This document shows, one piece after another, positions 1-64,000 of a DNA stretch of 64,000 bases. Position numbers and translations under genes: made by a program. Origin of the DNA: Deltaproteobacteria bacterium (lineage in GTDB: Bacteria; Desulfobacterota; Binatia; HRBIN30; JACQVA1); the NCBI GenBank assembly GCA_016178705.1, contig JACOST010000030.1, positions 124,001-188,000 on the forward strand. Reading direction: 5' to 3'. Positions within the stretch are counted from its first letter, which is position 1. The number at the start of each line of letters is the position of its first letter. The notes beneath the pieces are model-generated. The model saw nothing but the letters and a program-made list of their open reading frames with translations. It searched no databases and was not told the origin of the DNA.

Positions 1-794
1 AAAATCCACGCGCGCTTGCGCGCGGCGCCCGGAGGTTTCAGCTCCAAGCTGTCTGACTGTAGTGAGCGGTTGAACTCCTCCAGCGCGCGTTTCTGTTCTT
101 CCTCGAACACCGCCAGCTCCTGTTGCCGCTTCGCTTGAAACGTCTCGAACGCATTCCGCCACTGGCTGTGAAAGTCGTGCAGCCGATGGTGAATGTGATT
201 GTGCATCGTGCTGGTGATCACGTACGAACCGTTGCAGAAGGGGCAGTTGAACACCACGCCGGCGCGGAAGTGGCGGAACTCGACCGCGAACGCGCCGTGG
301 CAATGGTGGCACTGGATCGGTACCTCCCATTCGCCAATCTCGGGCACGAACACGGAGGTCTCCGGGCTCGCGACCGGGGCCGCGGGAGCGGGCTTGGTGG
401 CAGCGGCCGGTACGGGCGCAGAAGCCGGGGCGGGCGTGGGCTCACCGCCGTTGGTCGCACCTTCCTTCTTAAACCGCGACGGGAAGTCGGCACCGAACGT
501 CTGCTCCGGGTGCAGCGCTTTGGCACGCTCAAGCAGGACCGCCTCGATCTCCGGAATCTTCGGATCGGGAATGCAGCAATCAACCGGACACACCGCCGCG
601 CACGCTTCGTGATCGTGGAAGCCAACGCACTCGGTACACTTCTCGGGAACGATGTAGAAAATATCCGCGGCAATGCCGGGATGCTTCACGCCGTCAAGCT
701 CCCACTCGACGCCACCCTGGTAGATCGCCGTGTTCGGACACTCGGGCTCGCACGCCCCACAGTTGATGCACTCGCTGGTGATAACGGTCGCCAT
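1..794 (-). CDS. Ferredoxin-type 2x[4Fe-4S] protein with C-terminal zinc ribbon, partial
   Basis: Read on the minus strand from ATG at 794, the frame is open to the window edge, so the C-terminus is missing (at least 264 residues). The first 60 or so residues carry two ferredoxin cysteine clusters: CINCGACEPECP, then CTEC, a widened spacing of about eight residues, and CAAVCP. This is the layout of Allochromatium-type bacterial ferredoxins, which bind two [4Fe-4S] clusters of unequal potential. A Pro/Ala-rich linker (about residues 115-145) leads to a second metal site, CHHC and CPFC, typical of a zinc ribbon, and then a charged, probably coiled-coil segment rich in Glu, Arg and Gln. The ferredoxin part should carry electrons; the ribbon and helical tail suggest docking to a partner. 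It is separated by 83 bases from the recO stop and reads in the same direction. The ferredoxin call is firm; the role of the tail is unknown. Confidence 0.85.
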   Translation of the reverse strand, partial: MATVITSECINCGACEPECPNTAIYQGGVEWELDGVKHPGIAADIFYIVPEKCTECVGFHDHEACAAVCPVDCCIPDPKIPEIEAVLLERAKALHPEQTFGADFPSRFKKEGATNGGEPTPAPASAPVPAAATKPAPAAPVASPETSVFVPEIGEWEVPIQCHHCHGAFAVEFRHFRAGVVFNCPFCNGSYVITSTMHNHIHHRLHDFHSQWRNAFETFQAKRQQELAVFEEEQKRALEEFNRSLQSDSLELKPPGAARKRAWI

Positions 795-876
795 GCTGCC
801 TCCGGATCGGATCTCGAATCGCGCGGCAAGCTACCATCGGCCACTGGCAGCGGCAACCACTCTTGTGTTGTGATCG

Positions 877-1641
877 TCATTCGCGCTGGGCCGTCAGATT
901 GACGATCAATCCGACTGACTTCAGCGGGCGAGCCAAGTGCAGCGCCAGCAAGCGGCCGAGCAATTGCGCCGCCTCGTTGGCCGCGGTGGGTGCGAGGAGC
1001 TGCGCGCGCGCTTGGGCGAGCGGCGTCTGCTTGAGGGCTTCCAGACGCGCGATCGTCTCGCCGCTGAGCGCTAGCCACGACGGATCGCGCGATGGACAGG
1101 CGTCGCAAATCAGGTTGCCATGCATTGGATCGAAGTACACACGGGATTGGTCGCCGAGTGGTCGTCGGCACTGGAAACATGTTTCGAAATGCGGCTCGTA
1201 GCCGGCCAAGTGCAGCAGATGCAGTTCGAAGGTCCGCAAGAACGCCGCCGTGGCCGCGCCACGCTCCAACTCGGCAAGCCCGGTATCGAGCAGGTCGTAG
1301 AGTTCGGGCACCGCGTGGGCCTCGGCGGTCAGTTGATCGGTCAGCTCGACGAGATAGCTGCCATAGGCCAGCTTCATCGGGTCGCTGAAGGCCGTCGGCG
1401 CCCCGAGCAGGTCGCAACTTTCCAAGAACATGAGAGCCCCGCGCGGCGGCGAACGAAAATAGACGCGCACGCGCGTCAACGGATCGAGGCAGTTGGCAAA
1501 GCGCCGGCGCGAGTTTTTCGCGCCCATCGCAATGCCGCTGAGCTTGCCAAACTCACGCGTGAGGAAGGTGACGATCTTGTCGCTCTCACGATACGCGCGC
1601 GCGCGCAGAATGATCGCCAGATCGGCCTGCGTTGGCCGCAT
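877..1641 (-). CDS. recO: DNA repair protein RecO
   Basis: RecO loads RecA onto SSB-coated single-stranded DNA together with RecR, in the RecFOR gap-repair pathway. The 254-residue product has the expected N-terminal OB-fold start (ILRARAYRESDKIVTFLT), followed by a helical middle and a C-terminal zinc finger made by CFQC and CDAC (about residues 150-175). The length matches the family. ATG at 1641 is preferred because AGGTG lies six bases upstream; a GTG nine bases earlier (1650) is possible. The gene is divergent from grpE, with about 115 bases between the starts. Confidence 0.93.
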   Translation of the reverse strand: MRPTQADLAIILRARAYRESDKIVTFLTREFGKLSGIAMGAKNSRRRFANCLDPLTRVRVYFRSPPRGALMFLESCDLLGAPTAFSDPMKLAYGSYLVELTDQLTAEAHAVPELYDLLDTGLAELERGAATAAFLRTFELHLLHLAGYEPHFETCFQCRRPLGDQSRVYFDPMHGNLICDACPSRDPSWLALSGETIARLEALKQTPLAQARAQLLAPTAANEAAQLLGRLLALHLARPLKSVGLIVNLTAQRE

Positions 1642-1667
1642 GCACTGCACCTAAGCACCGGCCGGTT

Positions 1668-1699
1668 ACCTTGACAAGGCGGGGGACCGTCATTAGCTT
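1668..1699 (+). promoter_or_regulatory. Possible heat-shock-type promoter of grpE-dnaK
   Basis: CTTGACA at 1670-1676 is followed about 14 bases later by CGTCATTAG. This resembles the sigma-32 pattern (CTTGAA, then CCCCATnT) at least as well as a sigma-70 promoter, since no good TATAAT-like box is present at 17 bp spacing. It lies about 60 bases upstream of the grpE start. No CIRCE inverted repeat and no hrcA gene were seen. Tentative. Confidence 0.3.
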
Positions 1700-1756
1700 C
1701 CGCGCGCCGCATCGCCAGCCCAACCGGCTGCTCGCGACACGATCCCTAGGAGGCGC

Positions 1757-2347
1757 ATGAGTTCGGACGATACCTCGAAGTCCCCCGCACCTACGGACCT
1801 CGACCCCGCCAATCCGGTTCAAACGGAAGCCACGGAAGTTGATCGCCTCGTAACGGCGTTGGCGGCGAAGGAGACCGAAGCCAAGGACAACTACGATCGC
1901 TTCCTGCGCGCGGTTGCCGACCTCGACAATTTCAAGAAGCGGACGCAACGGGAGCGCGCCGAAACACTCCGCTTTGCCCAAGAACCGCTGATTCGCGACC
2001 TCCTGCCGGTGGTCGACAACCTCGAACGCGCGGTCACTCACGCGCAAAGTGGCGGTAACGGTCAACCGCTGGTCGAAGGGGTTGGTCTCGTGTTGCGCAG
2101 CCTCCTCGACATACTCGAGAAGCACGGGGTCGCCCGCATCGACGCTCGCGGCGAGCGCTTCGATCCCAATCGCCACGAAGCCCTGGCGCGGGTCGAGCGT
2201 GCCGACGAGGAACCCAATCGCGTCGTGGATCAGTATCAACCAGGGTACTTGCTGCACGACCGGCTGCTGCGGCCGGCGCAGGTGACCGTATCGGCACGCC
2301 CCGACAAGCCCACAAACGCAGTTGCGGACGAGGAGAACGATGGTTAA
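1757..2347 (+). CDS. grpE: Nucleotide exchange factor GrpE
   Basis: GrpE is the dimeric co-chaperone that releases ADP from DnaK. The 196-residue protein has an acidic/Pro-rich head, a long coiled coil (about 30-110) containing the family hallmark DNYDRFLRAVADLDNFKKRT, and a C-terminal beta domain with FDPNRHEALARV and the hydrophobic YLLHDRLLRPAQVTV. AGGAGG sits three bases from the ATG. The gene starts the grpE-dnaK unit, 54 bases ahead of dnaK. Stop and length are normal. Confidence 0.96.
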   Translation: MSSDDTSKSPAPTDLDPANPVQTEATEVDRLVTALAAKETEAKDNYDRFLRAVADLDNFKKRTQRERAETLRFAQEPLIRDLLPVVDNLERAVTHAQSGGNGQPLVEGVGLVLRSLLDILEKHGVARIDARGERFDPNRHEALARVERADEEPNRVVDQYQPGYLLHDRLLRPAQVTVSARPDKPTNAVADEENDG

Positions 2348-2401
2348 CTCCCGCACATCCAGCCGATTCACATCGGCCGGCCACGAAAGAGAGGCCTCAC
2401 C

Positions 2402-4333
2402 ATGTCGAAAGTAATCGGAATCGACCTCGGTACGACAAATTCATGCGTCGCCGTGATGGAAGGTGGCGACCCGGTCGTCATCGCCAACTCCGAAGGTGGC
2501 CGCACCACGCCGTCCGTGGTCGCCTTCACCGACGCCGGCGAGCGCCTGGTCGGCCAGATTGCTCGCCGCCAAGCGATTACGAACCCCGACAACACCATCT
2601 CCGCCGTCAAGCGGCTCATCGGTCGGCGGTTCGACGACCGCGATGTCCAGAAGGCAACCAAGATCTCGCCCTACAAGATCGTCAATGCCGACAGCGGCGG
2701 CGACGCGTGGGTCGACATCCGCGGCAAGAAGTACAGCCCCGCGGAAGTCTCCGCCTTCGTGCTCCAGAAGATGAAGCAAACCGCCGAGGACTATCTCGGC
2801 GAGAAGGTCACCGAGGCGGTCATCACCGTGCCGGCCTACTTCAACGACAGCCAACGGCAAGCCACCAAGGATGCCGGCCGCATCGCCGGCTTGAACGTCT
2901 TGCGTATCATCAACGAGCCGACTGCTGCCTCGCTCGCCTACGGGCTTGATAAGAAGAAGGACGAGAAGATCGCCGTCTTCGATCTCGGCGGCGGCACCTT
3001 CGACATTTCGATCCTCGAGCTGGGCGAAGGCGTGTTCGAGGTCAAGTCGACCAACGGCGACACGTTCCTCGGCGGTGAGGACTTCGATCAGCGCATCATC
3101 GATTACCTCGCCGACGAATTCAAAAAAGATCAGGGCATCGACCTGCGCAAAGATCGCATGGCGCTGCAACGCCTCAAGGAAGCCGCCGAGAAGGCCAAGT
3201 GCGAACTGTCGACCTCGATGGAAACCGACATCAACCTGCCGTTCGTCACCGCCGATCAGAGCGGGCCGAAGCACCTCAACATCAAGCTCACCCGCTCCAA
3301 GCTCGAAGCGTTGTGCGTCGATCTACTCGATAAGCTCGATGGACCATGCGTCACCGCGATGCGCGATGCTGGGCTCAGCGCCAGCCAGATCGACGAAGTC
3401 GTTCTCGTCGGCGGTATGACCCGCATGCCGGCGGTGCAGGCGCACGTCAAGAAACTTTTTGGCAAGGAGCCGCACCGCGGTGTCAATCCCGACGAAGTGG
3501 TCGCCATCGGCGCTGCAATTCAAGCCGGTGTGCTCAAGGGTGAGGTGAAGGACGTTCTGCTGCTCGACGTGACGCCGCTGTCGCTCGGCATCGAAACCCT
3601 CGGTGGTGTGTTCACCAAGCTGATCGAGAAGAACACCACCATCCCGACCAAGAAGAGCCAAGTGTTCTCCACTGCGGCCGACAATCAGAGCGCGGTGACC
3701 ATCCGGGTGTTCCAAGGCGAGCGCGAGATGGCCGCCAATAACAAGCTGCTCGGCCAGTTCGACCTCGTCGGCATTCCCCCGGCACCGCGCGGGGTGCCAC
3801 AGGTCGAGGTGAGTTTCGACATCGACGCCAACGGCATCGTTCACGTCAACGCCAAGGATCTCGGCACCAACAAGGAACAATCGATCCGCATCACCGCCTC
3901 GAGCGGACTCAACGAGAGCGAGATCAAACAAATGGTGCGCGATGCCGAGGAGCACGCCGCCGAGGATCACAAGCGGCGTGAGACCGCGGAGGCGCGCAAT
4001 CAGCTCGACAGCCTCGTGTATGCGACCGAGAAGTCGCTCAAGGATCACGGCGGCGAAGTCGATGCGGCGACGAAGACCGCCATCGAGCAGGCGCTCGAAC
4101 ATGCCAAGAAGACGCTCGAAGGCCAGGAGGCCGACGCGATGAAGGCGGCAGCCGAGCAACTGAGCACGGCGTCGCACAAGCTCGCCGAGGCCATGTACGC
4201 CAAGGCAGCGCATAACCACGACGCCGGCGGCGACGGGGCGAGCGCTGGCGGCGCCACCGAGGCAGGCGGCCCGCAGCAACCGAGCGGCAAGAAGGACGAC
4301 GTCGTCGACGCCGATTTCGAAGAGGTGAAGTAG
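2402..4333 (+). CDS. dnaK: Chaperone DnaK (Hsp70)
   Basis: Cytosolic Hsp70 that binds exposed hydrophobic segments in an ATP-dependent cycle with DnaJ and GrpE. The 643-residue sequence shows the N-terminal phosphate loop [18 protein letters not shown], the connecting motifs [13 protein letters not shown] and [12 protein letters not shown], the linker [13 protein letters not shown], the beta-sandwich substrate-binding domain (about 390-505) and a helical lid ending in a Gly/Ala-rich tail with [10 protein letters not shown], the usual proteobacterial EEV-type terminus. GAGAGG lies just upstream of the ATG. A strong terminator follows, so dnaJ downstream is probably transcribed at least partly on its own. 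Confidence 0.98.
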
Positions 4334-4353
4334 CCGACCGACACATACAGAGT

Positions 4354-4390
4354 ACAAAGCCCTCCCTCGACTGCGAGGGGGGGCTTTTGT
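4354..4390 (+). terminator. Rho-independent terminator after dnaK
   Basis: A near-perfect hairpin has a 5' arm at 4354-4369 (ACAAAGCCCTCCCTCG), loop ACTG, and a 3' arm CGAGGGGGGGCTTTTGT that carries the T tract. It sits 20 bases after the dnaK stop and 32 bases before the dnaJ start. The palindrome also has A-rich sequence on its 5' side, so it could work in both directions. Confidence 0.85.
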
Positions 4391-4421
4391 ATTCTGAGCG
4401 AACGAGTTGAACTGAGGACCA

Positions 4422-5537
4422 GTGGCCAACAAGCGCGACTACTACGAGGTGCTCGGCGTCAGCCGTAGCGCGACCGACGACGAGATGAAGAAGGCGTACC
4501 GCAAACTCGCGCTCAAACATCACCCCGACCGCAATCCGGGCGACAAGGCCGCCGAAGACCGCTTCAAGGAAGCGTCGGAAGCCTATCAGGTGCTCAGCGA
4601 CGGCGAGCGCCGCGCGCAATACGATCGCTTCGGCCATGCCGCCTTCGAGCAAGGCATGGGGGCCGGCGGCTTCGACTTCAGCGCCGCCGGTTTCGAGGAC
4701 ATCTTCGGCGATTTGTTCGGCGACTTCTTCGGCAACAGCCGCGGGCGCGGCCGTTCGCGCTCACGCCGCGGCGAAGATCTGCGCTACAACTTGGAAATCG
4801 CGTTCGAGGAAGCCGTCTTCGGAGCCGAGAAAACCATCACCGTGCCGCGTCTGGTCGCCTGCGAAACCTGTCACGGGCAAGGCACCAAGGACGGCAGCGC
4901 CCGCACTAGCTGCCCCGCGTGTCGCGGCAGCGGGCAGGTGCGCTTTCAACAAGGCTTCTTCACCATCGCCAAGACCTGCGGGCAGTGCAACGGGCAAGGC
5001 TCGATCATCAAAGATCCCTGCCGCCGCTGCGGCGGCTCCGGCGTCGCGCGCACGACCCAAACGCTCAGCGTCAAAATTCCCCCCGGCGTCGACAACGGCT
5101 CGCGACTCAAGCTGCGCGGCGAAGGCGAGGCCGGTGGCAATGGCGGACCGGCGGGCGATCTCTACGTCGTGCTCACCGTCGGCGAGCACGCGCTGTTCAC
5201 CCGCCACGAGAATGAAATCGTCTGCGAAGTGCCGATCAGTTTTGTGCAAGCCGCCCTCGGCGCCGAGATCGAGGCGCCCACCCTCGAAGGCAAGGTCAAG
5301 ATGAAGCTGGCGCCGGGCACGCAATCGGGCAGCATCTTTCGTCTCAAAGGCAAGGGCGTGCCCGACGTGCGCGGCTACGGCCGCGGCGACGAACTCGTGC
5401 GCGTCAACATCGAGACCCCGCGCAAACTCAACGCCCGCCAGCGCGAGCTGCTCGAAGAGTTCGCCAAGCTCAGCGGCGAGGAAGTGCAGCCGATGACCAA
5501 GGGGTTCCTCGACAAGGTCAAGGAGATCTTCGACTAA
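4422..5537 (+). CDS. dnaJ: Chaperone DnaJ (Hsp40, type I)
   Basis: DnaJ delivers clients to DnaK and stimulates its ATPase. This 371-residue type I protein has the J domain (residues 1-70) with HPD in [12 protein letters not shown], a short Gly/Phe region, four CxxCxGxG zinc repeats ([32 protein letters not shown], about residues 145-205) and the C-terminal substrate-binding domains. The start is GTG at 4422 giving [20 protein letters not shown] just upstream serves as the ribosome site. It lies behind the dnaK terminator, so readthrough or a separate promoter is implied. Confidence 0.97.
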
Positions 5538-5551
5538 CCGTGCGGAGCAGC

Positions 5552-7207
5552 ATGGGCGCAGCGCGAGACATGATCCGCCGCCAGCACGGACCGCCGACCC
5601 GCCCGCTTTTGCTGCTGTGCGCGCTGCTCTTCGTTGCGTGCGCCACCGAGCCCGCGCCGCCACCGGCGCCGCCTAGTGTGTTCTCCCGCGCGGAGAACGC
5701 GTTTCAACGCGCCGACTACGAGCGCGCCATCGAAGCGTACCGAGCCTTCCTGCAACACCCCACCGACGATGACTACCTGCCGCGCGCCTGGTACAAGATC
5801 GCGCTCAGCCAGTACCGACTGAAGGAGTATCGCGCGGCGCTCGCCACGCTGAACGAACTCGCCGCTCGCTTTCCGAAAGACAATTGGCCGCAAGTCTCAA
5901 CCTTGCGTGGCGATGTTCACCTCGCGCTCGGCAACACCGTGAGCGCTTTGCAAGCCTGGGCGGAATCGTGGCGTCTCGCCAGCAATGCCGATCGGCCCGC
6001 GATCCGCGCTCGCTGCGATCGGGTGATCGACACGATGAGCGAAGAGGAGCGCGTACACGCCAAAGAAATCATCCGCGACGCTCCCATTCGAGCCTGGCTC
6101 GACCGCACGCCCGCAGCGCTCGCGGCGACGGCGCCTCCCCCCACGCCAAGCAGTGACGCCACCGCCGCTGCCGACAGCGGCCTCGGCTCGCAACACATCG
6201 CCGCGTTGTTGCCGCTCAGCGGTCCGTCGCGCGCTTTCGGCGAGCGGGCGCTGCAAGGAATCCAACTCGGACTCGGTATCGCGCGCGATCAGTTGGTCGT
6301 GCAGGACACCGGCGCCGACTCCGATACAGCTCGCACAGCGTTCACCGAAGTGGCCGGTCGCAGCGACGTCATCGCCGTTATCGGCCCGCTGCGCAGTGAA
6401 GCGGCTGCCGTGATTGCGCCGCTCGCCGAAGACGCGCACCTGCCGCTCCTGCTGCTCGCGCAACGCGAGGGACTCGCGGGCCGTTACGTGTTTCCGACGA
6501 TGATGACCCGAAGCCAGCAGGCCGATGTGCTCGCGCGCGAAGCCCGTCGGCAGAAGTGGTTGCACGTGGGTGTCCTCGCGCCGGATGACGGCTACGGCCA
6601 CGCGTTCACCGACAAGTTCCGCAACGCGTTTGAGCGCGCTGGCGGGCGTGTGACCTGGGCCGACACGTACGACCCGAAGCGCCGCGAGATCTCGGCGCAG
6701 CTAGTGCGCGCGCGCGAGCGCCACGAGCAGAACGCCCTCGACGCCGTCTTCGTGCCCGACACCGCCGAGGCGGCAGTGATCGTCGGCGCAACTCTGCGCG
6801 AGGCGTTGCCGGGTGTTGGTCTGATGGGAGCGAACGACTGGAACGATCCCGCCGCGTTGAGCCACGTCGGTGCGGCGCTCGACGGCGCGATCTTCGTGAC
6901 CGGTTTTTTTGCCGACAGCGCGCGGCCGGCCACGCACAACTTCGTCGACGCGTTCCACCAAGCCTATGGCAGCGCGCCCGACGTGCTAGCGGCGCTCGCG
7001 TACGACGCCGGCGCCGTGGTGCGTGAGATGCTGCGTGAGGTTGTGCAACAAGCCGCAGCAACGCGCGACGCCGTCGCCGACGCTTTGCACCACAGTCGCC
7101 GCGTTATCGGCGCGACCGGCGATATCGAACTCACCGACGATGGCATCAAGCGCGATCTGTTCGTGGTGCGCATCGCCGGCGGCAAGCTGCAAGAGGTCGC
7201 TCCCTGA
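5552..7207 (+). CDS. Lipoprotein: TPR plus periplasmic-binding fold (LpoA/penicillin-binding protein activator-like)
   Basis: A lipoprotein signal is seen: a basic start, LLLLCALLFVAC with a lipobox cysteine, then a Pro-rich linker. Residues about 45-200 form TPR-like helices (RADYERAIEAYRAFL, RLKEYRAALATLNELAARFP). From about 215 a type I periplasmic-binding fold begins (IAALLPLSGPSRAFGERALQGIQLGL; VIGPLRSEAAAVIAPLAE; VFVPDTAEAAVIVGATLR). This architecture is that of LpoA and related penicillin-binding protein activators, and of LIV-type receptors detached from transporters. No transporter genes are adjacent. GTG 5540, ATG 5552 and ATG 5570 are all possible starts. It begins just after dnaJ and its TGA overlaps the thiL ATG by one base, so an operon with thiL is likely. 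Peptidoglycan synthesis control is an inference from architecture. Confidence 0.75.
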   Translation: MGAARDMIRRQHGPPTRPLLLLCALLFVACATEPAPPPAPPSVFSRAENAFQRADYERAIEAYRAFLQHPTDDDYLPRAWYKIALSQYRLKEYRAALATLNELAARFPKDNWPQVSTLRGDVHLALGNTVSALQAWAESWRLASNADRPAIRARCDRVIDTMSEEERVHAKEIIRDAPIRAWLDRTPAALAATAPPPTPSSDATAAADSGLGSQHIAALLPLSGPSRAFGERALQGIQLGLGIARDQLVVQDTGADSDTARTAFTEVAGRSDVIAVIGPLRSEAAAVIAPLAEDAHLPLLLLAQREGLAGRYVFPTMMTRSQQADVLAREARRQKWLHVGVLAPDDGYGHAFTDKFRNAFERAGGRVTWADTYDPKRREISAQLVRARERHEQNALDAVFVPDTAEAAVIVGATLREALPGVGLMGANDWNDPAALSHVGAALDGAIFVTGFFADSARPATHNFVDAFHQAYGSAPDVLAALAYDAGAVVREMLREVVQQAAATRDAVADALHHSRRVIGATGDIELTDDGIKRDLFVVRIAGGKLQEVAP

Positions 7208-8199
7208 TGGCCCGCACGCAGACGCTGGCCACACTCGGCGAGTTCGGTTTTCTCGATCGGTTGCTACCGACGCTTGGGCGCAACCGTGAGGTGCTGGTCG
7301 GCGCCGGCGACGACTGCGCGGTCGTCCGCTGCGGCAATCGCCGCCTGCTCATCACTACCGATGCGTTGGTGGAAGGCGTTCACTTCAAGTCCGAATGGCT
7401 CAGCCTGCGGCAACTCGGGCGGCGCAGCTTGCTGGTGAACCTCAGCGACATCGCCGCGATGGGCGGACGACCGACGTTCTGCGTCATCAGCGTCGGCGTG
7501 CCGGCGAGCTATCCCGCCGCTAACCTGTTCGCCGTTCACGATGGCATCAAGTCGGCCGCACGGGCGACTAGCGTGGCGATCGTCGGCGGCAACATCACGC
7601 GAGCGAAGGAACTGTTCATCTCGATCACGTTGCTCGGCGAGTGCGGCCCAAATTATCTCACCCGCAGTGGGGCGCGCGATGGCGACGAGCTCTGGGTCAC
7701 CGGAACCGTCGGCGATGCCGCGCTCGGAGTGCGGCAGCTCGAACGCGGCGTGCGGCGCGGCCCCGCCGTGCAACGCTATCGTGAGCCGCAGCCGCGGCTC
7801 GCCGCCGGGCGACTACTCGCCGAACACAAGGTCGCCACCGCCCTGATCGACATCAGCGATGGCCTGCTGCAGGACCTCGGGCATCTCGCCGCAGCCAGTG
7901 GCGTCGGCGCGGTCATCGAAGTCGACGCATTGCCGTACTCGCCGGCGCTGCGCCGACTGCCGGCCGCCGATGCGCTCGCGCTTGCGCTGCGCGGAGGCGA
8001 CGATTACGAGTTGCTGTGTGCGGTCCCCCATCGTCGTGTGCCGGCACTGCAACGCATCGCCAAACGCTTGGGGTGCCGCATCACCCGCATCGGCCGTTGC
8101 GTACCCAAACGCGCTGGGATTCAACTGATCGGCGCCGGCCGCGAAGTTCGCGTTGCGGCTGGCGGTGGATGGGATCATTTCGTGAATCGTGAGTCGTGA
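7207..8199 (+). CDS. thiL: Thiamine-monophosphate kinase ThiL
   Basis: ThiL phosphorylates thiamine monophosphate to the active cofactor thiamine diphosphate. The 330-residue protein belongs to the AIRS/PurM-like fold; it has the GDDCAVV motif near residue 36, the TTDALVEGVHF and LVNLSDIAAMGG metal/substrate motifs, the Gly-rich VGGNITRAKE, and ALIDISDGLLQDL and RGGDDYELLCAV in the second half. The start ATG overlaps the stop of the preceding lipoprotein gene. Size and motif order are normal. Confidence 0.95.
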   Translation: MARTQTLATLGEFGFLDRLLPTLGRNREVLVGAGDDCAVVRCGNRRLLITTDALVEGVHFKSEWLSLRQLGRRSLLVNLSDIAAMGGRPTFCVISVGVPASYPAANLFAVHDGIKSAARATSVAIVGGNITRAKELFISITLLGECGPNYLTRSGARDGDELWVTGTVGDAALGVRQLERGVRRGPAVQRYREPQPRLAAGRLLAEHKVATALIDISDGLLQDLGHLAAASGVGAVIEVDALPYSPALRRLPAADALALALRGGDDYELLCAVPHRRVPALQRIAKRLGCRITRIGRCVPKRAGIQLIGAGREVRVAAGGGWDHFVNRES

Positions 8200-8223
8200 C
8201 TCGGGCGGAAGAGAAATATTGCG

Positions 8224-8991
8224 ATGCACCCTGATCGTCTTCGTGAATTGCTCGAACTGGTGCGCAGCGGCGGGGTCACGCCGGAGCAGGCCATGGAGCG
8301 GCTCAAGGCGATGCCGTTCGAGGACCTCGGCTTCGCCAAGGTCGATCATCATCGCGCGCTGCGCAAGGGACTTCCCGAAGTGATCTTCGGCGCCGGCAAA
8401 ACCGCGGCACAGATCATCGAGATTGCCCAGCGGCTCAGCGACGGCGCACAAAACGTGCTGATCACGCGGCTCGAACCGACGATGGCAGCCGACGTGTGCG
8501 CGGCGTTGCCGGCCGCGCGCTACAACCCGCATGCGCGCATCGCGTCACTGGTCCACCGTCCGATCGAAGTGCGCGGACGCGGCACCATCCTCATTGTATG
8601 TGCCGGCACGTCGGACTTGCCGGTGGCGGAAGAAGCGGCGCAGACGGCGGAGCTGCTCGGCAACCGCGTCGAGCGACTGCACGACGTCGGCGTCGCCGGC
8701 ATTCATCGCTTGCTGGCGCATCACGAGTTGCTGCAACAAGCCGGTGTCGTCATCGTCGTCGCTGGTATGGAGGGGGCGCTGCCCAGCGTCGTCGGCGGCC
8801 TCGTCGCTGTGCCGGTGATCGCGGTGCCGACCAGCGTCGGCTACGGCGCCAGCTTCGGCGGCCTGGCCGCGCTGCTCGCCATGCTCAACTCCTGCTCCGC
8901 TGGCATCACGGTGGTGAACATCGACAACGGCTTCGGTGCCGCGGTCGCCGCGAGTTTGATCAACCGCGCTACGGTCGACAGCGGCGAGTGA
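8224..8991 (+). CDS. larB: LarB, pyridinium-3,5-biscarboxylic acid mononucleotide synthase
   Basis: LarB carboxylates and hydrolyses nicotinic acid adenine dinucleotide in the first step of nickel-pincer cofactor (lactate racemase cofactor) synthesis. The 255-residue protein has a short N-terminal helical region ([19 protein letters not shown]) and a C-terminal PurE-like (AIRC) domain with [15 protein letters not shown], the Gly-rich [17 protein letters not shown] and [21 protein letters not shown]. It is 24 bases downstream of thiL. larC and larE are not in the window, so whether the organism makes the complete cofactor cannot be judged here. Confidence 0.93.
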
Positions 8992-9026
8992 GCGGCTCTT
9001 AAGTCCAAGGTTCCTTCTTTTGGTAG

Positions 9027-9067
9027 GGACAGGCCTCCGTGCCTGTCCAGCGGACCGAGAGGTCCGC
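9027..9067. repeat. Two tandem hairpins between convergent genes
   Basis: Two perfect inverted repeats lie back to back: GGACAGGC/GCCTGTCC (9027-9034 and 9041-9048) and GCGGACC/GGTCCGC (9050-9056 and 9061-9067) with a GAGA loop. They sit between the convergent ends of larB and the gamma-glutamylcyclotransferase-like gene. No T tract follows, so a dispersed palindromic repeat or an RNA stabiliser is as likely as a terminator. Confidence 0.6.
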
Positions 9068-9074
9068 CACGATG

Positions 9075-9578
9075 TCACGCGTCGGTCTTCGGTTTGTTTG
9101 CCGATTCGCGTTCGTCCACGGCGAGTTCGAAGCGAGTCAGCAACTCCACGTACCCCGCCGGCAGCCCGTGCTCCTTCGCACCCTCTAGAATCAGCCCCAT
9201 ATAGCGCGGCGACGGCTTGCGGCCCGGTTGCGTCAGCGATGACTGATAGGCGAACGCTTCGATCACGTCGCCGCTCTCTGCGAGTACCGGAACCGTGATG
9301 CGCTGGTACAGACCGCGGTGGACGCCCTCGGTGCGATCGAGCCGATCACACTCGGCCGCCGCGAGCAGATACAGCGCGCCACAGGTGCGCGCGCCCATCT
9401 CGACTTCGATATTCGCCACGCCCCGCTCGCCCGGACCGACGGGGATGTTGAAACACAAGCGATAGCCGTCCAGCCAACCCCAGCGCACCGCCAACGGCTG
9501 CATCTTCCGCTGCTCGACGAAAATCGAGCGGTGCAAGTTGCTGCCGTATGCAAAGTACCAGTGGGTCGCTGTCGCCAT
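9075..9578 (-). CDS. Gamma-glutamylcyclotransferase-like protein
   Basis: The 167-residue product starts with the family signature YFAYGSNLH, which forms the substrate-binding loop, and has GVANIE, the short hydrophobic strand ALYLLAA, and LDRTEGVHRGLYQRI containing the expected catalytic Glu. Members act on gamma-glutamyl amino acids or related amines and release 5-oxoproline. ATG 9578 gives a start close to the conserved motif; ATG 9596 is an in-frame alternative, and neither has a clear ribosome site. Family membership is clear, substrate is not. Confidence 0.85.
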   Translation of the reverse strand: MATATHWYFAYGSNLHRSIFVEQRKMQPLAVRWGWLDGYRLCFNIPVGPGERGVANIEVEMGARTCGALYLLAAAECDRLDRTEGVHRGLYQRITVPVLAESGDVIEAFAYQSSLTQPGRKPSPRYMGLILEGAKEHGLPAGYVELLTRFELAVDERESANKPKTDA

Positions 9579-9674
9579 GGTGGGTTGCCGCTGCATGAAC
9601 TGCTTGTGACATCAGCGCAGCCGACATAATAGAGGGGTCGTCCAACGTCGCTTGAAGTGACCGGGAGGCAATCG

Positions 9675-10106
9675 ATGGATCCACTGAAAGCGTTTCGACG
9701 GTTCGTGTTTTTCGCTGGCGTGTACGATGCCCTGCTCGGCGTCGCGATCTTCACCGGCTGGTCGACGGTGCAACGCATCGTGCTCTCCGCAGACACGCTG
9801 GCGCGCCTCACCACGACCGACACGGGGTTTCTCTATTTCCTCGTGTGCTTCATGGCGTCGGAGTTGGTCGTCATCGGTATCTGGTTGATGCTGGCCGCCC
9901 GCTCGCTGGCGAGCGCGCCGCGGATGGCGCTGGCGCTGGTCGCCGGCAACGCGGTTGGGCGCGCGTTTCTGATCGTGCCCATGGTCGTCACCGGCATCGG
10001 CTGGTTCGTGTTCGGCGGCATCCTCGCTGATTTCGCCATCGTCGCGGGCTATGTCGTGTTCGCCTTCCGCGCGCGCAGCGAATTGGCCCGCTTGCTGGCG
10101 GCGTGA
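9675..10106 (+). CDS. Small integral membrane protein
   Basis: The 143-residue protein has four predicted membrane helices (about residues 10-30, 48-70, 78-96 and 100-128), rich in Ala, Val, Phe and Ile. No catalytic motif was recognised. ATG 9675 has GGGAGG nine bases upstream and is preferred over a GTG at 9657. The next gene (SDR) begins 28 bases after its stop, so they may be cotranscribed. Function unknown. Confidence 0.7.
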   Translation: MDPLKAFRRFVFFAGVYDALLGVAIFTGWSTVQRIVLSADTLARLTTTDTGFLYFLVCFMASELVVIGIWLMLAARSLASAPRMALALVAGNAVGRAFLIVPMVVTGIGWFVFGGILADFAIVAGYVVFAFRARSELARLLAA

Positions 10107-10134
10107 TCACCCACAAGCTCAATCCAGGAGGAAC

Positions 10135-10989
10135 ATGATGACGCAGGGACCCGTTTCCAAAGCCGTCCTGATCACCGGCTGTTCAACCGGGATTGGCCGC
10201 GCGACCGCGGAGCATCTCGCTGGCAACGGCTGGACCGTTTTCGCCAGCGCGCGCAAGCTCGACGCGATCGCCGACCTCGCCGCGAAAGGGTGCAAGCTGC
10301 TCGCGCTCGATGTCTGCGACGAGACGTCGATGCGCAGCGCCGTCGACACGATCGAGAAAGCCGAAGGCGCCGTCGGTGTGCTGATCAACAACGCCGGCTA
10401 CGGGCAAGAAGGTCCGGTTGAGGAAGTCACGATGGGCGAAGTGCGGCGGCAGTTCGAAACCAACGTGTTCGGGCTTACGCGTCTCACGCAACTGGTGCTG
10501 CCCGGCATGCGCCGCCAAGGGTGGGGCAAGATCGTCAACCTCAGCTCGATCGGCGGCAAGCTGACGTTTCCCGGCGGCGGCTTCTATCACGCGACCAAGC
10601 ACGCGGTAGAAGCGCTCAGCGACGCGCTGCGCTTCGAAGTGAAGCCGTTCGGTATCGATGTCGTCGTGATCGAGCCGGGTCCGATCAAGACGCGTTTCGG
10701 CGACACCGCGATCCACAGCATCGGCGCCGCCACGGAGAGCCAGTCGCCGTACGCGGCGTTCAACAAACTCGTCGCGCAACGCATCAACGAAGCCTACGAA
10801 GGGCCGATGGCGATGATGGCGGCGGGTCCCGAAGCCGTCGCGAAGGTGATCGCTAAGGCTATAACCGCCAGCCGGCCGAAGACGCGCTATCCGGTGACGT
10901 TCGCCGCGCACTTCATCCTGGCTCTGCGCCGCTGGCTACCCGACCGCGCCTTCGACGCGTTCCTGTCGACCCAGTTCACGCCGCGATAG
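10135..10989 (+). CDS. Short-chain dehydrogenase/reductase (SDR)
   Basis: A classical SDR of 284 residues. The nucleotide-binding TGCSTGIGRA lies at residues 14-23, NNAGYG near 88, and the active-site Ser is in LSSIGG with the catalytic pair in YHATK, 14 residues further on. Basic residues around ASARK at the second strand suggest NADP(H). The best ribosome site is AGGAGG five bases before ATG 10135. Substrate cannot be assigned; the closest style is the subgroup often annotated as oxidoreductases acting on lipid or steroid-like carbonyls. It ends just before a region of different character. Confidence 0.88.
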   Translation: MMTQGPVSKAVLITGCSTGIGRATAEHLAGNGWTVFASARKLDAIADLAAKGCKLLALDVCDETSMRSAVDTIEKAEGAVGVLINNAGYGQEGPVEEVTMGEVRRQFETNVFGLTRLTQLVLPGMRRQGWGKIVNLSSIGGKLTFPGGGFYHATKHAVEALSDALRFEVKPFGIDVVVIEPGPIKTRFGDTAIHSIGAATESQSPYAAFNKLVAQRINEAYEGPMAMMAAGPEAVAKVIAKAITASRPKTRYPVTFAAHFILALRRWLPDRAFDAFLSTQFTPR

Positions 10990-11065
10990 GTCGCGCTGAC
11001 TACCATTTGCCGTGGGGGAAGTCGGTAGTTCCGGAGAAGCGAGGAAGGCACAGAAGCGATTCTCG

Positions 11066-11536
11066 ATGACACCAACGCGGACTGCAGAGACGCAAGAAGC
11101 GGGGTTCGAGTCCATCCGGAATGTGATGATGAAGGAGGCCCGTCTTCGGGCCGCCGATCTTTCGGCCGTCCCGATCACACCGGGGTTATATGTCATCTGG
11201 TTTCATGGCTCCGAGGAAGTGTGCCTGAAAGTTGGAATCGCGGGACCGCGTCGCCGAGATGGCTTACGCGGTCGACTCAAGCTGCACTTCGCGAGCAATC
11301 CCAGCAACAGCGTCCTGGCGAGGCACATGATCGCCGATGCGACACCGGCATGGGCAGCGCGCTACGACTTTCGCGTTCGAGCCGACCGCAGGGTGTTCCT
11401 CAACACGAGGTGCTCCTTTGCAGCGCTCGAACTCACTGGCACGACTGAGTTGTCGCTTCGAGCATTGGAACGTCGCTTCGAGGCCGCATTCCGGCCACGC
11501 TACATCGGTCGAGTCGGCGAGCCATACGACTCGTGA
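11066..11536 (+). CDS. GIY-YIG-like domain protein
   Basis: The 156-residue product contains PGLYVIWFHG (about 39-48) and CLKVGIAG (about 53-60), which align in order and spacing with the GIY and YIG elements, followed by GLRGRLKLHF with basic residues and a later Glu-containing helix (LSLRALERRFEAAFRP). The third residue of the YIG element is replaced (VGI), so nuclease activity is uncertain. ATG 11066 is chosen over an upstream GTG at 11012. The next gene starts 28 bases after its stop and the two share a slightly less GC-biased composition, suggesting a cassette. Function beyond the fold is inference. Confidence 0.55.
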   Translation: MTPTRTAETQEAGFESIRNVMMKEARLRAADLSAVPITPGLYVIWFHGSEEVCLKVGIAGPRRRDGLRGRLKLHFASNPSNSVLARHMIADATPAWAARYDFRVRADRRVFLNTRCSFAALELTGTTELSLRALERRFEAAFRPRYIGRVGEPYDS

Positions 11537-11564
11537 GTTACAACGATCCGCAAAGGACACGGGC

Positions 11565-12488
11565 ATGTGGATCCAGGAGTTCCTCACACTTTTTCCCAAC
11601 GCGACCGAGCAAGTCACTGGGAAACGACAGGACCTCGGTGGTATCGAACGCCAACTGGTGCGCGCCCGGAACACGCTTGAGGTAACGAGCGCTGACTTAC
11701 GCGTGGTCGAGGAAAGCAACGATTGGGCGTATGCCAAGTGGTGGCCGCCCCTCAGTAGCGGGCTGCAGGGCAGCTTCAAGCTTCCGGAAAACTTGGGGCA
11801 GCGTCGAAGTCGAAGAGAGGCGGTGCAGGTACTCTACGAGAAGGTCCGAGACATCGAAGTTGCCTCGGTGATTCTTCGCTTTGTCTGCCCGCGGTATTTT
11901 GGAATCATTTCACCCCCTGTCATGCACCTTCTCAACTTAACCCCCAAGGAGAGCATCGAAACCTACTTGACGTACACGGAGATTCTTCAAACGCTGGCTG
12001 ATCACTATCGCATGGAGCGGGTCGCGGATATCGACATGGCGTTGTGGACAGCCGCGCAACTGTACATCTCTCCGCTCTACGCGGAACTCACGAAGCAAAT
12101 GAACGGCGATGCATTCTTCCAAGAGACCCGCCTGCGCAACCTTGTGGCCAATCTTCGGCTCGAATCGGGCGTATCCGACCGGTTGCTGTTCGCAAAGGTC
12201 TTACTCGACCACGAACATGTCATCGCTGGGGTAATCGCAGCGCGCGCCTTCGAAGATCTGTGTCGGAAGATCGCAATACGCCTAACCATCCCGGATTCGA
12301 AATTTGGATACGATCTCGTCCGAAAGATCGAATCGCCTCGAAACCTGCGTGCGCTCGGAATCACGCGCGGTGATGTCTCGGAGCCATTTCGACTGAGAAA
12401 CGACGCGGTCCACGGGGACATCTCGCATCGTGAAGCCCGTCAGCTCGTGGAGCTGGTCGAACGACTGCACGTCGCAGTCTCGCACTGA
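11565..12488 (+). CDS. Uncharacterised protein with C-terminal HEPN-type RNxxxH motif
   Basis: A 307-residue, largely helical protein without signal peptide. Near its end (about 278-284) is RNDAVHG, inside a helix-turn-helix context (FRLRNDAVHGDISHREARQL). R-N-x3-H is the hallmark of HEPN domains, which include many RNA-cleaving toxins and also non-catalytic DUF4145-type proteins. The upstream part (about 155-260) contains AFEDLCRKIAIRL, a common first HEPN helix. ATG 11565 is used; the in-frame extension to 11337 overlaps the preceding gene and looks non-coding. It pairs with the GIY-YIG-like gene. Defence or toxin function is a hypothesis. Confidence 0.55.
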   Translation: MWIQEFLTLFPNATEQVTGKRQDLGGIERQLVRARNTLEVTSADLRVVEESNDWAYAKWWPPLSSGLQGSFKLPENLGQRRSRREAVQVLYEKVRDIEVASVILRFVCPRYFGIISPPVMHLLNLTPKESIETYLTYTEILQTLADHYRMERVADIDMALWTAAQLYISPLYAELTKQMNGDAFFQETRLRNLVANLRLESGVSDRLLFAKVLLDHEHVIAGVIAARAFEDLCRKIAIRLTIPDSKFGYDLVRKIESPRNLRALGITRGDVSEPFRLRNDAVHGDISHREARQLVELVERLHVAVSH

Positions 12489-12523
12489 ACGACGCTGTGG
12501 GTTGATCCGTCCACCCGTTCGCG

Positions 12524-12543
12524 GGCGACGCATGCGTCGCCCC
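12524..12543. repeat. 20-bp perfect palindrome, dispersed-repeat type
   Basis: GGGCGACGCATGCGTCGCCC is a perfect palindrome followed by CTACGGGGAGGAG. It lies in the 136-base gap between the HEPN-like gene and the LuxE-like gene. It looks like the small intergenic palindromes seen elsewhere in the window (for example 9027-9067). Confidence 0.6.
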
Positions 12544-12624
12544 TACGGGGAGGAGACCTGGTGCCGATCGAGCCGGGGCGAGCATGGCGTTTGCCGCTCT
12601 CGCCCCCGGTGCTATCGTCGGCTC

Positions 12625-13695
12625 GTGCATGCGGTTCACGACGCGGTTCTCCGATTCATCGCGACCGACGGCGGCGACTTCGACGCATTGGCGCCGGCGG
12701 TCTTCGCGCACCAGTTCGAAACCATCGCGCCCTATCGGCGCTACTGCGAACGGCGCGGTGTCTCGCCGTCGTCTTTGCGTAGTTGGCGCGAGGTGCCACC
12801 GGTGCCGGTCGTGGCATTCAAGGAGACCGATCTGCACTGTGCCGAGCCCGAGCGAGTCTTCTTGACGACGGGCACGAGTCGCGGCGGCGAGAAACGCGGC
12901 CGCCACGGGCTGCCCGACCTCCGGCTGTATCGCGCGTCGGCCATCGCCGGGTTGCGCCGCTTCCTCTTCCCCGATGTCAATCGCACACCCATCGTCTCGC
13001 TGATTCCGTCGTGCGCGACAGCACCTGATTCCTCGCTATCCCAAATGATCGGATGGGCAATGGAGGAGTGCGGCGCACCCGGCAGCGCCTACGTCGCCTC
13101 GCCCGCCGGCATCGACTTCGCGGCGTGCATTGCCGCGTTGCGCGTGAGCGAACGCAGTGGCACGCCACTGTGCATCGTGACGACGACCGCCGCGCTGATT
13201 CACCTGCTCGACTATTGCACCACCCACGCGGTCACGTTTCGCTTGCCCCACGGTTGCCGTCTGATGGACACCGGCGGCACCAAGGGCACGCCGCGGCCAC
13301 TCTCGCGCAAAGGCTTGCTGCAAGCGGCGTGGAACACGTTCGCGATTCCCGGCTACTTCTGCGTCAACGAGTACGGCATGGCGGAGCTGTCCTCACAGTT
13401 CTACGACAACGTCATCCGCAATCGTGTCGGTGGCCGGTTCGCGCGGCGCCAGCTGGTTGGGCCGCCGTGGACACGCGTGCGCGTGCTCGATCCCGCGACA
13501 CTTGCGGAGGTGCCGCCCGGCGAGCAAGGACTGCTATGTCTATACGACCTCGCCAACGCCGGCACCGCGTTCGCCGTGTTGACGGAAGATCTCGGTCACA
13601 CTGTTAGCGACGGCTTCGCGGTTGACGGCCGCATCGGCGGCGCCGAGGCCCGCGGCTGTTCGCTCAGCGCGGCCGAGTGGCAGGTCCCGGCGTAA
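12625..13695 (+). CDS. LuxE-like acyl-protein synthetase/ligase
   Basis: The 356-residue protein matches the LuxE/PaaK-like family that activates fatty acids as acyl-AMP and passes the acyl group to itself and on to a reductase. Visible elements are the phosphate-binding LTTGTSRGGEKRGRH (about 93-107), MDTGGTKGTPRPLSR near 215, and the C-terminal CVNEYGMAELSSQFYDN, in which the EYGM(A/T)E motif is typical of adenylate-forming enzymes. The start is uncertain: GTG 12625 gives a normal length, and an open frame extends to 12430 over a palindromic repeat. It is four bases ahead of the LuxC-like gene, which supports a functional pair. No luxAB is present. Confidence 0.8.
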   Translation: MHAVHDAVLRFIATDGGDFDALAPAVFAHQFETIAPYRRYCERRGVSPSSLRSWREVPPVPVVAFKETDLHCAEPERVFLTTGTSRGGEKRGRHGLPDLRLYRASAIAGLRRFLFPDVNRTPIVSLIPSCATAPDSSLSQMIGWAMEECGAPGSAYVASPAGIDFAACIAALRVSERSGTPLCIVTTTAALIHLLDYCTTHAVTFRLPHGCRLMDTGGTKGTPRPLSRKGLLQAAWNTFAIPGYFCVNEYGMAELSSQFYDNVIRNRVGGRFARRQLVGPPWTRVRVLDPATLAEVPPGEQGLLCLYDLANAGTAFAVLTEDLGHTVSDGFAVDGRIGGAEARGCSLSAAEWQVPA

Positions 13696-13699
13696 CACT

Positions 13700-14938
13700 A
13701 TGCTCACCGCCGCTGACGTCGAGCGAATCGCCGCAGACTTGATCACGGCGCGTGAACGCATCCTGCGCCCGCGACCGACGGCGCAGGTGCTGGCCGCACT
13801 CAGCGAACTCGTCGACCGATGGCTGCAACCCGAATCGCCCTGGCGACAGCGCGCCGAAGCTGAGTTGCCCGCCGCAACCGGGTTCTCGGCAGCCATGGTA
13901 CGACATGGCTTGCCGCTGATGCTCGAACCGTTACGCAGTAGCGCAATCGGTCGGCTCCTCGACGCCGAGTTGGGCTCGCGTGATCGCGCCTGCGGCCCGC
14001 CGCTGCTGCTGCATGTGCTCGCCGGCAACCTGCCGGGGTTGGCGGCGATCCCGATCGCGCTCTCGCTCGCCGTCAAATCGGCCGTGATGGTGAAGGCCGG
14101 AAGCGGCGACCGCGTGTTCCCGTCGCTGTTCATCGAGTCGCTCGCGGCCGTCGACACCGAGTTGGCGCAGTGTGCTGCGGCGCTCTACTGGCCGGGTGGC
14201 CGGCTCGATCCCGAAGCCGCGGCGTTTCGTGCGGCCAATGTGGTGGTCGCCTCGGGCAACGACGTGACCATCGCCGATATTGCGCGCCGAGTGCCGGGGC
14301 GGTTCATCGGCCACGGTCACCGCATCAGCTTCGCGGCAATCACGCGAGAAGCGTTGCGCGATGCGGAGGTTGTCGCGGCCCGACTCGCCGACGATGTCGC
14401 GCTGTGGGATCAACTCGGTTGTCTGTCGCCACAGCTCGCCTACGTGGAACGCGGCGGTGCGATCTCCGTCGAACAATTTGCCGACACCCTTGGCCGCGCG
14501 CTCGATCGACTCGCCGACGAGTTGCCGTTGCGCCAACTGAGTCGCGCCGAGCAGGCCGCCTTGCAGCGCTTCCGTCAGGAAGCCGAGTGGCGCAGTGTGC
14601 GCGGCGAGGAGGTCACGTTGTTCGCATCGCCAAGCGGTGTCAGTTGGACCGTCGTGTACGACACCGCACCCGTGTTCGTTCCGACGCCGCTCAATCGGAC
14701 CGTCTGGGTGAAGCCGCTGGATGCGCTCGCGGAGCTGGCGACGATCCTCGCACCCGTACGCCCGTACCTCGAAGCGGCAGGCATCGCGGCACCGCCGAAC
14801 CGCCAGGGCGATCTGGAGACGTGGCTCACCCAGACTGGCGTGCATCGCGTGTGTTCTCTCGGCCAAATGCAGCGACCGGACTTGAGCTGGCGGCAAGGCG
14901 GGCGGCCACGAGTGTCGGAATGGATCGTGAGGCCGTGA
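13700..14938 (+). CDS. LuxC-like acyl-CoA/acyl-enzyme reductase
   Basis: The 412-residue product belongs to the LuxC family, which reduces activated fatty acyl groups to aldehydes with NADPH. It has the Rossmann-like stretch HVLAGNLPGLAAIPIALSL, GSGDRVFPSLF, VASGNDVTIADIARR and, near residue 238, LGCLSPQLAYVE, where the Cys occupies the position of the catalytic, acyl-accepting cysteine. ATG 13700 lies directly after the luxE-like stop. The following class III aminotransferase starts 20 bases later. Together these suggest fatty acid to aldehyde to amine chemistry (inference). Confidence 0.85.
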   Translation: MLTAADVERIAADLITARERILRPRPTAQVLAALSELVDRWLQPESPWRQRAEAELPAATGFSAAMVRHGLPLMLEPLRSSAIGRLLDAELGSRDRACGPPLLLHVLAGNLPGLAAIPIALSLAVKSAVMVKAGSGDRVFPSLFIESLAAVDTELAQCAAALYWPGGRLDPEAAAFRAANVVVASGNDVTIADIARRVPGRFIGHGHRISFAAITREALRDAEVVAARLADDVALWDQLGCLSPQLAYVERGGAISVEQFADTLGRALDRLADELPLRQLSRAEQAALQRFRQEAEWRSVRGEEVTLFASPSGVSWTVVYDTAPVFVPTPLNRTVWVKPLDALAELATILAPVRPYLEAAGIAAPPNRQGDLETWLTQTGVHRVCSLGQMQRPDLSWRQGGRPRVSEWIVRP

Positions 14939-14958
14939 TACGTGACGCGTGACATGAG

Positions 14959-16182
14959 ATGAGCGACGAGTACGACGACCAACTGCGCGCGGCCTTTCTC
15001 CGCTACGTGTGCCAAACTTCGCCCGACCCGCTCGGCATCGTTGTCGAGCGCGCGCGTGGGGCGACGGTGTGGGACACGCATGGGCGCGCGTATCTCGATC
15101 TGCTTTCCGGCATCGGCGTGGCCAACGTCGGCCACTGCCATCCCGACGTCGTGCGCGCCGTGCAAGAGCAAGCCGCGCGCTATCTACACGTGATGGTGTA
15201 CGGCGAGGCGATCGAGGCGCCGCAAGTCGAGTTGGCGCGCCGGCTCGCCACGCTCACACCCGGTGATCTCGACGTGACCTACTTCACCAACAGCGGCGCC
15301 GAAGCGGTCGAAGGCGCGCTCAAGACCGCGCGCAAGTTCACCGGCCGCACCGGCTTCGTCGCCTTTCACGGCAGCTTTCACGGCGATACCTTCGGAGCGC
15401 TCTCGGTCGGCGGCAATCCGCTCTACCGCCAGCCGTTCGAGCCGCTGCTCAGCGGCGTGCGCTTTCTCGCCTTCGATGACGAAGCGGCGTTGAGCGCCAC
15501 CGACGAGTCGATTGCTGCCGTCATCGTCGAGCCGATCCAGGGCGAAGGCGGCGTGCGGATTCCGCACGATACCTTCCTCCCCGCGCTGCGCCGGCGTTGC
15601 AGCGAGGTCGGCGCGCTGCTGATCGTCGACGAAGTCATCACCGGCTTCGGCCGCACAGGACAACTGTTCGCCTGCGAGCACTGGGGCGTCATTCCCGATC
15701 TGCTCGTGCTGGCGAAGGCACTCGGCGGCGGCATGCCGCTCGGCGCATTCATCGGCCGACGCGAGATCATGGCCACGCTCTCGCGCGATCCGCCGCTGGC
15801 GCACGTGACAACCTTCGGCGGCCATCCGGTGTCCTGCGCCGCCGGCCTTGCCGCACTGAACGTGCTCACGCGCGACAATCTTTCTGAGCGCGCGGCTGTG
15901 CTCGGCGAGCAATGGCGCACGCGATTGTCGTCGCTCATCGGTGACAGACTGTGCGCCGTGCGCGGCAAGGGCCTGCTGATCGGCTTGGAATTCCGTGACG
16001 CCGAGACGACGCAACGCATCGCGCGCGTGTGTTTCGCGCGCGGCCTGATCGTGAATTGGACGTTGCACCGCGATACGGTCATTCGCCTCGCGCCGCCGTT
16101 GATCTTGACCGACGACGAATCTGAACAGGCACTAGAGCGGTTGATCGGGGCGATGGAAGCCTCGGCTAAGCAGAGCCTGTAG
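14959..16182 (+). CDS. Class III PLP-dependent aminotransferase
   Basis: A 407-residue omega-type aminotransferase. It shows GIGVANVGHCHPDVV, the cofactor phosphate loop NSGAEAVEGALKTAR, FHGSFHGDT, VEPIQGEGG, IVDEVITGFGRTGQ (Asp contacting the pyridine nitrogen), the PLP lysine in LVLAKALGGGMPLGA and THE-like TTFGGHPVSCAA. The sequence resembles acetylornithine/putrescine/4-aminobutyrate enzymes, a group that accepts aldehydes. Its position immediately behind the LuxE-LuxC pair suggests that the aldehyde product is transaminated. Annotation as ornithine or putrescine aminotransferase cannot be excluded. Confidence 0.88.
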   Translation: MSDEYDDQLRAAFLRYVCQTSPDPLGIVVERARGATVWDTHGRAYLDLLSGIGVANVGHCHPDVVRAVQEQAARYLHVMVYGEAIEAPQVELARRLATLTPGDLDVTYFTNSGAEAVEGALKTARKFTGRTGFVAFHGSFHGDTFGALSVGGNPLYRQPFEPLLSGVRFLAFDDEAALSATDESIAAVIVEPIQGEGGVRIPHDTFLPALRRRCSEVGALLIVDEVITGFGRTGQLFACEHWGVIPDLLVLAKALGGGMPLGAFIGRREIMATLSRDPPLAHVTTFGGHPVSCAAGLAALNVLTRDNLSERAAVLGEQWRTRLSSLIGDRLCAVRGKGLLIGLEFRDAETTQRIARVCFARGLIVNWTLHRDTVIRLAPPLILTDDESEQALERLIGAMEASAKQSL

Positions 16183-16227
16183 CCGTGATTCCTTCGCGCG
16201 ACCGGCTGCGCGCAAGAGGGAACCCCT

Positions 16228-16282
16228 CGAGTAGCAGTCTTTCGATACGAAGCCTTCGGCTTCTACTCAAGACTGCTACTCG
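16228..16282. repeat. Nested inverted repeat (55 bp)
   Basis: Outer 14-bp perfect arms CGAGTAGCAGTCTT (16228-16241) and AAGACTGCTACTCG (16269-16282) enclose inner arms GAAGCC/GGCTTC (16249-16254, 16258-16263) with a TTC loop. No T run follows. It lies between the aminotransferase stop and the alcohol dehydrogenase. It could be a small non-autonomous mobile palindrome or a structured RNA. Confidence 0.7.
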
Positions 16283-16321
16283 GGGAAGCGGGTGTTTCTC
16301 TCACCATTGGCAAACGGGTGC

Positions 16322-16415
16322 GATGGCAAATCCACGATCCGCGACTCCGCACTCCGCATTCCGCACTCCGCAATCCTCAATCCGCAATCGAGAGTTCTCC
16401 ATTCCGCATTGCAAG
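16322..16415. repeat. Degenerate short-period array (TCCGCA-type)
   Basis: Imperfect copies of CTCCGCA, ATTCCGCA and AATCCGCAAT follow each other with a period of 7 to 10 bases (for example GACTCCGCACTCCGCATTCC). It sits directly upstream of the alcohol dehydrogenase start. Similar motifs occur at 33596-33680. No coding function. Confidence 0.6.
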
Positions 16416-16436
16416 CGCTCCTGCTATACGCCCGCC

Positions 16437-17669
16437 ATGCGCGCGCTCGTGTTTGAGAACAGTCTGCCTCGGCTTGCGGTCACCCGGATGCTCGCGACAC
16501 TTTCGGCGCGCGCCTATGTCGGGCCGCTAGCGCCGATGACGTTGAAGGAGATTCCCGATCCGCAATTTCCGGCGCCCGATTGGGTGACGATTCGGACCAA
16601 TCTGTGCGGTTTGTGCGGCAGCGATTACAAACAGGTCTTTCTGAAGGGCCGGCTCGACAATCCGATGACCGCGCTGGTTTCCTTCCCGCAAGTGCTCGGG
16701 CACGAAGTGGTCGGTGTGATCGAGGCGGTCGGGCCGGCGGTGACGACCCGCAAGGTCGGCGAGCGGGTCGTGCTGAACCCGTGGCTGTCGTGCGCGCCGC
16801 GGGGGATCACGCCGCCGTGCGCCTGGTGCGCGCGCGGCGAGTACGCACAGTGCGAGAACTTCGCCCGCGGCACGATCGACGTTGGCATTCACACCGGCAA
16901 CAGCCGGCACGCCACCGGTGGTTTCGCGCCGTTGGTGCCGGCGCACGTGTCGCAGTGCATTCCGATTCCCGACGACATTCCCGATCACGCCGCGGTGCTG
17001 GCCGATCCGTTTTCGGTCTCGCTGCACGCCATCCTGCATCAGCCGCCCGTAGACGGTGGAAGCGCGCTGGTCTACGGCTGCGGGACGCTCGGGTTGCTCG
17101 CCATCGCGATCCTGCGCGCCCTCCACCCCACCGTCCGCATCTGCGCCGTCGCGCGCTTCGACCATCAGGCGGAACTGGCGCGACAGTTTGGCGCGGAGCG
17201 CGTGTTCATGTGGCGGCCGACCACTGAGATCATCGCGGGCGTGAGCGAGTTCACTGGCGCAGAAGTGCAACCACCATGGCATGGGCAAGCGATGCTCAAC
17301 GGCGGCGTTGATGTCATCTACGATTCGGTGGCGTCGGCCGAAGCGCTCGAAGTCGGCGTGCGGGTGACGCGGCCGCGCGGCAAGATCGTCGTCACCGGCG
17401 TCGAGATGCCCAAGCAGTTCGAGTGGACTCCGCTCTACTTCAAGGAACTCGCCATCGTCGGTTCCAACGCGTTTGCGATCGAGGAGTACGGCGGTCGCCG
17501 CCTCCACGCGATGGAGTGGTACTTCGAATTCATCCGCACGCGGCGCCTCGACGTCACGCCGATCATCACTCACCGCTACCAACTCAATGACTACAAGACC
17601 GCCTTCATGTCGTGTTGGGATCAGGGCAAAGCGCGCGCGGTGAAGGTGCTGTTCGAGTACGGGCGGTAG
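16437..17669 (+). CDS. Zinc-dependent alcohol dehydrogenase family protein
   Basis: A 410-residue medium-chain dehydrogenase. It has the catalytic-zinc motif CGLCGSDYKQ, GHEVVGVIEAVG, a structural-zinc lobe with several cysteines (CAPRGITPPCAWCARGEYAQC), and a Rossmann segment ALVYGCGTLGLLAIAILRA. It is closest in style to threonine/sorbitol dehydrogenase-like and glutathione-independent aldehyde dehydrogenases; the substrate is unknown. ATG 16437 is used; the open frame upstream (to 16185) runs through repeats and is not coding. It follows the aminotransferase cluster by 254 bases, so participation in aldehyde/alcohol interconversion there is possible but unproven. Confidence 0.82.
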   Translation: MRALVFENSLPRLAVTRMLATLSARAYVGPLAPMTLKEIPDPQFPAPDWVTIRTNLCGLCGSDYKQVFLKGRLDNPMTALVSFPQVLGHEVVGVIEAVGPAVTTRKVGERVVLNPWLSCAPRGITPPCAWCARGEYAQCENFARGTIDVGIHTGNSRHATGGFAPLVPAHVSQCIPIPDDIPDHAAVLADPFSVSLHAILHQPPVDGGSALVYGCGTLGLLAIAILRALHPTVRICAVARFDHQAELARQFGAERVFMWRPTTEIIAGVSEFTGAEVQPPWHGQAMLNGGVDVIYDSVASAEALEVGVRVTRPRGKIVVTGVEMPKQFEWTPLYFKELAIVGSNAFAIEEYGGRRLHAMEWYFEFIRTRRLDVTPIITHRYQLNDYKTAFMSCWDQGKARAVKVLFEYGR

Positions 17670-17671
17670 CG

Positions 17672-19963
17672 GTGACCGTTGCGCACTGCGCGCGCGGGGC
17701 GATCCTGAGTGTGCTGTTTGCGTTCGGGGTTGCAGCGGCGAGCGCTCCTGAAATCGAGCACTCCGGCGTACAGGGCGTCGCCGTCGTGGATGCTGGCGGT
17801 GTACCCGACAGCGCGCGCCTGCGCACTGGCGATCCGATCATCATACCGCGCATGCCGCGCGTGCCAGCGATGCACCGATCGGCGCCATTCGTCGTCGCAC
17901 CGCCAGCACGCGCTGCAATCGCCGCATCACCACAACCCAAGGCGCCGCCGCTGGCGGCGAACTTTGCCGGTATTCCCTATACTGGCTTCTTTCCCCCTGA
18001 TCCGATCATCGCCGCGGGACCGACACACCTGGTCGCGGTGGTGAACGGCGGCATCGCCTTGTTTGCAAAGAACGGCACCAAGACGCAACAACGCGCGCTC
18101 GATGACTTTCACAACGGCGCGCGCTCGAGCGACGGCTTCACTTACGATCCGAAGATCATCTACGACCCGCACGGCGGCCGCTTCATCGTGATCACGCTCG
18201 ACGGTCAGTCGAGCCCCGACTCGTGGCTCCGTATTGCGGTCTCCAAGTCGAGTACGCCGGGGAACTTGAGCGTCGGACCGAGCGCGTCACAAGACTGGTG
18301 GGGTTATACCATCGATGCCGACAAGGACGGCGGTGTGCAGACGAACGACAACTGGGCCGACTTCCCCGGCCTCGGCGTCGATCAGTTCAACGTCTACGTC
18401 ACGACCAACATGTTTTCGAACGCCGGTGACTTCGAATACGCGAAGGTGTGGGTCATCGCCAAGGCGAGCCTCTATGCGGGCAATCCGATCGCTCCGCTCG
18501 AGTTTGGCGCGCCACCCGCGGCACCCTTGGGCAACCCCGTCACCGGCTTGGCCGACTTCACCATCGCACCGGAGATCAATTTCGACGCAACCAGCGAACA
18601 CATGTTGGCCACCAACGCGCTCGACTCGGACGGCAACGGTTATCTCACCCTGTGGACGGTGAACAATCCCGCCACCATGCCGACGCTTGTGAGCGTTAAT
18701 CTCACGGTGACGGGATGGAACGACGCCAACGTTCCGCAATGCCCCCAAAAGGGGGGCGGCGTGCCACTCGATGACGGCGACACACGTGTGCTGCACGCGG
18801 TCGAGCGCAACGGCAGTCTGTGGGCGACACACACGCAGTCGAGCGTGGACGGGGCGCGCGCCGAAGCGCGCTGGTACGAGCTCGATCCGGCGACGCCAGC
18901 GGTGCGGCAACTCGGCACCGTCGGCGACCCGACGCGGTGCTACTTCTACCCGGCGATTCAGCCCGATGCGCACGGCAACGTCTGCCTGGTGATGAGCGGC
19001 GTCGATGGATCGATCTTCGGCTCGGCGTTCTACACCGGGCGTGCGGCCTCGGATCCGCCGGGCACGATGCAACCCGTGGGGTTTCTGCAAGCGGGCCTGT
19101 CGAACTACGTTGTCACCGCTGAAGGCAGCAACCGCTGGGGCGACTTCGGCGGCATCGCCGCCGATCCCGTCACCGACGACATCTGGATGTTCCACGAATA
19201 CGCAGCGAAGACTTCGGACCAGTGGAGCACGTGGATCGGCCGCAAGCAGGCGCCTACCGGCGTGCCCACGAATGGAGTGTCTCCGACGGCAACGCCAACG
19301 ATCATCGCTTCCCCCACTGCGACGGCTTCCCCCACTGCGACGGCTTCCTCCACTGCGACGGCTTCCTCCACTGCGACGGCTTCGGCCACGGCGACGGTCT
19401 CGCCTACTCGCAGCCCGAGCGTGACGCAGACGACGAGCGCGCCGCCAACACCCACGACATCGGCCACGGCCACCGTTTCACCGACTCGCAGCCCGAGCGC
19501 GACGCAGACGGCAAGCGCAACACCGACGGCCACCGCTTCGGCGACTGCGACCGTTTCGCCCACTCGCAGTCCGAGCGCAACGCCGACGCCCACCGCTTCA
19601 GCGACTGCGACCGTTTCACCCACTCGCAGCCCGAGCATAACGCGGACGACGAGCGCAACATCAACATCGACGCTTACGATCACCGCCACAATCACCATCG
19701 TCGGGATGAACACGCCCACGACGACCCCGACCGCCACCTCGTCAGCGACGATTGCCGCGAGCACGACACAAACGCCGACTGGACCGCGCGGCGACGTGAA
19801 TTGCGACGGCTACGTATCGGTCGCCGATGTGGTCGCGCTGCAGCCCCTCATCCCTCCCAACGACGTCGGCCCGTGCGGACGCGGCGATGTCAACGGCGAC
19901 GATGTCGTGAACGGTGTAGATACCGGTGCGGCGATTGGGAGGATCTTTGCACCGACACCATGA
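17672..19963 (+). CDS. Secreted protein with Thr/Pro/Ser-rich linker and C-terminal dockerin-like domain
   Basis: A 763-residue protein starting at GTG 17672, two bases after the previous stop, with a hydrophobic signal (ILSVLFAFGVAAASA). Residues about 100-520 form a beta-rich extracellular domain with several aromatic and Asp/Gly loops (GYTIDADKDGGVQTNDNWADFPGLG), probably a propeller. Then follows a low-complexity linker of repeated SPTATA and SATATVSPTRSPS units (about 545-700), and a C-terminal pair of calcium-loop motifs, GDVNCDGYVSVADV and GDVNGDDVVNGVDT, that look like a type I dockerin. The linker is encoded by near-perfect DNA repeats. A partner cohesin-like domain is present in the protein at 28400-30514. 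Ligand unknown. Confidence 0.75.
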   Translation: MTVAHCARGAILSVLFAFGVAAASAPEIEHSGVQGVAVVDAGGVPDSARLRTGDPIIIPRMPRVPAMHRSAPFVVAPPARAAIAASPQPKAPPLAANFAGIPYTGFFPPDPIIAAGPTHLVAVVNGGIALFAKNGTKTQQRALDDFHNGARSSDGFTYDPKIIYDPHGGRFIVITLDGQSSPDSWLRIAVSKSSTPGNLSVGPSASQDWWGYTIDADKDGGVQTNDNWADFPGLGVDQFNVYVTTNMFSNAGDFEYAKVWVIAKASLYAGNPIAPLEFGAPPAAPLGNPVTGLADFTIAPEINFDATSEHMLATNALDSDGNGYLTLWTVNNPATMPTLVSVNLTVTGWNDANVPQCPQKGGGVPLDDGDTRVLHAVERNGSLWATHTQSSVDGARAEARWYELDPATPAVRQLGTVGDPTRCYFYPAIQPDAHGNVCLVMSGVDGSIFGSAFYTGRAASDPPGTMQPVGFLQAGLSNYVVTAEGSNRWGDFGGIAADPVTDDIWMFHEYAAKTSDQWSTWIGRKQAPTGVPTNGVSPTATPTIIASPTATASPTATASSTATASSTATASATATVSPTRSPSVTQTTSAPPTPTTSATATVSPTRSPSATQTASATPTATASATATVSPTRSPSATPTPTASATATVSPTRSPSITRTTSATSTSTLTITATITIVGMNTPTTTPTATSSATIAASTTQTPTGPRGDVNCDGYVSVADVVALQPLIPPNDVGPCGRGDVNGDDVVNGVDTGAAIGRIFAPTP
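19308..19640 (+). repeat. Coding tandem repeats of the Thr/Pro/Ser linker
   Basis: Four 18-bp units (CCCACTGCGACGGCTTCC and variants) at 19311-19384 are followed by longer units of about 60-70 bp that share GCGACGGTCTC or GCGACCGTTTC and CCACTCGCAGCCCGAGCG. The repeats remain in frame and vary mostly at wobble positions. Slippage or recombination probably changes linker length. Confidence 0.8.
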
Positions 19964-19972
19964 CTGGTAGTG

Positions 19973-21556
19973 TCAACCCGCTACCGGGCGCCTTGCGCGC
20001 ATCACGAGCAGCACGGTCGCTCCTACTAGTCCCCAGCCGAAGACGTGCCCGATGCGGGTGAAGACCGACATGATCTTCAACGGGTGGACCGAGGCGACGA
20101 GCGCGTCGGCAGTGAAGATCGGCAATTCGCCGACGACGCGGCCGAGCGGATCGATGACGCTGGTGACGCCGCTGTTATTCACGCGCAGCAGGTAGCGCCG
20201 GTTTTCGATCGCGCGCCACAGCGCGATGGCTTGATGATCGTAGGGCGCAGCCGACTCGCCGTACCACGCGTCGTTCGCCATCGCGACGAGGACCTCGGCG
20301 CCGGCTTGAGTCATGGCCCGGGGAATCGCCGTGACCAGGTCTTCAAAGCAAATCAGCGGACCGATTTGACCGACGTTCGGCACGGTGAACGTGTGGGTCT
20401 CGCGCCCGGGCGTGAAACCGCCGGTCTGCGGACTCAACCGCTTGATCGCCGGGAACAGCGACGCGAACGGGATGTATTCGCCGAACGGCATCAGGATCTG
20501 CTTGTCGTAGCGATTGAGCAGGGCGCCGGAGCGATCGATGAGGAAGGCGCTGTTGTACTCGTCGGCTTCGCGCGGGCCGGTTCGGTGATACGCCAACCCT
20601 CCGTAGATGAGCTGCGTCGTCAACCCGGGAAACGGAAGGTCGCTGTCTGCCAATGACGTTGTTTCTGTCGGCAGCCATTCTTGCACCACGGTTTCCGGCC
20701 AGATCGCGAGCGCGACGCGATCCTGCAGCGACGCGGTGAGCTGACGGTAGCGCTCGACGTTGATCTCGAAGTAGGCCTGACTCTTCTTCTCCTTGATGCC
20801 GACGTTGCCCTGCACCAACGCGATCGACACCGGCGGCACCGCCCGCATCGTCGTTTCCACGCTGGCGATGCGAGCCAGCCCGTAAACATACACGCTTGCG
20901 ATCACGACACCGACGGTGGCCAGCGAAGCGATTCGTCGCCGGCTTGTCGTCACCAGTTGCGCGACGGCGGCGCTGGCCCACACCACCACCAGGCTCAGTC
21001 CGAACGGGCCGGTGAGATCGCCGATCTGAATCAACGGGACGACGAGGTTTTGCGTGTGCGCCATCCGCCACGGGAACAAATTGGGGTAGAGAAATTCGAT
21101 GCTGGTCCACAGCATCGCCGGCGCCAGCGCGAGCGGACCCCAACCGGTGCGCGTGAAGGCGAGGCCGAAGAGCACGAACTGCAGCGACGAGGCCGCCGCG
21201 AGAACGGCGAAGACGAGCACGGCGATCGCGTACGGGAAGCCACCGAACACTCTGATCGTATAGATCAGCCAATAGAAGCCGATGACGTTGGTGACCATGC
21301 CGGCGATCGCGGCGATGATGATTGTCTCGCGTCGGTCGCGTGCACGGCTGAGCGCCCACAGCAGCGGTGCGAACGCGATCCACGCGAACAGATGCAGATG
21401 GAAATTGAGAAACGTCGCGCCAATGAGGGCGCCGGTTGTCGCCGCGGCGACCGCGTGCGGCCAGGCGACCGCCCAGCGCAAGGGAATCGCCGCACCAATA
21501 GCGGTCGGTACCGCGAGCGCGTCAGTGCGCGGCGGCCGAGTGCGTGAGCGGCTCAT
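19973..21556 (-). CDS. lnt: Apolipoprotein N-acyltransferase Lnt
   Basis: Lnt adds the third acyl chain to the N-terminal cysteine of lipoproteins in the inner membrane. The approximately 527-residue protein has about seven N-terminal membrane helices, then a nitrilase-like periplasmic domain with the catalytic triad visible as Glu in AIWPETVVQEWLP, Lys in YDKQILMPFGEYIPF and Cys in GPLICFEDLV, plus a last membrane helix. Several starts are possible (TTG 21586, ATG 21565, ATG 21556) and none has a strong ribosome site. It is convergent with the dockerin-like gene and separated by only nine bases. Confidence 0.94.
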   Translation of the reverse strand: MSRSRTRPPRTDALAVPTAIGAAIPLRWAVAWPHAVAAATTGALIGATFLNFHLHLFAWIAFAPLLWALSRARDRRETIIIAAIAGMVTNVIGFYWLIYTIRVFGGFPYAIAVLVFAVLAAASSLQFVLFGLAFTRTGWGPLALAPAMLWTSIEFLYPNLFPWRMAHTQNLVVPLIQIGDLTGPFGLSLVVVWASAAVAQLVTTSRRRIASLATVGVVIASVYVYGLARIASVETTMRAVPPVSIALVQGNVGIKEKKSQAYFEINVERYRQLTASLQDRVALAIWPETVVQEWLPTETTSLADSDLPFPGLTTQLIYGGLAYHRTGPREADEYNSAFLIDRSGALLNRYDKQILMPFGEYIPFASLFPAIKRLSPQTGGFTPGRETHTFTVPNVGQIGPLICFEDLVTAIPRAMTQAGAEVLVAMANDAWYGESAAPYDHQAIALWRAIENRRYLLRVNNSGVTSVIDPLGRVVGELPIFTADALVASVHPLKIMSVFTRIGHVFGWGLVGATVLLVMRARRPVAG

Positions 21557-21637
21557 CGAGCCCATTGAGCGCAACGAGCGCAACAAGCGATGGACTCGTC
21601 GATCGACGAGTCAATGAGCCAATGACTCACGCGCCGA

Positions 21638-21838
21638 TCAACGATTCTTGAGGTTGAAGGCTTGCGGGCCCTTCTCGCCCTGCTTGACCTGGAATTCGAC
21701 CGAATCACCTTCACGCAGATCGTCGAAGTTCACCTTCGGCGCCAGCCGCGAGCGATGGAAGAACACCTCATCGCCGTCGTCGGGAGTGATGAATCCGAAG
21801 CCCTTGTCCTTGATGATTTTCTTGATGGTCCCGAACAT
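21638..21838 (-). CDS. Cold-shock domain protein
   Basis: A 66-residue single OB-fold protein of the CspA family with RNP1 (KGFGFITPD) and RNP2 (VFFHRS), binding single-stranded nucleic acid. The Lys/Arg-rich N-terminus (GTIKKIIKDKGFG) and the last strand with FNLKNR are normal. GAGGAGG precedes the ATG by about five bases. A DEAD-box helicase gene follows upstream on the same strand (78 bases away), a pairing that suggests a role in RNA remodelling at low temperature. Confidence 0.95.
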   Translation of the reverse strand: MFGTIKKIIKDKGFGFITPDDGDEVFFHRSRLAPKVNFDDLREGDSVEFQVKQGEKGPQAFNLKNR

Positions 21839-21844
21839 GATGCC

Positions 21845-21910
21845 TCCTCACTTGTGTCGCGGTGATCAGCCGCGTGCCTCGGACAGATCGGACCGATCAG
21901 ACTGATTGGA
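21845..21910. repeat. Short degenerate array between csp and helicase genes
   Basis: ACAGATCGGACCGATCAG and the following GACTGATTGGATTG form imperfect heptamer/octamer copies of GATCGGAC. It occupies most of the gap between the DEAD-box helicase stop and the cold-shock gene. Same class as the arrays at 16322-16415 and 61889-62014. Confidence 0.4.
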
Positions 21911-21915
21911 TTGCC

Positions 21916-23232
21916 TCAGCGCCCCGCCGGAGCGCCTGCCGATCGGCCGCCACGGCCGTTGCGGGCGCGACGACGATCCGGCCCCGCCGGCGCGTGCGCC
22001 GTCGGTCGCGGCACGTGCCGCCGCGGATCGTGCGATGGCGGCACCGGCTTGACCAACATGTCGTCCTCGACATGCGCGAACGGAATCTTGAATCCGGTGA
22101 AATGCTCGATCGGCTCGAGCGCCATCACGTATTCCTCGCACGCCAAACTGATTGCCTTGCCCGACGCACCCGCGCGCGCGGTGCGGCCGACGCGGTGAAC
22201 GTAATCTTCGGGGTCCTGCGGCAGGTCGTAATTGATGACGTGGCTGACCGCCTCGATATGCAGCCCGCGCGAGGCGACATCGGTGGCGACCAGGATCGGC
22301 AGGGCGCCGCTCTTGAAGTCGTGCACCAACTTCAGCCGGACACGCTGATCGACATCGCCGCTGAGAATGCGCGCGTTGTGCCCGTTGTCGGCGAGCCGGC
22401 GCGCCAGCCACTCACCCTCGCGCTTGGTGTTGATGAAGATCATCGTCCGCGTTGGTTGCTCACGTTGGAGGAGGCCGAGCAGCAACGGCAGCTTCTCGCG
22501 TTTGCCGACGTGATAGAGCATGTGCTCGACGTTTTCCGCAGTGAGCTGCTCGGGCGAGATCGAAACCTTCACCGGATCGTTCATGTGCTCGTAGGCGAGC
22601 TCCATGACGTCGAAGCTCAGCGTCGCTGAGAAGAGCATGGATTGCCGCTTGTTGTATGGCGGCAGGCGGCGCAGCATGTAACGCAGATCGGCGATGAAGC
22701 CCATATCGAACATACGATCGGCTTCGTCGATCACCAGCACCTCGACGTTGCGAAGCGTGTAGACGTGCTGCTTGAAGTAGTCGATCAAGCGGCCGGGGGT
22801 GCCGACCAAGATGTCGCAGCCATCGCGCAGGATCTCGCGCTGCTTCTGGTAGTCGACGCCGCCGTAGACCGCGTGCATGCTCAACCCGGTGAAGGCACCG
22901 AGCCCTTCCGCGTCGTGGAGGATTTGCACAACCAGTTCGCGGGTCGGCGCGATGATCAGTGCGCGCGGCGCGTTGCCGGGGTTCTGCTCCTCGTGCCCCC
23001 CCTCGTCGTGCGATCCTTCACCCCGATGGCGACGACGCTTGAGCAGTCGCGCAAAGATGGTGATCAGGAACGCGGCGGTCTTACCCGTGCCGGTCTGCGC
23101 CTGGCCGGCAACATCCTTTCCGGCGAGCGCGAGGGGCAGGGTTTTCTCCTGAATCGGAGTGCAAGTGGTAAAGCCAATAGCGTCGATCCCTTGCAGGACC
23201 GGCGCAGGCAGGTGCAGCGAATGAAAATCCAC
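21916..23232 (-). CDS. DEAD-box ATP-dependent RNA helicase (RhlB/RhlE-like)
   Basis: A 438-residue helicase with all core motifs: Q motif region GFTTCTPIQ, Walker A AQTGTGKT, PTREL, GTPGRLIDY, DEAD in LVIDEADRMFD, SAT in FSATLS, ATDVASRGLH and HRVGRTARAG. It ends in a basic, Arg/Gly/Pro-rich tail that probably binds RNA or RNase E. The start is GTG 23232 with AAAGGA five bases upstream. RhlB-like helicases unwind structured mRNA in the degradosome; RhlE-like ones act in ribosome assembly. The subtype is not decided by sequence alone. Confidence 0.94.
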   Translation of the reverse strand: MDFHSLHLPAPVLQGIDAIGFTTCTPIQEKTLPLALAGKDVAGQAQTGTGKTAAFLITIFARLLKRRRHRGEGSHDEGGHEEQNPGNAPRALIIAPTRELVVQILHDAEGLGAFTGLSMHAVYGGVDYQKQREILRDGCDILVGTPGRLIDYFKQHVYTLRNVEVLVIDEADRMFDMGFIADLRYMLRRLPPYNKRQSMLFSATLSFDVMELAYEHMNDPVKVSISPEQLTAENVEHMLYHVGKREKLPLLLGLLQREQPTRTMIFINTKREGEWLARRLADNGHNARILSGDVDQRVRLKLVHDFKSGALPILVATDVASRGLHIEAVSHVINYDLPQDPEDYVHRVGRTARAGASGKAISLACEEYVMALEPIEHFTGFKIPFAHVEDDMLVKPVPPSHDPRRHVPRPTAHAPAGPDRRRARNGRGGRSAGAPAGR

Positions 23233-23354
23233 AGGTTCCTTTGCTGACGCGCGGAGGGCCTTCAGGCCGGAGCGTTCTGGTTCACGTTGCGGTGGAGTCT
23301 ACCCGGATAGGCCCGCTGGCACAAGCGAACCGGGGGCACCCGAAGGGCTACGGA

Positions 23355-25142
23355 TTAGCCGGCCTTCGCCATCGCTTCCAGGAGTTCGTCGGCGCTGGTG
23401 TAGCCGACCATGCGGCCGACTTCATTGCCGAGGGCGTCGAACACCAACACGGTGGGCACGCCACGCACCTGAAACTGTTCGAGCAGCTTGGTGGCGGGCT
23501 CGCTCTCCTCGGTGATGTCGGCCTTGACCATCTCGAAGCGGGTTGCGGCGCGCACGACTTTGGGATCGATGAAGGTCGTGCGCAACATCTCGACGCACGG
23601 GATGCACCAGTCGGCGCCAAAGTCGACGACCGCAGGCCGGCCGGCACTGCGCGCGGCATCGACGGTGGTCGGAGTTAGCTCGCGCCATTGAATGGCACTC
23701 TCGACCGGTTGCGGCCATCCGAGCCACAGAGCCAACGCGATCGCTCCGACGCCTACCGCTTGCTTGAGTGGACGGAACACCCGCAAGCTGCGCCCCGATG
23801 AATCGAGGAAGCCAAGGTAGATTCCGGCGATCGCAATCACTGCCGGCAAGAGCAGATCGCGTACCGGCCGTGGCAGCAGCGGCGCGATGAAGTAGGCCGC
23901 CATGGCCAAGAGGATGCAACCGAACAGACGCTCGATCCACACCAACCATTCGCCCGAGCGCGGCAACTGCGTGAGTGAGCTGGCCGCCATCGCCAACACG
24001 ACGTACGGCAACCCCATGCCGCAGGCGAGAGCGAAGAACAGCGCGAAGCCAAGCAGCGGATCTTGCCGTGTGCCGACTGCGACCAACAACGCCAGCACCA
24101 GCGGACCAACACAGGGCGCCGCGACGATGCCCATCGTCACGCCCATGAACGCGGCGCCCGCCGCGCCTTGCGTGCTGCCGCCGGCCCATTGCATCAACGC
24201 GGCCGGCGGCTGCAATTGATAGAGTCCAAACGAACTCAACGCGAGCGCGACCATCACGCCCGCGATGAACACCATCACCGCCGGCTTTTGCAGCGCCGCG
24301 CCGAAGAGCCCGCCGGACAGCGCGGCGGCGACACCGAGCGCCGAGAACGACATTGCGATGCCGAGCACGTAGATGCACGCCAACGCCAGTTTGCGCCCGC
24401 TACGCCCCTGCGCGTGAGTGCCGAAGTACGCCACCGTCACCGAGATCAACGGATACACACACGGAGTCAGGTTGAGTCCGATCCCCAGCAGCGTCACCGC
24501 GAGCAGAGTGAAGGCGAGACCACGTTGCGCGAGCCACTGCTCGACGGACCAACCTCCCGTCGCGACGAGCGGCCGCGCGGCGCTGGCGCTCGGGTTTGCA
24601 ACAACTTCGGCGCTAACCGGCAGCAGCAACTCCGCAGTCGCGGTCGTGGGCGGCAGACACGTCGTGTCGTTGCACGCTTGGTAGCGCAGGGTCGCTTGGA
24701 CCCGAACCCGGGAGCCGGGAAACTCGGCAGGGATGTGCAATCCCGTGCCGAGGCCGAGCTTGCCCTCGTAGACCAGCAGCTCCTTGCCTTGCGCGAAGGT
24801 GAACACCTTGCGATCAGGTTTGGGATATTGCAACGGCTCGGCGGTGATACCGGGTGGAAGCACCAACGACGCTTCGGTTACGATGAGAAATGGTTCGGTC
24901 GGTTGGTGCGCGTTGATGTGCCAGCCGCGCTCGATGTCGGCGATGACATCGACCGGCAGCAGGCCGCCGCGCGGCGCAATTGACCCGCTGGCCTCAAGAC
25001 TCAGCGTCACTTTGCCCACGGCCGCAGCCGCCCCGCGCGCAACGAATAGGTTGACGACGAGACCGACGCTGAACGGACCCAGCGCGAGGAGAACGAATCG
25101 CTTCAGCATAGGCGGCTTGCGCATCACGCACGGCTTGCGCAT
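23355..25142 (-). CDS. dsbD: Thiol:disulfide interchange protein DsbD
   Basis: DsbD moves reducing power from cytoplasmic thioredoxin to the periplasm. Order of domains: signal (about 12-40), N-terminal alpha domain with the redox pair in YQACNDTTCLPP, eight-helix membrane domain with one Cys each in NLTPCVYPLISVT and VAAPCVGPLVLAL, then a C-terminal thioredoxin-fold domain with DWCIPCVEM. Length about 595 with the start at 25142 (GAGG nine bases upstream); ATG 25109 is a plausible alternative. A tandem 18-bp duplication lies in the start region. It is divergent from the PagL-like gene. Confidence 0.95.
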   Translation of the reverse strand: MRKPCVMRKPPMLKRFVLLALGPFSVGLVVNLFVARGAAAAVGKVTLSLEASGSIAPRGGLLPVDVIADIERGWHINAHQPTEPFLIVTEASLVLPPGITAEPLQYPKPDRKVFTFAQGKELLVYEGKLGLGTGLHIPAEFPGSRVRVQATLRYQACNDTTCLPPTTATAELLLPVSAEVVANPSASAARPLVATGGWSVEQWLAQRGLAFTLLAVTLLGIGLNLTPCVYPLISVTVAYFGTHAQGRSGRKLALACIYVLGIAMSFSALGVAAALSGGLFGAALQKPAVMVFIAGVMVALALSSFGLYQLQPPAALMQWAGGSTQGAAGAAFMGVTMGIVAAPCVGPLVLALLVAVGTRQDPLLGFALFFALACGMGLPYVVLAMAASSLTQLPRSGEWLVWIERLFGCILLAMAAYFIAPLLPRPVRDLLLPAVIAIAGIYLGFLDSSGRSLRVFRPLKQAVGVGAIALALWLGWPQPVESAIQWRELTPTTVDAARSAGRPAVVDFGADWCIPCVEMLRTTFIDPKVVRAATRFEMVKADITEESEPATKLLEQFQVRGVPTVLVFDALGNEVGRMVGYTSADELLEAMAKAG

Positions 25143-25147
25143 CACGC
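25113..25147 (-). repeat. Tandem 18-bp duplication at the dsbD start
   Basis: CGGCTTGCGCATCACGC occurs at 25113-25129 and again at 25131-25147. In the dsbD frame it duplicates the dipeptide block VMRKP, which adds alternative ATG codons to the start region. It makes the true start uncertain. Confidence 0.75.
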
Positions 25148-25202
25148 GACGCCTCGATAACACTCGCGCGCCCGTCATCGTTCCCAGGAGGTTCGAAGCT
25201 TG

Positions 25203-25784
25203 ATGTCGATCCAATTCATGCTGTTGATGTCCGCGCTGTTGGTGCTACTGCAGAGCGCGCCGGCGTTCGCGGAAGAGGGCGAGTGGCGCGGCATTCAGTC
25301 ATTTGGCATCCGCGGATTGTACGGCCAGTCCGACCGCGACAACATCACCTTCAACTCGTTGTTGCCGCGGGTCAGTCTTTTCCTGCCTCCCGTGATCGAT
25401 CAGCCGCTGGCGGACTGGCATTGCCAGGCTGAGTTCGTGATCGAACCGATCTTTTCGTACATCAAAAACCACCCCGACGCGGTAGAGGCCGGCATCAATC
25501 CGATCTTTTTCTCCCTGCGCTACGACGTCGGCCAGCGCTTGGTCCCCTTCTTCGAAGGCGGTGAAGGCGTGCTCTACACGGACCTCAGCGGCGAAAACCT
25601 GGGTGGGGATTTTCAGTTCAGCTCGCAAGCGGGCGGCGGGGTCCATTGGTTTCTCGACCGCACGACGGCGTTGACGGTCTCGTACCGGATTCGGCACATC
25701 TCGAACGCTGGGATCAGTCAACAGAACAGCGGGCTCAACACCAACTCGGTTACCTTTGGGCTATCGTTCTTTCCGAAACGTTAA
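25203..25784 (+). CDS. PagL-like lipid A deacylase (acyloxyacyl hydrolase)
   Basis: A 193-residue outer-membrane beta-barrel protein with a clear signal peptide (SALLVLLQSAPAFA). Near residue 163 the sequence RIRHISNAGISQQNSGLN carries the His-x-Ser pair and Asn/Gly pattern of PagL, an enzyme that removes the 3-O acyl chain from lipid A. The C-terminal strand ends in Phe-Phe-Pro-Lys-Arg, slightly extended beyond the usual terminal aromatic. AGGAGG lies upstream of ATG 25203. It reads away from dsbD. PagL-type activity is an inference from the active-site motif and size. Confidence 0.75.
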   Translation: MSIQFMLLMSALLVLLQSAPAFAEEGEWRGIQSFGIRGLYGQSDRDNITFNSLLPRVSLFLPPVIDQPLADWHCQAEFVIEPIFSYIKNHPDAVEAGINPIFFSLRYDVGQRLVPFFEGGEGVLYTDLSGENLGGDFQFSSQAGGGVHWFLDRTTALTVSYRIRHISNAGISQQNSGLNTNSVTFGLSFFPKR

Positions 25785-25793
25785 CCCCGCCGC

Positions 25794-27050
25794 TTAGCGG
25801 ATTGGGGCGACTTTGCGCGTGGGGGCCGACCGGCGGCTCGCCGGTTTCGCCCGCGTCGCCGGCTTCGAAGCGGACGCCGACAAGCTCAACGGCACGCACT
25901 CGATGATCTCCAGCCCGTACCCGGGCAGACTGACCATGCGGCGCGGATAGTTGGTGAGCAACCGAATCTTGCCCACGCCGATGTCGCGCAGAATTTGTGC
26001 GCCGATGCCGTATTCGCGGAACTCCATCTGGCGCCCGGCCGGATCGGTGCTGGGCCGCCGGACGTCCTCACGGGCGGGCCGCCGGCCGGCGTCGGAACTC
26101 GGCGCCAGCAACTCCGCGCCGCGTCCCTCGCGCCGCAGATACAGGATCACACCGCGCCCTTCCTTGGCGATGACCTCCATCGACTGGTGCACCAGCGCGG
26201 CGGTGTTACGGTTCACCAAGCTGAATACGTCGCCCGGCAGATACTCGGAGTGCGCGCGCACCAAAACCGGCTCGTCGGGCCGAATGTCACCCTTCACCAA
26301 GACGAGATGCTCTCCGTCGTCGACGTCGGTGCGGTAGACGTAGGTGCGAAACTCGCCGCCGAAGCGGCTGCGCAACCGCGCCTCGGCAACGCGGTGAACC
26401 AACGAGTCGCAACGCAACCGGTACTCGATCAGATCGGCAATCGTGCACAACTTGATGTTGTGCGTCGCACCGAACCTCGCGAGGTCCTGCAGCCGCGCCA
26501 TCGTGCCATCCTCTTTCATGATCTCGCAGATCACGCCCGCCGGTTTGAGCCCGGCGAGGCGGGCGAGGTCGACCACGCCTTCAGTTTGTCCGGTGCGCAC
26601 CAACACGCCGCCGTTGCGCGCGCGCAGCGGGAAGACGTGACCAGGCACGACGAGATCTTCCGGCCGCACGCCGTCGCGCACCGCCGTCTGAATCGTGATC
26701 GCGCGATCGACCGCCGACACGCCATTGGTGATTCCGCGCCGCGCGTCGATCGAAACCGTAAAGGCGGTGCCGAGCGGTGCGCGGTTTTCGGCGACCATCA
26801 TGCTCAAGCCCAGTTCGCGAATGCGCGCTTCAGTGAGCGCGAGGCAGATCAGGCCCCGCGCATACTTAGCCATGAAGTTGATGGCATCCGGCGTGACCTT
26901 GTCGGCGGCGAGACAGACATCGCCTTCGTTCTCGCGATTCTCGTCGTCCATCAGGATCACCATCTTGCCGGCGCGCAAGTCAGCAATGGCGTCGTCGATA
27001 GGGCTGATGCGGGGCGTACGCTTGGGCGGTTGGAGAACCGAAGTGAACAT
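25794..27050 (-). CDS. ribBA: DHBP synthase with degenerate GTP cyclohydrolase II domain (RibBA-like)
   Basis: A 418-residue fusion. The first domain (to about 215) is an intact 3,4-dihydroxy-2-butanone 4-phosphate synthase, with DDENRENEGD, VSAVDRA, HVFPLRAR and GHTEG-like GQTEGVVDLARLAG. The second domain keeps the fold of GTP cyclohydrolase II (RAHSEYLPGDVFSLV, GRGVILYLRREGRG, LRDIGVGKIRLLTNYPRRMV) but the three zinc cysteines of the usual SEC, CDC pattern are Tyr and Asn, and the nucleotide loop is replaced by an inserted segment. It is therefore probably RibB-active only. ATG 27050 is chosen. Riboflavin pathway; a separate ribA would be needed elsewhere. Confidence 0.9.
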   Translation of the reverse strand: MFTSVLQPPKRTPRISPIDDAIADLRAGKMVILMDDENRENEGDVCLAADKVTPDAINFMAKYARGLICLALTEARIRELGLSMMVAENRAPLGTAFTVSIDARRGITNGVSAVDRAITIQTAVRDGVRPEDLVVPGHVFPLRARNGGVLVRTGQTEGVVDLARLAGLKPAGVICEIMKEDGTMARLQDLARFGATHNIKLCTIADLIEYRLRCDSLVHRVAEARLRSRFGGEFRTYVYRTDVDDGEHLVLVKGDIRPDEPVLVRAHSEYLPGDVFSLVNRNTAALVHQSMEVIAKEGRGVILYLRREGRGAELLAPSSDAGRRPAREDVRRPSTDPAGRQMEFREYGIGAQILRDIGVGKIRLLTNYPRRMVSLPGYGLEIIECVPLSLSASASKPATRAKPASRRSAPTRKVAPIR

Positions 27051-27208
27051 AGGCGCGGACAACCTTAGCGTGGGGCCGGGGGTATCGCAAAGTGGGGTGC
27101 GCCGCGTCGACTGTGTCGGCGAATCGGTCGGCACTCAAGAATTAGGTCGATCGCTTGACTAGGTCGCGTGCTCAAGTTATCCCTGCGCCTCCCGGTCGGA
27201 GGAAAACC

Positions 27209-28390
27209 ATGAGCGAGGTCGCCCCGGAACTGTTGGTCGATGCCGCGATCGTCTCGGAGGTGCGTGACGTCTATCCGATGTTCGCCGCCATGCGGCGCAG
27301 CCAAGGTGTGGCGCGCGTCGAGTTGCCGATGCGCGCCGTGTACATCGTGCTGCGTTACGACGATGTCTCGGCCGTATTGCGCGACCCGGAGACGTTCTCG
27401 TCGCGGATCATGCGGCAAGTGATGGGCCCCGTCATGGGCCGCACGATTCTGGAAATGGATGGTCACGATCACACGCGCTACCGCGGCCTGGTGCAGCATG
27501 CGTTTCGTCCGAAGGCGATCGAGCGCTATGCCACCGAACTGGTCGAACCCGTGGTGCAAGAGCTACTCGACGGGATCGTACGCGGGGGCGGCAAGGCCGA
27601 ACTCGTTAGCCAGCTCACCACCAACTATCCGCTCACCATCATCGCCCGCATGTTGGGAATCCCGATCCGCGACTACGCCCAGTTCCAGAAATGGTCGCTC
27701 GACTTGATCGGCTACAAGGCCAACCAGCCTGAACCCGGGCTGTCGGCTTCGCGCGCGCTGAAGGACTACCTGCGGCCGATCGTCGAGCAGCGCAAGCTTG
27801 ATCCCAAAGACGACCTAATCAGCGAGCTGCTGGCGGCGCGTGTTGATGATCATCGGCTCACCGACGATGACATCTTCGGCTTCTTGTTGCTGCTCTTGCC
27901 CGCCGGCGCGGAGACCACCTTCCGGCTCCTCGGCAACATGCTGTCGGCGCTCCTCTCGCATCCCGATCAACTCGACGAGGTGCGCCGCGACCCCGAGCAA
28001 CTCACGTGGGCGCTCGAGGAGACCCTACGTTGGGAACCGCCGCTGCTCGGCACCGCGCGCGAGACTACGCGAGCGGTGACACTGCGGGGCGTGGAGATTC
28101 CGGAACGCTCCATGGTGTCGGCGATGGTCGGCCCGGCCAATCGCGACGAGGAGCACTATCCGGACCCGGATCGTTTCGACATCCACCGGCATGCTGACGA
28201 TCATCTCTCATTCGGTCTCGGCAAGCACTTCTGCCTCGGCTATCATCTGGCGCGTTTGGAAGTGCTCACTGCCATGCGCGCGGTGCTCGATCGTCTGCCC
28301 AACGTGCGACTCGATCCCGCGCAGGAGTCCTACATTCAGGGCGTGAGCTTCCGCTCCCCCAATCGCCTACCGGTATTGTTCGACGCGTGA
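27209..28390 (+). CDS. Cytochrome P450
   Basis: A 393-residue soluble bacterial P450. Key motifs are the I-helix LLLLPAGAETTFRL (acid-alcohol variant AGAETT), EETLRWEPP (ExxR) and the heme-binding loop FGLGKHFCLGYHLAR with the axial cysteine. Sequences in the B and F regions are short, as in CYP107/CYP125-like families. GGAGGA precedes ATG 27209. No ferredoxin or reductase gene is adjacent, so electrons must come from elsewhere (the window has a ferredoxin at its left edge, without evidence of pairing). Substrate unknown. Confidence 0.94.
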   Translation: MSEVAPELLVDAAIVSEVRDVYPMFAAMRRSQGVARVELPMRAVYIVLRYDDVSAVLRDPETFSSRIMRQVMGPVMGRTILEMDGHDHTRYRGLVQHAFRPKAIERYATELVEPVVQELLDGIVRGGGKAELVSQLTTNYPLTIIARMLGIPIRDYAQFQKWSLDLIGYKANQPEPGLSASRALKDYLRPIVEQRKLDPKDDLISELLAARVDDHRLTDDDIFGFLLLLLPAGAETTFRLLGNMLSALLSHPDQLDEVRRDPEQLTWALEETLRWEPPLLGTARETTRAVTLRGVEIPERSMVSAMVGPANRDEEHYPDPDRFDIHRHADDHLSFGLGKHFCLGYHLARLEVLTAMRAVLDRLPNVRLDPAQESYIQGVSFRSPNRLPVLFDA

Positions 28391-28399
28391 GCGCTGCAT

Positions 28400-30514
28400 T
28401 TACTTCGGACAATCGTTGAGGCTGTTGTTCACGCCTTGCACGATCTCCTCGATGGTCACGTCATTCATGTGATCCGCGTCTGCCGCTGGACAGAGATTGA
28501 GATCGGCAGTGCCGAGCCCGATATTCACGGCGCGGATCAACTCGTCGACGGTCACCGCCCCGTCGTGGTCGCAATCGCAGACACACAACGGCGGCGTGTT
28601 CGTCAGGGTGGGGCTCGCGCTCGCCGTTGGACTTGTCGTCCAGGTTGGTGTGGCGCTCGCCGTGAGTGAGGGAGTTGAGCTGGCCGTCGCAGTGTCGGCG
28701 GCGCTAGGGCTGGGCGTCGCGGTCGCGGTAACCGTCGGACTGGCAGTAGGAGTCGCGGTGTGACTCCCGGTCGGAGTCGACGTGCGACTTTGCGTGATCG
28801 TCGGCGTGCTGCTCGGCGTTGCGCTCGACGTCACGGTGCTGGTTCGTGTCGGCGTGGGGGTGATAGTGTGCGTTGGCGTTCGCGTGCGAGTGGCTGAAGG
28901 TGTCCGCGTCGCCGCGTCGACAATGATCGCGCCGTCGACCGTCGTCAGATCGGGAATCGAGTCCCCCGACGCCGCGCTGGCGACCGCCGCGCGCGCGATC
29001 AACGGGTACACACCGCCGAGTGCCGTCGTCCGGGCGGTAAAGGTACAGGTGTACAGCGGACCGTCGGGAATCACGTCGGCGTTGGTGAATGACAGCACGA
29101 TCGCGCGCAGCGATGTACGTCCGAGATTGTCTGTCACCAGGTTTTTCCGGAGGTTCTTTCCGGTGGCCGGATTGACCACGCAATCGTCGGTGCTCAGAAC
29201 AAAGGCGTCCGTATCGAAGCGGATGTCGTTCTGAACCGCGGTGACCTCGGTACCGTGGCGCTGCAGGCTGACCACGATCTGGGCCGCGGCACCGGGAGAA
29301 GCGACGTCGCTACCAATGATGATTTCTGGTCCCGCCTCGGGGGTCGGCGTTGGTGGTGGCGTGACGTTCCCGGTCAGGTTCAGCAAGACGGAGACCGCAT
29401 TGCTCGTCTGATTGGCGGTGACGACATCGAGGTAGCCATCGAAGTTGAAATCCGCAACCGCCAACGCCACCGGCGCCCCGCCCACGCTGAACGTCTGAGC
29501 CGGAGCGAAGGTTCCAGTATTGGCGCCGCGCAGGATGCTCAGCGCGCCGCCACCTTGGTCGGCGGTCGCGGCGTCAGGCAGGCCATCATTGTTGAAGTCA
29601 CCGATCGCCACGGCGCGCGGTGTGGCGCCAACGATGAACTGCACCGGAGGATTAAACGTGCCGTCACCGTTGCCCGACAGCACCACCAGGCGATTGTCGG
29701 TGCGCCCAGTGACGAGCAGATCGGCGAAACCGTCGTCGTTCACGTCGGCCGCGGCAATCGCCGACGGGGCAGCGACCGCTCCAATGTTGCCGAAGGCATG
29801 GAAGCCGTCGCTCGAGTTCAAGAAGACCGCCGCCGTGCCCGGGGTGGTCCGTGCCGCGACCAGATCCGGGTTGCTGTCGCCATTGAGGTCGCCGGTACTG
29901 ATCGCCACGACGTCCTGGACGAAGAACAATTGCTGCCCCACCGTGAACGTCCCGTCACCATTGCCAGTGAACAACTCGATGCGACTCGCGCCCGCGTTGA
30001 CCACGGCGATGTCGAGGGTCGCATCGTTGTCGAACGCACCCAGCGTGAGCGCCACTGGCGCCGGCTTCGCGCCACTCAGAGTGAGCGTTGCGGACGGGGA
30101 GAAAATGAATCCCTGCCCCGTCGCGACAAAGACGGCCACAGTGCCCGCTGTCAGGTTCGCGATCACCAGATCATCGAGTCCGTCATCGTTCAAGTCGCCC
30201 GCGGCGATCGCCGCCGGACCGGCCCCCGCCGTCAGCGTTGCGACGACTGGGCTGAACGTTCCATCAACGGAGCCCGCCAAGATCGAGACCGTGCCGGCGC
30301 TGCTGTTGGCGGTTGCGAGGTCGCGCACTCCGTCGCCGTCGAAATCGCCGACCGCAACCCCCTTCGGGCTCATGCCGGTGGGGTACGACACGGGCGGCGC
30401 AAAGCTCACCGGCACTCCGCCTCGGGCGTTGGATACTGGCAGCAGAAGGGTAAGGACAGCCACAGCCAGGTGGCACGAGACAGCAGCGGACAAACGCATA
30501 GACGGACCAAACAC
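28400..30514 (-). CDS. Secreted FG-GAP/VCBS repeat protein with cohesin-like domain and C-terminal EF-hand repeats
   Basis: A 704-residue protein: signal peptide, about six FG-GAP repeats (residues 30-395; units like GDFDGDGVRDLATAN, GDLNDDGLDDLVIAN, GDFNNDGLPDAATAD) forming a calcium-bound propeller, a cohesin-like beta domain (about 405-545, EIIIGSDVASPGAAAQIVVSL to YPLIARAAVASAA), a Thr/Pro/Ser linker, then CDCDHDGAVTVDELIRAVN and NDVTIEEIVQGVNNSLN, which read as paired calcium loops of dockerin/EF-hand type. The start is GTG 30514, with GGGAG seven bases upstream; ATG 30499 is an alternative. Probable surface adhesion or scaffold role; ligand unknown. Confidence 0.8.
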   Translation of the reverse strand: MFGPSMRLSAAVSCHLAVAVLTLLLPVSNARGGVPVSFAPPVSYPTGMSPKGVAVGDFDGDGVRDLATANSSAGTVSILAGSVDGTFSPVVATLTAGAGPAAIAAGDLNDDGLDDLVIANLTAGTVAVFVATGQGFIFSPSATLTLSGAKPAPVALTLGAFDNDATLDIAVVNAGASRIELFTGNGDGTFTVGQQLFFVQDVVAISTGDLNGDSNPDLVAARTTPGTAAVFLNSSDGFHAFGNIGAVAAPSAIAAADVNDDGFADLLVTGRTDNRLVVLSGNGDGTFNPPVQFIVGATPRAVAIGDFNNDGLPDAATADQGGGALSILRGANTGTFAPAQTFSVGGAPVALAVADFNFDGYLDVVTANQTSNAVSVLLNLTGNVTPPPTPTPEAGPEIIIGSDVASPGAAAQIVVSLQRHGTEVTAVQNDIRFDTDAFVLSTDDCVVNPATGKNLRKNLVTDNLGRTSLRAIVLSFTNADVIPDGPLYTCTFTARTTALGGVYPLIARAAVASAASGDSIPDLTTVDGAIIVDAATRTPSATRTRTPTHTITPTPTRTSTVTSSATPSSTPTITQSRTSTPTGSHTATPTASPTVTATATPSPSAADTATASSTPSLTASATPTWTTSPTASASPTLTNTPPLCVCDCDHDGAVTVDELIRAVNIGLGTADLNLCPAADADHMNDVTIEEIVQGVNNSLNDCPK

Positions 30515-30741
30515 TCAGCTCCCGCGTTCTCCGGCGACGCGGGTGAAGAACCTTGGATTGCAGCCGTAGACTTGCCGGAAACTGGATACATGTGTCAAGG
30601 CGAAATCTGCGGAACACCGTTCGGCGTGCCGTCTCTTCCGCCGACGCCTAACACCATGTGCCGCTGGAGACACGCGATCGCAAGAGCAGGCAATCACGGC
30701 GCGGGCCGTTTGTGCGATCGCCGTCGGCCCACGCTGGGCGC

Positions 30742-31527
30742 TCACCACTCGATCGGGTCGGGAAATCGGCGCTTGATCAGCGCCTCGTACTCTGGCAGCC
30801 GTGACTCCAACACGACGTGGGGGTTCTTCGTGTACAGGTCGTGCACGGCGAAGACCTTCATGTGGCTCTCGCGGCGGCGCAGGTCATCGGCGTCGAAGAG
30901 ATGGAGGTAGTCGCCGGCGATCGATTGAAAGCTGTGGTAGCGGATCGTCCACGCGAAGTCCGGCGGCAAGCAGTCCTTCACGACCTGGTACGTGTACTCG
31001 TCGTGGCCGTAGCTGAAGACAACGCGATCCAGGCCGCAGCTTTCGTCGTAAATGCCGTTCTGGGTTTGATAGTCAGGGTTGCTCCAATCGGTATTCTGCT
31101 TGAGCAGCTCGTAGCGGATGATCTTCGGCGAGTAGCGGCAGCCGACTGGAAAAATGTCGCCAACCACGAATTCCTGCGCTTCGCCATATTCGAGCATGAT
31201 CTTGCCGAGGTCGTGCACCAGACCAGTGATGATCCAGTCGTCGCCCAGGCCGGCATCGGCGAGTGAGTTCGCTGTCTGCAGCGCGTGACCAAGCTGGCTC
31301 ATGCCTTCGAGGTCGGCATCGGACTCGTCGTTGACTTCGCGCAAAGACATCAGCCGATCCCACACCGTCGCCCTGCCCAAACGGCGTGCGCCGTACTTGG
31401 TGCGCAGCGCGATCACCTTCGCCATCGTCTGATCGCGATGGTTGCGGAGGTAGAGGTTGTCGAGATCGCTGTGGAAAGAATCGTTCACCAAGGGGCGCGC
31501 GGATTGCGTGTGTTCCATGAACCGCAT
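30742..31527 (-). CDS. Inositol oxygenase (MIOX) homologue
   Basis: A 261-residue HD-domain di-iron protein. All iron ligands of the animal/plant myo-inositol oxygenase family can be placed: His in LGHALQTAN, His-Asp in LVHDLGKIM, His in YGHDEYTYQV, His in IRYHSFQSI and Asp in VHDLYTK. Family landmarks such as FPVGC, GIYDESCGLD and KVFAVHDLYTKNP are also present. The enzyme cleaves the inositol ring to D-glucuronate. ATG 31527 is used, ATG 31518 is close. No other inositol-catabolism genes are adjacent. In bacteria this family is uncommon; substrate remains an inference. Confidence 0.85.
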   Translation of the reverse strand: MRFMEHTQSARPLVNDSFHSDLDNLYLRNHRDQTMAKVIALRTKYGARRLGRATVWDRLMSLREVNDESDADLEGMSQLGHALQTANSLADAGLGDDWIITGLVHDLGKIMLEYGEAQEFVVGDIFPVGCRYSPKIIRYELLKQNTDWSNPDYQTQNGIYDESCGLDRVVFSYGHDEYTYQVVKDCLPPDFAWTIRYHSFQSIAGDYLHLFDADDLRRRESHMKVFAVHDLYTKNPHVVLESRLPEYEALIKRRFPDPIEW

Positions 31528-31551
31528 CTTACCCAGCCAGGGTCGACTGGT

Positions 31552-32424
31552 TCAAGTGTTCGGGGGGCGGATTGAGAGACAGAAACCATCGCCGTGCAGC
31601 CAACACGACGCGTCGGCTTCGTGGACGTCGCGGCGGAGCGAGCGGATCGCGTCGGCCTCGGTCATCCGCGCAAACGCCGCAGCGAGTCGCTGGTCAGCGT
31701 CGGTGTCGACCGCACCGATGCACGGGAAGATCATCGCCGACGAGACGATTCGCGCCGCATAGCCGATCTCGCCGCGTGTCACCTTGAGCACCACGCCGCC
31801 GCCGCGTACACCCGATTCGCTCGCGTCCGACGGCCAGCGCACCAGCGGTACGATCAGCCGCCCGCCGCTGCGCAAGCGATCGAGCCACAGCGCGCGCGGA
31901 TGCGTGGCGCCCGCGTTGATGAGCATCGCGTCGGCCATTCCGGAATCGTGGGTACAGCCATCGCCGTGAATCACGCTGACCTGCGGCACGTCGGCGAGGT
32001 TGGCGCGGGCGCGCGCCGCCAGGTCGGCATCGTACTCGATCGCGATGACGTGACCGGCCGCACCGACCGTTTGCGCGAGCACCGCGGTGTAGTAACCGGT
32101 ACCGCAGCCGACATGAACGACGTGCTCGCCGCCGTGCAGATCGAGCGCGTCGATCAACATCGCGACGAAGCTCGGCTGGCCATTGTTGAGCAAGCGCTCA
32201 CGGTCGATCGCAATCGGTGCATCGCAGTACACGCGCCGCGCATCGGCATCGGGCGTGGTCGCATACTGCCACGACAGCATCTCCCACACCGCCCACGGAC
32301 CCGGAGGGAGGAAGTCCTCGCGCGCCACCGTCGCGAGCGCCTGCACCAGCGCGGGCGAGCGCAGGTTGCCCTGTTGCGCAATCGCTGCGGCGAAACGCGC
32401 ACGGGTCGCGGCGATCTCACTCAT
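31552..32424 (-). CDS. Protein-L-isoaspartate O-methyltransferase-like protein
   Basis: A 290-residue SAM-dependent methyltransferase with the nucleotide loop HVGCGTGYYTAVLA (around residue 104), followed by IAIEYDADLAARA and VIHGDGC, in the order of the PCMT family, which methylates isoaspartate in aged proteins. The N-terminal half has REDFLPPGPWAVWEM and NNGQPSFVAMLIDAL, also family-typical. A C-terminal extension of about 70 residues lies beyond the core. Its start overlaps the VOC gene by eight bases, so translation is probably coupled to the sigma factor/VOC pair upstream. Confidence 0.82.
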   Translation of the reverse strand: MSEIAATRARFAAAIAQQGNLRSPALVQALATVAREDFLPPGPWAVWEMLSWQYATTPDADARRVYCDAPIAIDRERLLNNGQPSFVAMLIDALDLHGGEHVVHVGCGTGYYTAVLAQTVGAAGHVIAIEYDADLAARARANLADVPQVSVIHGDGCTHDSGMADAMLINAGATHPRALWLDRLRSGGRLIVPLVRWPSDASESGVRGGGVVLKVTRGEIGYAARIVSSAMIFPCIGAVDTDADQRLAAAFARMTEADAIRSLRRDVHEADASCWLHGDGFCLSIRPPNT

Positions 32425-33031
32425 TCGGCTTCCCGCTCGCCGCGCTGATCGACTCGCGTGGCGCTTGCTGCACGCGCTGGGTTGCGTTCAGTCCACCGAA
32501 TACCCGCACCAAGTGTCCATCGGGATCGTGCACCTCGGCGTAGCGTTCGCGCCGATAGGGATCGACGCGGACCTCGACGCGCATACCACCGCCGCGCAGC
32601 GCGGAGACCGCGCGATCGAGGTCATCCGCACGGAACTCGAGGCGGATGTCGCCGACCTGCGGCCGCTGCGTTGCACTGCCGGTCCAGTGCAGCGCGACAT
32701 TGGCTGAGCCGGCTGCGAGCAGCGAGAGCCACTTCCCTTCATCGACGACGCGCAAGCCCAACCCGTCACGATAGAATGCCAGTGCCGCCTGCATGTCGCG
32801 CACGTACACGGTCGGATGGGCCAGCTCGATCGCCAGCTGGCTCTGCGCCGCGATCAGGCCTTCGTACAGTCTCGGGAGTAATGCGGCGACCCGATCGGGG
32901 TCCGGACTCAGGCGAGACAGCACGTCGCGCACGCGACGCACTGCAGCCGTGAACGGTTCGATCTCTTCCGTCACCGGTCCGCCGTCGAGCATGGCGGCCA
33001 ATTGTTCCGCGCGTTCGTCGTCACCCTTCAT
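32417..33031 (-). CDS. VOC (glyoxalase-fold) protein coupled to an ECF sigma factor
   Basis: A 204-residue protein. The first 65 residues form a charged helical segment (DDERAEQLAAMLDGG, RVAALLPRLYEGLIAAQSQ). From about 68 a VOC domain follows (ELAHPTVYVRDMQAALAFYRDGLGLRVV; VALHWTGS; RLEFRADDLDRAVSALRGGG; EVHDPDGHLVRVFGG), a fold shared by glyoxalase I, dioxygenases and small-molecule-binding proteins. Its ATG 33031 lies inside the end of the ECF sigma gene (11-base overlap). A classical anti-sigma is missing here, so this protein could be a ligand-sensing regulator (inference). Confidence 0.75.
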   Translation of the reverse strand: MKGDDERAEQLAAMLDGGPVTEEIEPFTAAVRRVRDVLSRLSPDPDRVAALLPRLYEGLIAAQSQLAIELAHPTVYVRDMQAALAFYRDGLGLRVVDEGKWLSLLAAGSANVALHWTGSATQRPQVGDIRLEFRADDLDRAVSALRGGGMRVEVRVDPYRRERYAEVHDPDGHLVRVFGGLNATQRVQQAPRESISAASGKPNE

Positions 33032-33551
33032 CGTCAACTCCCATGAGACGGCGCGCCTTGGCGATGGCGCGATAGACGCGCATCTTCGCCGCCGACAACG
33101 CGATGCCCTGCAGTTCGGCGATCTCGTCGAACGAGCAGCCGACGACAAAGCGCAGCACTAACGCCTCGGCGGTTGGCGCATCGAGTTTTCCCAGCACGCG
33201 GCGGGCATCGAGGCACGCCTCGTCGAGCCCGTTGCGTGTACTCGCGCTCTCGCCCTCGATCACCTGTGCCCGCACCGCTCGTTTGCGGACGTTCGACACG
33301 TTGCGATTGCGGGCAATCGCGAACAGCCACGCCAGCAACGGCCGTCCGTCCCAGCGATAGCGTGGCAGCGCGGCCAAGGCTTCGGTGAACACGTCCATGG
33401 CGAGATCCTCGGCCTCGCCCGGATCGCCGGTGCGAAGGATGCAGGAGCGAAAGATTGCGCCGTAGTAACGTGAGAAGATGAAGCTGAAGGCCGCGGGGTT
33501 CGCCTGCGCCGCGGTGATCAACTGACGGTCTTCGCGTGAGTCAATCGCCAT
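33021..33551 (-). CDS. ECF-type RNA polymerase sigma factor (first of three)
   Basis: A 176-residue ECF sigma. Region 2 is seen in FSFIFSRYYGAIFRSC and DPGEAEDLAMDVFTEALAAL with WLFAIARNRNVSNVRKR; region 4 in AEALVLRFVVGCSFDEIAEL and SAAKMRVYRAIAKARRLM, forming the -35-binding helix-turn-helix. ATG 33551 gives a normal N-terminus. Downstream genes overlap (VOC protein, then the methyltransferase), which makes an autoregulated three-gene unit likely. Confidence 0.92.
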   Translation of the reverse strand: MAIDSREDRQLITAAQANPAAFSFIFSRYYGAIFRSCILRTGDPGEAEDLAMDVFTEALAALPRYRWDGRPLLAWLFAIARNRNVSNVRKRAVRAQVIEGESASTRNGLDEACLDARRVLGKLDAPTAEALVLRFVVGCSFDEIAELQGIALSAAKMRVYRAIAKARRLMGVDDEG

Positions 33552-33595
33552 CTACCGCGTATATCGCGCCGCCGCGGCGAAAAGTCACACCGGGC

Positions 33596-33680
33596 GATTG
33601 TGGATTGTGGATTTGGGATTGCGGATTGTCGGAGCGGACAATTCAATCCGCAATCGACGATCAGCAATCCGCAATTCCTA
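33596..33680. repeat. Inverted, short-period intergenic repeat (GATTGCGGATT)
   Basis: Perfect 11-bp arms GATTGCGGATT (33617-33627) and AATCCGCAATC (33645-33655), with further half copies at 33601-33616 and 33664-33676. It lies between the ChrR-like gene and the ECF sigma. The motif matches copies in the array at 16322-16415. No coding potential. Confidence 0.7.
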
Positions 33681-34271
33681 GGCTGTGAGCCACTCGTCGC
33701 GCTGCGACTGCACGGCGATGAAGACGCAGCCGTGGATCGTCGAGACGCCCTCGTGGACCGAACCCGGCTCGGCGCGGCAGTAGTCGCCGGCTCGCATCAA
33801 TTCACCCGCGACCAGCAGGTCGCCCTCGATCACGTACGATTCTTCGACATCGGTGTGGCGGTGGGCGATCAGCGTCGCACCCGGTGCCATGCGCACGAGC
33901 TTGGTGCTGTAGCCGCGTTCGCCATCGACGTGCAGGGTCTTGATCTCAACGGCGGGGGCATTGCCTGCATTCCATTGCAACCCGGCGGAGCGGACGATGC
34001 GGACGCCGGCGTTCTCGGTCACGGTCGCGCCGCTTGCCTCAGTCGCCTGTACTAGCACGCACGCGCGGGCGGCCGCGGGCGGTGTCTGGGGGCGGGCCGC
34101 ACGTCCGAGTTCCGCAGTGACGGCATTGAAGGTGCGCACTTCGGCTGCGCAGATCTCGCACCCGCTGGCGAGGTGCGCCTCGAACACCTGCGCGTCCTCG
34201 CCACGCAGGGCACCCAACGCGTACAATGCGGCCTGCTCTTGCGCGTCTTCAAGCGAGTGGTCGGGTCTCAT
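33678..34271 (-). CDS. ChrR-like cupin anti-sigma factor
   Basis: A 197-residue protein with the N-terminal zinc-binding anti-sigma domain (ALYALGALRGEDAQVFEAHL then SGCEIC, the H-x3-C-x2-C site) and a C-terminal cupin fold (GATLIAHRHTDVEESYVIEGDLLVAG, GDYCRAEPGSVHEGVST) with His/Glu metal ligands. ChrR senses singlet oxygen and releases its ECF sigma. Its ATG overlaps the sigma gene upstream by four bases (ATGA), so the two are certainly a pair. The identity of the signal here is unknown. Confidence 0.9.
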   Translation of the reverse strand: MRPDHSLEDAQEQAALYALGALRGEDAQVFEAHLASGCEICAAEVRTFNAVTAELGRAARPQTPPAAARACVLVQATEASGATVTENAGVRIVRSAGLQWNAGNAPAVEIKTLHVDGERGYSTKLVRMAPGATLIAHRHTDVEESYVIEGDLLVAGELMRAGDYCRAEPGSVHEGVSTIHGCVFIAVQSQRDEWLTA

Positions 34272-34900
34272 TGTCCAACTTCCTTACCAACTGCCAACGT
34301 TCCCGGCGCCAATGGCGCGAGCTGTTCACGTAAGCGCAGCATACCCAAGCGGATGCGTGTCTTCACGGTCCCTAGAGGCTGCCGGAGCTTCGCGGCGATT
34401 TCGGTATGACTGAGGCCGGCGAAGTACGCAAGCTCGATGGCTTCGCGCTGCTCGACGCTCAGGCCCGCCAACGCGCGGCGCACGAACCGCTGCTGTTCAA
34501 CCGCAATGGTCGCGTCCTCGGGCTCCGGTTCGGCAGAGGGAACGGCACTGGCCGCGTCGAGCGGTTCGCTGGCCTGGTCGCGACGACGCGCGCGCAGGAG
34601 ATCGATGGCGCGACTGCGGGTCAGCGTCATCAACCACGACGACGGTGTCCCGCGACTGGGGTCATACGCCTTGGCGCTGCGCCAGGCTTGGGCGTAGACC
34701 TCGACTACGATGTCTTCGGCCGCCGTGCGATCGTTCAAAATACGCACCGCCAAGCCGAACACCATCGCGCTGGTGGAGTCGTACAACTCGGCAAGCGCGG
34801 CGTGATCACCGGCGGCGGCGCGACGGACGATCGCAATCGATTCGGACTCCTTGACCGCCCGCTCCGGTGACTCCGCCCAATGCATACGTCGTAACGGCAT
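34268..34900 (-). CDS. ECF sigma factor (second), SigK/RpoE-like
   Basis: A 210-residue ECF sigma with region 2 AALAELYDSTSAMVFGLAVRIL, DRTAAEDIVVEVYAQAWR, SWLMTLTRSRAIDLLRARRR and region 4 LSVEQREAIELAYFAGLSHTEIAAKL then LGTVKTRIRLGMLRLRE. ATG 34900 is used; ATG 34885 is also possible and the frame is open to 34975. Its stop overlaps the ChrR-like gene start (ATGA). Expected to be held by that anti-sigma until metal/oxidant release. Confidence 0.92.
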   Translation of the reverse strand: MPLRRMHWAESPERAVKESESIAIVRRAAAGDHAALAELYDSTSAMVFGLAVRILNDRTAAEDIVVEVYAQAWRSAKAYDPSRGTPSSWLMTLTRSRAIDLLRARRRDQASEPLDAASAVPSAEPEPEDATIAVEQQRFVRRALAGLSVEQREAIELAYFAGLSHTEIAAKLRQPLGTVKTRIRLGMLRLREQLAPLAPGTLAVGKEVGQ

Positions 34901-35022
34901 TTCTATCACCCGCGCTCGGCCACGGGCAACATACAAACTCGCTTGCGAACTGGTTTGGGCTGTACGCGCGATCATCCGTGTTACTCATACGATCGCGGTG
35001 CGCGATTTGGATCTCTGGGCGG

Positions 35023-35865
35023 TCAAATGTTTCCGAGCAGGATCATCGGTCCGGTCGGTTTGGGAACGCCGGCGGCGGGCTCGATGGTAACCGCCGCTGC
35101 TTGAACCGCCCCGGCCCCGGTCGGCACTGCCACCTCGATACGGCCGAGGCCACGCTCGTCGGGACGGAACACGCCGGCGTTGATCGGGCCTTCCTTCTCG
35201 GTGATCCACCACAGCTCGTACGCCTTCTCTGGGGGCAGCGGCTTGAGATCGAAGGCGTAGAACAGGGCGCGACCGTTGGCGCTGATGAGCACGTGGCCGT
35301 CGCCCGGTTGCGCCTGCGGGGCTTCCTTGAGCCGCACTAGACGCAAGCCGGGGGCTTGGACGATCGCGAGCGATTCTTGCGCTGCGGCCAGCACCGCACG
35401 CAGTGAGGTCAGGTCCTTCTCCTGCGCCGTCAGTTGCTGCGCGACGCGATCCAGGTTGCCGTGCGCTGCGGTCAGATCCGCGCGCAACTGCGCCACCATT
35501 TGCTGCTGCCCGTTCAGCGTGCCGCGCCATTGGACGTCGCGCGCAATGCCGATCGCCAGCAGCGCGGTTGCCGCCAGCGCCAACGCGACCAGCGGCCAGC
35601 GGCGGAGGGACACCACTGTGGCCGGTGGTCGCGCGCCGGCACCACTCGCACGTACGCGCTCGAACAACGCCAGCTTGAGATTGGGCGGCGGCGCATCCTG
35701 TCCGCCCAGCGCAATCACGCCGACCAGCTCGCGCCAACTTGCCAGCTCGCGCTCACACCCCACGCAACCGGCGGCGAGGTGGGCGGTGATCTCCTCCCGT
35801 TCGTGGGCATCGAGCGCACCGAGCGCATACGATGAGAGGTCGGCGTAAATCTGTTCGTGCGTCAT
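35023..35865 (-). CDS. RskA-like anti-sigma K factor
   Basis: A 280-residue membrane anti-sigma. N-terminal zinc-finger-like domain (YALGALDAHEREEITAHLAAG then CVGCERE), one membrane helix (WPLVALALAATALLAIGIA, about 88-106), a coiled-coil neck (QQQMVAQLRADLTAAHGNL), then the extracytoplasmic RskA domain (LRLVRLKEAPQAQPGDGHVL; LFYAFDLKPLPPEKAYELWWI). RskA domains are normally cut by regulated proteolysis to free SigK. The start overlaps the sigma gene by four bases. It is convergent with nothing; the second ECF module is downstream. Confidence 0.92.
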   Translation of the reverse strand: MTHEQIYADLSSYALGALDAHEREEITAHLAAGCVGCERELASWRELVGVIALGGQDAPPPNLKLALFERVRASGAGARPPATVVSLRRWPLVALALAATALLAIGIARDVQWRGTLNGQQQMVAQLRADLTAAHGNLDRVAQQLTAQEKDLTSLRAVLAAAQESLAIVQAPGLRLVRLKEAPQAQPGDGHVLISANGRALFYAFDLKPLPPEKAYELWWITEKEGPINAGVFRPDERGLGRIEVAVPTGAGAVQAAAVTIEPAAGVPKPTGPMILLGNI

Positions 35866-36410
35866 GATGTGACCGACAAAACCGGCGCCAGCGTTTGCCG
35901 CAGCGCGATCATGGCTTGTCGGATCCTTGTCTTCACAGTACCGAGAGGTTCATTGAGACGATTTGCGATCTGCGAGTGCGATAGTCCTTCATAGTACGCC
36001 AATTCAAGCGCCGTGCGTTGCACCGCCGGTAAGGTGGCGATCGCCTCACGCACCAATTCGCGGCGCTCGGCAAACTCGGCCGTTTCGTCGGGTTGCTGCA
36101 CCGCATTCACCGGAATCGGGTCCTCGACTTCCGTGCGCTTCGCCGCACCGGCCGCGCGGATACGATCGATCGCGCGACTGCGCGCGATGGTGAACAGCCA
36201 ACTCTGGACGCTCCCGTGGTTGGCATTGAAGCGCGCGGCTTGCCGCCACAGTTGGAGAAAGGCATCGAGGCAGATCTCCTCCGCCGTACTCGGATCGCGG
36301 GTGATGCGCAACGCGAGATGATACACCGCGCCGCCAAAGCGGTCGTAGAGTTCGGCCAATGCGTGCTGCTCGCCGCGACCAAGCGCGAGCGCGAGTTCCT
36401 GCGCTTCCAC
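35862..36410 (-). CDS. ECF sigma factor (third), SigK-like
   Basis: A 182-residue sigma with region 2 ALAELYDRFGGAVYHLALRIT, DPSTAEEICLDAFLQLWRQ, VQSWLFTIARSRAIDRIRA and region 4 LPAVQRTALELAYYEGLSHSQIANRL then LGTVKTRIRQAMIALRQ. It is very similar in plan to the sigma at 34268-34900, suggesting an ancient duplication with different anti-sigma partners. Paired with RskA by the ATGA overlap. Confidence 0.93.
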   Translation of the reverse strand: MEAQELALALGRGEQHALAELYDRFGGAVYHLALRITRDPSTAEEICLDAFLQLWRQAARFNANHGSVQSWLFTIARSRAIDRIRAAGAAKRTEVEDPIPVNAVQQPDETAEFAERRELVREAIATLPAVQRTALELAYYEGLSHSQIANRLNEPLGTVKTRIRQAMIALRQTLAPVLSVTS

Positions 36411-36492
36411 TACCTTTCCTCGGCTCCCGCTGTCACCTACTCATTCTACCCTACGCGCAGCGGAGACACTTGGATGTTTCCCGCCACGCGCG

Positions 36493-37467
36493 CTATGGCG
36501 CCGGCGTCCGCGCGGGCTGAATCGCCGTGGGCGGGACCCAACTGCATTGCATGCCGCACGTCCCGAGCGTTGCACCGGCGTCCTTGACGCAACTGCCCTG
36601 GCACTCGAACGGCGACATGCAGGGCTCGCCGCTGCGCTTGAGCGCGGCGCACTTGCCGTCGACGCAGGCTGCGGCGCCTTCGCAGACGGTCTTGTCGCAG
36701 GGTTCGCCGATCTTGGGTGGCGGTCCGTTTTCGCAGCGACCCGCCGCGCAGTGTGCACCGGCCGTGCACTGTTGATTGGACAAGCAGGACTCGCCGACCG
36801 CGGCGAATGGAGCGCACTGACCTTGGAAGCAGTGACCCACGCAGTCGGGGTGGCGCCGATCATCCGTCGGCTGACGGGCGTAGGTGACCAGCGTATCGAC
36901 GGCCCTGCTGCACGCACCGCCGACCGCGCTCGGCTCTCGACACACGCCGGCAACCGTTGTCCGCGCGCCACCGCAGATCAACCCGTCACGACACTCCAGC
37001 GTCGAACGGCATTGCGCGCCCGCCTTCAGCTGTCCTTGGATGATTCCCAGGCAGGCATCGGGCGGTGCGGGTTGAAGTGGCCTAACCCAATCGCAGCCGG
37101 CGAGCTGCTTCGAGGTTTCCTCGATGCACCGATCGACGGCGCTCGCTTCGATCCGCACCGCCCCGTCGCGCAGCGTGGCGGTCAGAATACGCGCGCACTC
37201 GCTGGTCAGACCTTCCGATGCCGATGTGCCACAGCACTCGGCCTTTCGGCGCTGCGGCAAGGCCTGCAGCGCGTCGCAGAGACGCTCCGCGAGCGGGTCG
37301 GGTTTCCCGATGTCTTGCGGATACAGCGGTTTCGCTTCGGTGATCTGCGCTTTGGTGGGCAGCTCTGTCGCAGGATTGCCCTGACTCGACGGCTGGCACG
37401 CCGACAGCAGCAACGCCAGCAAGACGAATGGCGACCAGCCGCGGCGCACCCAATAGAGCTGCATCAT
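36493..37467 (-). CDS. Cysteine-rich lipoprotein
   Basis: A 324-residue protein with a lipoprotein signal (PFVLLALLLSAC) and about 30 cysteines in repeated modules, such as GAQCRSTLECRDGLICGG, GESCLSNQQCTAGAHCAAG and GEPCDKTVCEGAAACVDGK. This spacing resembles Dickkopf/EGF-like short disulfide repeats typical of secreted proteins of myxobacteria-like bacteria. No enzymatic motif is visible. ATG 37467 has GTGAGG upstream. It lies behind a terminator from the DUF4331 gene, so it is probably a separate unit. Confidence 0.72.
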   Translation of the reverse strand: MMQLYWVRRGWSPFVLLALLLSACQPSSQGNPATELPTKAQITEAKPLYPQDIGKPDPLAERLCDALQALPQRRKAECCGTSASEGLTSECARILTATLRDGAVRIEASAVDRCIEETSKQLAGCDWVRPLQPAPPDACLGIIQGQLKAGAQCRSTLECRDGLICGGARTTVAGVCREPSAVGGACSRAVDTLVTYARQPTDDRRHPDCVGHCFQGQCAPFAAVGESCLSNQQCTAGAHCAAGRCENGPPPKIGEPCDKTVCEGAAACVDGKCAALKRSGEPCMSPFECQGSCVKDAGATLGTCGMQCSWVPPTAIQPARTPAP

Positions 37468-37499
37468 ATTTCGTTGCCTCACATGCGGTCATTCAAAAC

Positions 37500-37550
37500 G
37501 AGCGAACGGCCCCCGGCGATGAATCGCCGGAGGCCGTCGGGTGTTCGCTC
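37500..37550 (-). terminator. Rho-independent terminator after DUF4331 gene
   Basis: Read on the minus strand, GAGCGAAC (from 37550) begins a two-stage hairpin whose inner arms are CGGCCTCCGGCGAT and ATCGCCGGGGGCCG; the closing arm GTTCGCTC is followed directly by GTTTTGAAT. It starts about 12 bases after the DUF4331 stop. Confidence 0.8.
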
Positions 37551-37562
37551 AGAAGAGCGCAA

Positions 37563-39209
37563 TTACGGATTGTCAACGTTCACCGCTCCATGCCCCTCGG
37601 TGAGTCCCTGGTGCGGACACGCATGCCAGGGGAATTGATCGAGATAGGTGCCATCTTGATAGTCCACGTCGTCGCCAACGTGGAGCGCTCCGCCGGTTAC
37701 GATCAAGGTGATCGTCGTATCGCTGACGTCGACCGTCTCGCGGTTTCCGCCGGGGGTTAGCCGGCGACCGTTCGGGAACGCGGAGTCGGTGGCTACATCC
37801 ACCCGCAGCACGTCACCGGTGGCCGACAGCGGAACGTCGTGAGCGCCCTGCGTCGGAATATTCTTTAGGTTGATGGTGTCGATGATATCGAAACGATCTC
37901 CTTTGAGCGTGGCCAAGGTGGCGCCGCCGACTCCAAGCGCCGCATAGGTGCCAAGCGCCTCCTCGTCACGTACCAGGACCGGGCGCAGGAAGTACGCGCC
38001 GAAGTTGGCCACGTCGTTCTTCGGTTGAGTGCGCAGGTACAGACCCTGATCCTGCGTGCCGATCAGCCCGGCGTTCACCAACGGCAATCCCTCGCGGCCC
38101 ACCTGCACCCACGGCCCGCACGAGATGGTGCTGTCTTGGTTGGGCTCATAGCGCCGGTCGCGCCGGCGGCTGGCCGAGGCCCACACGCCGATCAGCGAGT
38201 CGTTGCCCGGTTGGCCGTTGTGCGGGATCGAGGACGTGCCGAGGATCTTGGTGGTGGGAATTTCCAGCGCGATCACGTTCAGGTTGTACCCGTCGAACAC
38301 ATCCTCGCCGCGAGTTCGGCGGGCGCCGATGCTGCTGTATCCTTCGGGGAGCGCACCGCCGATGGGCAGTGCGCCTTTGCCGAGGTTCAGCACGTCGAAG
38401 ATGCCCTTCTCGTCCAAGTAGTACGCATCGTCGCGCGTACCCGCCCACGACCGTCCTTCCGAGCCGCCGTTGCCCAGCGGCGCAATGAAGCTGCGCGCGA
38501 ACGCGTCGTTGTTCTTGCAGTACAGACCTTCTTCGTTGGATCGCTGGGTATCCGCGATTTCCGCGGCGTTGTTCGTGTACGGCTTGAAGCCGAGGCCGTC
38601 GTCTTGGAGGCGGCCGGGGTAGCGCTGGAGGTACACCAGTCGGTCGGTGCGCGGGCCGACATTGGGCGGCGCGACTTCGGGCGGATTGTTCTCATCGGTG
38701 ATCAGCGTGGACACCGGCGCGCCGCTCGGCCCGTTGGGGTACTCCACCTTGGTCACCTTGTAGTACTGACGCACGCCGCTCTGCTGAATCAACAGCTCAT
38801 TGCCACAGTTGATGAGATCCGGACTGCCGTCTTCCTTGGTGCAGGTTTTGCCCTTCTCGAACTGGCGCGGCGTCGTCGAGAAAAACTGGATCTGGTAGGT
38901 AAGATCGTCGTCGAGATCCGCCGTGCCACGCGCGATGTGGAACTCGTACAGCACGTCCTCACACAGTCGTGCCTGCTGATTGCCCTGGCCGGGTTCGTGC
39001 AACCCGGCATAGCCGGAGATCAGGTACAGCTTGCCGTGGTCACCAGGGGTGACCCACGCGTAGACGTCGGTGTTGTCGATGCACGGGTCGTTCACCGTGG
39101 CCAGGGCTTCGCGGTGACTGGAAGCCTCGGCCTGCGGCGCCGAGACCATTGCGGCTATGGCGGCGAGCAATCCTGCCGCGAGGCTGATCCCGCTGATTCG
39201 CTTCTTCAT
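37563..39209 (-). CDS. DUF4331 family secreted protein
   Basis: A 548-residue protein beginning with a signal peptide (LAAGLLAAIAAMVSAPQAEA) directly followed by SSHREA, the diagnostic N-terminal motif of DUF4331. The body is beta-rich with paired cysteines and conserved segments (DNTDVYAWVTPGDHGKLYL, ALEIPTTKILG, GVWASASRRRDRR). AAAGGAGC precedes ATG 39209. The function of the family is not established. In many genomes DUF4331 is neighboured by TPR and HupE/UreJ genes, which also sit here (40017-42337, divergent). A terminator follows its stop. Confidence 0.9.
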   Translation of the reverse strand: MKKRISGISLAAGLLAAIAAMVSAPQAEASSHREALATVNDPCIDNTDVYAWVTPGDHGKLYLISGYAGLHEPGQGNQQARLCEDVLYEFHIARGTADLDDDLTYQIQFFSTTPRQFEKGKTCTKEDGSPDLINCGNELLIQQSGVRQYYKVTKVEYPNGPSGAPVSTLITDENNPPEVAPPNVGPRTDRLVYLQRYPGRLQDDGLGFKPYTNNAAEIADTQRSNEEGLYCKNNDAFARSFIAPLGNGGSEGRSWAGTRDDAYYLDEKGIFDVLNLGKGALPIGGALPEGYSSIGARRTRGEDVFDGYNLNVIALEIPTTKILGTSSIPHNGQPGNDSLIGVWASASRRRDRRYEPNQDSTISCGPWVQVGREGLPLVNAGLIGTQDQGLYLRTQPKNDVANFGAYFLRPVLVRDEEALGTYAALGVGGATLATLKGDRFDIIDTINLKNIPTQGAHDVPLSATGDVLRVDVATDSAFPNGRRLTPGGNRETVDVSDTTITLIVTGGALHVGDDVDYQDGTYLDQFPWHACPHQGLTEGHGAVNVDNP

Positions 39210-39288
39210 GCTGGTGCTCCTTTCCTGACTAGAGGTGTCCATTCCAATCGCTCCTGAGAAACCATCTCAAACCATCTTCATTCGCCCG

Positions 39289-39741
39289 TCATGTCGCGGG
39301 CGTCATGTCGCACAACCCGGTGCCGGTCCCCTGGCAACCGAAGGGCAGGCATGTACCCAGCGTCTGCTGATCACAGCCGGTGACCGCGTTGATGCAGCGT
39401 GCCACGTCGGTGGTGAGCCGGCCGGCGCAGTCTTCCGTGCTGAGGCACGTGCCTCGCTGATTGAGGAAGCACTGAGTGCAGCTCGCGAGCTTCGTACAGG
39501 CTGCGCTCGCGCTCGTGTTGCCCGTTGTCGGCGTGGCCGTTGGCGGCCACGTCGGCGTCAGCGTATGCGTCGGAATCGCCGTCGCAGTCTGGGTTGCGGG
39601 CGGGGCGGTCGGAGTCGGTACGGATGTCCCGCCATCGCTGTCGCCACAGCCGACGAGCAACGCGGCTGGAAGAATCAGAATCGCCAGCCGTTTGCTGATG
39701 GAGCCGAACCGGCTTCCTCCGTATGGAGCAGTCCAAATCAT
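39289..39741 (-). CDS. Small Thr/Pro-rich lipoprotein
   Basis: A 150-residue protein with a lipoprotein signal (LAILILPAALLVGC), a Thr/Pro linker (PTPTAPPATQTATAIPTHT), and a cysteine-containing C-terminal domain (KLASCTQCFLNQRGTCL, DVARCINAVTGCDQQTL). ATG 39741 has AAGGAG eight bases upstream and is preferred to a much longer frame (to 40035) that would run antisense to the TPR gene. It lies 79 bases upstream of the DUF4331 gene on the same strand. Unknown role. Confidence 0.68.
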   Translation of the reverse strand: MIWTAPYGGSRFGSISKRLAILILPAALLVGCGDSDGGTSVPTPTAPPATQTATAIPTHTLTPTWPPTATPTTGNTSASAACTKLASCTQCFLNQRGTCLSTEDCAGRLTTDVARCINAVTGCDQQTLGTCLPFGCQGTGTGLCDMTPAT

Positions 39742-40016
39742 AGTAGTTCTCTCCTTGCCTGCGCGCGGGGGCGCCTGCGCTCTTTGCGATGTGCGACCAA
39801 CGCAGCTCATACGCGGCGCCGTGCTGATTGGATTGCTGTGGCTTCGTCGCGCACCGGCGTCGCATTCAGATGTCACTACGCATGCGGCGATCGAAATGGA
39901 TTTCTTGAGTGGGAGACAAAATGGAAGACCAATCGGATTTTCGAAAACCGTTTTTCCACCTGCATCGTATAGAGGGCTAGGAAACGTGAGCTTCGATCTT
40001 GTCAGCAGATTCGACG

Positions 40017-41219
40017 ATGCAGGCTTTCGGCACACGACGTAGGTTCGCGTATCTACTCGGCGGAATCATCGCACTGTGGAATCCGCGCATCGCGGCGGCG
40101 CTTCCGTACGTCCCGACCGACGATGAGGCGGTGTTGGAACGACTCCCTGTCTCGCCGCTGGATACGAGCGCGCGGAAGGTGCGGGCGATGCGCGCCGAGC
40201 TGGCTCAGCAACCCGGCAACATCAGCCTCGCCACACGAGCCGCCTGGCTCTATGTCGAACAGGGACGCGCCCGCTCCGACCCGCGCTACTACGGCTACGC
40301 CCAAGCCGCTCTCGCGCGCTGGTGGGCGTCGCCCGAGCCTCCAGTTTCAGTGCTGGTCTTGCGGGCAACGATCCGACAACACAATCATGACTTCGAGGGC
40401 GCCCTGAGCGATCTCACGCGCGCGGTGCAGGCCGATCCCGACAACACGCAGGCATGGCTGACGCGAGCGGTGATACTGCAAGTCCGCGGTGAGTACGCCG
40501 AGGCGAGACGGAGCTGCGAGCAGGGGCTGCAGCGGGCGACGCCGTTGGTGGCAGTCATCTGCACCAGCGGCGTGGAGAGTCTCAACGGCGAAGCGCACGA
40601 GAGCTATGCGATGCTCCGGCGCGCCCTCACTGAAACGTACGAAGCAAATCCCGGCGTGCGCCTGTGGGCGCTGACGCTGTTGGCCGAAATTGCTGCGCGA
40701 CTCGGCGACGCCACCGCCGCCGACGCGCATTTCAAGCAAGCCATCGCGCTCGGCGTGCCGGACGACTACCTGCTCGCGGCGTATGCGGATTTTCTTCTCG
40801 ATCAAGGCCGAGCGAACGCGGTGATCGACCTCTTGGCAGACGCGACCCGCGCCGATGCGCTGCTGCTGCGTCTCGCGCTCGCCGAGAAAATGGCCGCTGC
40901 TCCCGGCCTCGACGAACATGTCGAGACGCTGCGCGATCGATTTGCGGCCGCTCACCTGCGCGGCGATACGGTGCACCGGCGTGAGGAGGCACTCTTCGCT
41001 CTCCATCTGTTGAAGCAGCCCGCGCCAGCGCTCCGACTCGCGCGCGAAAATTGGGCAGTCCAGCGCGAACCCTCGGACGCACGCGTGCTCTTGGAGTCCG
41101 CGATCGCCAACGGCGAGCCGCGGGCCGCGCAACCGGTGCTGGATTTCCTCGCGCAAACCAAACTCGAGGACACGCAACTCGCCGCGCTTGGCGAACGACT
41201 ACGAGCAACGCGACCATGA
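40017..41219 (+). CDS. Periplasmic TPR protein
   Basis: A 400-residue protein with a short signal (FAYLLGGIIALWNPRIAAA) and several TPR units (LAQQPGNISLATRAAWLYVEQGR; DFEGALSDLTRAVQADPDN; GEYAEARRSCEQGLQRA; LGDATAADAHFKQAIALGV). Probably exported, mediating protein contacts. Its stop overlaps the HupE/UreJ ATG by four bases, so the two are co-translated. ATG 40017 is close after a TTG at 39999 and lacks a good ribosome site. Confidence 0.8.
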   Translation: MQAFGTRRRFAYLLGGIIALWNPRIAAALPYVPTDDEAVLERLPVSPLDTSARKVRAMRAELAQQPGNISLATRAAWLYVEQGRARSDPRYYGYAQAALARWWASPEPPVSVLVLRATIRQHNHDFEGALSDLTRAVQADPDNTQAWLTRAVILQVRGEYAEARRSCEQGLQRATPLVAVICTSGVESLNGEAHESYAMLRRALTETYEANPGVRLWALTLLAEIAARLGDATAADAHFKQAIALGVPDDYLLAAYADFLLDQGRANAVIDLLADATRADALLLRLALAEKMAAAPGLDEHVETLRDRFAAAHLRGDTVHRREEALFALHLLKQPAPALRLARENWAVQREPSDARVLLESAIANGEPRAAQPVLDFLAQTKLEDTQLAALGERLRATRP

Positions 41220-42337
41220 AGACTCTGATCGTCTTCGTCCTGTTGATGTGGGCGGTGGCCGCCCATGCGCACAAGCCGAGCGACAGTTATCTGAGCTTGG
41301 ATACCAGCCAGCCGCAAATCCACGGACAGTGGGACATCGCGTTGCGCGACCTCGACTATGCGATTGGTCTGGACAGCAATGGCGATAGCGCCATCACTTG
41401 GGGCGAGGTGCGCACGCAGCAGAGCGCCATCGCTGCCTACACGCTGGCGCGGCTTCACATCGAGGCGAGCGGGGTCGGCTGTGTCACCGAAGTGACCGAG
41501 CATCTCGTCGATCACCACTCGGACGGTACCTACGCAGTGCTGCGCTTCACCGTCAACTGCCCGCGACCAGCGGACGCGCTCGACGTCCGCTACGGTCTAT
41601 TCTTCGATCTCGACCCGCAACATCGGGGATTGCTGAACTTCACCAACTCCGGCGGTACGCGCACGGCAGTGTTCAGTCCTGATCGCCCGACGCAACGGCT
41701 CGATTTGGCGACACTGAGTCCATGGCGATCCGTCCTGGACTTCTGGCGCGACGGGGTGTGGCACATCTGGACCGGCTACGATCACATCCTGTTTCTGCTC
41801 ACGTTGCTGATGCCCGCGGTGCTGCGGCGCGACGCCGGCCATTGGCACGTCGTGCCGCAGTTCCGCCCGGCGTTGATCGAGACGCTGAAGATCGTGACCG
41901 CATTCACGCTGGCGCATTCCATTACCCTCAGCCTGGCGGCGTTGGGAACGGTTCACCTGCCGTCGCGGCTGGTCGAGTCGGGCATCGCCGCTTCGGTGGT
42001 CTGTGCGGCGCTGAACAATACCTATCCAGTATTCCACCAGAGCCGTTGGCTGGTTGGCTTCGGCTTCGGGCTGTTGCACGGCTTCGGTTTCGCAAGCGTG
42101 CTGGCGGATCCCGGATTGCCAACGGGATCGCTGTTGCTGGCGCTGGTCGGATTCAACACCGGGGTCGAAGCGGGTCAATTGGCGATCGTCGGTTCGTTTC
42201 TTCCGCTCGCCTACGTCGTGCGCCGTTCGTGGTTCTACCAACGCTTCACCTTGGTCGTCGCGTCGTCACTGATCGCGGTGCTCGCCGCGGTGTGGTTCGT
42301 CGAGCGAGCGCTGGACCTACGACTGCTCTCGTCCTGA
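41216..42337 (+). CDS. HupE/UreJ family membrane protein
   Basis: A 373-residue protein with a signal peptide ending at AHAHKPSDSY, a periplasmic N-terminal part of about 160 residues, then six or seven membrane helices. The conserved HupE/UreJ elements are visible: GVWHIWTGYDHILFLLTLL with His, FTLAHSITLSLAAL, and the sequence GFGLLHGFGFASVL plus FNTGVEAGQLA. HupE proteins can import nickel; the branch with a long N-terminal domain has unproven transport specificity. It lies 4 bases into the end of the TPR gene. Confidence 0.85.
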   Translation: MKTLIVFVLLMWAVAAHAHKPSDSYLSLDTSQPQIHGQWDIALRDLDYAIGLDSNGDSAITWGEVRTQQSAIAAYTLARLHIEASGVGCVTEVTEHLVDHHSDGTYAVLRFTVNCPRPADALDVRYGLFFDLDPQHRGLLNFTNSGGTRTAVFSPDRPTQRLDLATLSPWRSVLDFWRDGVWHIWTGYDHILFLLTLLMPAVLRRDAGHWHVVPQFRPALIETLKIVTAFTLAHSITLSLAALGTVHLPSRLVESGIAASVVCAALNNTYPVFHQSRWLVGFGFGLLHGFGFASVLADPGLPTGSLLLALVGFNTGVEAGQLAIVGSFLPLAYVVRRSWFYQRFTLVVASSLIAVLAAVWFVERALDLRLLSS

Positions 42338-42490
42338 GGCACCGCGCTGATCGCGATGCGCTGCGGCGCGATTTCTGATATGCGCAACGCGCAGTGGGTA
42401 CAACAGCTCGTGTCCGCTGATTGGGATCACGTGCGATTCTTCGAGGTCGGCCATGGTGACCGGCAACCCGCGACGCATCCGCTCGTGATT

Positions 42491-43720
42491 TCATGGATGG
42501 TTCGTCGCGTCCGTCTCGGGAAACTCCTTCATGTAGCCGATGACGGCGTTGACTTCTGCCTCGTCGAGATTCTGGTTGGGCATGACGATGTCGCCGAATT
42601 CGTGCGACCAGGTTTGCAGCTCGGGATCTCTCGCTACTACGGCAGCCGGATCTTTCAGCCACAGGGTGAGCCACTTGTCGTTGCGCCGCTTGGTGACCCC
42701 CGCCAAGTCGGGGCCGATGAGTTTGCCGCCCCCGATACGGTGACAGGTGTTGCACCCGCGATTCATGAAGATGTAGCGGCCTTGTTGGCCCAGCGGGGTC
42801 GTCGAGGACGGCGGGTAAGGCACGTCGCGGACCACGGGCAGGACTGCGGTCGGGCGCTTGCGCGCTGCCGGAATGTATTGCGGCGGGAAGCTGATCCGTT
42901 GCCAGCTCAACATCAGCAGCGCCAGCGCCTTCGCCTGGTCGTCATTGAGGCGGTAGTTGGGCATGCCGCTGCGTTGCACGAGCTTCTGTGGGCTCTTGAA
43001 ATGTTGGATCTGCCAATTCAGCGCCGTCTTCGGTCCATCGACAGCCGAGAAATCCAGATATTCGGGGTTGAGGTCGCCATCGTAACTGAGATCCGAGGCG
43101 GCCAAACCCCCGCTACCTAACAGGCCGTGACACGATGTACAGTGTTTCTTGTCGAAGATTTCCTTAGCCATGTTGACGAGGTCCGTTCCCGCCGTCGAGT
43201 CGTCGTGGCGATGACAGGTGTTGCACTTGGTTTCCATCAGTTGCGCCCTGGTGAGACCATACTGCGTGGCCAAGGCGGTGGTGAGTAACGGATCATCCCA
43301 ATGCTCGACGAGGCCATGGGCGCCCGCCTCGTCAAGCGCGTAGCCCTGCCCGCCGTGGCACGCCGTGCATCCAAACGTCGGAAACGGATGCTTCGCCATG
43401 TAAGGCAAGTCGGGATGCGCGCGGTAGAGCGCGGGCAGCTCCGGAAGCGTCGAGATCGATGCGTCGTAGTTGACGTGACAGCTCATACAACGATCGACGC
43501 GGTCGAGCGCCGGCAACCAAATCTGTTGCACATCCTCAGGGACCACCGACGCAGCATCGTACGCGCCGCGAGCCTTCAACAGGTTGCGAAACGTCTCGGT
43601 ATGATGCTTCCATTCGGGCGTGTACTCGCGCACCACCACCATCAGGACAGCCAGCAGCGACGCGGCAGATGCGACCAGCAGTGGCCAAAAGTCCCGATGT
43701 TCGAGAAATCGTGAACGCAT
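42491..43720 (-). CDS. Membrane-anchored pentaheme cytochrome c (bc-complex subunit)
   Basis: A 409-residue protein starting with one membrane anchor (WPLLVASAASLLAVLMVVV, about 12-30). Five CxxCH heme sites occur at about residues 78 (CMSCH), 118 (CTACH), 166 (CNTCH), 184 (CTSCH) and 313 (CNTCH); the last third resembles a class I cytochrome c with GPDLAGV and MPNQNL for an axial Met. ATG 43720 lies 11 bases after the cytochrome b stop, so it belongs to the same complex. It replaces cytochrome c1 or f as the periplasmic electron exit or entry. Truncated upstream reading frames are not needed. Confidence 0.9.
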   Translation of the reverse strand: MRSRFLEHRDFWPLLVASAASLLAVLMVVVREYTPEWKHHTETFRNLLKARGAYDAASVVPEDVQQIWLPALDRVDRCMSCHVNYDASISTLPELPALYRAHPDLPYMAKHPFPTFGCTACHGGQGYALDEAGAHGLVEHWDDPLLTTALATQYGLTRAQLMETKCNTCHRHDDSTAGTDLVNMAKEIFDKKHCTSCHGLLGSGGLAASDLSYDGDLNPEYLDFSAVDGPKTALNWQIQHFKSPQKLVQRSGMPNYRLNDDQAKALALLMLSWQRISFPPQYIPAARKRPTAVLPVVRDVPYPPSSTTPLGQQGRYIFMNRGCNTCHRIGGGKLIGPDLAGVTKRRNDKWLTLWLKDPAAVVARDPELQTWSHEFGDIVMPNQNLDEAEVNAVIGYMKEFPETDATNHP

Positions 43721-43731
43721 GGTGGGCTCGC

Positions 43732-45036
43732 TCACAATCGCCGTGGGAGCTCCGGCCAAGCTTGCCACGGCCAATACAGCCCCCAGTATGGGCCGCGTAT
43801 CAGCACGCCGACCAGAACCAAGATGAGAATAACCACCGCGATGACGCCGAGCGTCGCGTTTTGCACTCGACGCTCGGGCGGAAACCACTTGCCGATCGTC
43901 CGGAGCGGGCTGCGATCGAGGAATGGCCAGGCCACTGCCGCCAGGAGCAAAAGCCCGGGCACCACAATGCCGCCGATGAGCCCGCCACTGATAATGATCC
44001 CTCCCAAGCGCACAGTCGTGATCGCCACCAACTCTTGCAACCAGAGAAAGTACCACGGCGCCTTGGCCGGGTTCGGTGTCAGGAACGGATCCGCAGGCTC
44101 TTCCAAGGGTGCGCCGGAAACCAGACTCAGGATGATCGTGATGGTGAATACGGCAAGGAAGACGAGCACCAATCGACGTACCAAGTGCGGGGACGAGAAC
44201 GCCGCGGACTCATCGCCTCGCGGTCCGGCCGCGCGCACTTCCAGGCTCGTACCCGGCGTGACGCCGAACAGGGAATAGGTTTTGCCTGGCGCGCCTGCCG
44301 TATCACGGGCGGCAACTGGGCCCGCTGCGGCGGGATCGGTGACCGCCATCCCGCCATCCCGCCGAATACGCCACATGTGATACGCGAACAGGAGCACCAC
44401 GGCAGCGGGCAAGACCACAACGTGCAACACGTAGAAACGCACGAGCGTGCTCTGACCGATTTCGGTGCCACCCAAGAGAACAAACCGCAACGCCTCGCCA
44501 ACAATCGGCGCTTCTTTGGCGATGTTCGTCCCGACGGTGACGGCCCAAAACGCCAACTGATCCCACGGCAGCAGATAGCCCGTGAAGGAGAGGAACAGCG
44601 TTAACAGCAGCAACACCACGCCGACCAGCCAGTTGGCCGCGCGCTGCGCGCGGTACGCGCCGGTGAAGAACACGCGCAGCATGTGCAGGAAAACGGCCAT
44701 CACCATCAAGTGCGCCGCCCAGCGGTGCTGGTTGCGCAGCAGCCACCCGAATGCGACGACATACTGAATATCCTTGATGCTCCAGTATGCCTTCTCGGTA
44801 GATGGCACATAGAAGAACATGAGGAGCACGCCGGTGACGATCAGGATGAGGAAGAGAAGTGCCGTGATGGCTCCCAACCACAGGCTGTAGCGCCATCCGA
44901 AGCTTTCCTCGTCGACCTTGGCCGGGAACCAATGCAGCCAAAGGTTTTCGACAATTGCCGTGCTGGCTTCGAGCTCGCTCGCCGGACTCCACGTCCAGCT
45001 CACCCAACGCCACAGTCGTTTCAGTCGCGCGCGCAT
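43732..45036 (-). CDS. Cytochrome b (b6/subunit IV fusion) of a bc complex
   Basis: A 434-residue integral membrane protein. Four heme ligands can be placed as His pairs, in [19 protein letters not shown] and [19 protein letters not shown]; the 14-residue spacing in the second pair is of the b6 type. The subunit IV-like half contains [11 protein letters not shown] in place of the PEWY quinol loop, as in several bacterial bc complexes, and further helices to the end. An insert rich in Ala/Gly and Asp (about 245-280) joins the halves. GGGAGGGAAGG precedes ATG 45036. It sits between the Rieske gene and the pentaheme cytochrome. Confidence 0.94.
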
Positions 45037-45072
45037 GCGCCTTCCCTCCCCAAAGCCTTCGCCGGACTGTTC

Positions 45073-45537
45073 TTACGCGACGGCGTAGCGATAGGTGGGC
45101 GGCACCATCTTGCCCGAGTCGACCACCAGAAACCCATCGCCGGACACGCTCAATGGATACCAGGCCAGCGGCCGCGGGGCGGGCCCGGCAAACGGCTCGC
45201 CATCCGCCTTGAACTTGCTGCCGTGACAGGGACAGTCGAACTCTCCCTGCTTGTCCTTCCATTCCACCGTGCATCCCAAGTGTGTGCAGGTGGCGGCGAT
45301 GACGTGGAACTGGTTGCGTTCGCGCATCACAAAGAGGCGATGCGTGGGAACGAAGGTCACGCCCTCGGGATATTCGGCGGGTTTGCCGAGCTTGAATTTT
45401 TTCGACGGCTCGTAGAGGACCCGCGGCACGAACGCGCGCACCACTCCGGCGAACTGGGTGACGATCGCGGCGACGACCGACCACTGGCCGATCCATTGCA
45501 ACACGCGGCGGCGTTCAGGCTCGGCCGGCAGCGACAT
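45073..45537 (-). CDS. Rieske [2Fe-2S] protein
   Basis: A 154-residue Rieske subunit with one N-terminal membrane anchor (LQWIGQWSVVAAIVTQFAGVV) and the cluster-binding boxes CTHLGCTVEW and CPCHGSKFKADG. The loop between them is short, as in bacterial bc complexes. ATG 45537 overlaps the preceding flavoprotein gene by 23 bases. It moves electrons between quinol at cytochrome b and the c-type hemes; here reversed flow is conceivable, given the neighbours. Confidence 0.94.
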   Translation of the reverse strand: MSLPAEPERRRVLQWIGQWSVVAAIVTQFAGVVRAFVPRVLYEPSKKFKLGKPAEYPEGVTFVPTHRLFVMRERNQFHVIAATCTHLGCTVEWKDKQGEFDCPCHGSKFKADGEPFAGPAPRPLAWYPLSVSGDGFLVVDSGKMVPPTYRYAVA

Positions 45538-47458
45538 CGTTGACCTCCTCGAAACGGAATCGTTCCATCGTGATCGCGCCGGTCGGACACCGAATCGCAC
45601 ACAACCCGCACCGAATGCAACGTTGCTCGGCATAGAGGAACGCCGTGTGCGATCGATCAGCCGGCGCGATAGCCGCGACGGTCGCGGCATCGGCGGCACT
45701 CAGGACCAATCGCTCCACCGGCACGAAGCTAATGCAGTCTTCCGGGCAGATGTCGGCGCAGCGGGCGCACAAGACGCACAGGTCGCGATTGTAAATCGGA
45801 TGCACGTGACAGGAGAGACAGCGATCCGCCTGCTGCCTCGCCTCCGCCTCGGTGTAGCACCGCTCGACCTCGGTGATACCCGTCCGCCGGTCGACGGGCA
45901 CGACCGGGACGTGGCGTGCGAGTCGCTCGTAGCTGTCGGGCATCCGATAAGTAGCGAGCGGCTGCTCTTCGACCACGATCCGCATCGCCGGCCGATCGCG
46001 GCCGCCGCTGAGGTAGGCATCAATCGAGGCCGCCGCGCGCTTGCCGTGCTCGGCCGCCGTGATGAGCAAACCGGGTGGAAAGGCGCCGTCACCGCCGGTG
46101 AATACGTCGGGTGCGGTGGTGGCGAGTGTGGCGGGATCAACCGTGATCAGTCCGGCTGGAGTGAGCTCGACGCCGTCCTCCGGCCGCAGAAAGCTGTAAT
46201 CCGAGCGCTGTCCGATGGCCAGCAGAATGGTCTGGGCCGGGACGACGCGCTCGCTCCCGGAAACGAAGGTGGGATTGAAACGCCCGTGCTCGTCGAAGAC
46301 CCGCGCACAGCGAATCAGCTCGATACCGCTGGCGCGCCCATTCTCTCCGACAATGCGCTTCGGGCCCCAACCGGAGATGAAGTCGATGCCCTCATCGCGT
46401 GTCACGTCCATCTCTTCGCGACCTTGGACCGAGCGCATCGCCGGCATCTCATCGAGTTGCTCCAAGCTCACCACCGAGACCTCGAGCGCGCCGCGCCGGC
46501 GAGCTTCGCGCGCAGCATCGAGAGCGACGCGCACTTCCGTTCCGATCAGGCGCCCCAGCTCGTTCGCCGCCCGTTCGGCACCGCTTAGCAACAGCCGCAC
46601 GGCGGTGCGGGCCGCGTCGAGCGCCACCAGTCCACCACCGACCACGACCACGCGTTGGCCCACCTCGACCCGGTACCCGCGATTGACGTTGAGCAGGAAG
46701 TCGATGGCCTTGATCACGCCGTCCATGTCGCCACCCTCGATGGCCAAGTCGCGACCGCGGCCGGCGCCGACGCCGAGGAAAGTGGCGCGATAGCCAGCGG
46801 CGCGGATCTCCCGCAGACCGAACTGCGCGTCGAGCGGACGGCTGAAGACGAACTCGACGCTCAGGTCGCGGATTTCGTCGATCTGCCGATCGATCACTTC
46901 ACGTGGCAGGCGATACTCAGGAATGCCATAGCGCATCATCCCGCCGCCGTGCTCCATCGCTTCGAACACGGTTACGGCGTAGCCCATGATCGCGAGATCA
47001 TGCGCGCAGGCCAGTCCCGCGGGACCCGCGCCCACAACCGCAACCTTGGCGCGCGCGCCGCGCTTCACTCCGAGTGATTCGGCGTGGCCCGGCGTCGTGC
47101 TGCGGCCGGCGCCACGGCACGTCTCCGGCACCAGATCAAGATGCAGTGGCGTGAAGGACTCCGCGCCGAACCGCTCAGTGACAAAGCGCTTCAACGGGCG
47201 GATGGCCACCGGAGCGTCGATCGCGCCGCGCCGGCACGCGTCCTCGCACGGAGCGCCGCACGTGCGCCCGCAGATGGAGGCGATGGGATTCGGCGACCGC
47301 GCCACGGCGTAGGCCTCCGCATAGCGTCCCTCCCCGATCAGTTGCACGTAGCGGCCCGCGTCGGTTTTGACCGGGCACGCGGCGAGACACGGAACGTTAT
47401 CGCGAAACCACGCCAGCGGACGGATCGCTGCTGATATCCGCTCCGCCACGGTACTCAT
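45515..47458 (-). CDS. GltD-like FAD/NAD(P)-dependent oxidoreductase with [4Fe-4S] domains
   Basis: A 647-residue protein. An N-terminal helical Fe-S domain (CLAACPVKTDAGRYV, ASICGRTCGAPCEDACRRG) is the one found in GltD and dihydropyrimidine dehydrogenase. Then an FAD-binding Rossmann fold (VAVVGAGPAGLACAHDLA, GGMMRYGIPEYRLPREV) and an NAD(P)-binding fold (VVVVGGGLVALDAARTA). The C-terminus carries two ferredoxin clusters: CVLCARCADICPEDCI and CIRCGLCAIRCPTGAIT. It overlaps the Rieske gene, which makes it a likely soluble input/output module of the bc complex. It may reduce NAD(P)+ or feed electrons from it. Substrate side is inferred. Confidence 0.88.
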   Translation of the reverse strand: MSTVAERISAAIRPLAWFRDNVPCLAACPVKTDAGRYVQLIGEGRYAEAYAVARSPNPIASICGRTCGAPCEDACRRGAIDAPVAIRPLKRFVTERFGAESFTPLHLDLVPETCRGAGRSTTPGHAESLGVKRGARAKVAVVGAGPAGLACAHDLAIMGYAVTVFEAMEHGGGMMRYGIPEYRLPREVIDRQIDEIRDLSVEFVFSRPLDAQFGLREIRAAGYRATFLGVGAGRGRDLAIEGGDMDGVIKAIDFLLNVNRGYRVEVGQRVVVVGGGLVALDAARTAVRLLLSGAERAANELGRLIGTEVRVALDAAREARRRGALEVSVVSLEQLDEMPAMRSVQGREEMDVTRDEGIDFISGWGPKRIVGENGRASGIELIRCARVFDEHGRFNPTFVSGSERVVPAQTILLAIGQRSDYSFLRPEDGVELTPAGLITVDPATLATTAPDVFTGGDGAFPPGLLITAAEHGKRAAASIDAYLSGGRDRPAMRIVVEEQPLATYRMPDSYERLARHVPVVPVDRRTGITEVERCYTEAEARQQADRCLSCHVHPIYNRDLCVLCARCADICPEDCISFVPVERLVLSAADAATVAAIAPADRSHTAFLYAEQRCIRCGLCAIRCPTGAITMERFRFEEVNDVAAGRA

Positions 47459-47477
47459 CGAGCCGGCCCGCGGCTCT

Positions 47478-47855
47478 TCACGGCTCTTTACAGAAGCCGC
47501 GGACGTACTTCACCAACCCTTTGATTTCTTCTTCCGACAGCGTGCCGCCCCACGGCTGCATGTCGGCGGACATGCCGATCGAATCGCCGCCCTCGCTGAC
47601 AACCTTGATCAGCTCGTCATCCTTCTTGTCCTTCATGACTTTGCAGTCGGTGTAGTCGCGCGGCTTCGGGTTGAGCATGGACGCCCCCGGTCCGTCGCCC
47701 TTGCCCTCGTCCCCGTGACACTTACGACAGTAGCTCTGGTAGTTCTCCTTCGCTTTCGCGAATGCCGCGTCTTCAGCCGCCGCGGGCGTCACATGCAAGA
47801 GCGTCGGCGCACCTACCAAGACAATTGCGCACACCAACGAATGAACGACCCGCAT
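47478..47855 (-). CDS. Monoheme cytochrome c
   Basis: A 125-residue periplasmic protein with a signal peptide (CAIVLVGAPTLLHVTPAAA), a single heme site CRKCH at about residue 43, and an axial Met probably in MQPWGGTLSEEE, as in class I c-type cytochromes. Polar Lys-rich surface (KVMKDKKDDELIK). It is a natural shuttle between an outer-membrane donor and the bc complex encoded next to it. Stops 19 bases before the flavoprotein start. Confidence 0.92.
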   Translation of the reverse strand: MRVVHSLVCAIVLVGAPTLLHVTPAAAEDAAFAKAKENYQSYCRKCHGDEGKGDGPGASMLNPKPRDYTDCKVMKDKKDDELIKVVSEGGDSIGMSADMQPWGGTLSEEEIKGLVKYVRGFCKEP

Positions 47856-47916
47856 GGGAATCTCCCTTCTCCGTTTCGCGGCCTAGTGACGGCGCAACGG
47901 ATCCGCCGCTATTCCG

Positions 47917-48393
47917 CTACCACCACGTGTTGAACGGCGGGTGCTGCCAATCGATGACGCTGCCGTCCGCAGCAAAGACGACGGAGCCACTGCCGACGTC
48001 CGGATACGAATAGTACCAGACCGTATTCGCGCTGACGTTCATCGTTCGCTCGGGACGACCGATCAGTGCTTCAACCTGCTGCAAACTCATGCCTCGCGTG
48101 ATGTTGTGCCAGCCCTCACGGGCGTTCGCTCGCGGAATTGACGGCGTTGTGGCCGACCTGGCCGCCGGTGCGGCGTTCTCCAGGACCGCCGCGGCCGGAG
48201 CAGTCGACTCCGGGCGCGACGACACCTGCCGCTCCAAACCCTCAACTCGGGTATCGAGCACCTGGAGCGTCTGTTTAAGTGCCGTGACCTCCTGACGCAA
48301 ATCGTCGATGTCGTTGCTCTCGGCCCGTCCGGGTGTACCGCCAATCAACCCCGCCGTCACGACGATAAGCACAACCACGAGGCGCGACTTCAT
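47917..48393 (-). CDS. Exported coiled-coil protein with BamE/SmpA-like domain
   Basis: A 158-residue protein: signal peptide (VVVLIVVTAGLIGGTPGRA), coiled coil (DDLRQEVTALKQTLQVLD, about 29-55), a Ser/Ala linker, then EGWHNITRGMSLQQVEALIG, WYYSYPDVGSGSVVF and WQHPPFNTWW, which follow the pattern of BamE/SmpA lipoprotein-type folds. No lipobox cysteine is present. It lies between the Cyc2-like porin gene and the monoheme cytochrome gene, so it could help assemble or hold the porin-cytochrome. Confidence 0.72.
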   Translation of the reverse strand: MKSRLVVVLIVVTAGLIGGTPGRAESNDIDDLRQEVTALKQTLQVLDTRVEGLERQVSSRPESTAPAAAVLENAAPAARSATTPSIPRANAREGWHNITRGMSLQQVEALIGRPERTMNVSANTVWYYSYPDVGSGSVVFAADGSVIDWQHPPFNTWW

Positions 48394-48430
48394 CTCGTTG
48401 TCTCCCTCACCCAGGCGGCCGGAGCACGTG

Positions 48431-49819
48431 TCAGTACATCAGCCATAAGAGGACGTAGAGCGTATTGTTGTCGAACGCATCACGGCTTGAGCCGTCGTAG
48501 TTGTTGGCGCGCCCATTAAACTCAGTGTAGACGGTGTACATAGCGGACAAGCGCACATTTTGCCATGGAAAGTAGGCAATTTCGGCCAGCACACCATCGC
48601 TATCGGGACTGCCGTTGGCACTGCCGCTGATCGCCGCGGGTGCATAGAGGATCGGATCGGAAGTTCCGTGGGTCAGAAAGTAGCCGAGCGATAGCGCCAC
48701 CTGATTCTGGTAGTGATAGATGCCGTCGAGTCGAACAGTGTGCAGCTTGTCGCTTTCGTTCGACGAGCCGCCGGCGGCGTGCGTGGCGTCGAGCTGTTGA
48801 TTCTCGTAAATGTAGGTCGCGTGGGCCGACAGCGAGTTTGTGCCGAGCGCTCGCTCGTATTGGGCGTCGAACGCGAAGTCGGTGAATTTGTTGGTAGCGC
48901 CGCTAGTGCCGGTTGGAATCACTTGCGCAAAGAGTCCGAAGGTACCGACTTCGATATAGTTCGGTCCCGAAGTCTGTTGCCAAGCCACACGCCAGTAAGG
49001 GGCGACATCCCGTATCGTACCATTGCTGGTCGTCGTTGGTGGTTGCGGTGCGCCGATTTGTGCCGAGCGGTAGAGGGTGACGTTCGCGTAAAGGTGCTTG
49101 TTCCACAGAAAGTAGCCGCCCAATCCCGCCACTTGCTGCGCCAGCGCACCATCGACGAGCGCACTTGCCGCCGGAGTGGGGGCCGAGTCGGCGGAGGCAA
49201 ACGGGAAGGCCCACGCGGGCGTGCTGTGCCAGAGGTCCTCTACCGTGGGGTTGTTGTTGAGCGAAACGCCATAGATCAGTTCTCGGTCACCGATCGTGGT
49301 GTCGTCGGCGTACCGGATGTCGGTATTGTCAAGGCTGAAGTTGTCGTCCTGGCCAGTGTACGTCACCTGCAGGAACGTGCCGATATGAGGCGTGATCTCG
49401 CCGGCTAGGAAGATGCTGAGCTGTTGCGGGAACTCGACGTTGGCGTTCTGCGTGCCCGGCTGCTGCGCGTCGGTACGCGTTAGAGAAGTCTGCAACATAA
49501 CGGACAGGGGAAAGGTCCGATTGATGTTCAGCGGCGCCTCCTTGTCCGTCCCCGCTTCCTCAAGTTGTTCCTTCATCGCCTGCGTCGTGTACCCGTGCAT
49601 CTTGAAGGCTCGCCCGAACGCCGTCAGCTCGAGAAAGACGGTATGGCAGGAGGAACACGCCAAGCCGGTCTGCCGCGCATAGCTCGGCACTGCCCCGGCA
49701 TCGCGGACTCCGAGCACCGTGAACGCCAGCAGCGCAACGGAGATGATTACGAGGCGTCCGTCTGCCTGTTGGCTACTGGTCTTGGTTTCTTCCCAGACTC
49801 CCAAGCGAAACCACTTCAT
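48431..49819 (-). CDS. Outer-membrane porin with N-terminal heme c (Cyc2-like)
   Basis: A 462-residue protein. After a signal peptide (about residues 22-43) comes VPSYARQTGLACSSCHTVFLELTAFGR and AFKMHGYTT in sequence: one CxxCH heme site (about residues 55-59) followed by the Phe-Gly-Arg-x-Phe-Lys motif that is characteristic of the fused cytochrome-porin Cyc2 of iron oxidisers. The rest (about 100-462) is a series of amphipathic beta strands ending in a terminal Trp-Leu-Met-Tyr, as in outer-membrane barrels. AAAGGAGG precedes ATG 49819. It leads the seven-gene operon. Cyc2-like proteins of other functions are known, so iron oxidation is a hypothesis. Confidence 0.78.
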   Translation of the reverse strand: MKWFRLGVWEETKTSSQQADGRLVIISVALLAFTVLGVRDAGAVPSYARQTGLACSSCHTVFLELTAFGRAFKMHGYTTQAMKEQLEEAGTDKEAPLNINRTFPLSVMLQTSLTRTDAQQPGTQNANVEFPQQLSIFLAGEITPHIGTFLQVTYTGQDDNFSLDNTDIRYADDTTIGDRELIYGVSLNNNPTVEDLWHSTPAWAFPFASADSAPTPAASALVDGALAQQVAGLGGYFLWNKHLYANVTLYRSAQIGAPQPPTTTSNGTIRDVAPYWRVAWQQTSGPNYIEVGTFGLFAQVIPTGTSGATNKFTDFAFDAQYERALGTNSLSAHATYIYENQQLDATHAAGGSSNESDKLHTVRLDGIYHYQNQVALSLGYFLTHGTSDPILYAPAAISGSANGSPDSDGVLAEIAYFPWQNVRLSAMYTVYTEFNGRANNYDGSSRDAFDNNTLYVLLWLMY

Positions 49820-50176
49820 CGCGGCCTCCTTTGTCGTGAGGTATCTGGTAGTCGCTCGTTCTAGCTAGACCGCTTCAGCACAAGTCCTGCCACGCCCCCC
49901 GAATGAATTGGCTGCGCACAAGGATTCGGTGTTTTTCCGGTTCGTGAGAAATCCCAGTTCGATTTTCTCAAGTTCCATCGAAGACTGCTGACTGTGAAGT
50001 CGCATCAGCCGAGCAAGGCAATGGCGACCGACGCCAAGAAAAGGCGCGACTCATCACCACCACTAGTTCGCGTTCAACCTCAAGTGCTGGCGAACTGTCT
50101 CGGCGGCAAATTGGACGTGCTCGCGCGCGGTAGTTTTTGACATCGTACCCAGCGGCGCGTAGGAGTCACCACCCTC
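49820..50176. promoter_or_regulatory. Divergent control region between cytochrome operon and Cys/His-rich gene
   Basis: This 357-base stretch has no convincing gene. It is less GC-rich than its flanks, especially around 49920-49985 (a TTTTTCC tract and an imperfect GAGAAAT/ATTTTCTC inverted repeat at about 49949-49971), as expected of divergent promoters for the operon at 42491-49819 and the genes starting at 50177. Individual boxes could not be assigned. Confidence 0.45.
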
Positions 50177-50560
50177 ATGGGCCGCAGTTCGCACCAACTG
50201 ATCAGCGCCGTCGCCATCGCGGCGATCGTGGCACTCTTTACGGCGCCGATAGCAGGTCCGCTCGCCAGGGCGTGCGACCACTGTCCGCCGCAGTGTCCGA
50301 TGCACGCCCGGGGCGTCGGATGCCATCAGGGCAAGACGATGGGCTGTCACGGTCAGCGAAGCGGGCTGAGACTGATGAGCGCGTGCAGCCACGCTGCGCA
50401 CGAGCAGACATCGACAGCAACCGCGCGCGCCGTGCTTCCCGCGCGCGACACCGTCGTCGCGGTATCGTTGCCATCGCGAGTCATGCCGCAGCTCTACGCC
50501 TGCGCGGCGCAGCTCGCGCCCGAACCACCGACCGACCCGCCGAGAGCGTTCCGCGCCTGA
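50177..50560 (+). CDS. Small exported Cys/His-rich protein
   Basis: A 127-residue protein with a signal peptide (VAIAAIVALFTAPIAGPLA) and a cluster of metal-type residues immediately after: ACDHCPPQCPMHARGVGCH and GKTMGCHGQ, then CSHAAHE. No family was recognised. The arrangement of Cys, His and Met suggests binding of copper or another soft metal; a multicopper oxidase is two genes downstream on the same strand. GGAG lies 11 bases upstream of the ATG. Function is inferred only from composition. Confidence 0.6.
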   Translation: MGRSSHQLISAVAIAAIVALFTAPIAGPLARACDHCPPQCPMHARGVGCHQGKTMGCHGQRSGLRLMSACSHAAHEQTSTATARAVLPARDTVVAVSLPSRVMPQLYACAAQLAPEPPTDPPRAFRA

Positions 50561-50622
50561 TCTGACACAGTTTCACTTCTGGTTACTTCAACCCGTCGCA
50601 TCTGCGGCGGAGGAAGGCGCGC

Positions 50623-51504
50623 ATGCGAACCTTTTGCACGTGCGCCGTGATGATCGTGCTCGGCTGCTTCGTAGTAACCGAAGTGCGCGCTCACGGCGTG
50701 GTCGGACAGCGATCGTTCATCGAACCCTTCGTCACTGAGGACGTTGACCCCAAGAACGAAATGGTCATCGCCCGTCCGGAATGGAATCATTCCCGTGACG
50801 GCAAGTCATTCAGCCTCGGCTTTGGTCTGGAGAAAAAGCTCGCGGATACCCTCAGCATCACGCTCGACTCCGAGTGGGACAGCATCAGCCCACACGATCC
50901 GGCTGAGCCGCAAACCACTGGCTTCAACAATCTCGGCATCACCGTGAAGGACGCCTTCTACATCAACCAAGAGCACGAGGCGATTCTCTCTGCCGCGTTG
51001 GAGGCGACGGCACCGACGGGGACGTCCGATGTCGCTGCCGAGCAGGCTTGGTCGTTCAAGCCGTTCTTCCTCTACGGCAAGGGCTTCGGCGATCTGCCAC
51101 GATCGCTCCGCTATCTACGGCCCTTCGCCATTCAAGGCGACGCGGGGTTCGAGATCTCGATCGATCACGATCGGACGACGACCCTCGCACACAACCTCAC
51201 GCTGCAGTACAGCATCCCCTACCTCGAGGCCTTCGTCCGCGACGTTGGTCTTGAGTGGCCGTTGAGCGATCTCCTTCCCATGACCGAATTCAACTTCGAG
51301 CACGGCATCAACGGACAAGCAGACGGCACGAGGATCATCGCGACACCGGGTATTGTCTACATGGATCGCTACCTAGAGATCGGCGTAGCCGGCCGCTTCC
51401 CGCTCAATGATACGGCGCACCAGGACATGGATTGGGGCGTGATCGGAATCGTCGACCTGTTCATCGACGACATCTTCCCCGCTAGCGAGTGGCAACCGTT
51501 CTAG
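50623..51504 (+). CDS. Outer-membrane beta-barrel protein, unknown family
   Basis: A 293-residue protein with a signal peptide (VMIVLGCFVVTEVRA) and alternating polar/hydrophobic strands (SFSLGFGLEKKLADTLSITLD; NNLGITVKDAFYI; ILSAALEATAPTG). GGAGGAAGG lies upstream of the ATG. The layout resembles the MetA-pathway/phenol-degradation type of outer-membrane proteins but no decisive motif was found. It lies between the Cys/His-rich protein and the multicopper oxidase, suggesting a metal-related envelope operon. Confidence 0.65.
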   Translation: MRTFCTCAVMIVLGCFVVTEVRAHGVVGQRSFIEPFVTEDVDPKNEMVIARPEWNHSRDGKSFSLGFGLEKKLADTLSITLDSEWDSISPHDPAEPQTTGFNNLGITVKDAFYINQEHEAILSAALEATAPTGTSDVAAEQAWSFKPFFLYGKGFGDLPRSLRYLRPFAIQGDAGFEISIDHDRTTTLAHNLTLQYSIPYLEAFVRDVGLEWPLSDLLPMTEFNFEHGINGQADGTRIIATPGIVYMDRYLEIGVAGRFPLNDTAHQDMDWGVIGIVDLFIDDIFPASEWQPF

Positions 51505-51715
51505 GTGCGCGATGAGCCGCGCGTGTGGGGTCAACCGTCCAGGGATCGCCCATAGCCGTGACGCTGGTTTTCACACAGGCGACGGATTCGCAGATCCCTT
51601 CTCACATACGAGATAACACTGCGGCCATCGGCGTGAGAGCTGCGACCGACAGAGCGGGAACAGTCCTTGCTGCGCTAAGCGCCGCCCGAGTGGGCAAAGA
51701 TTCGAGGGCTGCGTG

Positions 51716-53125
51716 ATGGAACTGACTCGCCGGGATGTTCTCAAACTCGCTGGCGGTGCGATCGTGGCCAGCTACGTTCCTGCCGTTGCGATCGAACGGT
51801 CACCGGTCGGCTATCTATCGTATCTTCCCATCCGCCGGCTCCAGCCTGGACGCGCGGAAGCAGAACTCATCGCGATGCCCGCATTGGCATCGGTCGCGGG
51901 CACCACCGCAAATCTCTGGACGTACAACGGGACTTTTCCAGGCCCCGTGTTGGTCGTCCGTGAAGGAGAAAGAGTTCGGGTGCGGTTCCGCAACCGTCTG
52001 AGCGAGCCAACCAATGTACACTGGCACGGTCTGCACATTCCGCCATCAGTCGACGATCCGTTCCTGATGGTCGCCCCGGGTGAAACAGTCGACTACGAGT
52101 TCGTCATTCCCAACGGATCGGCCGGCACCTACTGGTACCACCCGCATGTGCATGGTCGAGTAGCGCAGCAGCTCTTTGCCGGTCTCGCCGGCGCGGTCGT
52201 CGTGAAAGGGCCGATGGATTACTCGCGCGAGTTGCGTCGTGCCGAGGAGTACACGCTCGTCTTCAAAGACATCACACTCGCGGCTGGCGGCGTAGCCGCA
52301 CACACGCCCTTCGATTGGATGAATGGCAAAGAGGGCGAACTCCTGTTGGTCAACGGCGCGCTGCAGCCGACGCTTTCTCCGCGCCGGTCGCTTCTTCGGT
52401 TGCGGCTACTCAACGCCAGTAACGCTCGCTACTACCGACTGAGTCTGGAGGGACACGACCTGCACCTCATCGCGACCGACGGAGGTCTCCTGGCAGCGCC
52501 GGTGGCTGTACCCGAGTTGCTGTTGGCACCAGGAGAGCGCTCTGAAGTGCTCGTCCAGTTGCAAGGCGTTGGAGAGTTTCGCTTGCTCAATCTGCCGTAC
52601 GACCGCGGGACAGCGATGATGGGAGGGATGCATCGGAATGCAGGCCGAGGCACACTCGCAACCACGCAGACGCTGCTGACCATCTCATCGTCAGGTGTGG
52701 CACGACCCACGCTCCCCAGAAGACTTTGCGTAGTCGAGGCTCTGGCACCAGGCGCCGCGAGCGTTCGGCGGCGATTGGTACTCAGTGAAGGCATGATGAT
52801 GGGGACGGGGTTCTTCATCAACGGCAAGACGTTCGATCCGAGCCGGACGGACATCGCGGGACGGCTAGGCGATGTCGAACTGTGGGAGATCGAGAACCGC
52901 GGGCGGATGGACCATCCGTTTCACCTTCACACGTACCCCTTTCAAGTGCTGTCGCGGAACGGAGTTCCCGAGCCGTTCGTGGCGTGGAAGGACGTTGTGA
53001 ATGTTCGCGCCGGAGAGATCGTGCGTCTCGCAGTCGCCTTGCGCGACTTCGTTGGGCGAACCGTCTTCCATTGTCACATCGTCGAGCACGAAGATCGCGG
53101 CATGATGGGCGTTCTCGCCGTGTGA
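51716..53125 (+). CDS. Tat-exported multicopper oxidase
   Basis: A 469-residue three-domain multicopper oxidase. The twin-arginine signal LTRRDVLKLAGG starts the protein. All four copper motifs are present: VHWHGLH near residue 101, WYHPHVHG, HPFHLHTYPF and HCHIVEHEDRGMM; the last supplies the type 1 Cys, His and axial Met. CueO/laccase-like proteins oxidise Cu(I), Fe(II), Mn(II) or phenols. GTG 51713 and ATG 51716 share the frame; ATG is chosen. The 211-base gap upstream holds no gene. Confidence 0.92.
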   Translation: MELTRRDVLKLAGGAIVASYVPAVAIERSPVGYLSYLPIRRLQPGRAEAELIAMPALASVAGTTANLWTYNGTFPGPVLVVREGERVRVRFRNRLSEPTNVHWHGLHIPPSVDDPFLMVAPGETVDYEFVIPNGSAGTYWYHPHVHGRVAQQLFAGLAGAVVVKGPMDYSRELRRAEEYTLVFKDITLAAGGVAAHTPFDWMNGKEGELLLVNGALQPTLSPRRSLLRLRLLNASNARYYRLSLEGHDLHLIATDGGLLAAPVAVPELLLAPGERSEVLVQLQGVGEFRLLNLPYDRGTAMMGGMHRNAGRGTLATTQTLLTISSSGVARPTLPRRLCVVEALAPGAASVRRRLVLSEGMMMGTGFFINGKTFDPSRTDIAGRLGDVELWEIENRGRMDHPFHLHTYPFQVLSRNGVPEPFVAWKDVVNVRAGEIVRLAVALRDFVGRTVFHCHIVEHEDRGMMGVLAV

Positions 53126-53168
53126 GGGACACAGTCGCGGCGGCGCACTTCTTTCTCGGGCTCGCCAC

Positions 53169-53636
53169 TCACTTGCGTTTCCTCTTCATGAACCTCGTCA
53201 CGGTTCCGTAGGCAGGTTCCGGCCCAGCAAGCGCCTCAAGGCTGACGTGCTCAATGTCTTCCAAGTCACCTAACTTGCTTGTCCAAATCCCAGGGCCGTT
53301 TTGCCTGGCCGTATGACTCGGCATGCCGCGATGATCGACATAGATCGCGATCTTCTCGAACCCCGCTTCGTGCCCACCGTCATCGCAGACGCTGTAGCCA
53401 CGCGACCCAAAAGCACGAGTATAGCCATCAAGAGTCTCATCATCGGAACCTGTCAATGGAAGCGGCCAGTAGAGCCCGCCGTATGGAGACGGTTGCCACC
53501 AATGCCGATCGTCCTCCGCGGCCCAGGCGTGACAGTTGTATCGACGCGTGTCTGGGCTTGTAATCTTGTATCCGCCTCTTTTCAGTTGCGGAAAACACGC
53601 TTCAATCTTTTGCTTAGACACGTCGTCGATACCCAT
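53169..53636 (-). CDS. DUF7689-like protein (NCHAWAAED motif)
   Basis: A 155-residue protein with a recognisable but uncharacterised signature: YNCHAWAAEDDRHWW (about 33-47), YWPLPLTGSDDETLDGY, GYSVCDDGGHEAGFEKIAIY and WTSKLGDLEDIEHVSLEAL. The invariant Cys-His-Ala-Trp-Ala centre with a later Asp/His resembles a papain-like active site, but that is a guess. ATG 53636 overlaps the end of the upstream gene by 23 bases, so the two are translated together. Base composition is less GC-rich than in neighbours. Confidence 0.65.
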   Translation of the reverse strand: MGIDDVSKQKIEACFPQLKRGGYKITSPDTRRYNCHAWAAEDDRHWWQPSPYGGLYWPLPLTGSDDETLDGYTRAFGSRGYSVCDDGGHEAGFEKIAIYVDHRGMPSHTARQNGPGIWTSKLGDLEDIEHVSLEALAGPEPAYGTVTRFMKRKRK

Positions 53637-54216
53637 GGTATCGGGCGCCCCACGACAACCATGCGCGCACCGCATCATCATAGTTGTCAATCCCAGCCGC
53701 AGCGTCCTGGCGGGCGATCGCCTTCAGAGCCCAGAACCAATGTCCACCGGTCGTTTCAAGATCACACAAAATGAGCGGTATCACTTTCTCACCCATGCCG
53801 ATGATCTCTTGGTATGCTGGGGACATTACCTTGCGGAGGATATTGGAAAAGTGATCTGTTTCCCGGTGCCAGTCGTCAGCGAGACGGCGAAATTCCGCTT
53901 CGTACGTGTCGGATGCTGCAAAGATCGAAGCCGACAGCCTACGGGCCAGAAGGCCCCTGATCTCCTCAATTCGGAAACTGACGCGCCCTCTATCGCCCCG
54001 AGACAAACGTCTCTGATCAGCAATCGCCCGCGTGGTATCCTGAAGCACGTTCAGGGCATATTCGGCGAGCGCGTCGATGCTCAGCTCGACGCTTATTCCC
54101 TTGGGTGAAGTATTGCTCTGTGCGCGATGAGTCCCGCGGCGAGTGCCCAGGTCGATGACATTCGATGTTACGTCGGACCCATCGTTGGCTTTGTGCGACG
54201 CAGCATTCGGCGTCAT
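53614..54216 (-). CDS. Uncharacterised helical protein with HWFWAL motif
   Basis: A 200-residue protein. The C-terminal part reads YQEIIGMGEKVIPLILCDL, GHWFWALKAIARQDAA and AVRAWLSWGARYHGY; this block occurs in uncharacterised proteins of many bacteria and usually next to a gene for the NCHAWAAED-type protein that also follows here. The N-terminal half is basic and helical (RRLSASIFAASDTYEAEFRRL). ATG 54216 is used, because it overlaps the preceding stop by four bases (ATGA); an open frame to 54486 runs over that gene. Function unknown. Confidence 0.62.
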   Translation of the reverse strand: MTPNAASHKANDGSDVTSNVIDLGTRRGTHRAQSNTSPKGISVELSIDALAEYALNVLQDTTRAIADQRRLSRGDRGRVSFRIEEIRGLLARRLSASIFAASDTYEAEFRRLADDWHRETDHFSNILRKVMSPAYQEIIGMGEKVIPLILCDLETTGGHWFWALKAIARQDAAAGIDNYDDAVRAWLSWGARYHGYRRRV

Positions 54217-54572
54217 GATTTGCCGTGACCGCGAGGACGCCGTCGGCCAGGAAGTGACCTCGGCGCTGGCTCGCGTAACTCCTCCTGGGTGAGACGAGCC
54301 ACGAATTTTCCGAAATTGGTCTGGAGCAAGTCGATAATGCTCTGCATGACTGGAGGGGTGATGGCCAGCCGTGCAACACATTGGGCCGTGACAGAAGTCG
54401 GCGGATCGCTCTCGGATAGGACCATTGGCAGTTGCGATTGAAAGAACGAGAGGTGGAAGATCCCCTTGTCGGGAAGAGCCTGGCATGACGCCAGATCCGC
54501 AGACAGCAATGGCATGTTGTCTGGAAATTGAAAGTCGACACGAACCGTGATCCTTCCTTCACCCTCTGCCAT
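54213..54572 (-). CDS. DUF3467-like small protein
   Basis: A 119-residue protein with an N-terminal strand-rich half (RITVRVDFQFPDNMPLLSADL; FHLSFFQSQLPMV) and a helix with ARLAITPPVMQSIIDLLQTNFGKFVARL, which follows the DUF3467 layout (exclusion of an arginine/valine strand followed by an oligomerising helix). A basic tail RRRPRGHGKS ends it. It is the first gene of the overlapping three-gene unit. No DNA-binding motif is seen; a partner role is likely. Confidence 0.55.
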   Translation of the reverse strand: MAEGEGRITVRVDFQFPDNMPLLSADLASCQALPDKGIFHLSFFQSQLPMVLSESDPPTSVTAQCVARLAITPPVMQSIIDLLQTNFGKFVARLTQEELREPAPRSLPGRRRPRGHGKS

Positions 54573-54723
54573 TGCCGCTCCTCAATGGGACAACTATCAC
54601 GTTCCTGTCCCATATGTGAAGCCAGTACTCGGGCGTGGCTGCATGTGGTTAGCCGGATCATTAAGACTCCCTCGGAAGCCCGGCAAGTTGTGAAGCACCA
54701 ACGGCGGCCGGTGACGACCCAGA

Positions 54724-55545
54724 TCAAGCTTCGAACATCGCGCTGATGTCGCGAAAGCTCACGGCATCGGCCGCGAAAGCAAAGGTCCCGCGTTCTCGCA
54801 TTTCCCGCGCCGCGCGTAGAAAGGCGCCGAGCGCGGCGCGGGAGAGCGCACTGCCGACACTCACGCGCTTCACTCCCATCGCCGAGAGCTCGGCGAGACT
54901 GAGTTGCACGCCTTGCAATCCCATCACGACGTTCACCGGGCGGTCGACGGAGCTCACCACCGCGGCGATGTCATCTTTGCTGGCCAGCCCCGGTGCGTAG
55001 AGCACATCCGCCCCGGCCTCCTGGTAGGCCTGCAGCCGCTTGATCGTGTCGGCGAGATCGCGCCGCCCGACCAGGAAGTTTTCTACCCGCGCCGTCAGTG
55101 TGAAAGGAAACGGCAGCGCGCGTGACACCTGACTTGCGGCACGGACTCGCTCGACCGCAAGCGGCAACGCATAGATCGGATCATCCGCGCGACCAGTGGC
55201 GTCTTCGATCGACCCACCGACGAGCCCCGTTGCCGCGGCGAGCCGCACGGTTTCCGCGACCGTCTCCGCGTCATCGCCGAAGCCGTTCTCGAGATCGGCG
55301 CTGACGGGCAGGTCGGTGGCGGACACGATGCTTCGAACATGGTCCAGCATTTCGTCGCGACCGATCGCCCCATCACGCCGCCCAACCGAGAACGCATAGC
55401 CGGCGCTGGTAGTCGCGAGCGCCTCGAATCCGAGGTGCGCCAGCAACCGCGCGGTGCCGACGTCCCACGGATTGGGAATGATGAACGCGCTGTCGCGTTC
55501 GTGCAGTGCGCGAAAAGCGATTCCCTTTTCGGTTTGAGTTCGCAT
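54724..55545 (-). CDS. PEP mutase/isocitrate lyase superfamily enzyme
   Basis: A 273-residue TIM-barrel enzyme with IIPNPWDVGTARLLAHLGF, ATTSAGYAFSVGRRDG, VSADLENGFGDDAETVAETV (metal/phosphate site), GSIEDATG and VEAR-like LTARVENFLVG. Members are PEP mutases, oxaloacetate hydrolases, methylisocitrate lyases or carboxyvinyl-carboxyphosphonate mutases; the exact reaction cannot be told. GGAG lies seven bases before ATG 55545; GTG 55557 and ATG 55551 are alternatives. Its leader is duplicated at 56081-56145, ahead of the DUF4260 gene. Confidence 0.9.
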   Translation of the reverse strand: MRTQTEKGIAFRALHERDSAFIIPNPWDVGTARLLAHLGFEALATTSAGYAFSVGRRDGAIGRDEMLDHVRSIVSATDLPVSADLENGFGDDAETVAETVRLAAATGLVGGSIEDATGRADDPIYALPLAVERVRAASQVSRALPFPFTLTARVENFLVGRRDLADTIKRLQAYQEAGADVLYAPGLASKDDIAAVVSSVDRPVNVVMGLQGVQLSLAELSAMGVKRVSVGSALSRAALGAFLRAAREMRERGTFAFAADAVSFRDISAMFEA

Positions 55546-55620
55546 CAGCATCTCCACACTCGCGGGCGCTCAACAATCCACCAAGGTGTCCCATGCGGCG
55601 CGGTCATCCTACGACGAACG
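55535..55620 (-). repeat. Duplicated leader, copy 1
   Basis: TGAGTTCGCATCAGCATCTCCAC (55535-55557 minus its last three bases here) and CATCCTACGACGAACG (55605-55620) occur again at 56081-56103 and 56130-56145. On the minus strand this covers the ribosome site, start codon and upstream sequence of the PEP mutase-like gene, so a promoter region was probably duplicated. Confidence 0.75.
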
Positions 55621-55667
55621 GGCTCGCAAACGGAACCGCGGCGGCGCGATAGGGACGGGCCATCGCA

Positions 55668-56054
55668 TTACATTTCATCCGGCGATCTGCCGATCCGACC
55701 AAGGTGCGTGTCGTGAAAATCGCTCGGATATTTCAGACCGTATCCGAGCATGCGATCGAATCCAATGTGCGCAAGCCAGATCAGCCCCGCAATCGTCAGT
55801 GGCCGTGCGGGTTCGAGCTGCGACACGACCAGCAGCGCGAGTGGTCCGATCGTGCTGTGGGCCACGTTGTACACCCACGCGCCCAACCGCGGACCGCCAA
55901 GGTATCCGACAAACGACACGTCGGGTACCAAGAAGAGCAGTGCGAATAGTCCCCAACCCCGCCCGAGCCACACGTAGCAAGCTACTGCGAACGCCAGCGC
56001 GGCAGCCGCCTCGATGCGAAGCCAGATGCGGGGAGCATCACGCGGGAGAGACAT
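55668..56054 (-). CDS. DUF4260 family membrane protein
   Basis: A 128-residue protein with three or four membrane helices. The family signature is seen in LGRGWGLFALLFLVPDVSFVG, YLGGPRLGAWVYNVAHSTIGPL and AHIGFDRMLGYGLKYPSDFHDTHLG. ATG 56054 has AAAGGA upstream. Its 5' side carries the duplicated leader, so it probably shares regulation with the PEP mutase-like gene. Function of DUF4260 is not established. Confidence 0.85.
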   Translation of the reverse strand: MSLPRDAPRIWLRIEAAAALAFAVACYVWLGRGWGLFALLFLVPDVSFVGYLGGPRLGAWVYNVAHSTIGPLALLVVSQLEPARPLTIAGLIWLAHIGFDRMLGYGLKYPSDFHDTHLGRIGRSPDEM

Positions 56055-56080
56055 CGCATCCTTTCGTCGCCGGCTCAGCC

Positions 56081-56145
56081 TGAGTTCGCATCAGCATCTC
56101 CACCTCGAGGGTGCTCGACATCGCGCTGCCATCCTACGACGAACG
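56081..56145 (-). repeat. Duplicated leader, copy 2
   Basis: Second copy of the leader found at 55535-55620, with identical 23-bp and 16-bp blocks and a shortened middle. On the minus strand it includes an ATG-CTG-ATG-CGA-ACT start identical to that of the PEP mutase-like gene, which then runs into a stop within 20 codons. It is thus the 5' remnant of a duplicated gene end, fused to the DUF4260 leader. Confidence 0.72.
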
Positions 56146-56372
56146 CAGCCGCTAACGGAATCGCCATTGCGGCGCATCTACCCAGGAACCGAACCCCGTT
56201 CGCGGCCGGGCGCACCGTCGTGCGCCCCTCCAAGGAATTCGCTTGTCTCGTGTCGGTCCAAACTGCCGCACCACGGTCGGCGCCGACATCCGAAACGCGC
56301 GCCCACTCGTACTAGAGAACGATGAGAATCCGGGTGACGGTCGACGCTTGGCTGTGTTAGGGCTGGTCCGCG
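56146..56372. other. Intergenic region without recognised gene
   Basis: Together with the duplicated leader this makes up the 318-base gap between the divergent DUF4260 and His-rich genes. It holds no open frame with a ribosome site and no clear palindromic metal-regulator (Zur/Fur) box. The stretch CTAGAGAACGATGAGAATC (56313-56331) is the most A/T-rich part and the likeliest promoter of the His-rich gene. Confidence 0.5.
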
Positions 56373-56795
56373 ATGAAGCGTGTCCGTCGCCAATTGAACC
56401 GCTGGACGCCGCTGGTGCTCGCGCTCTTTCTCAGCGCGATCGCCGCGCCGCGCGCCGGACTGTTCTTGCATCATCATGCCGACGGTGACCACGCCCACAT
56501 TCACGCCGATGGTGATGATCACGACGCGGATCACGACCATAAGCTCGCTGCCGCGCATCATCATCACGACCTCACTGTCGGCGCGGCCGAGGATGAGCCG
56601 GAGATCGAAGCGCCGGACCACGACGAGAGCGGTCACTGGCACGCGCAGAATCGTTTTCACCGCGCCCTTGCGCCAGCACTGATCACGGTCGATGACGTTC
56701 AACTCGTTGCACGGCTTCGTGCGTCTTCCGATGCTCCAATAGTCGACCGCGCCGCACTCCCCGCCCGCGCTCGCGGCCCGCCGCTCGTTCTGTAG
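56373..56795 (+). CDS. His-rich membrane or periplasmic protein upstream of TonB receptor
   Basis: A 140-residue protein with an N-terminal hydrophobic segment (TPLVLALFLSAIAAPRAGL), then long runs of His and Asp (FLHHHADGDHAHIHADGDD, DHDHKLAAAHHHHDL), ideal for binding zinc, nickel or cobalt. No enzyme motif. It lies 89 bases upstream of a TonB-dependent receptor gene, a common arrangement for metal-acquisition loci. A long frame on the opposite strand across this region is a composition artefact. Confidence 0.68.
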   Translation: MKRVRRQLNRWTPLVLALFLSAIAAPRAGLFLHHHADGDHAHIHADGDDHDADHDHKLAAAHHHHDLTVGAAEDEPEIEAPDHDESGHWHAQNRFHRALAPALITVDDVQLVARLRASSDAPIVDRAALPARARGPPLVL

Positions 56796-56883
56796 CTTCT
56801 TCTGAATACGAGATTCTTCGATCAACGTTCGGGCTTCATCGGTCACGGACCGTGAGCCCGTGTTGTGTAGCGGAGGTTCATCA

Positions 56884-59259
56884 ATGCGAAACCGGAGCCG
56901 ATGGCTCCGCCTCGCAGCGGTGGCGTGGTGTTTCGCCGTCGTGGCTCGCGCCGAGGAGCGCGGCGCGGCTGAGACACAGCCGGCCGCAGAGGCAGCAGAA
57001 GAGCGCTCGGCACCAGCGACGCCTGAAGTCGCCAAGCCGACCGGAAAGGGACGGGCTCAACTCACCGAAGTCGTCGTCGAGGCGAAGAAACCCTTGTCGG
57101 CCGCGTCGTCGGACGAGATCCGCGAGAAGGACTACGAGTTGCGGCCGCACGCCACCGTGATGGAGATTCTCAACAGCATTCCGGGACTGGTCGTGGCGCA
57201 ACATCAAGGCGGCGGCAAGGCACCGCAATGGCTCATCCGCGGCTTCGACGCCGACCACGGCACCGACGTGGCCGTCTTCGTCGACAGCATGCCGATCAAT
57301 TTGCCGACGCATGCGCACGGCCAGGGCTACGCGGACGTGAACTTCATCATTCCGGAAACGGTCGAGCGCTTCCAACTCTTCAAGGGCCCGTACTTCACGC
57401 AGTTCGGCGACTTCGCCAACACCGGCGCGCTCAACTTCATCACTAAGGAAGAGTTCACGGAGAACTTCGCCCTCGCCGAAGGCGGATACTTCGGCACTCA
57501 GCGCTACGTACTCGGGGCGTCGCCGAAGTTGCCGTGGGCGAAGACGTTGCTCGCGGCGCAGGCGTTCTCAACCAACGGCCCCTTCGTCAACCCGCAGCAC
57601 TACTGGCGCTACAATGGCTTCGCCAAGATCACGCTCAACCCGACGCCGGAGTCGAACTTCTGGATCGACGGCACGGTATACGACGGCGATTGGGATGGTT
57701 CGGGACAGATCCCGCTACGCGTCGTACAGCAAGGCTCGCTCGTCACCAATCCGGAGACCACCCCAGCGACGACGCGTCCGTTCGGTCGCTTCGATTCGAT
57801 CGATCCCACGGAAGGCGGTTCGACCGATCGCGAAAACCTCGACGTGCACTACACGTACACGCCGACCGCGCAGGACGTGTGGTCATTCCAGGCCTACGCC
57901 AGCCGATACAAGCTGCAACTGTTCTCCGACTTCACTTTCTTTCGGGATACGGGTCTGCGGTTCACGCGGCTGTCCAACGGCGATATCTGCGATACCACTC
58001 ACGGCGACTGCGGTGGATCAGACAACTACATCCCAGGCGACGGCATCGAGCAGAACGATCAGCGCGAGATCTACGGCGGCAAGGCCAACTACACTCACTA
58101 CTGGGCGCTGCTCGATCGCCCGGTGCAAAGCCAAGTGGAAGTCGACACGAACAACAATCACATCAACGTCGCCCTCCACCGGCAAGTGCAGCGCCAACGC
58201 TTCTACACGATCAACCAGTTGGCGGTTCAAGAGGACACGGTCAGCGCCTGGATGCAGCACCAGATCTTTCTCACCGATTGGCTGCGGCTGGAAACCGGCC
58301 TGCGCGGCGACGTGTTCTTCTTCAACGGATCGGATAACCTTCCCGCCTCGGTGACAACCCAACCGAATTGCGATCCGGCGAGCGGTCCGCGCTGCGACCG
58401 CAATTTCACCGCGGTGCGCATCGCCGGCAACAGCACCAATTCCATCGTCAGCCCCAAGCTCAACCTGGTGATCACGCCGATGCCCGACACCGATATCTAT
58501 CTGAACTACGGCAACGGCTTTCACTCGAACGATGCGCGCAACGTGTTGCTCGCGAAAGCCCACCCGCAGCAGGCCGGCAACGTCAGCTCGGCGCTGGCGC
58601 AGTCGACCGGCTACGAGTTGGGGGCACGTACTCGCCAGTTCGATAGGGTCGATCTCGCCACCGCGCTGTGGCTGCTCGATCTGAGCGACGAGCTGATTTT
58701 TTCCGGCGATACCGGCGAAGCATCCCTACCAGCGGGCGCGACGCGACGGTGGGGAATTGATTTCGAGACCCGTTGCCAATTCACCGACTGGTTGTTCCTG
58801 GACTACGATTTGAGCTATGCGGACCCCCGCTTTCGCACCGGTGAAAACCCGGGCGGTGCGATTCCCTTGGCGCCCATCATCCTCATGAACGGCGGTCTCA
58901 CCACCGAGTTCGGCAGCGGCTTCTCGGCGGCGCTACGTCTGCGCTATCTTGGCGACCGTCCGGCCAACGAAACGCGCACGCTGACGGCACCGGGCTTCAC
59001 GCTCTTGGACTTGCTTGGCAAATATCGCTGGCGGAATGTCGAAGCCGATCTCAGCTTCTTGAACCTGACCAATACCGACTGGCGCGAGGCGCAGTTCGAC
59101 GACCAGTCGTGCGTACGCAGCGAGGTCGGTGGCGGGGACTGCGCGCTGCATTCGCCTGGCAAGCAGGGCACGTCATCGTCTAACGCCGGCGTCACCGACA
59201 TCCACTTCACCCCTGGCAATCCGTTCTGGATACGCGGGGGGTTGGCGGTATACTTCTAG
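56884..59259 (+). CDS. TonB-dependent outer-membrane receptor
   Basis: A 791-residue receptor. It has a signal peptide (LAAVAWCFAVVARA), an Ala/Glu/Pro-rich region, a TonB-box-like LTEVVVEAKK (about 68-77), the plug domain (PHATVMEILNSIPGLVVAQHQGGGKAPQ, IRGFDADHGTDVAVFVD, FANTGALNFIT) and a 22-strand barrel ending in a terminal Phe. The plug is typical of metal and vitamin receptors; GFDADHGTDVAVFVDSMP belongs to the same group as many putative zinc/nickel receptors. GGAGG precedes ATG 56884. The adjoining His-rich protein and TonB suggest metal transport. Confidence 0.92.
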   Translation: MRNRSRWLRLAAVAWCFAVVARAEERGAAETQPAAEAAEERSAPATPEVAKPTGKGRAQLTEVVVEAKKPLSAASSDEIREKDYELRPHATVMEILNSIPGLVVAQHQGGGKAPQWLIRGFDADHGTDVAVFVDSMPINLPTHAHGQGYADVNFIIPETVERFQLFKGPYFTQFGDFANTGALNFITKEEFTENFALAEGGYFGTQRYVLGASPKLPWAKTLLAAQAFSTNGPFVNPQHYWRYNGFAKITLNPTPESNFWIDGTVYDGDWDGSGQIPLRVVQQGSLVTNPETTPATTRPFGRFDSIDPTEGGSTDRENLDVHYTYTPTAQDVWSFQAYASRYKLQLFSDFTFFRDTGLRFTRLSNGDICDTTHGDCGGSDNYIPGDGIEQNDQREIYGGKANYTHYWALLDRPVQSQVEVDTNNNHINVALHRQVQRQRFYTINQLAVQEDTVSAWMQHQIFLTDWLRLETGLRGDVFFFNGSDNLPASVTTQPNCDPASGPRCDRNFTAVRIAGNSTNSIVSPKLNLVITPMPDTDIYLNYGNGFHSNDARNVLLAKAHPQQAGNVSSALAQSTGYELGARTRQFDRVDLATALWLLDLSDELIFSGDTGEASLPAGATRRWGIDFETRCQFTDWLFLDYDLSYADPRFRTGENPGGAIPLAPIILMNGGLTTEFGSGFSAALRLRYLGDRPANETRTLTAPGFTLLDLLGKYRWRNVEADLSFLNLTNTDWREAQFDDQSCVRSEVGGGDCALHSPGKQGTSSSNAGVTDIHFTPGNPFWIRGGLAVYF

Positions 59260-59269
59260 CGACAATCTC

Positions 59270-60028
59270 GTGAGTGTCGCCGTGCAGAACGCCTCAGCCG
59301 AATTGATGATCTATGTCCCGTCACCGCGGGCCAGCCGGTTCAATGTACCGCTGCTCGCGTCGGTGGCGTTGCACGTAGTCGCGCTGCTGGTATTCGCGGG
59401 CACTTCTGTGCGACTGGTGGCGCCGCCGACGGCGCCGATTCGCATCACGATCATCGACCCCGCGCCGCCACCGCCACTTGGCAATGCCGCGGCGCCGATC
59501 GCCGCAGTGGCTGTCGCGCAGCCCGCGCCGCAACCCGTCCCAGTGGCGCGGCACCGACCTCGGATTGCCCGCCAGCCGCGCCCGGTCCCGGACACCACCA
59601 CGACGACCGAACCGGCGCCGAGCACCGACGAGACGGCGCGCATCACGGGTGAGTCCGTCGGTGTTGTAGACGGCGCACCCGGCGGATCGATTGGCGGACA
59701 GTCAGGCGGTACCGTTGGCGGGCACGGCGATCAATTGTTCCGGGCCGACGAAGTCGCATCGCCACCGATCGCGATCACCAAACCGATGCCGAACTATCCA
59801 CCGCTCGCCCGCGCGCGCGGCATCGAGGGCTTGGTGGTGTTGGAAGCCATCGTCGACCGCAGCGGCCAGATCGAACCCGACGGCGTGAAAGTTTTACAGT
59901 CGGTGGCGCAGCTCGACGATGCGGCCATCAGTGCGTTCCGCCAGTGGCGCTTCAAGCCGGGACGCGACCAGCACGGCGAACCCGTTCGGGTCGTGCTGCA
60001 GGTGCCGATCCGGTTTCAGTTGCGGTAG
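59270..60028 (+). CDS. tonB: TonB energy-transducing protein
   Basis: A 252-residue TonB: one N-terminal membrane helix (FNVPLLASVALHVVALLVFAG), a Pro-rich and Ala-rich spacer (PAPQPVPVARHRPRIARQPR), a Gly/Ser stretch, then the C-terminal domain (MPNYPPLARARGIEGLVVLEAI, VLQSVAQLDDAAISAFRQWRFKPG, VRVVLQVPIRFQLR) that contacts the receptor's TonB box. GTG 59270 or ATG 59306 may start it. The gene follows the receptor by ten bases. exbB and exbD are not adjacent. Confidence 0.9.
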   Translation: MSVAVQNASAELMIYVPSPRASRFNVPLLASVALHVVALLVFAGTSVRLVAPPTAPIRITIIDPAPPPPLGNAAAPIAAVAVAQPAPQPVPVARHRPRIARQPRPVPDTTTTTEPAPSTDETARITGESVGVVDGAPGGSIGGQSGGTVGGHGDQLFRADEVASPPIAITKPMPNYPPLARARGIEGLVVLEAIVDRSGQIEPDGVKVLQSVAQLDDAAISAFRQWRFKPGRDQHGEPVRVVLQVPIRFQLR

Positions 60029-60033
60029 CGGCC

Positions 60034-60942
60034 CTACTCGAACGCGGCCAAGAACTCCTTGAACGCCTGCATCTGACCGCCGGCTGTCGAGGACGGCACG
60101 AGAATCGGCGTGCTGATTCCCGCCGCGTACCACGCTTCGAGACCGTCGCGGACTTCTTTCACGCTGCCGTAGAGCGTCGTGTCGGCAAGCCAGCGCTCGG
60201 ACATCAGCGCAGGAATCTTGTCGAACTCCTTCTTCGCGATCGCTTGCTGGATCGCCCGCATTTCGTCTTCATAGCCCGCTTCGATCCAGTAGTTCTGGTA
60301 GTTGGGCAGCAGGATGTAACCGGTCAGCGTCTTGCGATTCACCGCGGCGGCCGCGTTGCGGTCGTCGCTGATGCAGGTCGGGATCATGTTGCCGATGAAA
60401 AAATCCGCGCTGCCCCGTTTCTCCGCCGGCAGATACGACAGCGACGCCGCCATGTGCGAGCGCGCCGCGTTGGCCCACATCGCGCCCTGGGCGATTTCCG
60501 CGGCGAGTCGCACCATGGGTTTGCGCAGCGTCGCCAATACCACCGGTGGTAGCTCGCCTTGCCGATTGCCCCCTTCGCGCAACTGTTCGACGAAGCGCCG
60601 CGTGTCGGCCAGCGGCTTGCCGGTCGCGATGCTCAAGCGCTTGTGTACCGGCCCGTGACTCACCCCGATGCCAAATGCGAAGCGGCCGTTGCTCAACTCG
60701 TGGATCAACGATGCGGTCTGCGCGTAGTCGAACGGATGGCGCGTGTAGATGTTGGCTATCCCGGTTCCAAAACGAATCGTCTTGGTCGACAGCGCCAGCG
60801 CTTCGCACAACCCAACGCCGTCGTTGAAGCTCGGGCAATAGATCCCCGCAAAGCCGCGGCGCTCGATCTCTTGCGCTAACTCGATCGTTGCGTGCCGCCG
60901 CCCGGGCATCGCCGCTAGGCTCACTGCTGGTTTTGGGTTCAT
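60034..60942 (-). CDS. LLM-class (luciferase-like, F420-type) oxidoreductase
   Basis: A 302-residue TIM-barrel oxidoreductase with the conserved N-terminal strand (MPGRRHATIELAQEIERRGFAGIYCPSF), IRFGTGIANIYTRHPFDYAQTA, LSNGRFAFGIGVSHGPVHKR and a C-terminal domain WYAAGISTPILVPSS. This is the pattern of F420-dependent members such as glucose-6-phosphate dehydrogenase and other LLM enzymes. Cofactor type cannot be proven from sequence. It is convergent with tonB, six bases away. Substrate unknown. Confidence 0.88.
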   Translation of the reverse strand: MNPKPAVSLAAMPGRRHATIELAQEIERRGFAGIYCPSFNDGVGLCEALALSTKTIRFGTGIANIYTRHPFDYAQTASLIHELSNGRFAFGIGVSHGPVHKRLSIATGKPLADTRRFVEQLREGGNRQGELPPVVLATLRKPMVRLAAEIAQGAMWANAARSHMAASLSYLPAEKRGSADFFIGNMIPTCISDDRNAAAAVNRKTLTGYILLPNYQNYWIEAGYEDEMRAIQQAIAKKEFDKIPALMSERWLADTTLYGSVKEVRDGLEAWYAAGISTPILVPSSTAGGQMQAFKEFLAAFE

Positions 60943-60960
60943 GGATTCTCCTTGGTGGTG

Positions 60961-60997
60961 ATTCGTGAGACGTGAGACGTGAATCGTGAAGGTTGGA
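60961..60997. repeat. CGTGA short-period motif
   Basis: ATTCGTGAGACGTGAGACGTG and the following AATCGTGAAGG form an array of about seven-base CGTGAGA/CGTGAAT units between the LLM and PAP2 genes. Similar short copies occur at 8184-8206 and 14934-14958. Confidence 0.45.
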
Positions 60998-61008
60998 CAC
61001 CCGGCGCG

Positions 61009-61881
61009 TTAGGTACTCACTGCTGGGCTGGGGCGTAGCCACAGCGCGCCGATCAGGCGCGGATAGATCCACAACGCGAACACCCACAGCGACGCGACCA
61101 GCCCGTAGGTCACGAGCAACTGCGTTGGCGGTATCATTCCGAGCGAGGTGGACAGCGCCAACTGCATGGCGAGGCCGAGGATGACGACAACGATGCTCTG
61201 ACGCGACGAATTCAACGTGAGCGATTGTTGTGGCAACCAACTCGCGCCGGCGAGAAATCCCACCACGCTGCCCGAGATCGTTGCCAACGCCACGTCGCCG
61301 GTGAGCGTGATCGCCAACGACGCACCAACGATGACGGCGATCGCCCACGGCGGCGTGTAGCAGTTGCGATGCGCCCAGCGTTCGAGCGGACTGATCGCCG
61401 GCAACAGCAACAGCCCGAGCCCCAATCCGCCGAGCACGTCGATCGGAAAATGTACCGCGAGATACAACCGCGAGAACGAGATCAGCGCGATCAGTAGCAC
61501 CGCCACCGCGGTGAACCAGCGCCGCCCGATCCACCACGCCAGATAGCCCCAGAACACTACAGCACCCTGCGCGTGGCCGCTGGGAAACGAGTTGCTGTGC
61601 GATTGATACGGCCGGAAATCCAGCACGCGCGCCAGCGCGGGATCCGGACGCGGCGTGTTCACCCACAGCTTCGCGTACGTGTTCACGTAGCCGCCAAGCA
61701 GAATCAACAGGAACAGTCCCATGGCCTTGCGGCGATCGACGATCCAGAACAGCGGTGCGACCGTGAGGTAGTAGAACGTCGGATAGCCGAGATCGGTGAC
61801 GACGCGAAAGAATCCGTCGCAAAACGGATTCGCCCACGTCGCGATCCAGTGGAACACCGCGTACCCAGTCAGCCACTCCAT
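61009..61881 (-). CDS. PAP2 family phosphatase
   Basis: A 290-residue integral membrane phosphatase with the three PAP2 signatures: KLWVNTPRPDP (K-x6-RP), PSGHAQGAVV and SRLYLAVHFPIDVLGG (SR-x5-H-x3-D). Members hydrolyse undecaprenyl diphosphate, phosphatidate or related lipids. About seven helices; the C-terminal third has three more hydrophobic stretches (VVVVILGLAMQLAL) that extend beyond the standard fold. Function among PAP2 types not resolved. Confidence 0.9.
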   Translation of the reverse strand: MEWLTGYAVFHWIATWANPFCDGFFRVVTDLGYPTFYYLTVAPLFWIVDRRKAMGLFLLILLGGYVNTYAKLWVNTPRPDPALARVLDFRPYQSHSNSFPSGHAQGAVVFWGYLAWWIGRRWFTAVAVLLIALISFSRLYLAVHFPIDVLGGLGLGLLLLPAISPLERWAHRNCYTPPWAIAVIVGASLAITLTGDVALATISGSVVGFLAGASWLPQQSLTLNSSRQSIVVVILGLAMQLALSTSLGMIPPTQLLVTYGLVASLWVFALWIYPRLIGALWLRPSPAVST

Positions 61882-61888
61882 GCGACGG

Positions 61889-62014
61889 AGTTAAACAAGT
61901 CCAACGTCCAAAGTCCAAGGTCCAAAATTGCGGGTCCAAAGTCCAAGGTCAAAAGTCCAAACCCGCGCGGCCAACGCTTGCGACTTTCGGCTTTGAACTT
62001 TGGACCTTGGACTC
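61889..62014. repeat. AAGTCC/GTCCAAGG short-period array with inverted arm
   Basis: About ten imperfect copies of GTCCAAAG and GTCCAAGG run from 61889 to 61965 (for example AACAAGTCCAACGTCCAAAG); a stretch TTTGAACTTTGGACCTTGG at 61992-62010 is complementary to them. It fills the gap between the PAP2 gene and the acyl-CoA ligase and is the largest of several such arrays in the window. Confidence 0.7.
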
Positions 62015-62036
62015 GGCTTCCGGTAAGGAAGCGGCG

Positions 62037-62705
62037 ATGTCCGAGCGTGCACTGAACGAGATCGACGCCAAGGCGCTGCTGCGGCGCGCCGGCGTGTCGG
62101 TGATCGCGACCGCGTTGGCGCGCACGCCCGCGGAGGCGCGGGCCGCGGCGGAGCGTCTGGGATGTCCCGCCGCCGTAAAGATCGTTTCGCCCGACATCGT
62201 TCACAAGTCGGACGTTGGCGGCGTTCGCCTCAACCTCGCGACCCCAGCCGAGGTCGAAGCGGCCGCAGCCGCGATGCTCGCCCATGTGCGCGCCGCGCGA
62301 CCCGACGCGCAGGTGCTCGGCGTGGCGGTGCAACCGATGGCGCCTGCGGGCGGCGTCGAGATCATCGTTGGCGTGCAACACGATCCGCAGTTCGGCCCGG
62401 TCATCATGTTCGGTCTCGGCGGCGTGTTGGTGGAAGTGTTTGCCGATGTGGTCTTCCGATTGATTCCGTTGACGCCGCGCGACGCGCGGCAAATGGTACG
62501 AGAGATTCGCGGCGCGCGCCTGCTCGGCGCCGTGCGCGGCCGCCCGCCGGTGAATATGTCACAGCTCGAACAATTGCTGCTCGCGGTCTCCGCCCTCGTC
62601 GAGCAACGCCCCGACATCGTCGAGCTCGACCTCAATCCAGTGCTCGCGTATCCCGATCGCGTGATTGCGGTCGACGCGCGGGCATTGTTGCGAGCGGCCT
62701 CGTGA
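62037..62705 (+). CDS. NDP-forming acyl-CoA ligase, beta (ATP-grasp) subunit
   Basis: A 222-residue ATP-grasp domain with LNEIDAKALLRRAGVSVIAT, AVKIVSPDIVHKSDVGGVRL (nucleotide-binding), VEIIVGVQHDPQFGPVIMFG, GGVLVEVFADVVFRLIPL and ELDLNPVLAYPD. It is the beta half of ADP-forming acetyl/acyl-CoA synthetases. Such proteins interconvert acyl-CoA plus NDP and free acid plus NTP. ATG 62037 is used. It overlaps the alpha-subunit gene by four bases (GTGA). Confidence 0.9.
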   Translation: MSERALNEIDAKALLRRAGVSVIATALARTPAEARAAAERLGCPAAVKIVSPDIVHKSDVGGVRLNLATPAEVEAAAAAMLAHVRAARPDAQVLGVAVQPMAPAGGVEIIVGVQHDPQFGPVIMFGLGGVLVEVFADVVFRLIPLTPRDARQMVREIRGARLLGAVRGRPPVNMSQLEQLLLAVSALVEQRPDIVELDLNPVLAYPDRVIAVDARALLRAAS

Positions 62706-64000
62706 CGTTCAGCCGCGCGCAATTCGATCGCGCCTTCAATCCGCGCGTCGTCGCCGTCGTCGGCGACAAGTTGATGAACGGCTTTCTCTGGCTGCACGCG
62801 CTCAAAGCCTTCAACGGTAAGTTGTACTCGGTGCAGATCGATCCCAACGAGATTCCAGCGATCGAAGCGCTTGGCGTCACCAACGTCGCCAGCCTGCTCG
62901 ATATCCCCGAGCCGGTCGACTACGTCGTGCTCGCCGTCCCGCGCCAGGTGGCGCCGCGTGTGTTGGATGATTGCGTGACGAAGGCGGTCGGCGCGGTCAC
63001 GCTCTTCACCGCCGGCTTCTCGGAGACCGGCGAGGCCGAAGGCGAACGTCTCGAACAACAGATTGTGACGATCGCGCAGCGCGGCCGCTTGCTGCTTGTC
63101 GGCCCAAACTGCATGGGCCTGGCCAACCCGCGCCTCGGGTTGTGCAACTTTCCGAATCAGCCTGCGGGCGAGAGTGCGGCAGGCCACGTCGGATTTCTCG
63201 GGCAGAGCGGTACCCACACCATCAACTTCGTCATGCGCGCGCCTGGTCGAGGCGTCGGGATCAGTAAGGCGGCGAGTATCGGCAACGCCTCCGTCGTCGA
63301 TGCGTGCGACTACCTCGAATACTTGCGCGACGATCCCGACACCAGCGCCATCGCCATGTACGTCGAGGGCGTGCGCAATGGGCGCCGCTTCTTCGAGGTG
63401 TTGCGCGCTACCACGCGCGTCAAGCCGGTCGTGATCTGGAAGGGCGGGCAGAGCGGTGCCGGCCAACGTGCGATCTTCTCGCACACGGCGGCCCTCGCCA
63501 CGCCGACGGCGGTGTGGACCGGCATGCTTCGTCAAGCGGGCGCCGTCAGCGCCGACGGACTGGACGAACTCATCGACATCGTTGCGGCGCTACAGACGGG
63601 CAAAACCGCGACCGGCGGGCGCGCCGGCCTCATCGCGATGACCGGCGGACCGTCAGTCGCTCTCACCGACGCCTTCACGCGAACCGGCCTCGACGTGCCG
63701 CTGCTCAGCGACGCGTCGTACGCGCGCTTGCGCGAGTTCTTCAACGTCGTCGGCGGGAGCTTTCGTAACCCACTCGACGCTGGCAGCACGATCGCGATGG
63801 GGTTCCGCATCGACAATCTCGAAAAGCTGCTCGACATCCTTGACGCCGAGGCTGGCATCGACGTCATCGCCGTCGATCTCGGCGCCGGCTTAGCAGTCGA
63901 CCGCTGGCGCGAGATCTCAGCAGGACTGACCGGCATGCTCGAACTACTCGCCGGCTTTGCGGCACGCTCGTCGAAGCCGCTGGCGGTGATCATCGAGCCG
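62702..64000 (+). CDS. NDP-forming acyl-CoA ligase, alpha subunit, partial
   Basis: At least 433 residues; the C-terminus lies beyond the window. Domains: CoA-binding Rossmann fold (VVAVVGDKLMNGFLWLHALK, LVGPNCMGLANPRLGLCNF), CoA-ligase domains with GFLGQSGTHTINFVMRA and IGNASVVDACDYLEYLRDD, the phosphohistidine segment FSHTAALATPTAVW, and MTGGPSVALTDAF further on. The start is GTG 62702 overlapping the beta-subunit stop. The order beta-alpha on two genes is the split form of a gene that is fused in many bacteria and archaea. Substrate (acetate, propionate, aryl acids) is open. Confidence 0.9.
   Translation, partial: MTFSRAQFDRAFNPRVVAVVGDKLMNGFLWLHALKAFNGKLYSVQIDPNEIPAIEALGVTNVASLLDIPEPVDYVVLAVPRQVAPRVLDDCVTKAVGAVTLFTAGFSETGEAEGERLEQQIVTIAQRGRLLLVGPNCMGLANPRLGLCNFPNQPAGESAAGHVGFLGQSGTHTINFVMRAPGRGVGISKAASIGNASVVDACDYLEYLRDDPDTSAIAMYVEGVRNGRRFFEVLRATTRVKPVVIWKGGQSGAGQRAIFSHTAALATPTAVWTGMLRQAGAVSADGLDELIDIVAALQTGKTATGGRAGLIAMTGGPSVALTDAFTRTGLDVPLLSDASYARLREFFNVVGGSFRNPLDAGSTIAMGFRIDNLEKLLDILDAEAGIDVIAVDLGAGLAVDRWREISAGLTGMLELLAGFAARSSKPLAVIIEP

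What the first reader, a model, noticed from the sequence alone, without database searches (positions are those of the whole stretch)
12625..16182. LuxE-LuxC-aminotransferase cassette: possible fatty aldehyde to fatty amine route
The LuxE-like ligase and LuxC-like reductase normally make long-chain aldehydes for luciferase, but no luxAB is present. A class III aminotransferase is next in line (20 bases). Such enzymes accept aldehydes, so a pathway from fatty acid to alkylamine or to an amino-lipid head group is plausible. The conserved cysteine for acyl transfer is present in the reductase. No such three-gene route is known to me in this context.
Basis: partly seen in the sequence, partly recalled or inferred. 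Interest (0 to 1): 0.68.

Follow-up and report, generated by a model that had tools for sequence, protein, structure and literature searches.

The report
Alternative three-enzyme route to preQ1
Three neighbouring genes that look like a fatty-aldehyde pathway most likely make preQ1, a building block of the tRNA modification queuosine, by a route different from the textbook one, in bacteria that lack the textbook enzymes.

Summary
The cassette is real: luxE-like (12625-13695), luxC-like (13700-14938) and a class III aminotransferase (14959-16182) form a tight operon. The genome belongs with Candidatus Binatia. In its class LuxC occurs in 105 of 148 genomes and the orthologous aminotransferase in 102, all LuxC-positive; in 86 it directly follows luxC. 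LuxC-aminotransferase and LuxE-LuxC fusions exist in different families. Outside Binatia, LuxE-LuxC sits beside queuosine genes: QueD (19 Verrucomicrobia-type loci), QueE (4 Verrucomicrobia loci plus L085) and QueG (5 NC10 loci). In the class, strong QueF is found in none of 105 LuxC-positive but in 29 of 43 LuxC-negative genomes; Tgt is in 143 of 148. I conclude that LuxE-LuxC-aminotransferase converts 7-carboxy-7-deazaguanine (CDG) to preQ1 through 7-formyl-7-deazaguanine, replacing QueC and QueF. No enzyme assay exists. A related LuxE-LuxC-SDR operon in Bacilli lies behind TPP riboswitches and is probably a thiamin-salvage variant of the same module.

The parts
12625..13695 (+). LuxE-like acyl-adenylate / acyl-protein ligase; proposed activator of 7-carboxy-7-deazaguanine (CDG); conserved Cys345 at 13657-13659
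   Evidence: PF04443; 22-row alignment, Cys345 invariant; 7xc6_E LuxE, E 4.2e-33 with profile
13700..14938 (+). LuxC-like acyl reductase; proposed reduction to 7-formyl-7-deazaguanine; conserved Cys241 at 14420-14422
   Evidence: PF05893 E 1.4e-63; Cys241 invariant in 22 of 22; 7xc6_A, E 3.4e-42 with profile
14959..16182 (+). class III PLP aminotransferase; proposed preQ1-forming transaminase; PLP lysine K253 (position; role by homology)
16437..17669 (+). Zn-dependent alcohol dehydrogenase-like gene; among the loci examined it follows the cassette only in part of the same order; role unclear, probably not part of the core

Best explanation
The cassette is a nitrile-free replacement of QueC and QueF in queuosine biosynthesis. 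LuxE adenylates CDG with ATP and takes it up as a thioester on its C-terminal cysteine. LuxC takes the acyl group on Cys241 and reduces it with NAD(P)H to 7-formyl-7-deazaguanine. The aminotransferase turns the aldehyde into the aminomethyl group of preQ1 with an amino donor, probably glutamate. Tgt and QueA then use preQ1. Shown: gene order, conservation, fusions, conserved cysteines, association with queD/queE/queG in other phyla, mutual exclusion with QueF. Inferred: the substrate, the thioester relay, the cofactor and the amino donor.
For: Class survey: LuxC in 105 of 148 genomes, AT ortholog in 102, AT never without LuxC; AT within 300 bp downstream in 86, within 3 kb in 9. Fused frames: LuxC-AT in 12 of the 13 LuxC-positive genomes of family f13 (the 12 examined; in the 13th they lie on two contigs), LuxE-LuxC in 6 of 7 f6 genomes picked for long frames (also 36). 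Que neighbours outside Binatia: QueD within 207 bp behind luxC in 19 loci, QueE beside the AT in 4 Verrucomicrobia loci and 108 bp before luxE in L085, QueG before the AT in 5 NC10 loci. Strong QueF (E 4.2e-31 or better) in 0 of 105 LuxC-positive against 29 of 43 LuxC-negative genomes; Tgt in 143 of 148. Genus g23 (2 genomes), inside an otherwise mostly LuxC-positive family, lacks the cassette and has QueC and QueF. Outside Binatia, strong QueF (E 1.3e-29 or better) in 0 of 5 NC10, 0 of 5 Nitrospirota/Troglogloeales and 1 of 27 Verrucomicrobia-type LuxE-LuxC genomes. The own genome has Tgt and QueA above curated cut-offs.
Against: No biochemical evidence. Own-genome QueE and QueD homologs are below the curated cut-offs (63.0 of 206.1 and 49.9 of 89.25 bits). 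14 of 148 genomes have neither LuxC nor strong QueF. Seven LuxC-positive genomes have a hit just over the QueF Pfam cut-off (27.5-28.0 against 27.3 bits); the one checked, in the own genome, is FolE, the other six were not checked, nor were four such hits in NC10 and Nitrospirota. G028 has the cassette and a strong QueC; the Verrucomicrobium L141 has LuxC-QueD and also QueC and QueF. Weaker QueC-like paralogs occur mainly in Binatia families f6 and f7 and in NC10, Nitrospirota and some Verrucomicrobia. The 19 QueD-linked loci show no hit to this aminotransferase. None of the labelled neighbours of the Binatia cassettes is a que gene, apart from L085, whose label is Methylomirabilota; not all neighbours were labelled. 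In the LuxC tree the que-linked LuxC are not one group: the thiamin-type LuxC fall nearer to the NC10 and Verrucomicrobia ones than Binatia do. No preQ1 riboswitch was found in 20 Binatia loci. The exclusion counts are not corrected for relatedness.
Confidence: 0.85

Rival explanations
1. Fatty acid to fatty aldehyde to fatty amine (or amino-lipid head group).
For: LuxE and LuxC are named for fatty acyl groups; LuxC-AT resembles in logic the reductase-transaminase enzymes PigE and PP_2782 (passages of PMC10829540; PigE model 316.2 of 850 bits). The SDR behind LuxE-LuxC in Bacilli passes an NCBIfam model named 3-oxoacyl-ACP reductase (297.0 over 292 bits), which can be read as fatty-acid related.
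Against: Que gene neighbours in Verrucomicrobia and NC10; exclusion with QueF; scores far under the luminescence equivalogs; the SDR operons stand behind TPP riboswitches.
Confidence: 0.05
2. A queuosine-linked cassette with another substrate or product, for example a further deazapurine modification, or reduction of a related carboxylate by LuxE-LuxC with the aminotransferase serving a different product than preQ1.
For: Same neighbourhood data; QueC-like paralogs, one of them beside an SDR that resembles pteridine reductase (250.1 of 288 bits), in some LuxE-LuxC genomes.
Against: The own genome has Tgt, QueA, QueE- and QueD-like genes and lacks strong QueC and QueF, so the gap is exactly CDG to preQ0 to preQ1; and the swap partner in genus g23 is QueC plus QueF.
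Confidence: 0.08
3. An ArgD- or PatA-like amino-acid or polyamine aminotransferase that is next to luxEC by descent only; the bacteria salvage preQ1.
For: Best solved relatives are PatA and ArgD-type enzymes; salvage of preQ1 is known in other bacteria (passages of PMC5372724 and PMC11130926); preQ1 transporters were not searched for here.
Against: Own clade, support 100/100, with NC10 and Nitrospirota cassette enzymes; fusions to LuxC; retention of QueD- and QueE-like genes.
Confidence: 0.02

Closest known systems
QueC and QueF (textbook CDG to preQ0 to preQ1)
   Same: Same start (CDG) and end (preQ1) as proposed here; in other phyla the same genomic partners queD, queE, queG.
   Different: Unrelated protein families; the proposed route runs over an aldehyde and a transamination, not over an amide and a nitrile.
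LuxE and LuxC of bioluminescence (PF04443, PF05893; structure 7xc6)
   Same: Homologous by sequence profile, conserved cysteines, adjacent genes, acid to aldehyde chemistry.
   Different: Far below the luminescence equivalog cut-offs; different gene partners; substrate proposed to be a deazapurine.
PigE, and the transaminase fusion PP_2782 (TamH recalled, not looked up)
   Same: Acyl reduction followed by class III transamination, also as fusion proteins.
   Different: Those serve secondary metabolism; the domain fused in PP_2782 is given as an acyl-ACP reductase (abstract in PMC10829540), here it is LuxC; the aminotransferase here fails the PigE cut-off.

Membership tests
LuxE family PF04443 | Pfam gathering score | tested here: met
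   43.6 over 24.9 bits; 7xc6_E E 4.2e-33 with profile
Luminescence LuxE (NF052244) | equivalog cut-off | tested here: not met
   57.2 of 550 bits
LuxC family PF05893 | Pfam gathering score and conserved cysteine | tested here: met
   215.7 over 21 bits; Cys241 invariant in 22 of 22
Luminescence LuxC (NF052251) | equivalog cut-off | tested here: not met
   49.7 of 750 bits
Class III aminotransferase PF00202 | Pfam gathering score | tested here: met
   368.4 over 30.5 bits
ArgD | curated cut-off and clade | tested here: not met
   TIGR00707 369.7 of 410.05, PRK03244 377.1 of 457; separate clade
Putrescine aminotransferase PatA | curated cut-off and clade | tested here: not met
   368.7 of 612 and 329.2 of 658.65; separate from E. 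coli PatA
PigE | curated cut-off | tested here: not met
   316.2 of 850
preQ1-forming pathway | makes preQ1 from CDG | not testable with these tools
   needs an enzyme assay or complementation
preQ1-forming pathway | distribution complementary to QueF in Tgt-bearing genomes | tested here: met
   strong QueF in 0 of 105 against 29 of 43 genomes; in 1 of 37 NC10, Nitrospirota/Troglogloeales and Verrucomicrobia-type genomes (Tgt not tested in these)

The most novel reading that the evidence does not exclude
LuxE-LuxC is an old, widespread module that activates and reduces heteroaromatic carboxylic acids, with the third gene choosing the product: an aminotransferase gives preQ1 for queuosine (Binatia, NC10, Nitrospirota, Verrucomicrobia), an SDR gives a hydroxymethyl pyrimidine for thiamin (Bacilli, Actinobacteria, Azospirillum). 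Fatty-aldehyde supply for luciferase would be a late specialisation of it.
Probability: 0.5. Interest if true: 0.9.

Novelty: new variant of a known kind. Interest (0 to 1): 0.83.

Why it matters
It would be a second, unrelated route to preQ1, seen in at least four phyla, and would explain how bacteria that lack QueC and QueF can still make queuosine. Gene-presence rules that call such genomes salvagers because queC and queF are missing would be wrong for them. It also gives a job to non-luminous LuxE-LuxC pairs and, through the TPP-riboswitch variant, a testable reductive salvage step for thiamin.

Tried and rejected
Fatty amine reading: dropped as the main explanation because of the que gene neighbours and the QueF exclusion. 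ArgD/PatA reading: dropped after the tree and cut-offs. preQ1 riboswitch upstream of the cassette: none at the gathering score in 20 Binatia loci or in 12 outside loci. Phage carriage: 7 pattern matches in viral contigs, none a relative. Literature: searches of the held open-access library listed no paper that, by title and abstract start, links LuxE/LuxC to preQ1 or queuosine; the terms 7-formyl-7-deazaguanine and preQ1 with LuxC gave 0 papers. Three lists were capped (25 of 42, 20 of 3,816 and 15 of 33 shown). Passages, not whole texts, were read in three papers. Not done: structure prediction; searches for luxAB, QueG/QueH and preQ1 transporters in the own genome; Tgt and QueA outside the class; the aminotransferase of the QueD-linked Verrucomicrobia; a relatedness-corrected exclusion test. 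A second, weak LuxC-family match in the own genome (C1, E 3.8e-11) was fetched but not studied.

Choices and rows dropped before counts: the AT ortholog set was drawn by hand at the gap (52% identity and more against 47% and less among the rows shown). AT pieces at contig ends in G002 and G074, seen, are counted as absent. Weak QueF hits (E 1e-6 to 1e-3) are not counted as QueF, although nine class genomes without a strong hit have one just over the Pfam cut-off. QueC counts use E 1.1e-57 or better. The LuxE row of L067 was left out of the alignment because of an in-frame stop. The LuxE adjacency count covers 50 of the 105 LuxC-positive genomes. The seven f6 genomes for the LuxE-LuxC fusion were picked for long open frames; five other f6 loci have separate frames. 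Of the twelve LuxC-AT frames one (G094) has a stop inside the aminotransferase part. Coordinates and genome lists were typed by hand from the outputs.
Full report
What is there. The window holds a luxE-like gene (12625-13695), a luxC-like gene (13700-14938) and a class III aminotransferase gene (14959-16182) on the + strand, 4 and 20 bases apart. Pfam assigns LuxE (43.6 bits), LuxC (215.7) and Aminotran_3 (368.4), all over their cut-offs. The NCBIfam luminescence equivalogs are not reached (57.2 of 550 and 49.7 of 750 bits), nor are ArgD, PatA or PigE. With family profiles the nearest solved structure of both lux proteins is 7xc6, with chains named LuxE and long-chain acyl-protein thioester reductase. 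Cys241 of LuxC and Cys345 of LuxE are invariant in 22 of 22 aligned relatives each.

Where it is. The window lies in a 6.1 Mb, 98% complete genome. In the genome scan contigs of the same length as contigs of class genomes are labelled Candidatus Binatia, uncultured Candidatus Binatia or HRbin30; other class members carry labels such as Deltaproteobacteria, Klebsiella or plain bacterium, which I take for loose or wrong labels. I place the window in Candidatus Binatia; the genome itself is not named.

Conservation. In the 148 held genomes of the class LuxC is found in 105 and an orthologous aminotransferase (52% identity or more; the rest of the shown hits lie at 47% or less) in 102, always together with LuxC. 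It follows luxC within 300 bp in 86 genomes, within 3 kb in 9, farther or on another contig or strand in 7, and is not counted in 3; in two of these three a piece is seen at the contig end. LuxE lies directly upstream in 42 of 50 genomes looked at, farther upstream in 3, and is not seen in 5, four of which hold under 2 kb upstream. Among 395 genomes drawn from the phylum, aminotransferases at E 1e-105 or better occur in 15, all of the same class.

Fusions. In family f13 luxC and the aminotransferase lie in one frame without a stop between them in 12 of 12 genomes examined, of 13 LuxC-positive ones; in the 13th they lie on two contigs. In family f6 luxE and luxC are joined in this way in 6 of 7 genomes picked for long frames, while five other f6 loci have separate frames. 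These frames tie both junctions of the proposed pathway together.

Outside the class. A scan of GTDB genomes with a LuxC alignment found 276 relatives and kept the best 80 loci. Aminotransferases beside LuxE-LuxC occur in 5 NC10 loci (upstream, 52-56% identity), 4 loci labelled Nitrospirae or Nitrospirota (downstream of luxC, 57-62%; luxE not seen in two of them) and 4 Verrucomicrobia loci (upstream, 39-43%); weaker or partial hits lie in L106, L113, L132 and L140. Most other loci have LuxE-LuxC without it, as do the two plasmid loci read from Azospirillum and Pantoea. In a tree of 56 aminotransferases the Binatia, NC10 and Nitrospirota cassette enzymes form one group (100/100) apart from E. 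coli ArgD, PatA, GabT and PuuE and from eight ArgD-like enzymes of the class; the four Verrucomicrobia enzymes form another group (100/100), whose place is unsure because of long branches.

The key clue. Labelling genes that recur next to LuxE-LuxC showed queuosine genes. Directly behind luxC in 19 loci (18 named Verrucomicrobia or Akkermansia, one unlabelled that groups with them) is QueD; beside the aminotransferase in 4 Verrucomicrobia loci, and 108 bp before luxE in L085, is QueE; before the aminotransferase in 5 NC10 loci is QueG. All 29 match NCBIfam models of these names at E 1e-5 or better: 19 QueD, 5 QueE, 5 QueG. The chemistry fits: CDG carries a carboxyl group and preQ1 an aminomethyl group at the same carbon. 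The textbook route goes over preQ0 with QueC and QueF (abstract and passages of PMC5372724; passages of PMC11130926).

Test by exclusion. Strong QueF (E 4.2e-31 or better) is found in 29 of 148 class genomes and in none of the 105 with LuxC. The two-by-two table is 0 of 105 against 29 of 43, Fisher p 1.5e-20, not corrected for relatedness. Nine further genomes, seven of them LuxC-positive, have a hit just over the Pfam cut-off; the own genome's is FolE, the rest were not checked. Strong QueC (E 1.1e-57 or better) is found in 27, of which only G028 has LuxC. Tgt is found in 143 of 148, and in 104 of the 105 LuxC-positive genomes. The QueF genomes belong to families f15 and f16 and to genus g23 inside family f6. 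Each of the other 16 genera of f6 has a LuxC-positive genome and none has strong QueF, so the two g23 genomes look like an independent swap. Outside Binatia, of 50 LuxE-LuxC genomes tested (of 63 wanted), strong QueF (E 1.3e-29 or better) is in 0 of 5 NC10, 0 of 5 Nitrospirota or Troglogloeales, 1 of 27 Verrucomicrobia-type, 7 of 7 Bacilli and Chloroflexota, 0 of 3 Actinobacteria, 0 of 2 WOR-3/Stahlbacteria and 0 of 1 further Bacillota; four NC10 or Nitrospirota genomes have an unchecked weak hit at 27.8-29.4 bits. Strong QueC is in 5 of the Bacilli and in the one exceptional Verrucomicrobium L141.

The rest of the pathway. The own genome has Tgt and QueA side by side, both over curated cut-offs, and a QueE-like radical SAM gene about 4.5 kb from folE. 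Its QueE and QueD homologs score under the curated cut-offs. A QueD-family (PF01242) hit is present in 44 of 45 LuxC-positive class genomes tested. QueE-like and FolE genes lie within 8 kb of each other in 26 of 26 class genomes that I picked because both hits were on one contig, so this says little on its own.

A sister pathway. Many Bacilli and Actinobacteria loci have LuxE-LuxC followed by an SDR, with an ABC transporter of the NMT1/THI5 type or a xanthine-type permease. Eight of 11 such loci scanned carry a TPP riboswitch before the operon, on the same strand. In the LuxC tree these and related rows (13, not all with a riboswitch) form a group with two WOR-3 rows (99/98), separate from the Verrucomicrobia group (99/98), in which QueD-linked and aminotransferase-linked LuxC are sisters; but Binatia LuxC do not join the Verrucomicrobia or NC10 ones, so the que-linked LuxC are not one group. 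I read the SDR operon as reductive salvage of an oxidised thiamin pyrimidine; the substrate is inferred.

Results against. See the Against line: sub-cut-off QueE and QueD in the own genome, 14 genomes with neither system, two genomes with both kinds of genes, unchecked weak QueF hits, QueC-like paralogs in part of the cassette genomes (five tested score 71.5-105.9 of 150.3 bits), no hit to this aminotransferase near the QueD-linked pairs, the LuxC tree, and no labelled que gene beside the cassette in Binatia proper.

Verdict. The acid-aldehyde-amine logic is supported; the fatty substrate is not. The best reading is a QueC/QueF-independent route to preQ1. Nine searches of the held open-access library, three with capped lists, showed no paper on it; this does not exclude papers outside that library.

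Noticed in passing
L128 4619-4727, L138 4569-4673, L145 4439-4543, L148 4396-4501, L152 4567-4670, L139 2762-2870, L116 3152-3263, L105 3097-3211: TPP riboswitches before LuxE-LuxC-SDR operons of Bacilli and Arthrobacter: probably a thiamin-salvage use of the same LuxE-LuxC module.
   Followed up: partly
L219:4791-5513, L224:2524-3279, L225:2423-3103, L226:5215-6174, L227:5704-6360: QueC-like paralogs below the QueC cut-off (71.5-105.9 of 150.3 bits); in L225 beside an SDR resembling pteridine reductase (250.1 of 288 bits) and a QueD-family gene. Function unexplained; similar weaker hits also occur in cassette-negative G052 and G053.
   Followed up: partly
L111:4249-5493, L126:4417-5817, L149:4610-5899: An MFS transporter gene sits between luxE and luxC in three QueD-linked Verrucomicrobia loci; possibly a deazapurine transporter.
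   Followed up: no
window 7207-8991 and 19973-21586: thiL, larB and lnt lie near the cassette here and relatives recur near it in other Binatia families (clusters 14, 20 and 10), which suggests an old, vertically inherited locus.
   Followed up: partly
window 16437-17669: Zn-dependent alcohol dehydrogenase gene behind the cassette, seen in six further genomes, all of the same order.
   Followed up: partly
L113:1-3373: A Bacillota contig with LuxE-LuxC and a distant aminotransferase (37%) but no QueD, QueC or QueF found in its genome: perhaps a third use of the module.
   Followed up: partly
window 17612-19963: Long ORF with a low-complexity Thr/Ala/Ser/Pro-rich repeat stretch and no Pfam hit at E 0.001.
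   Followed up: no
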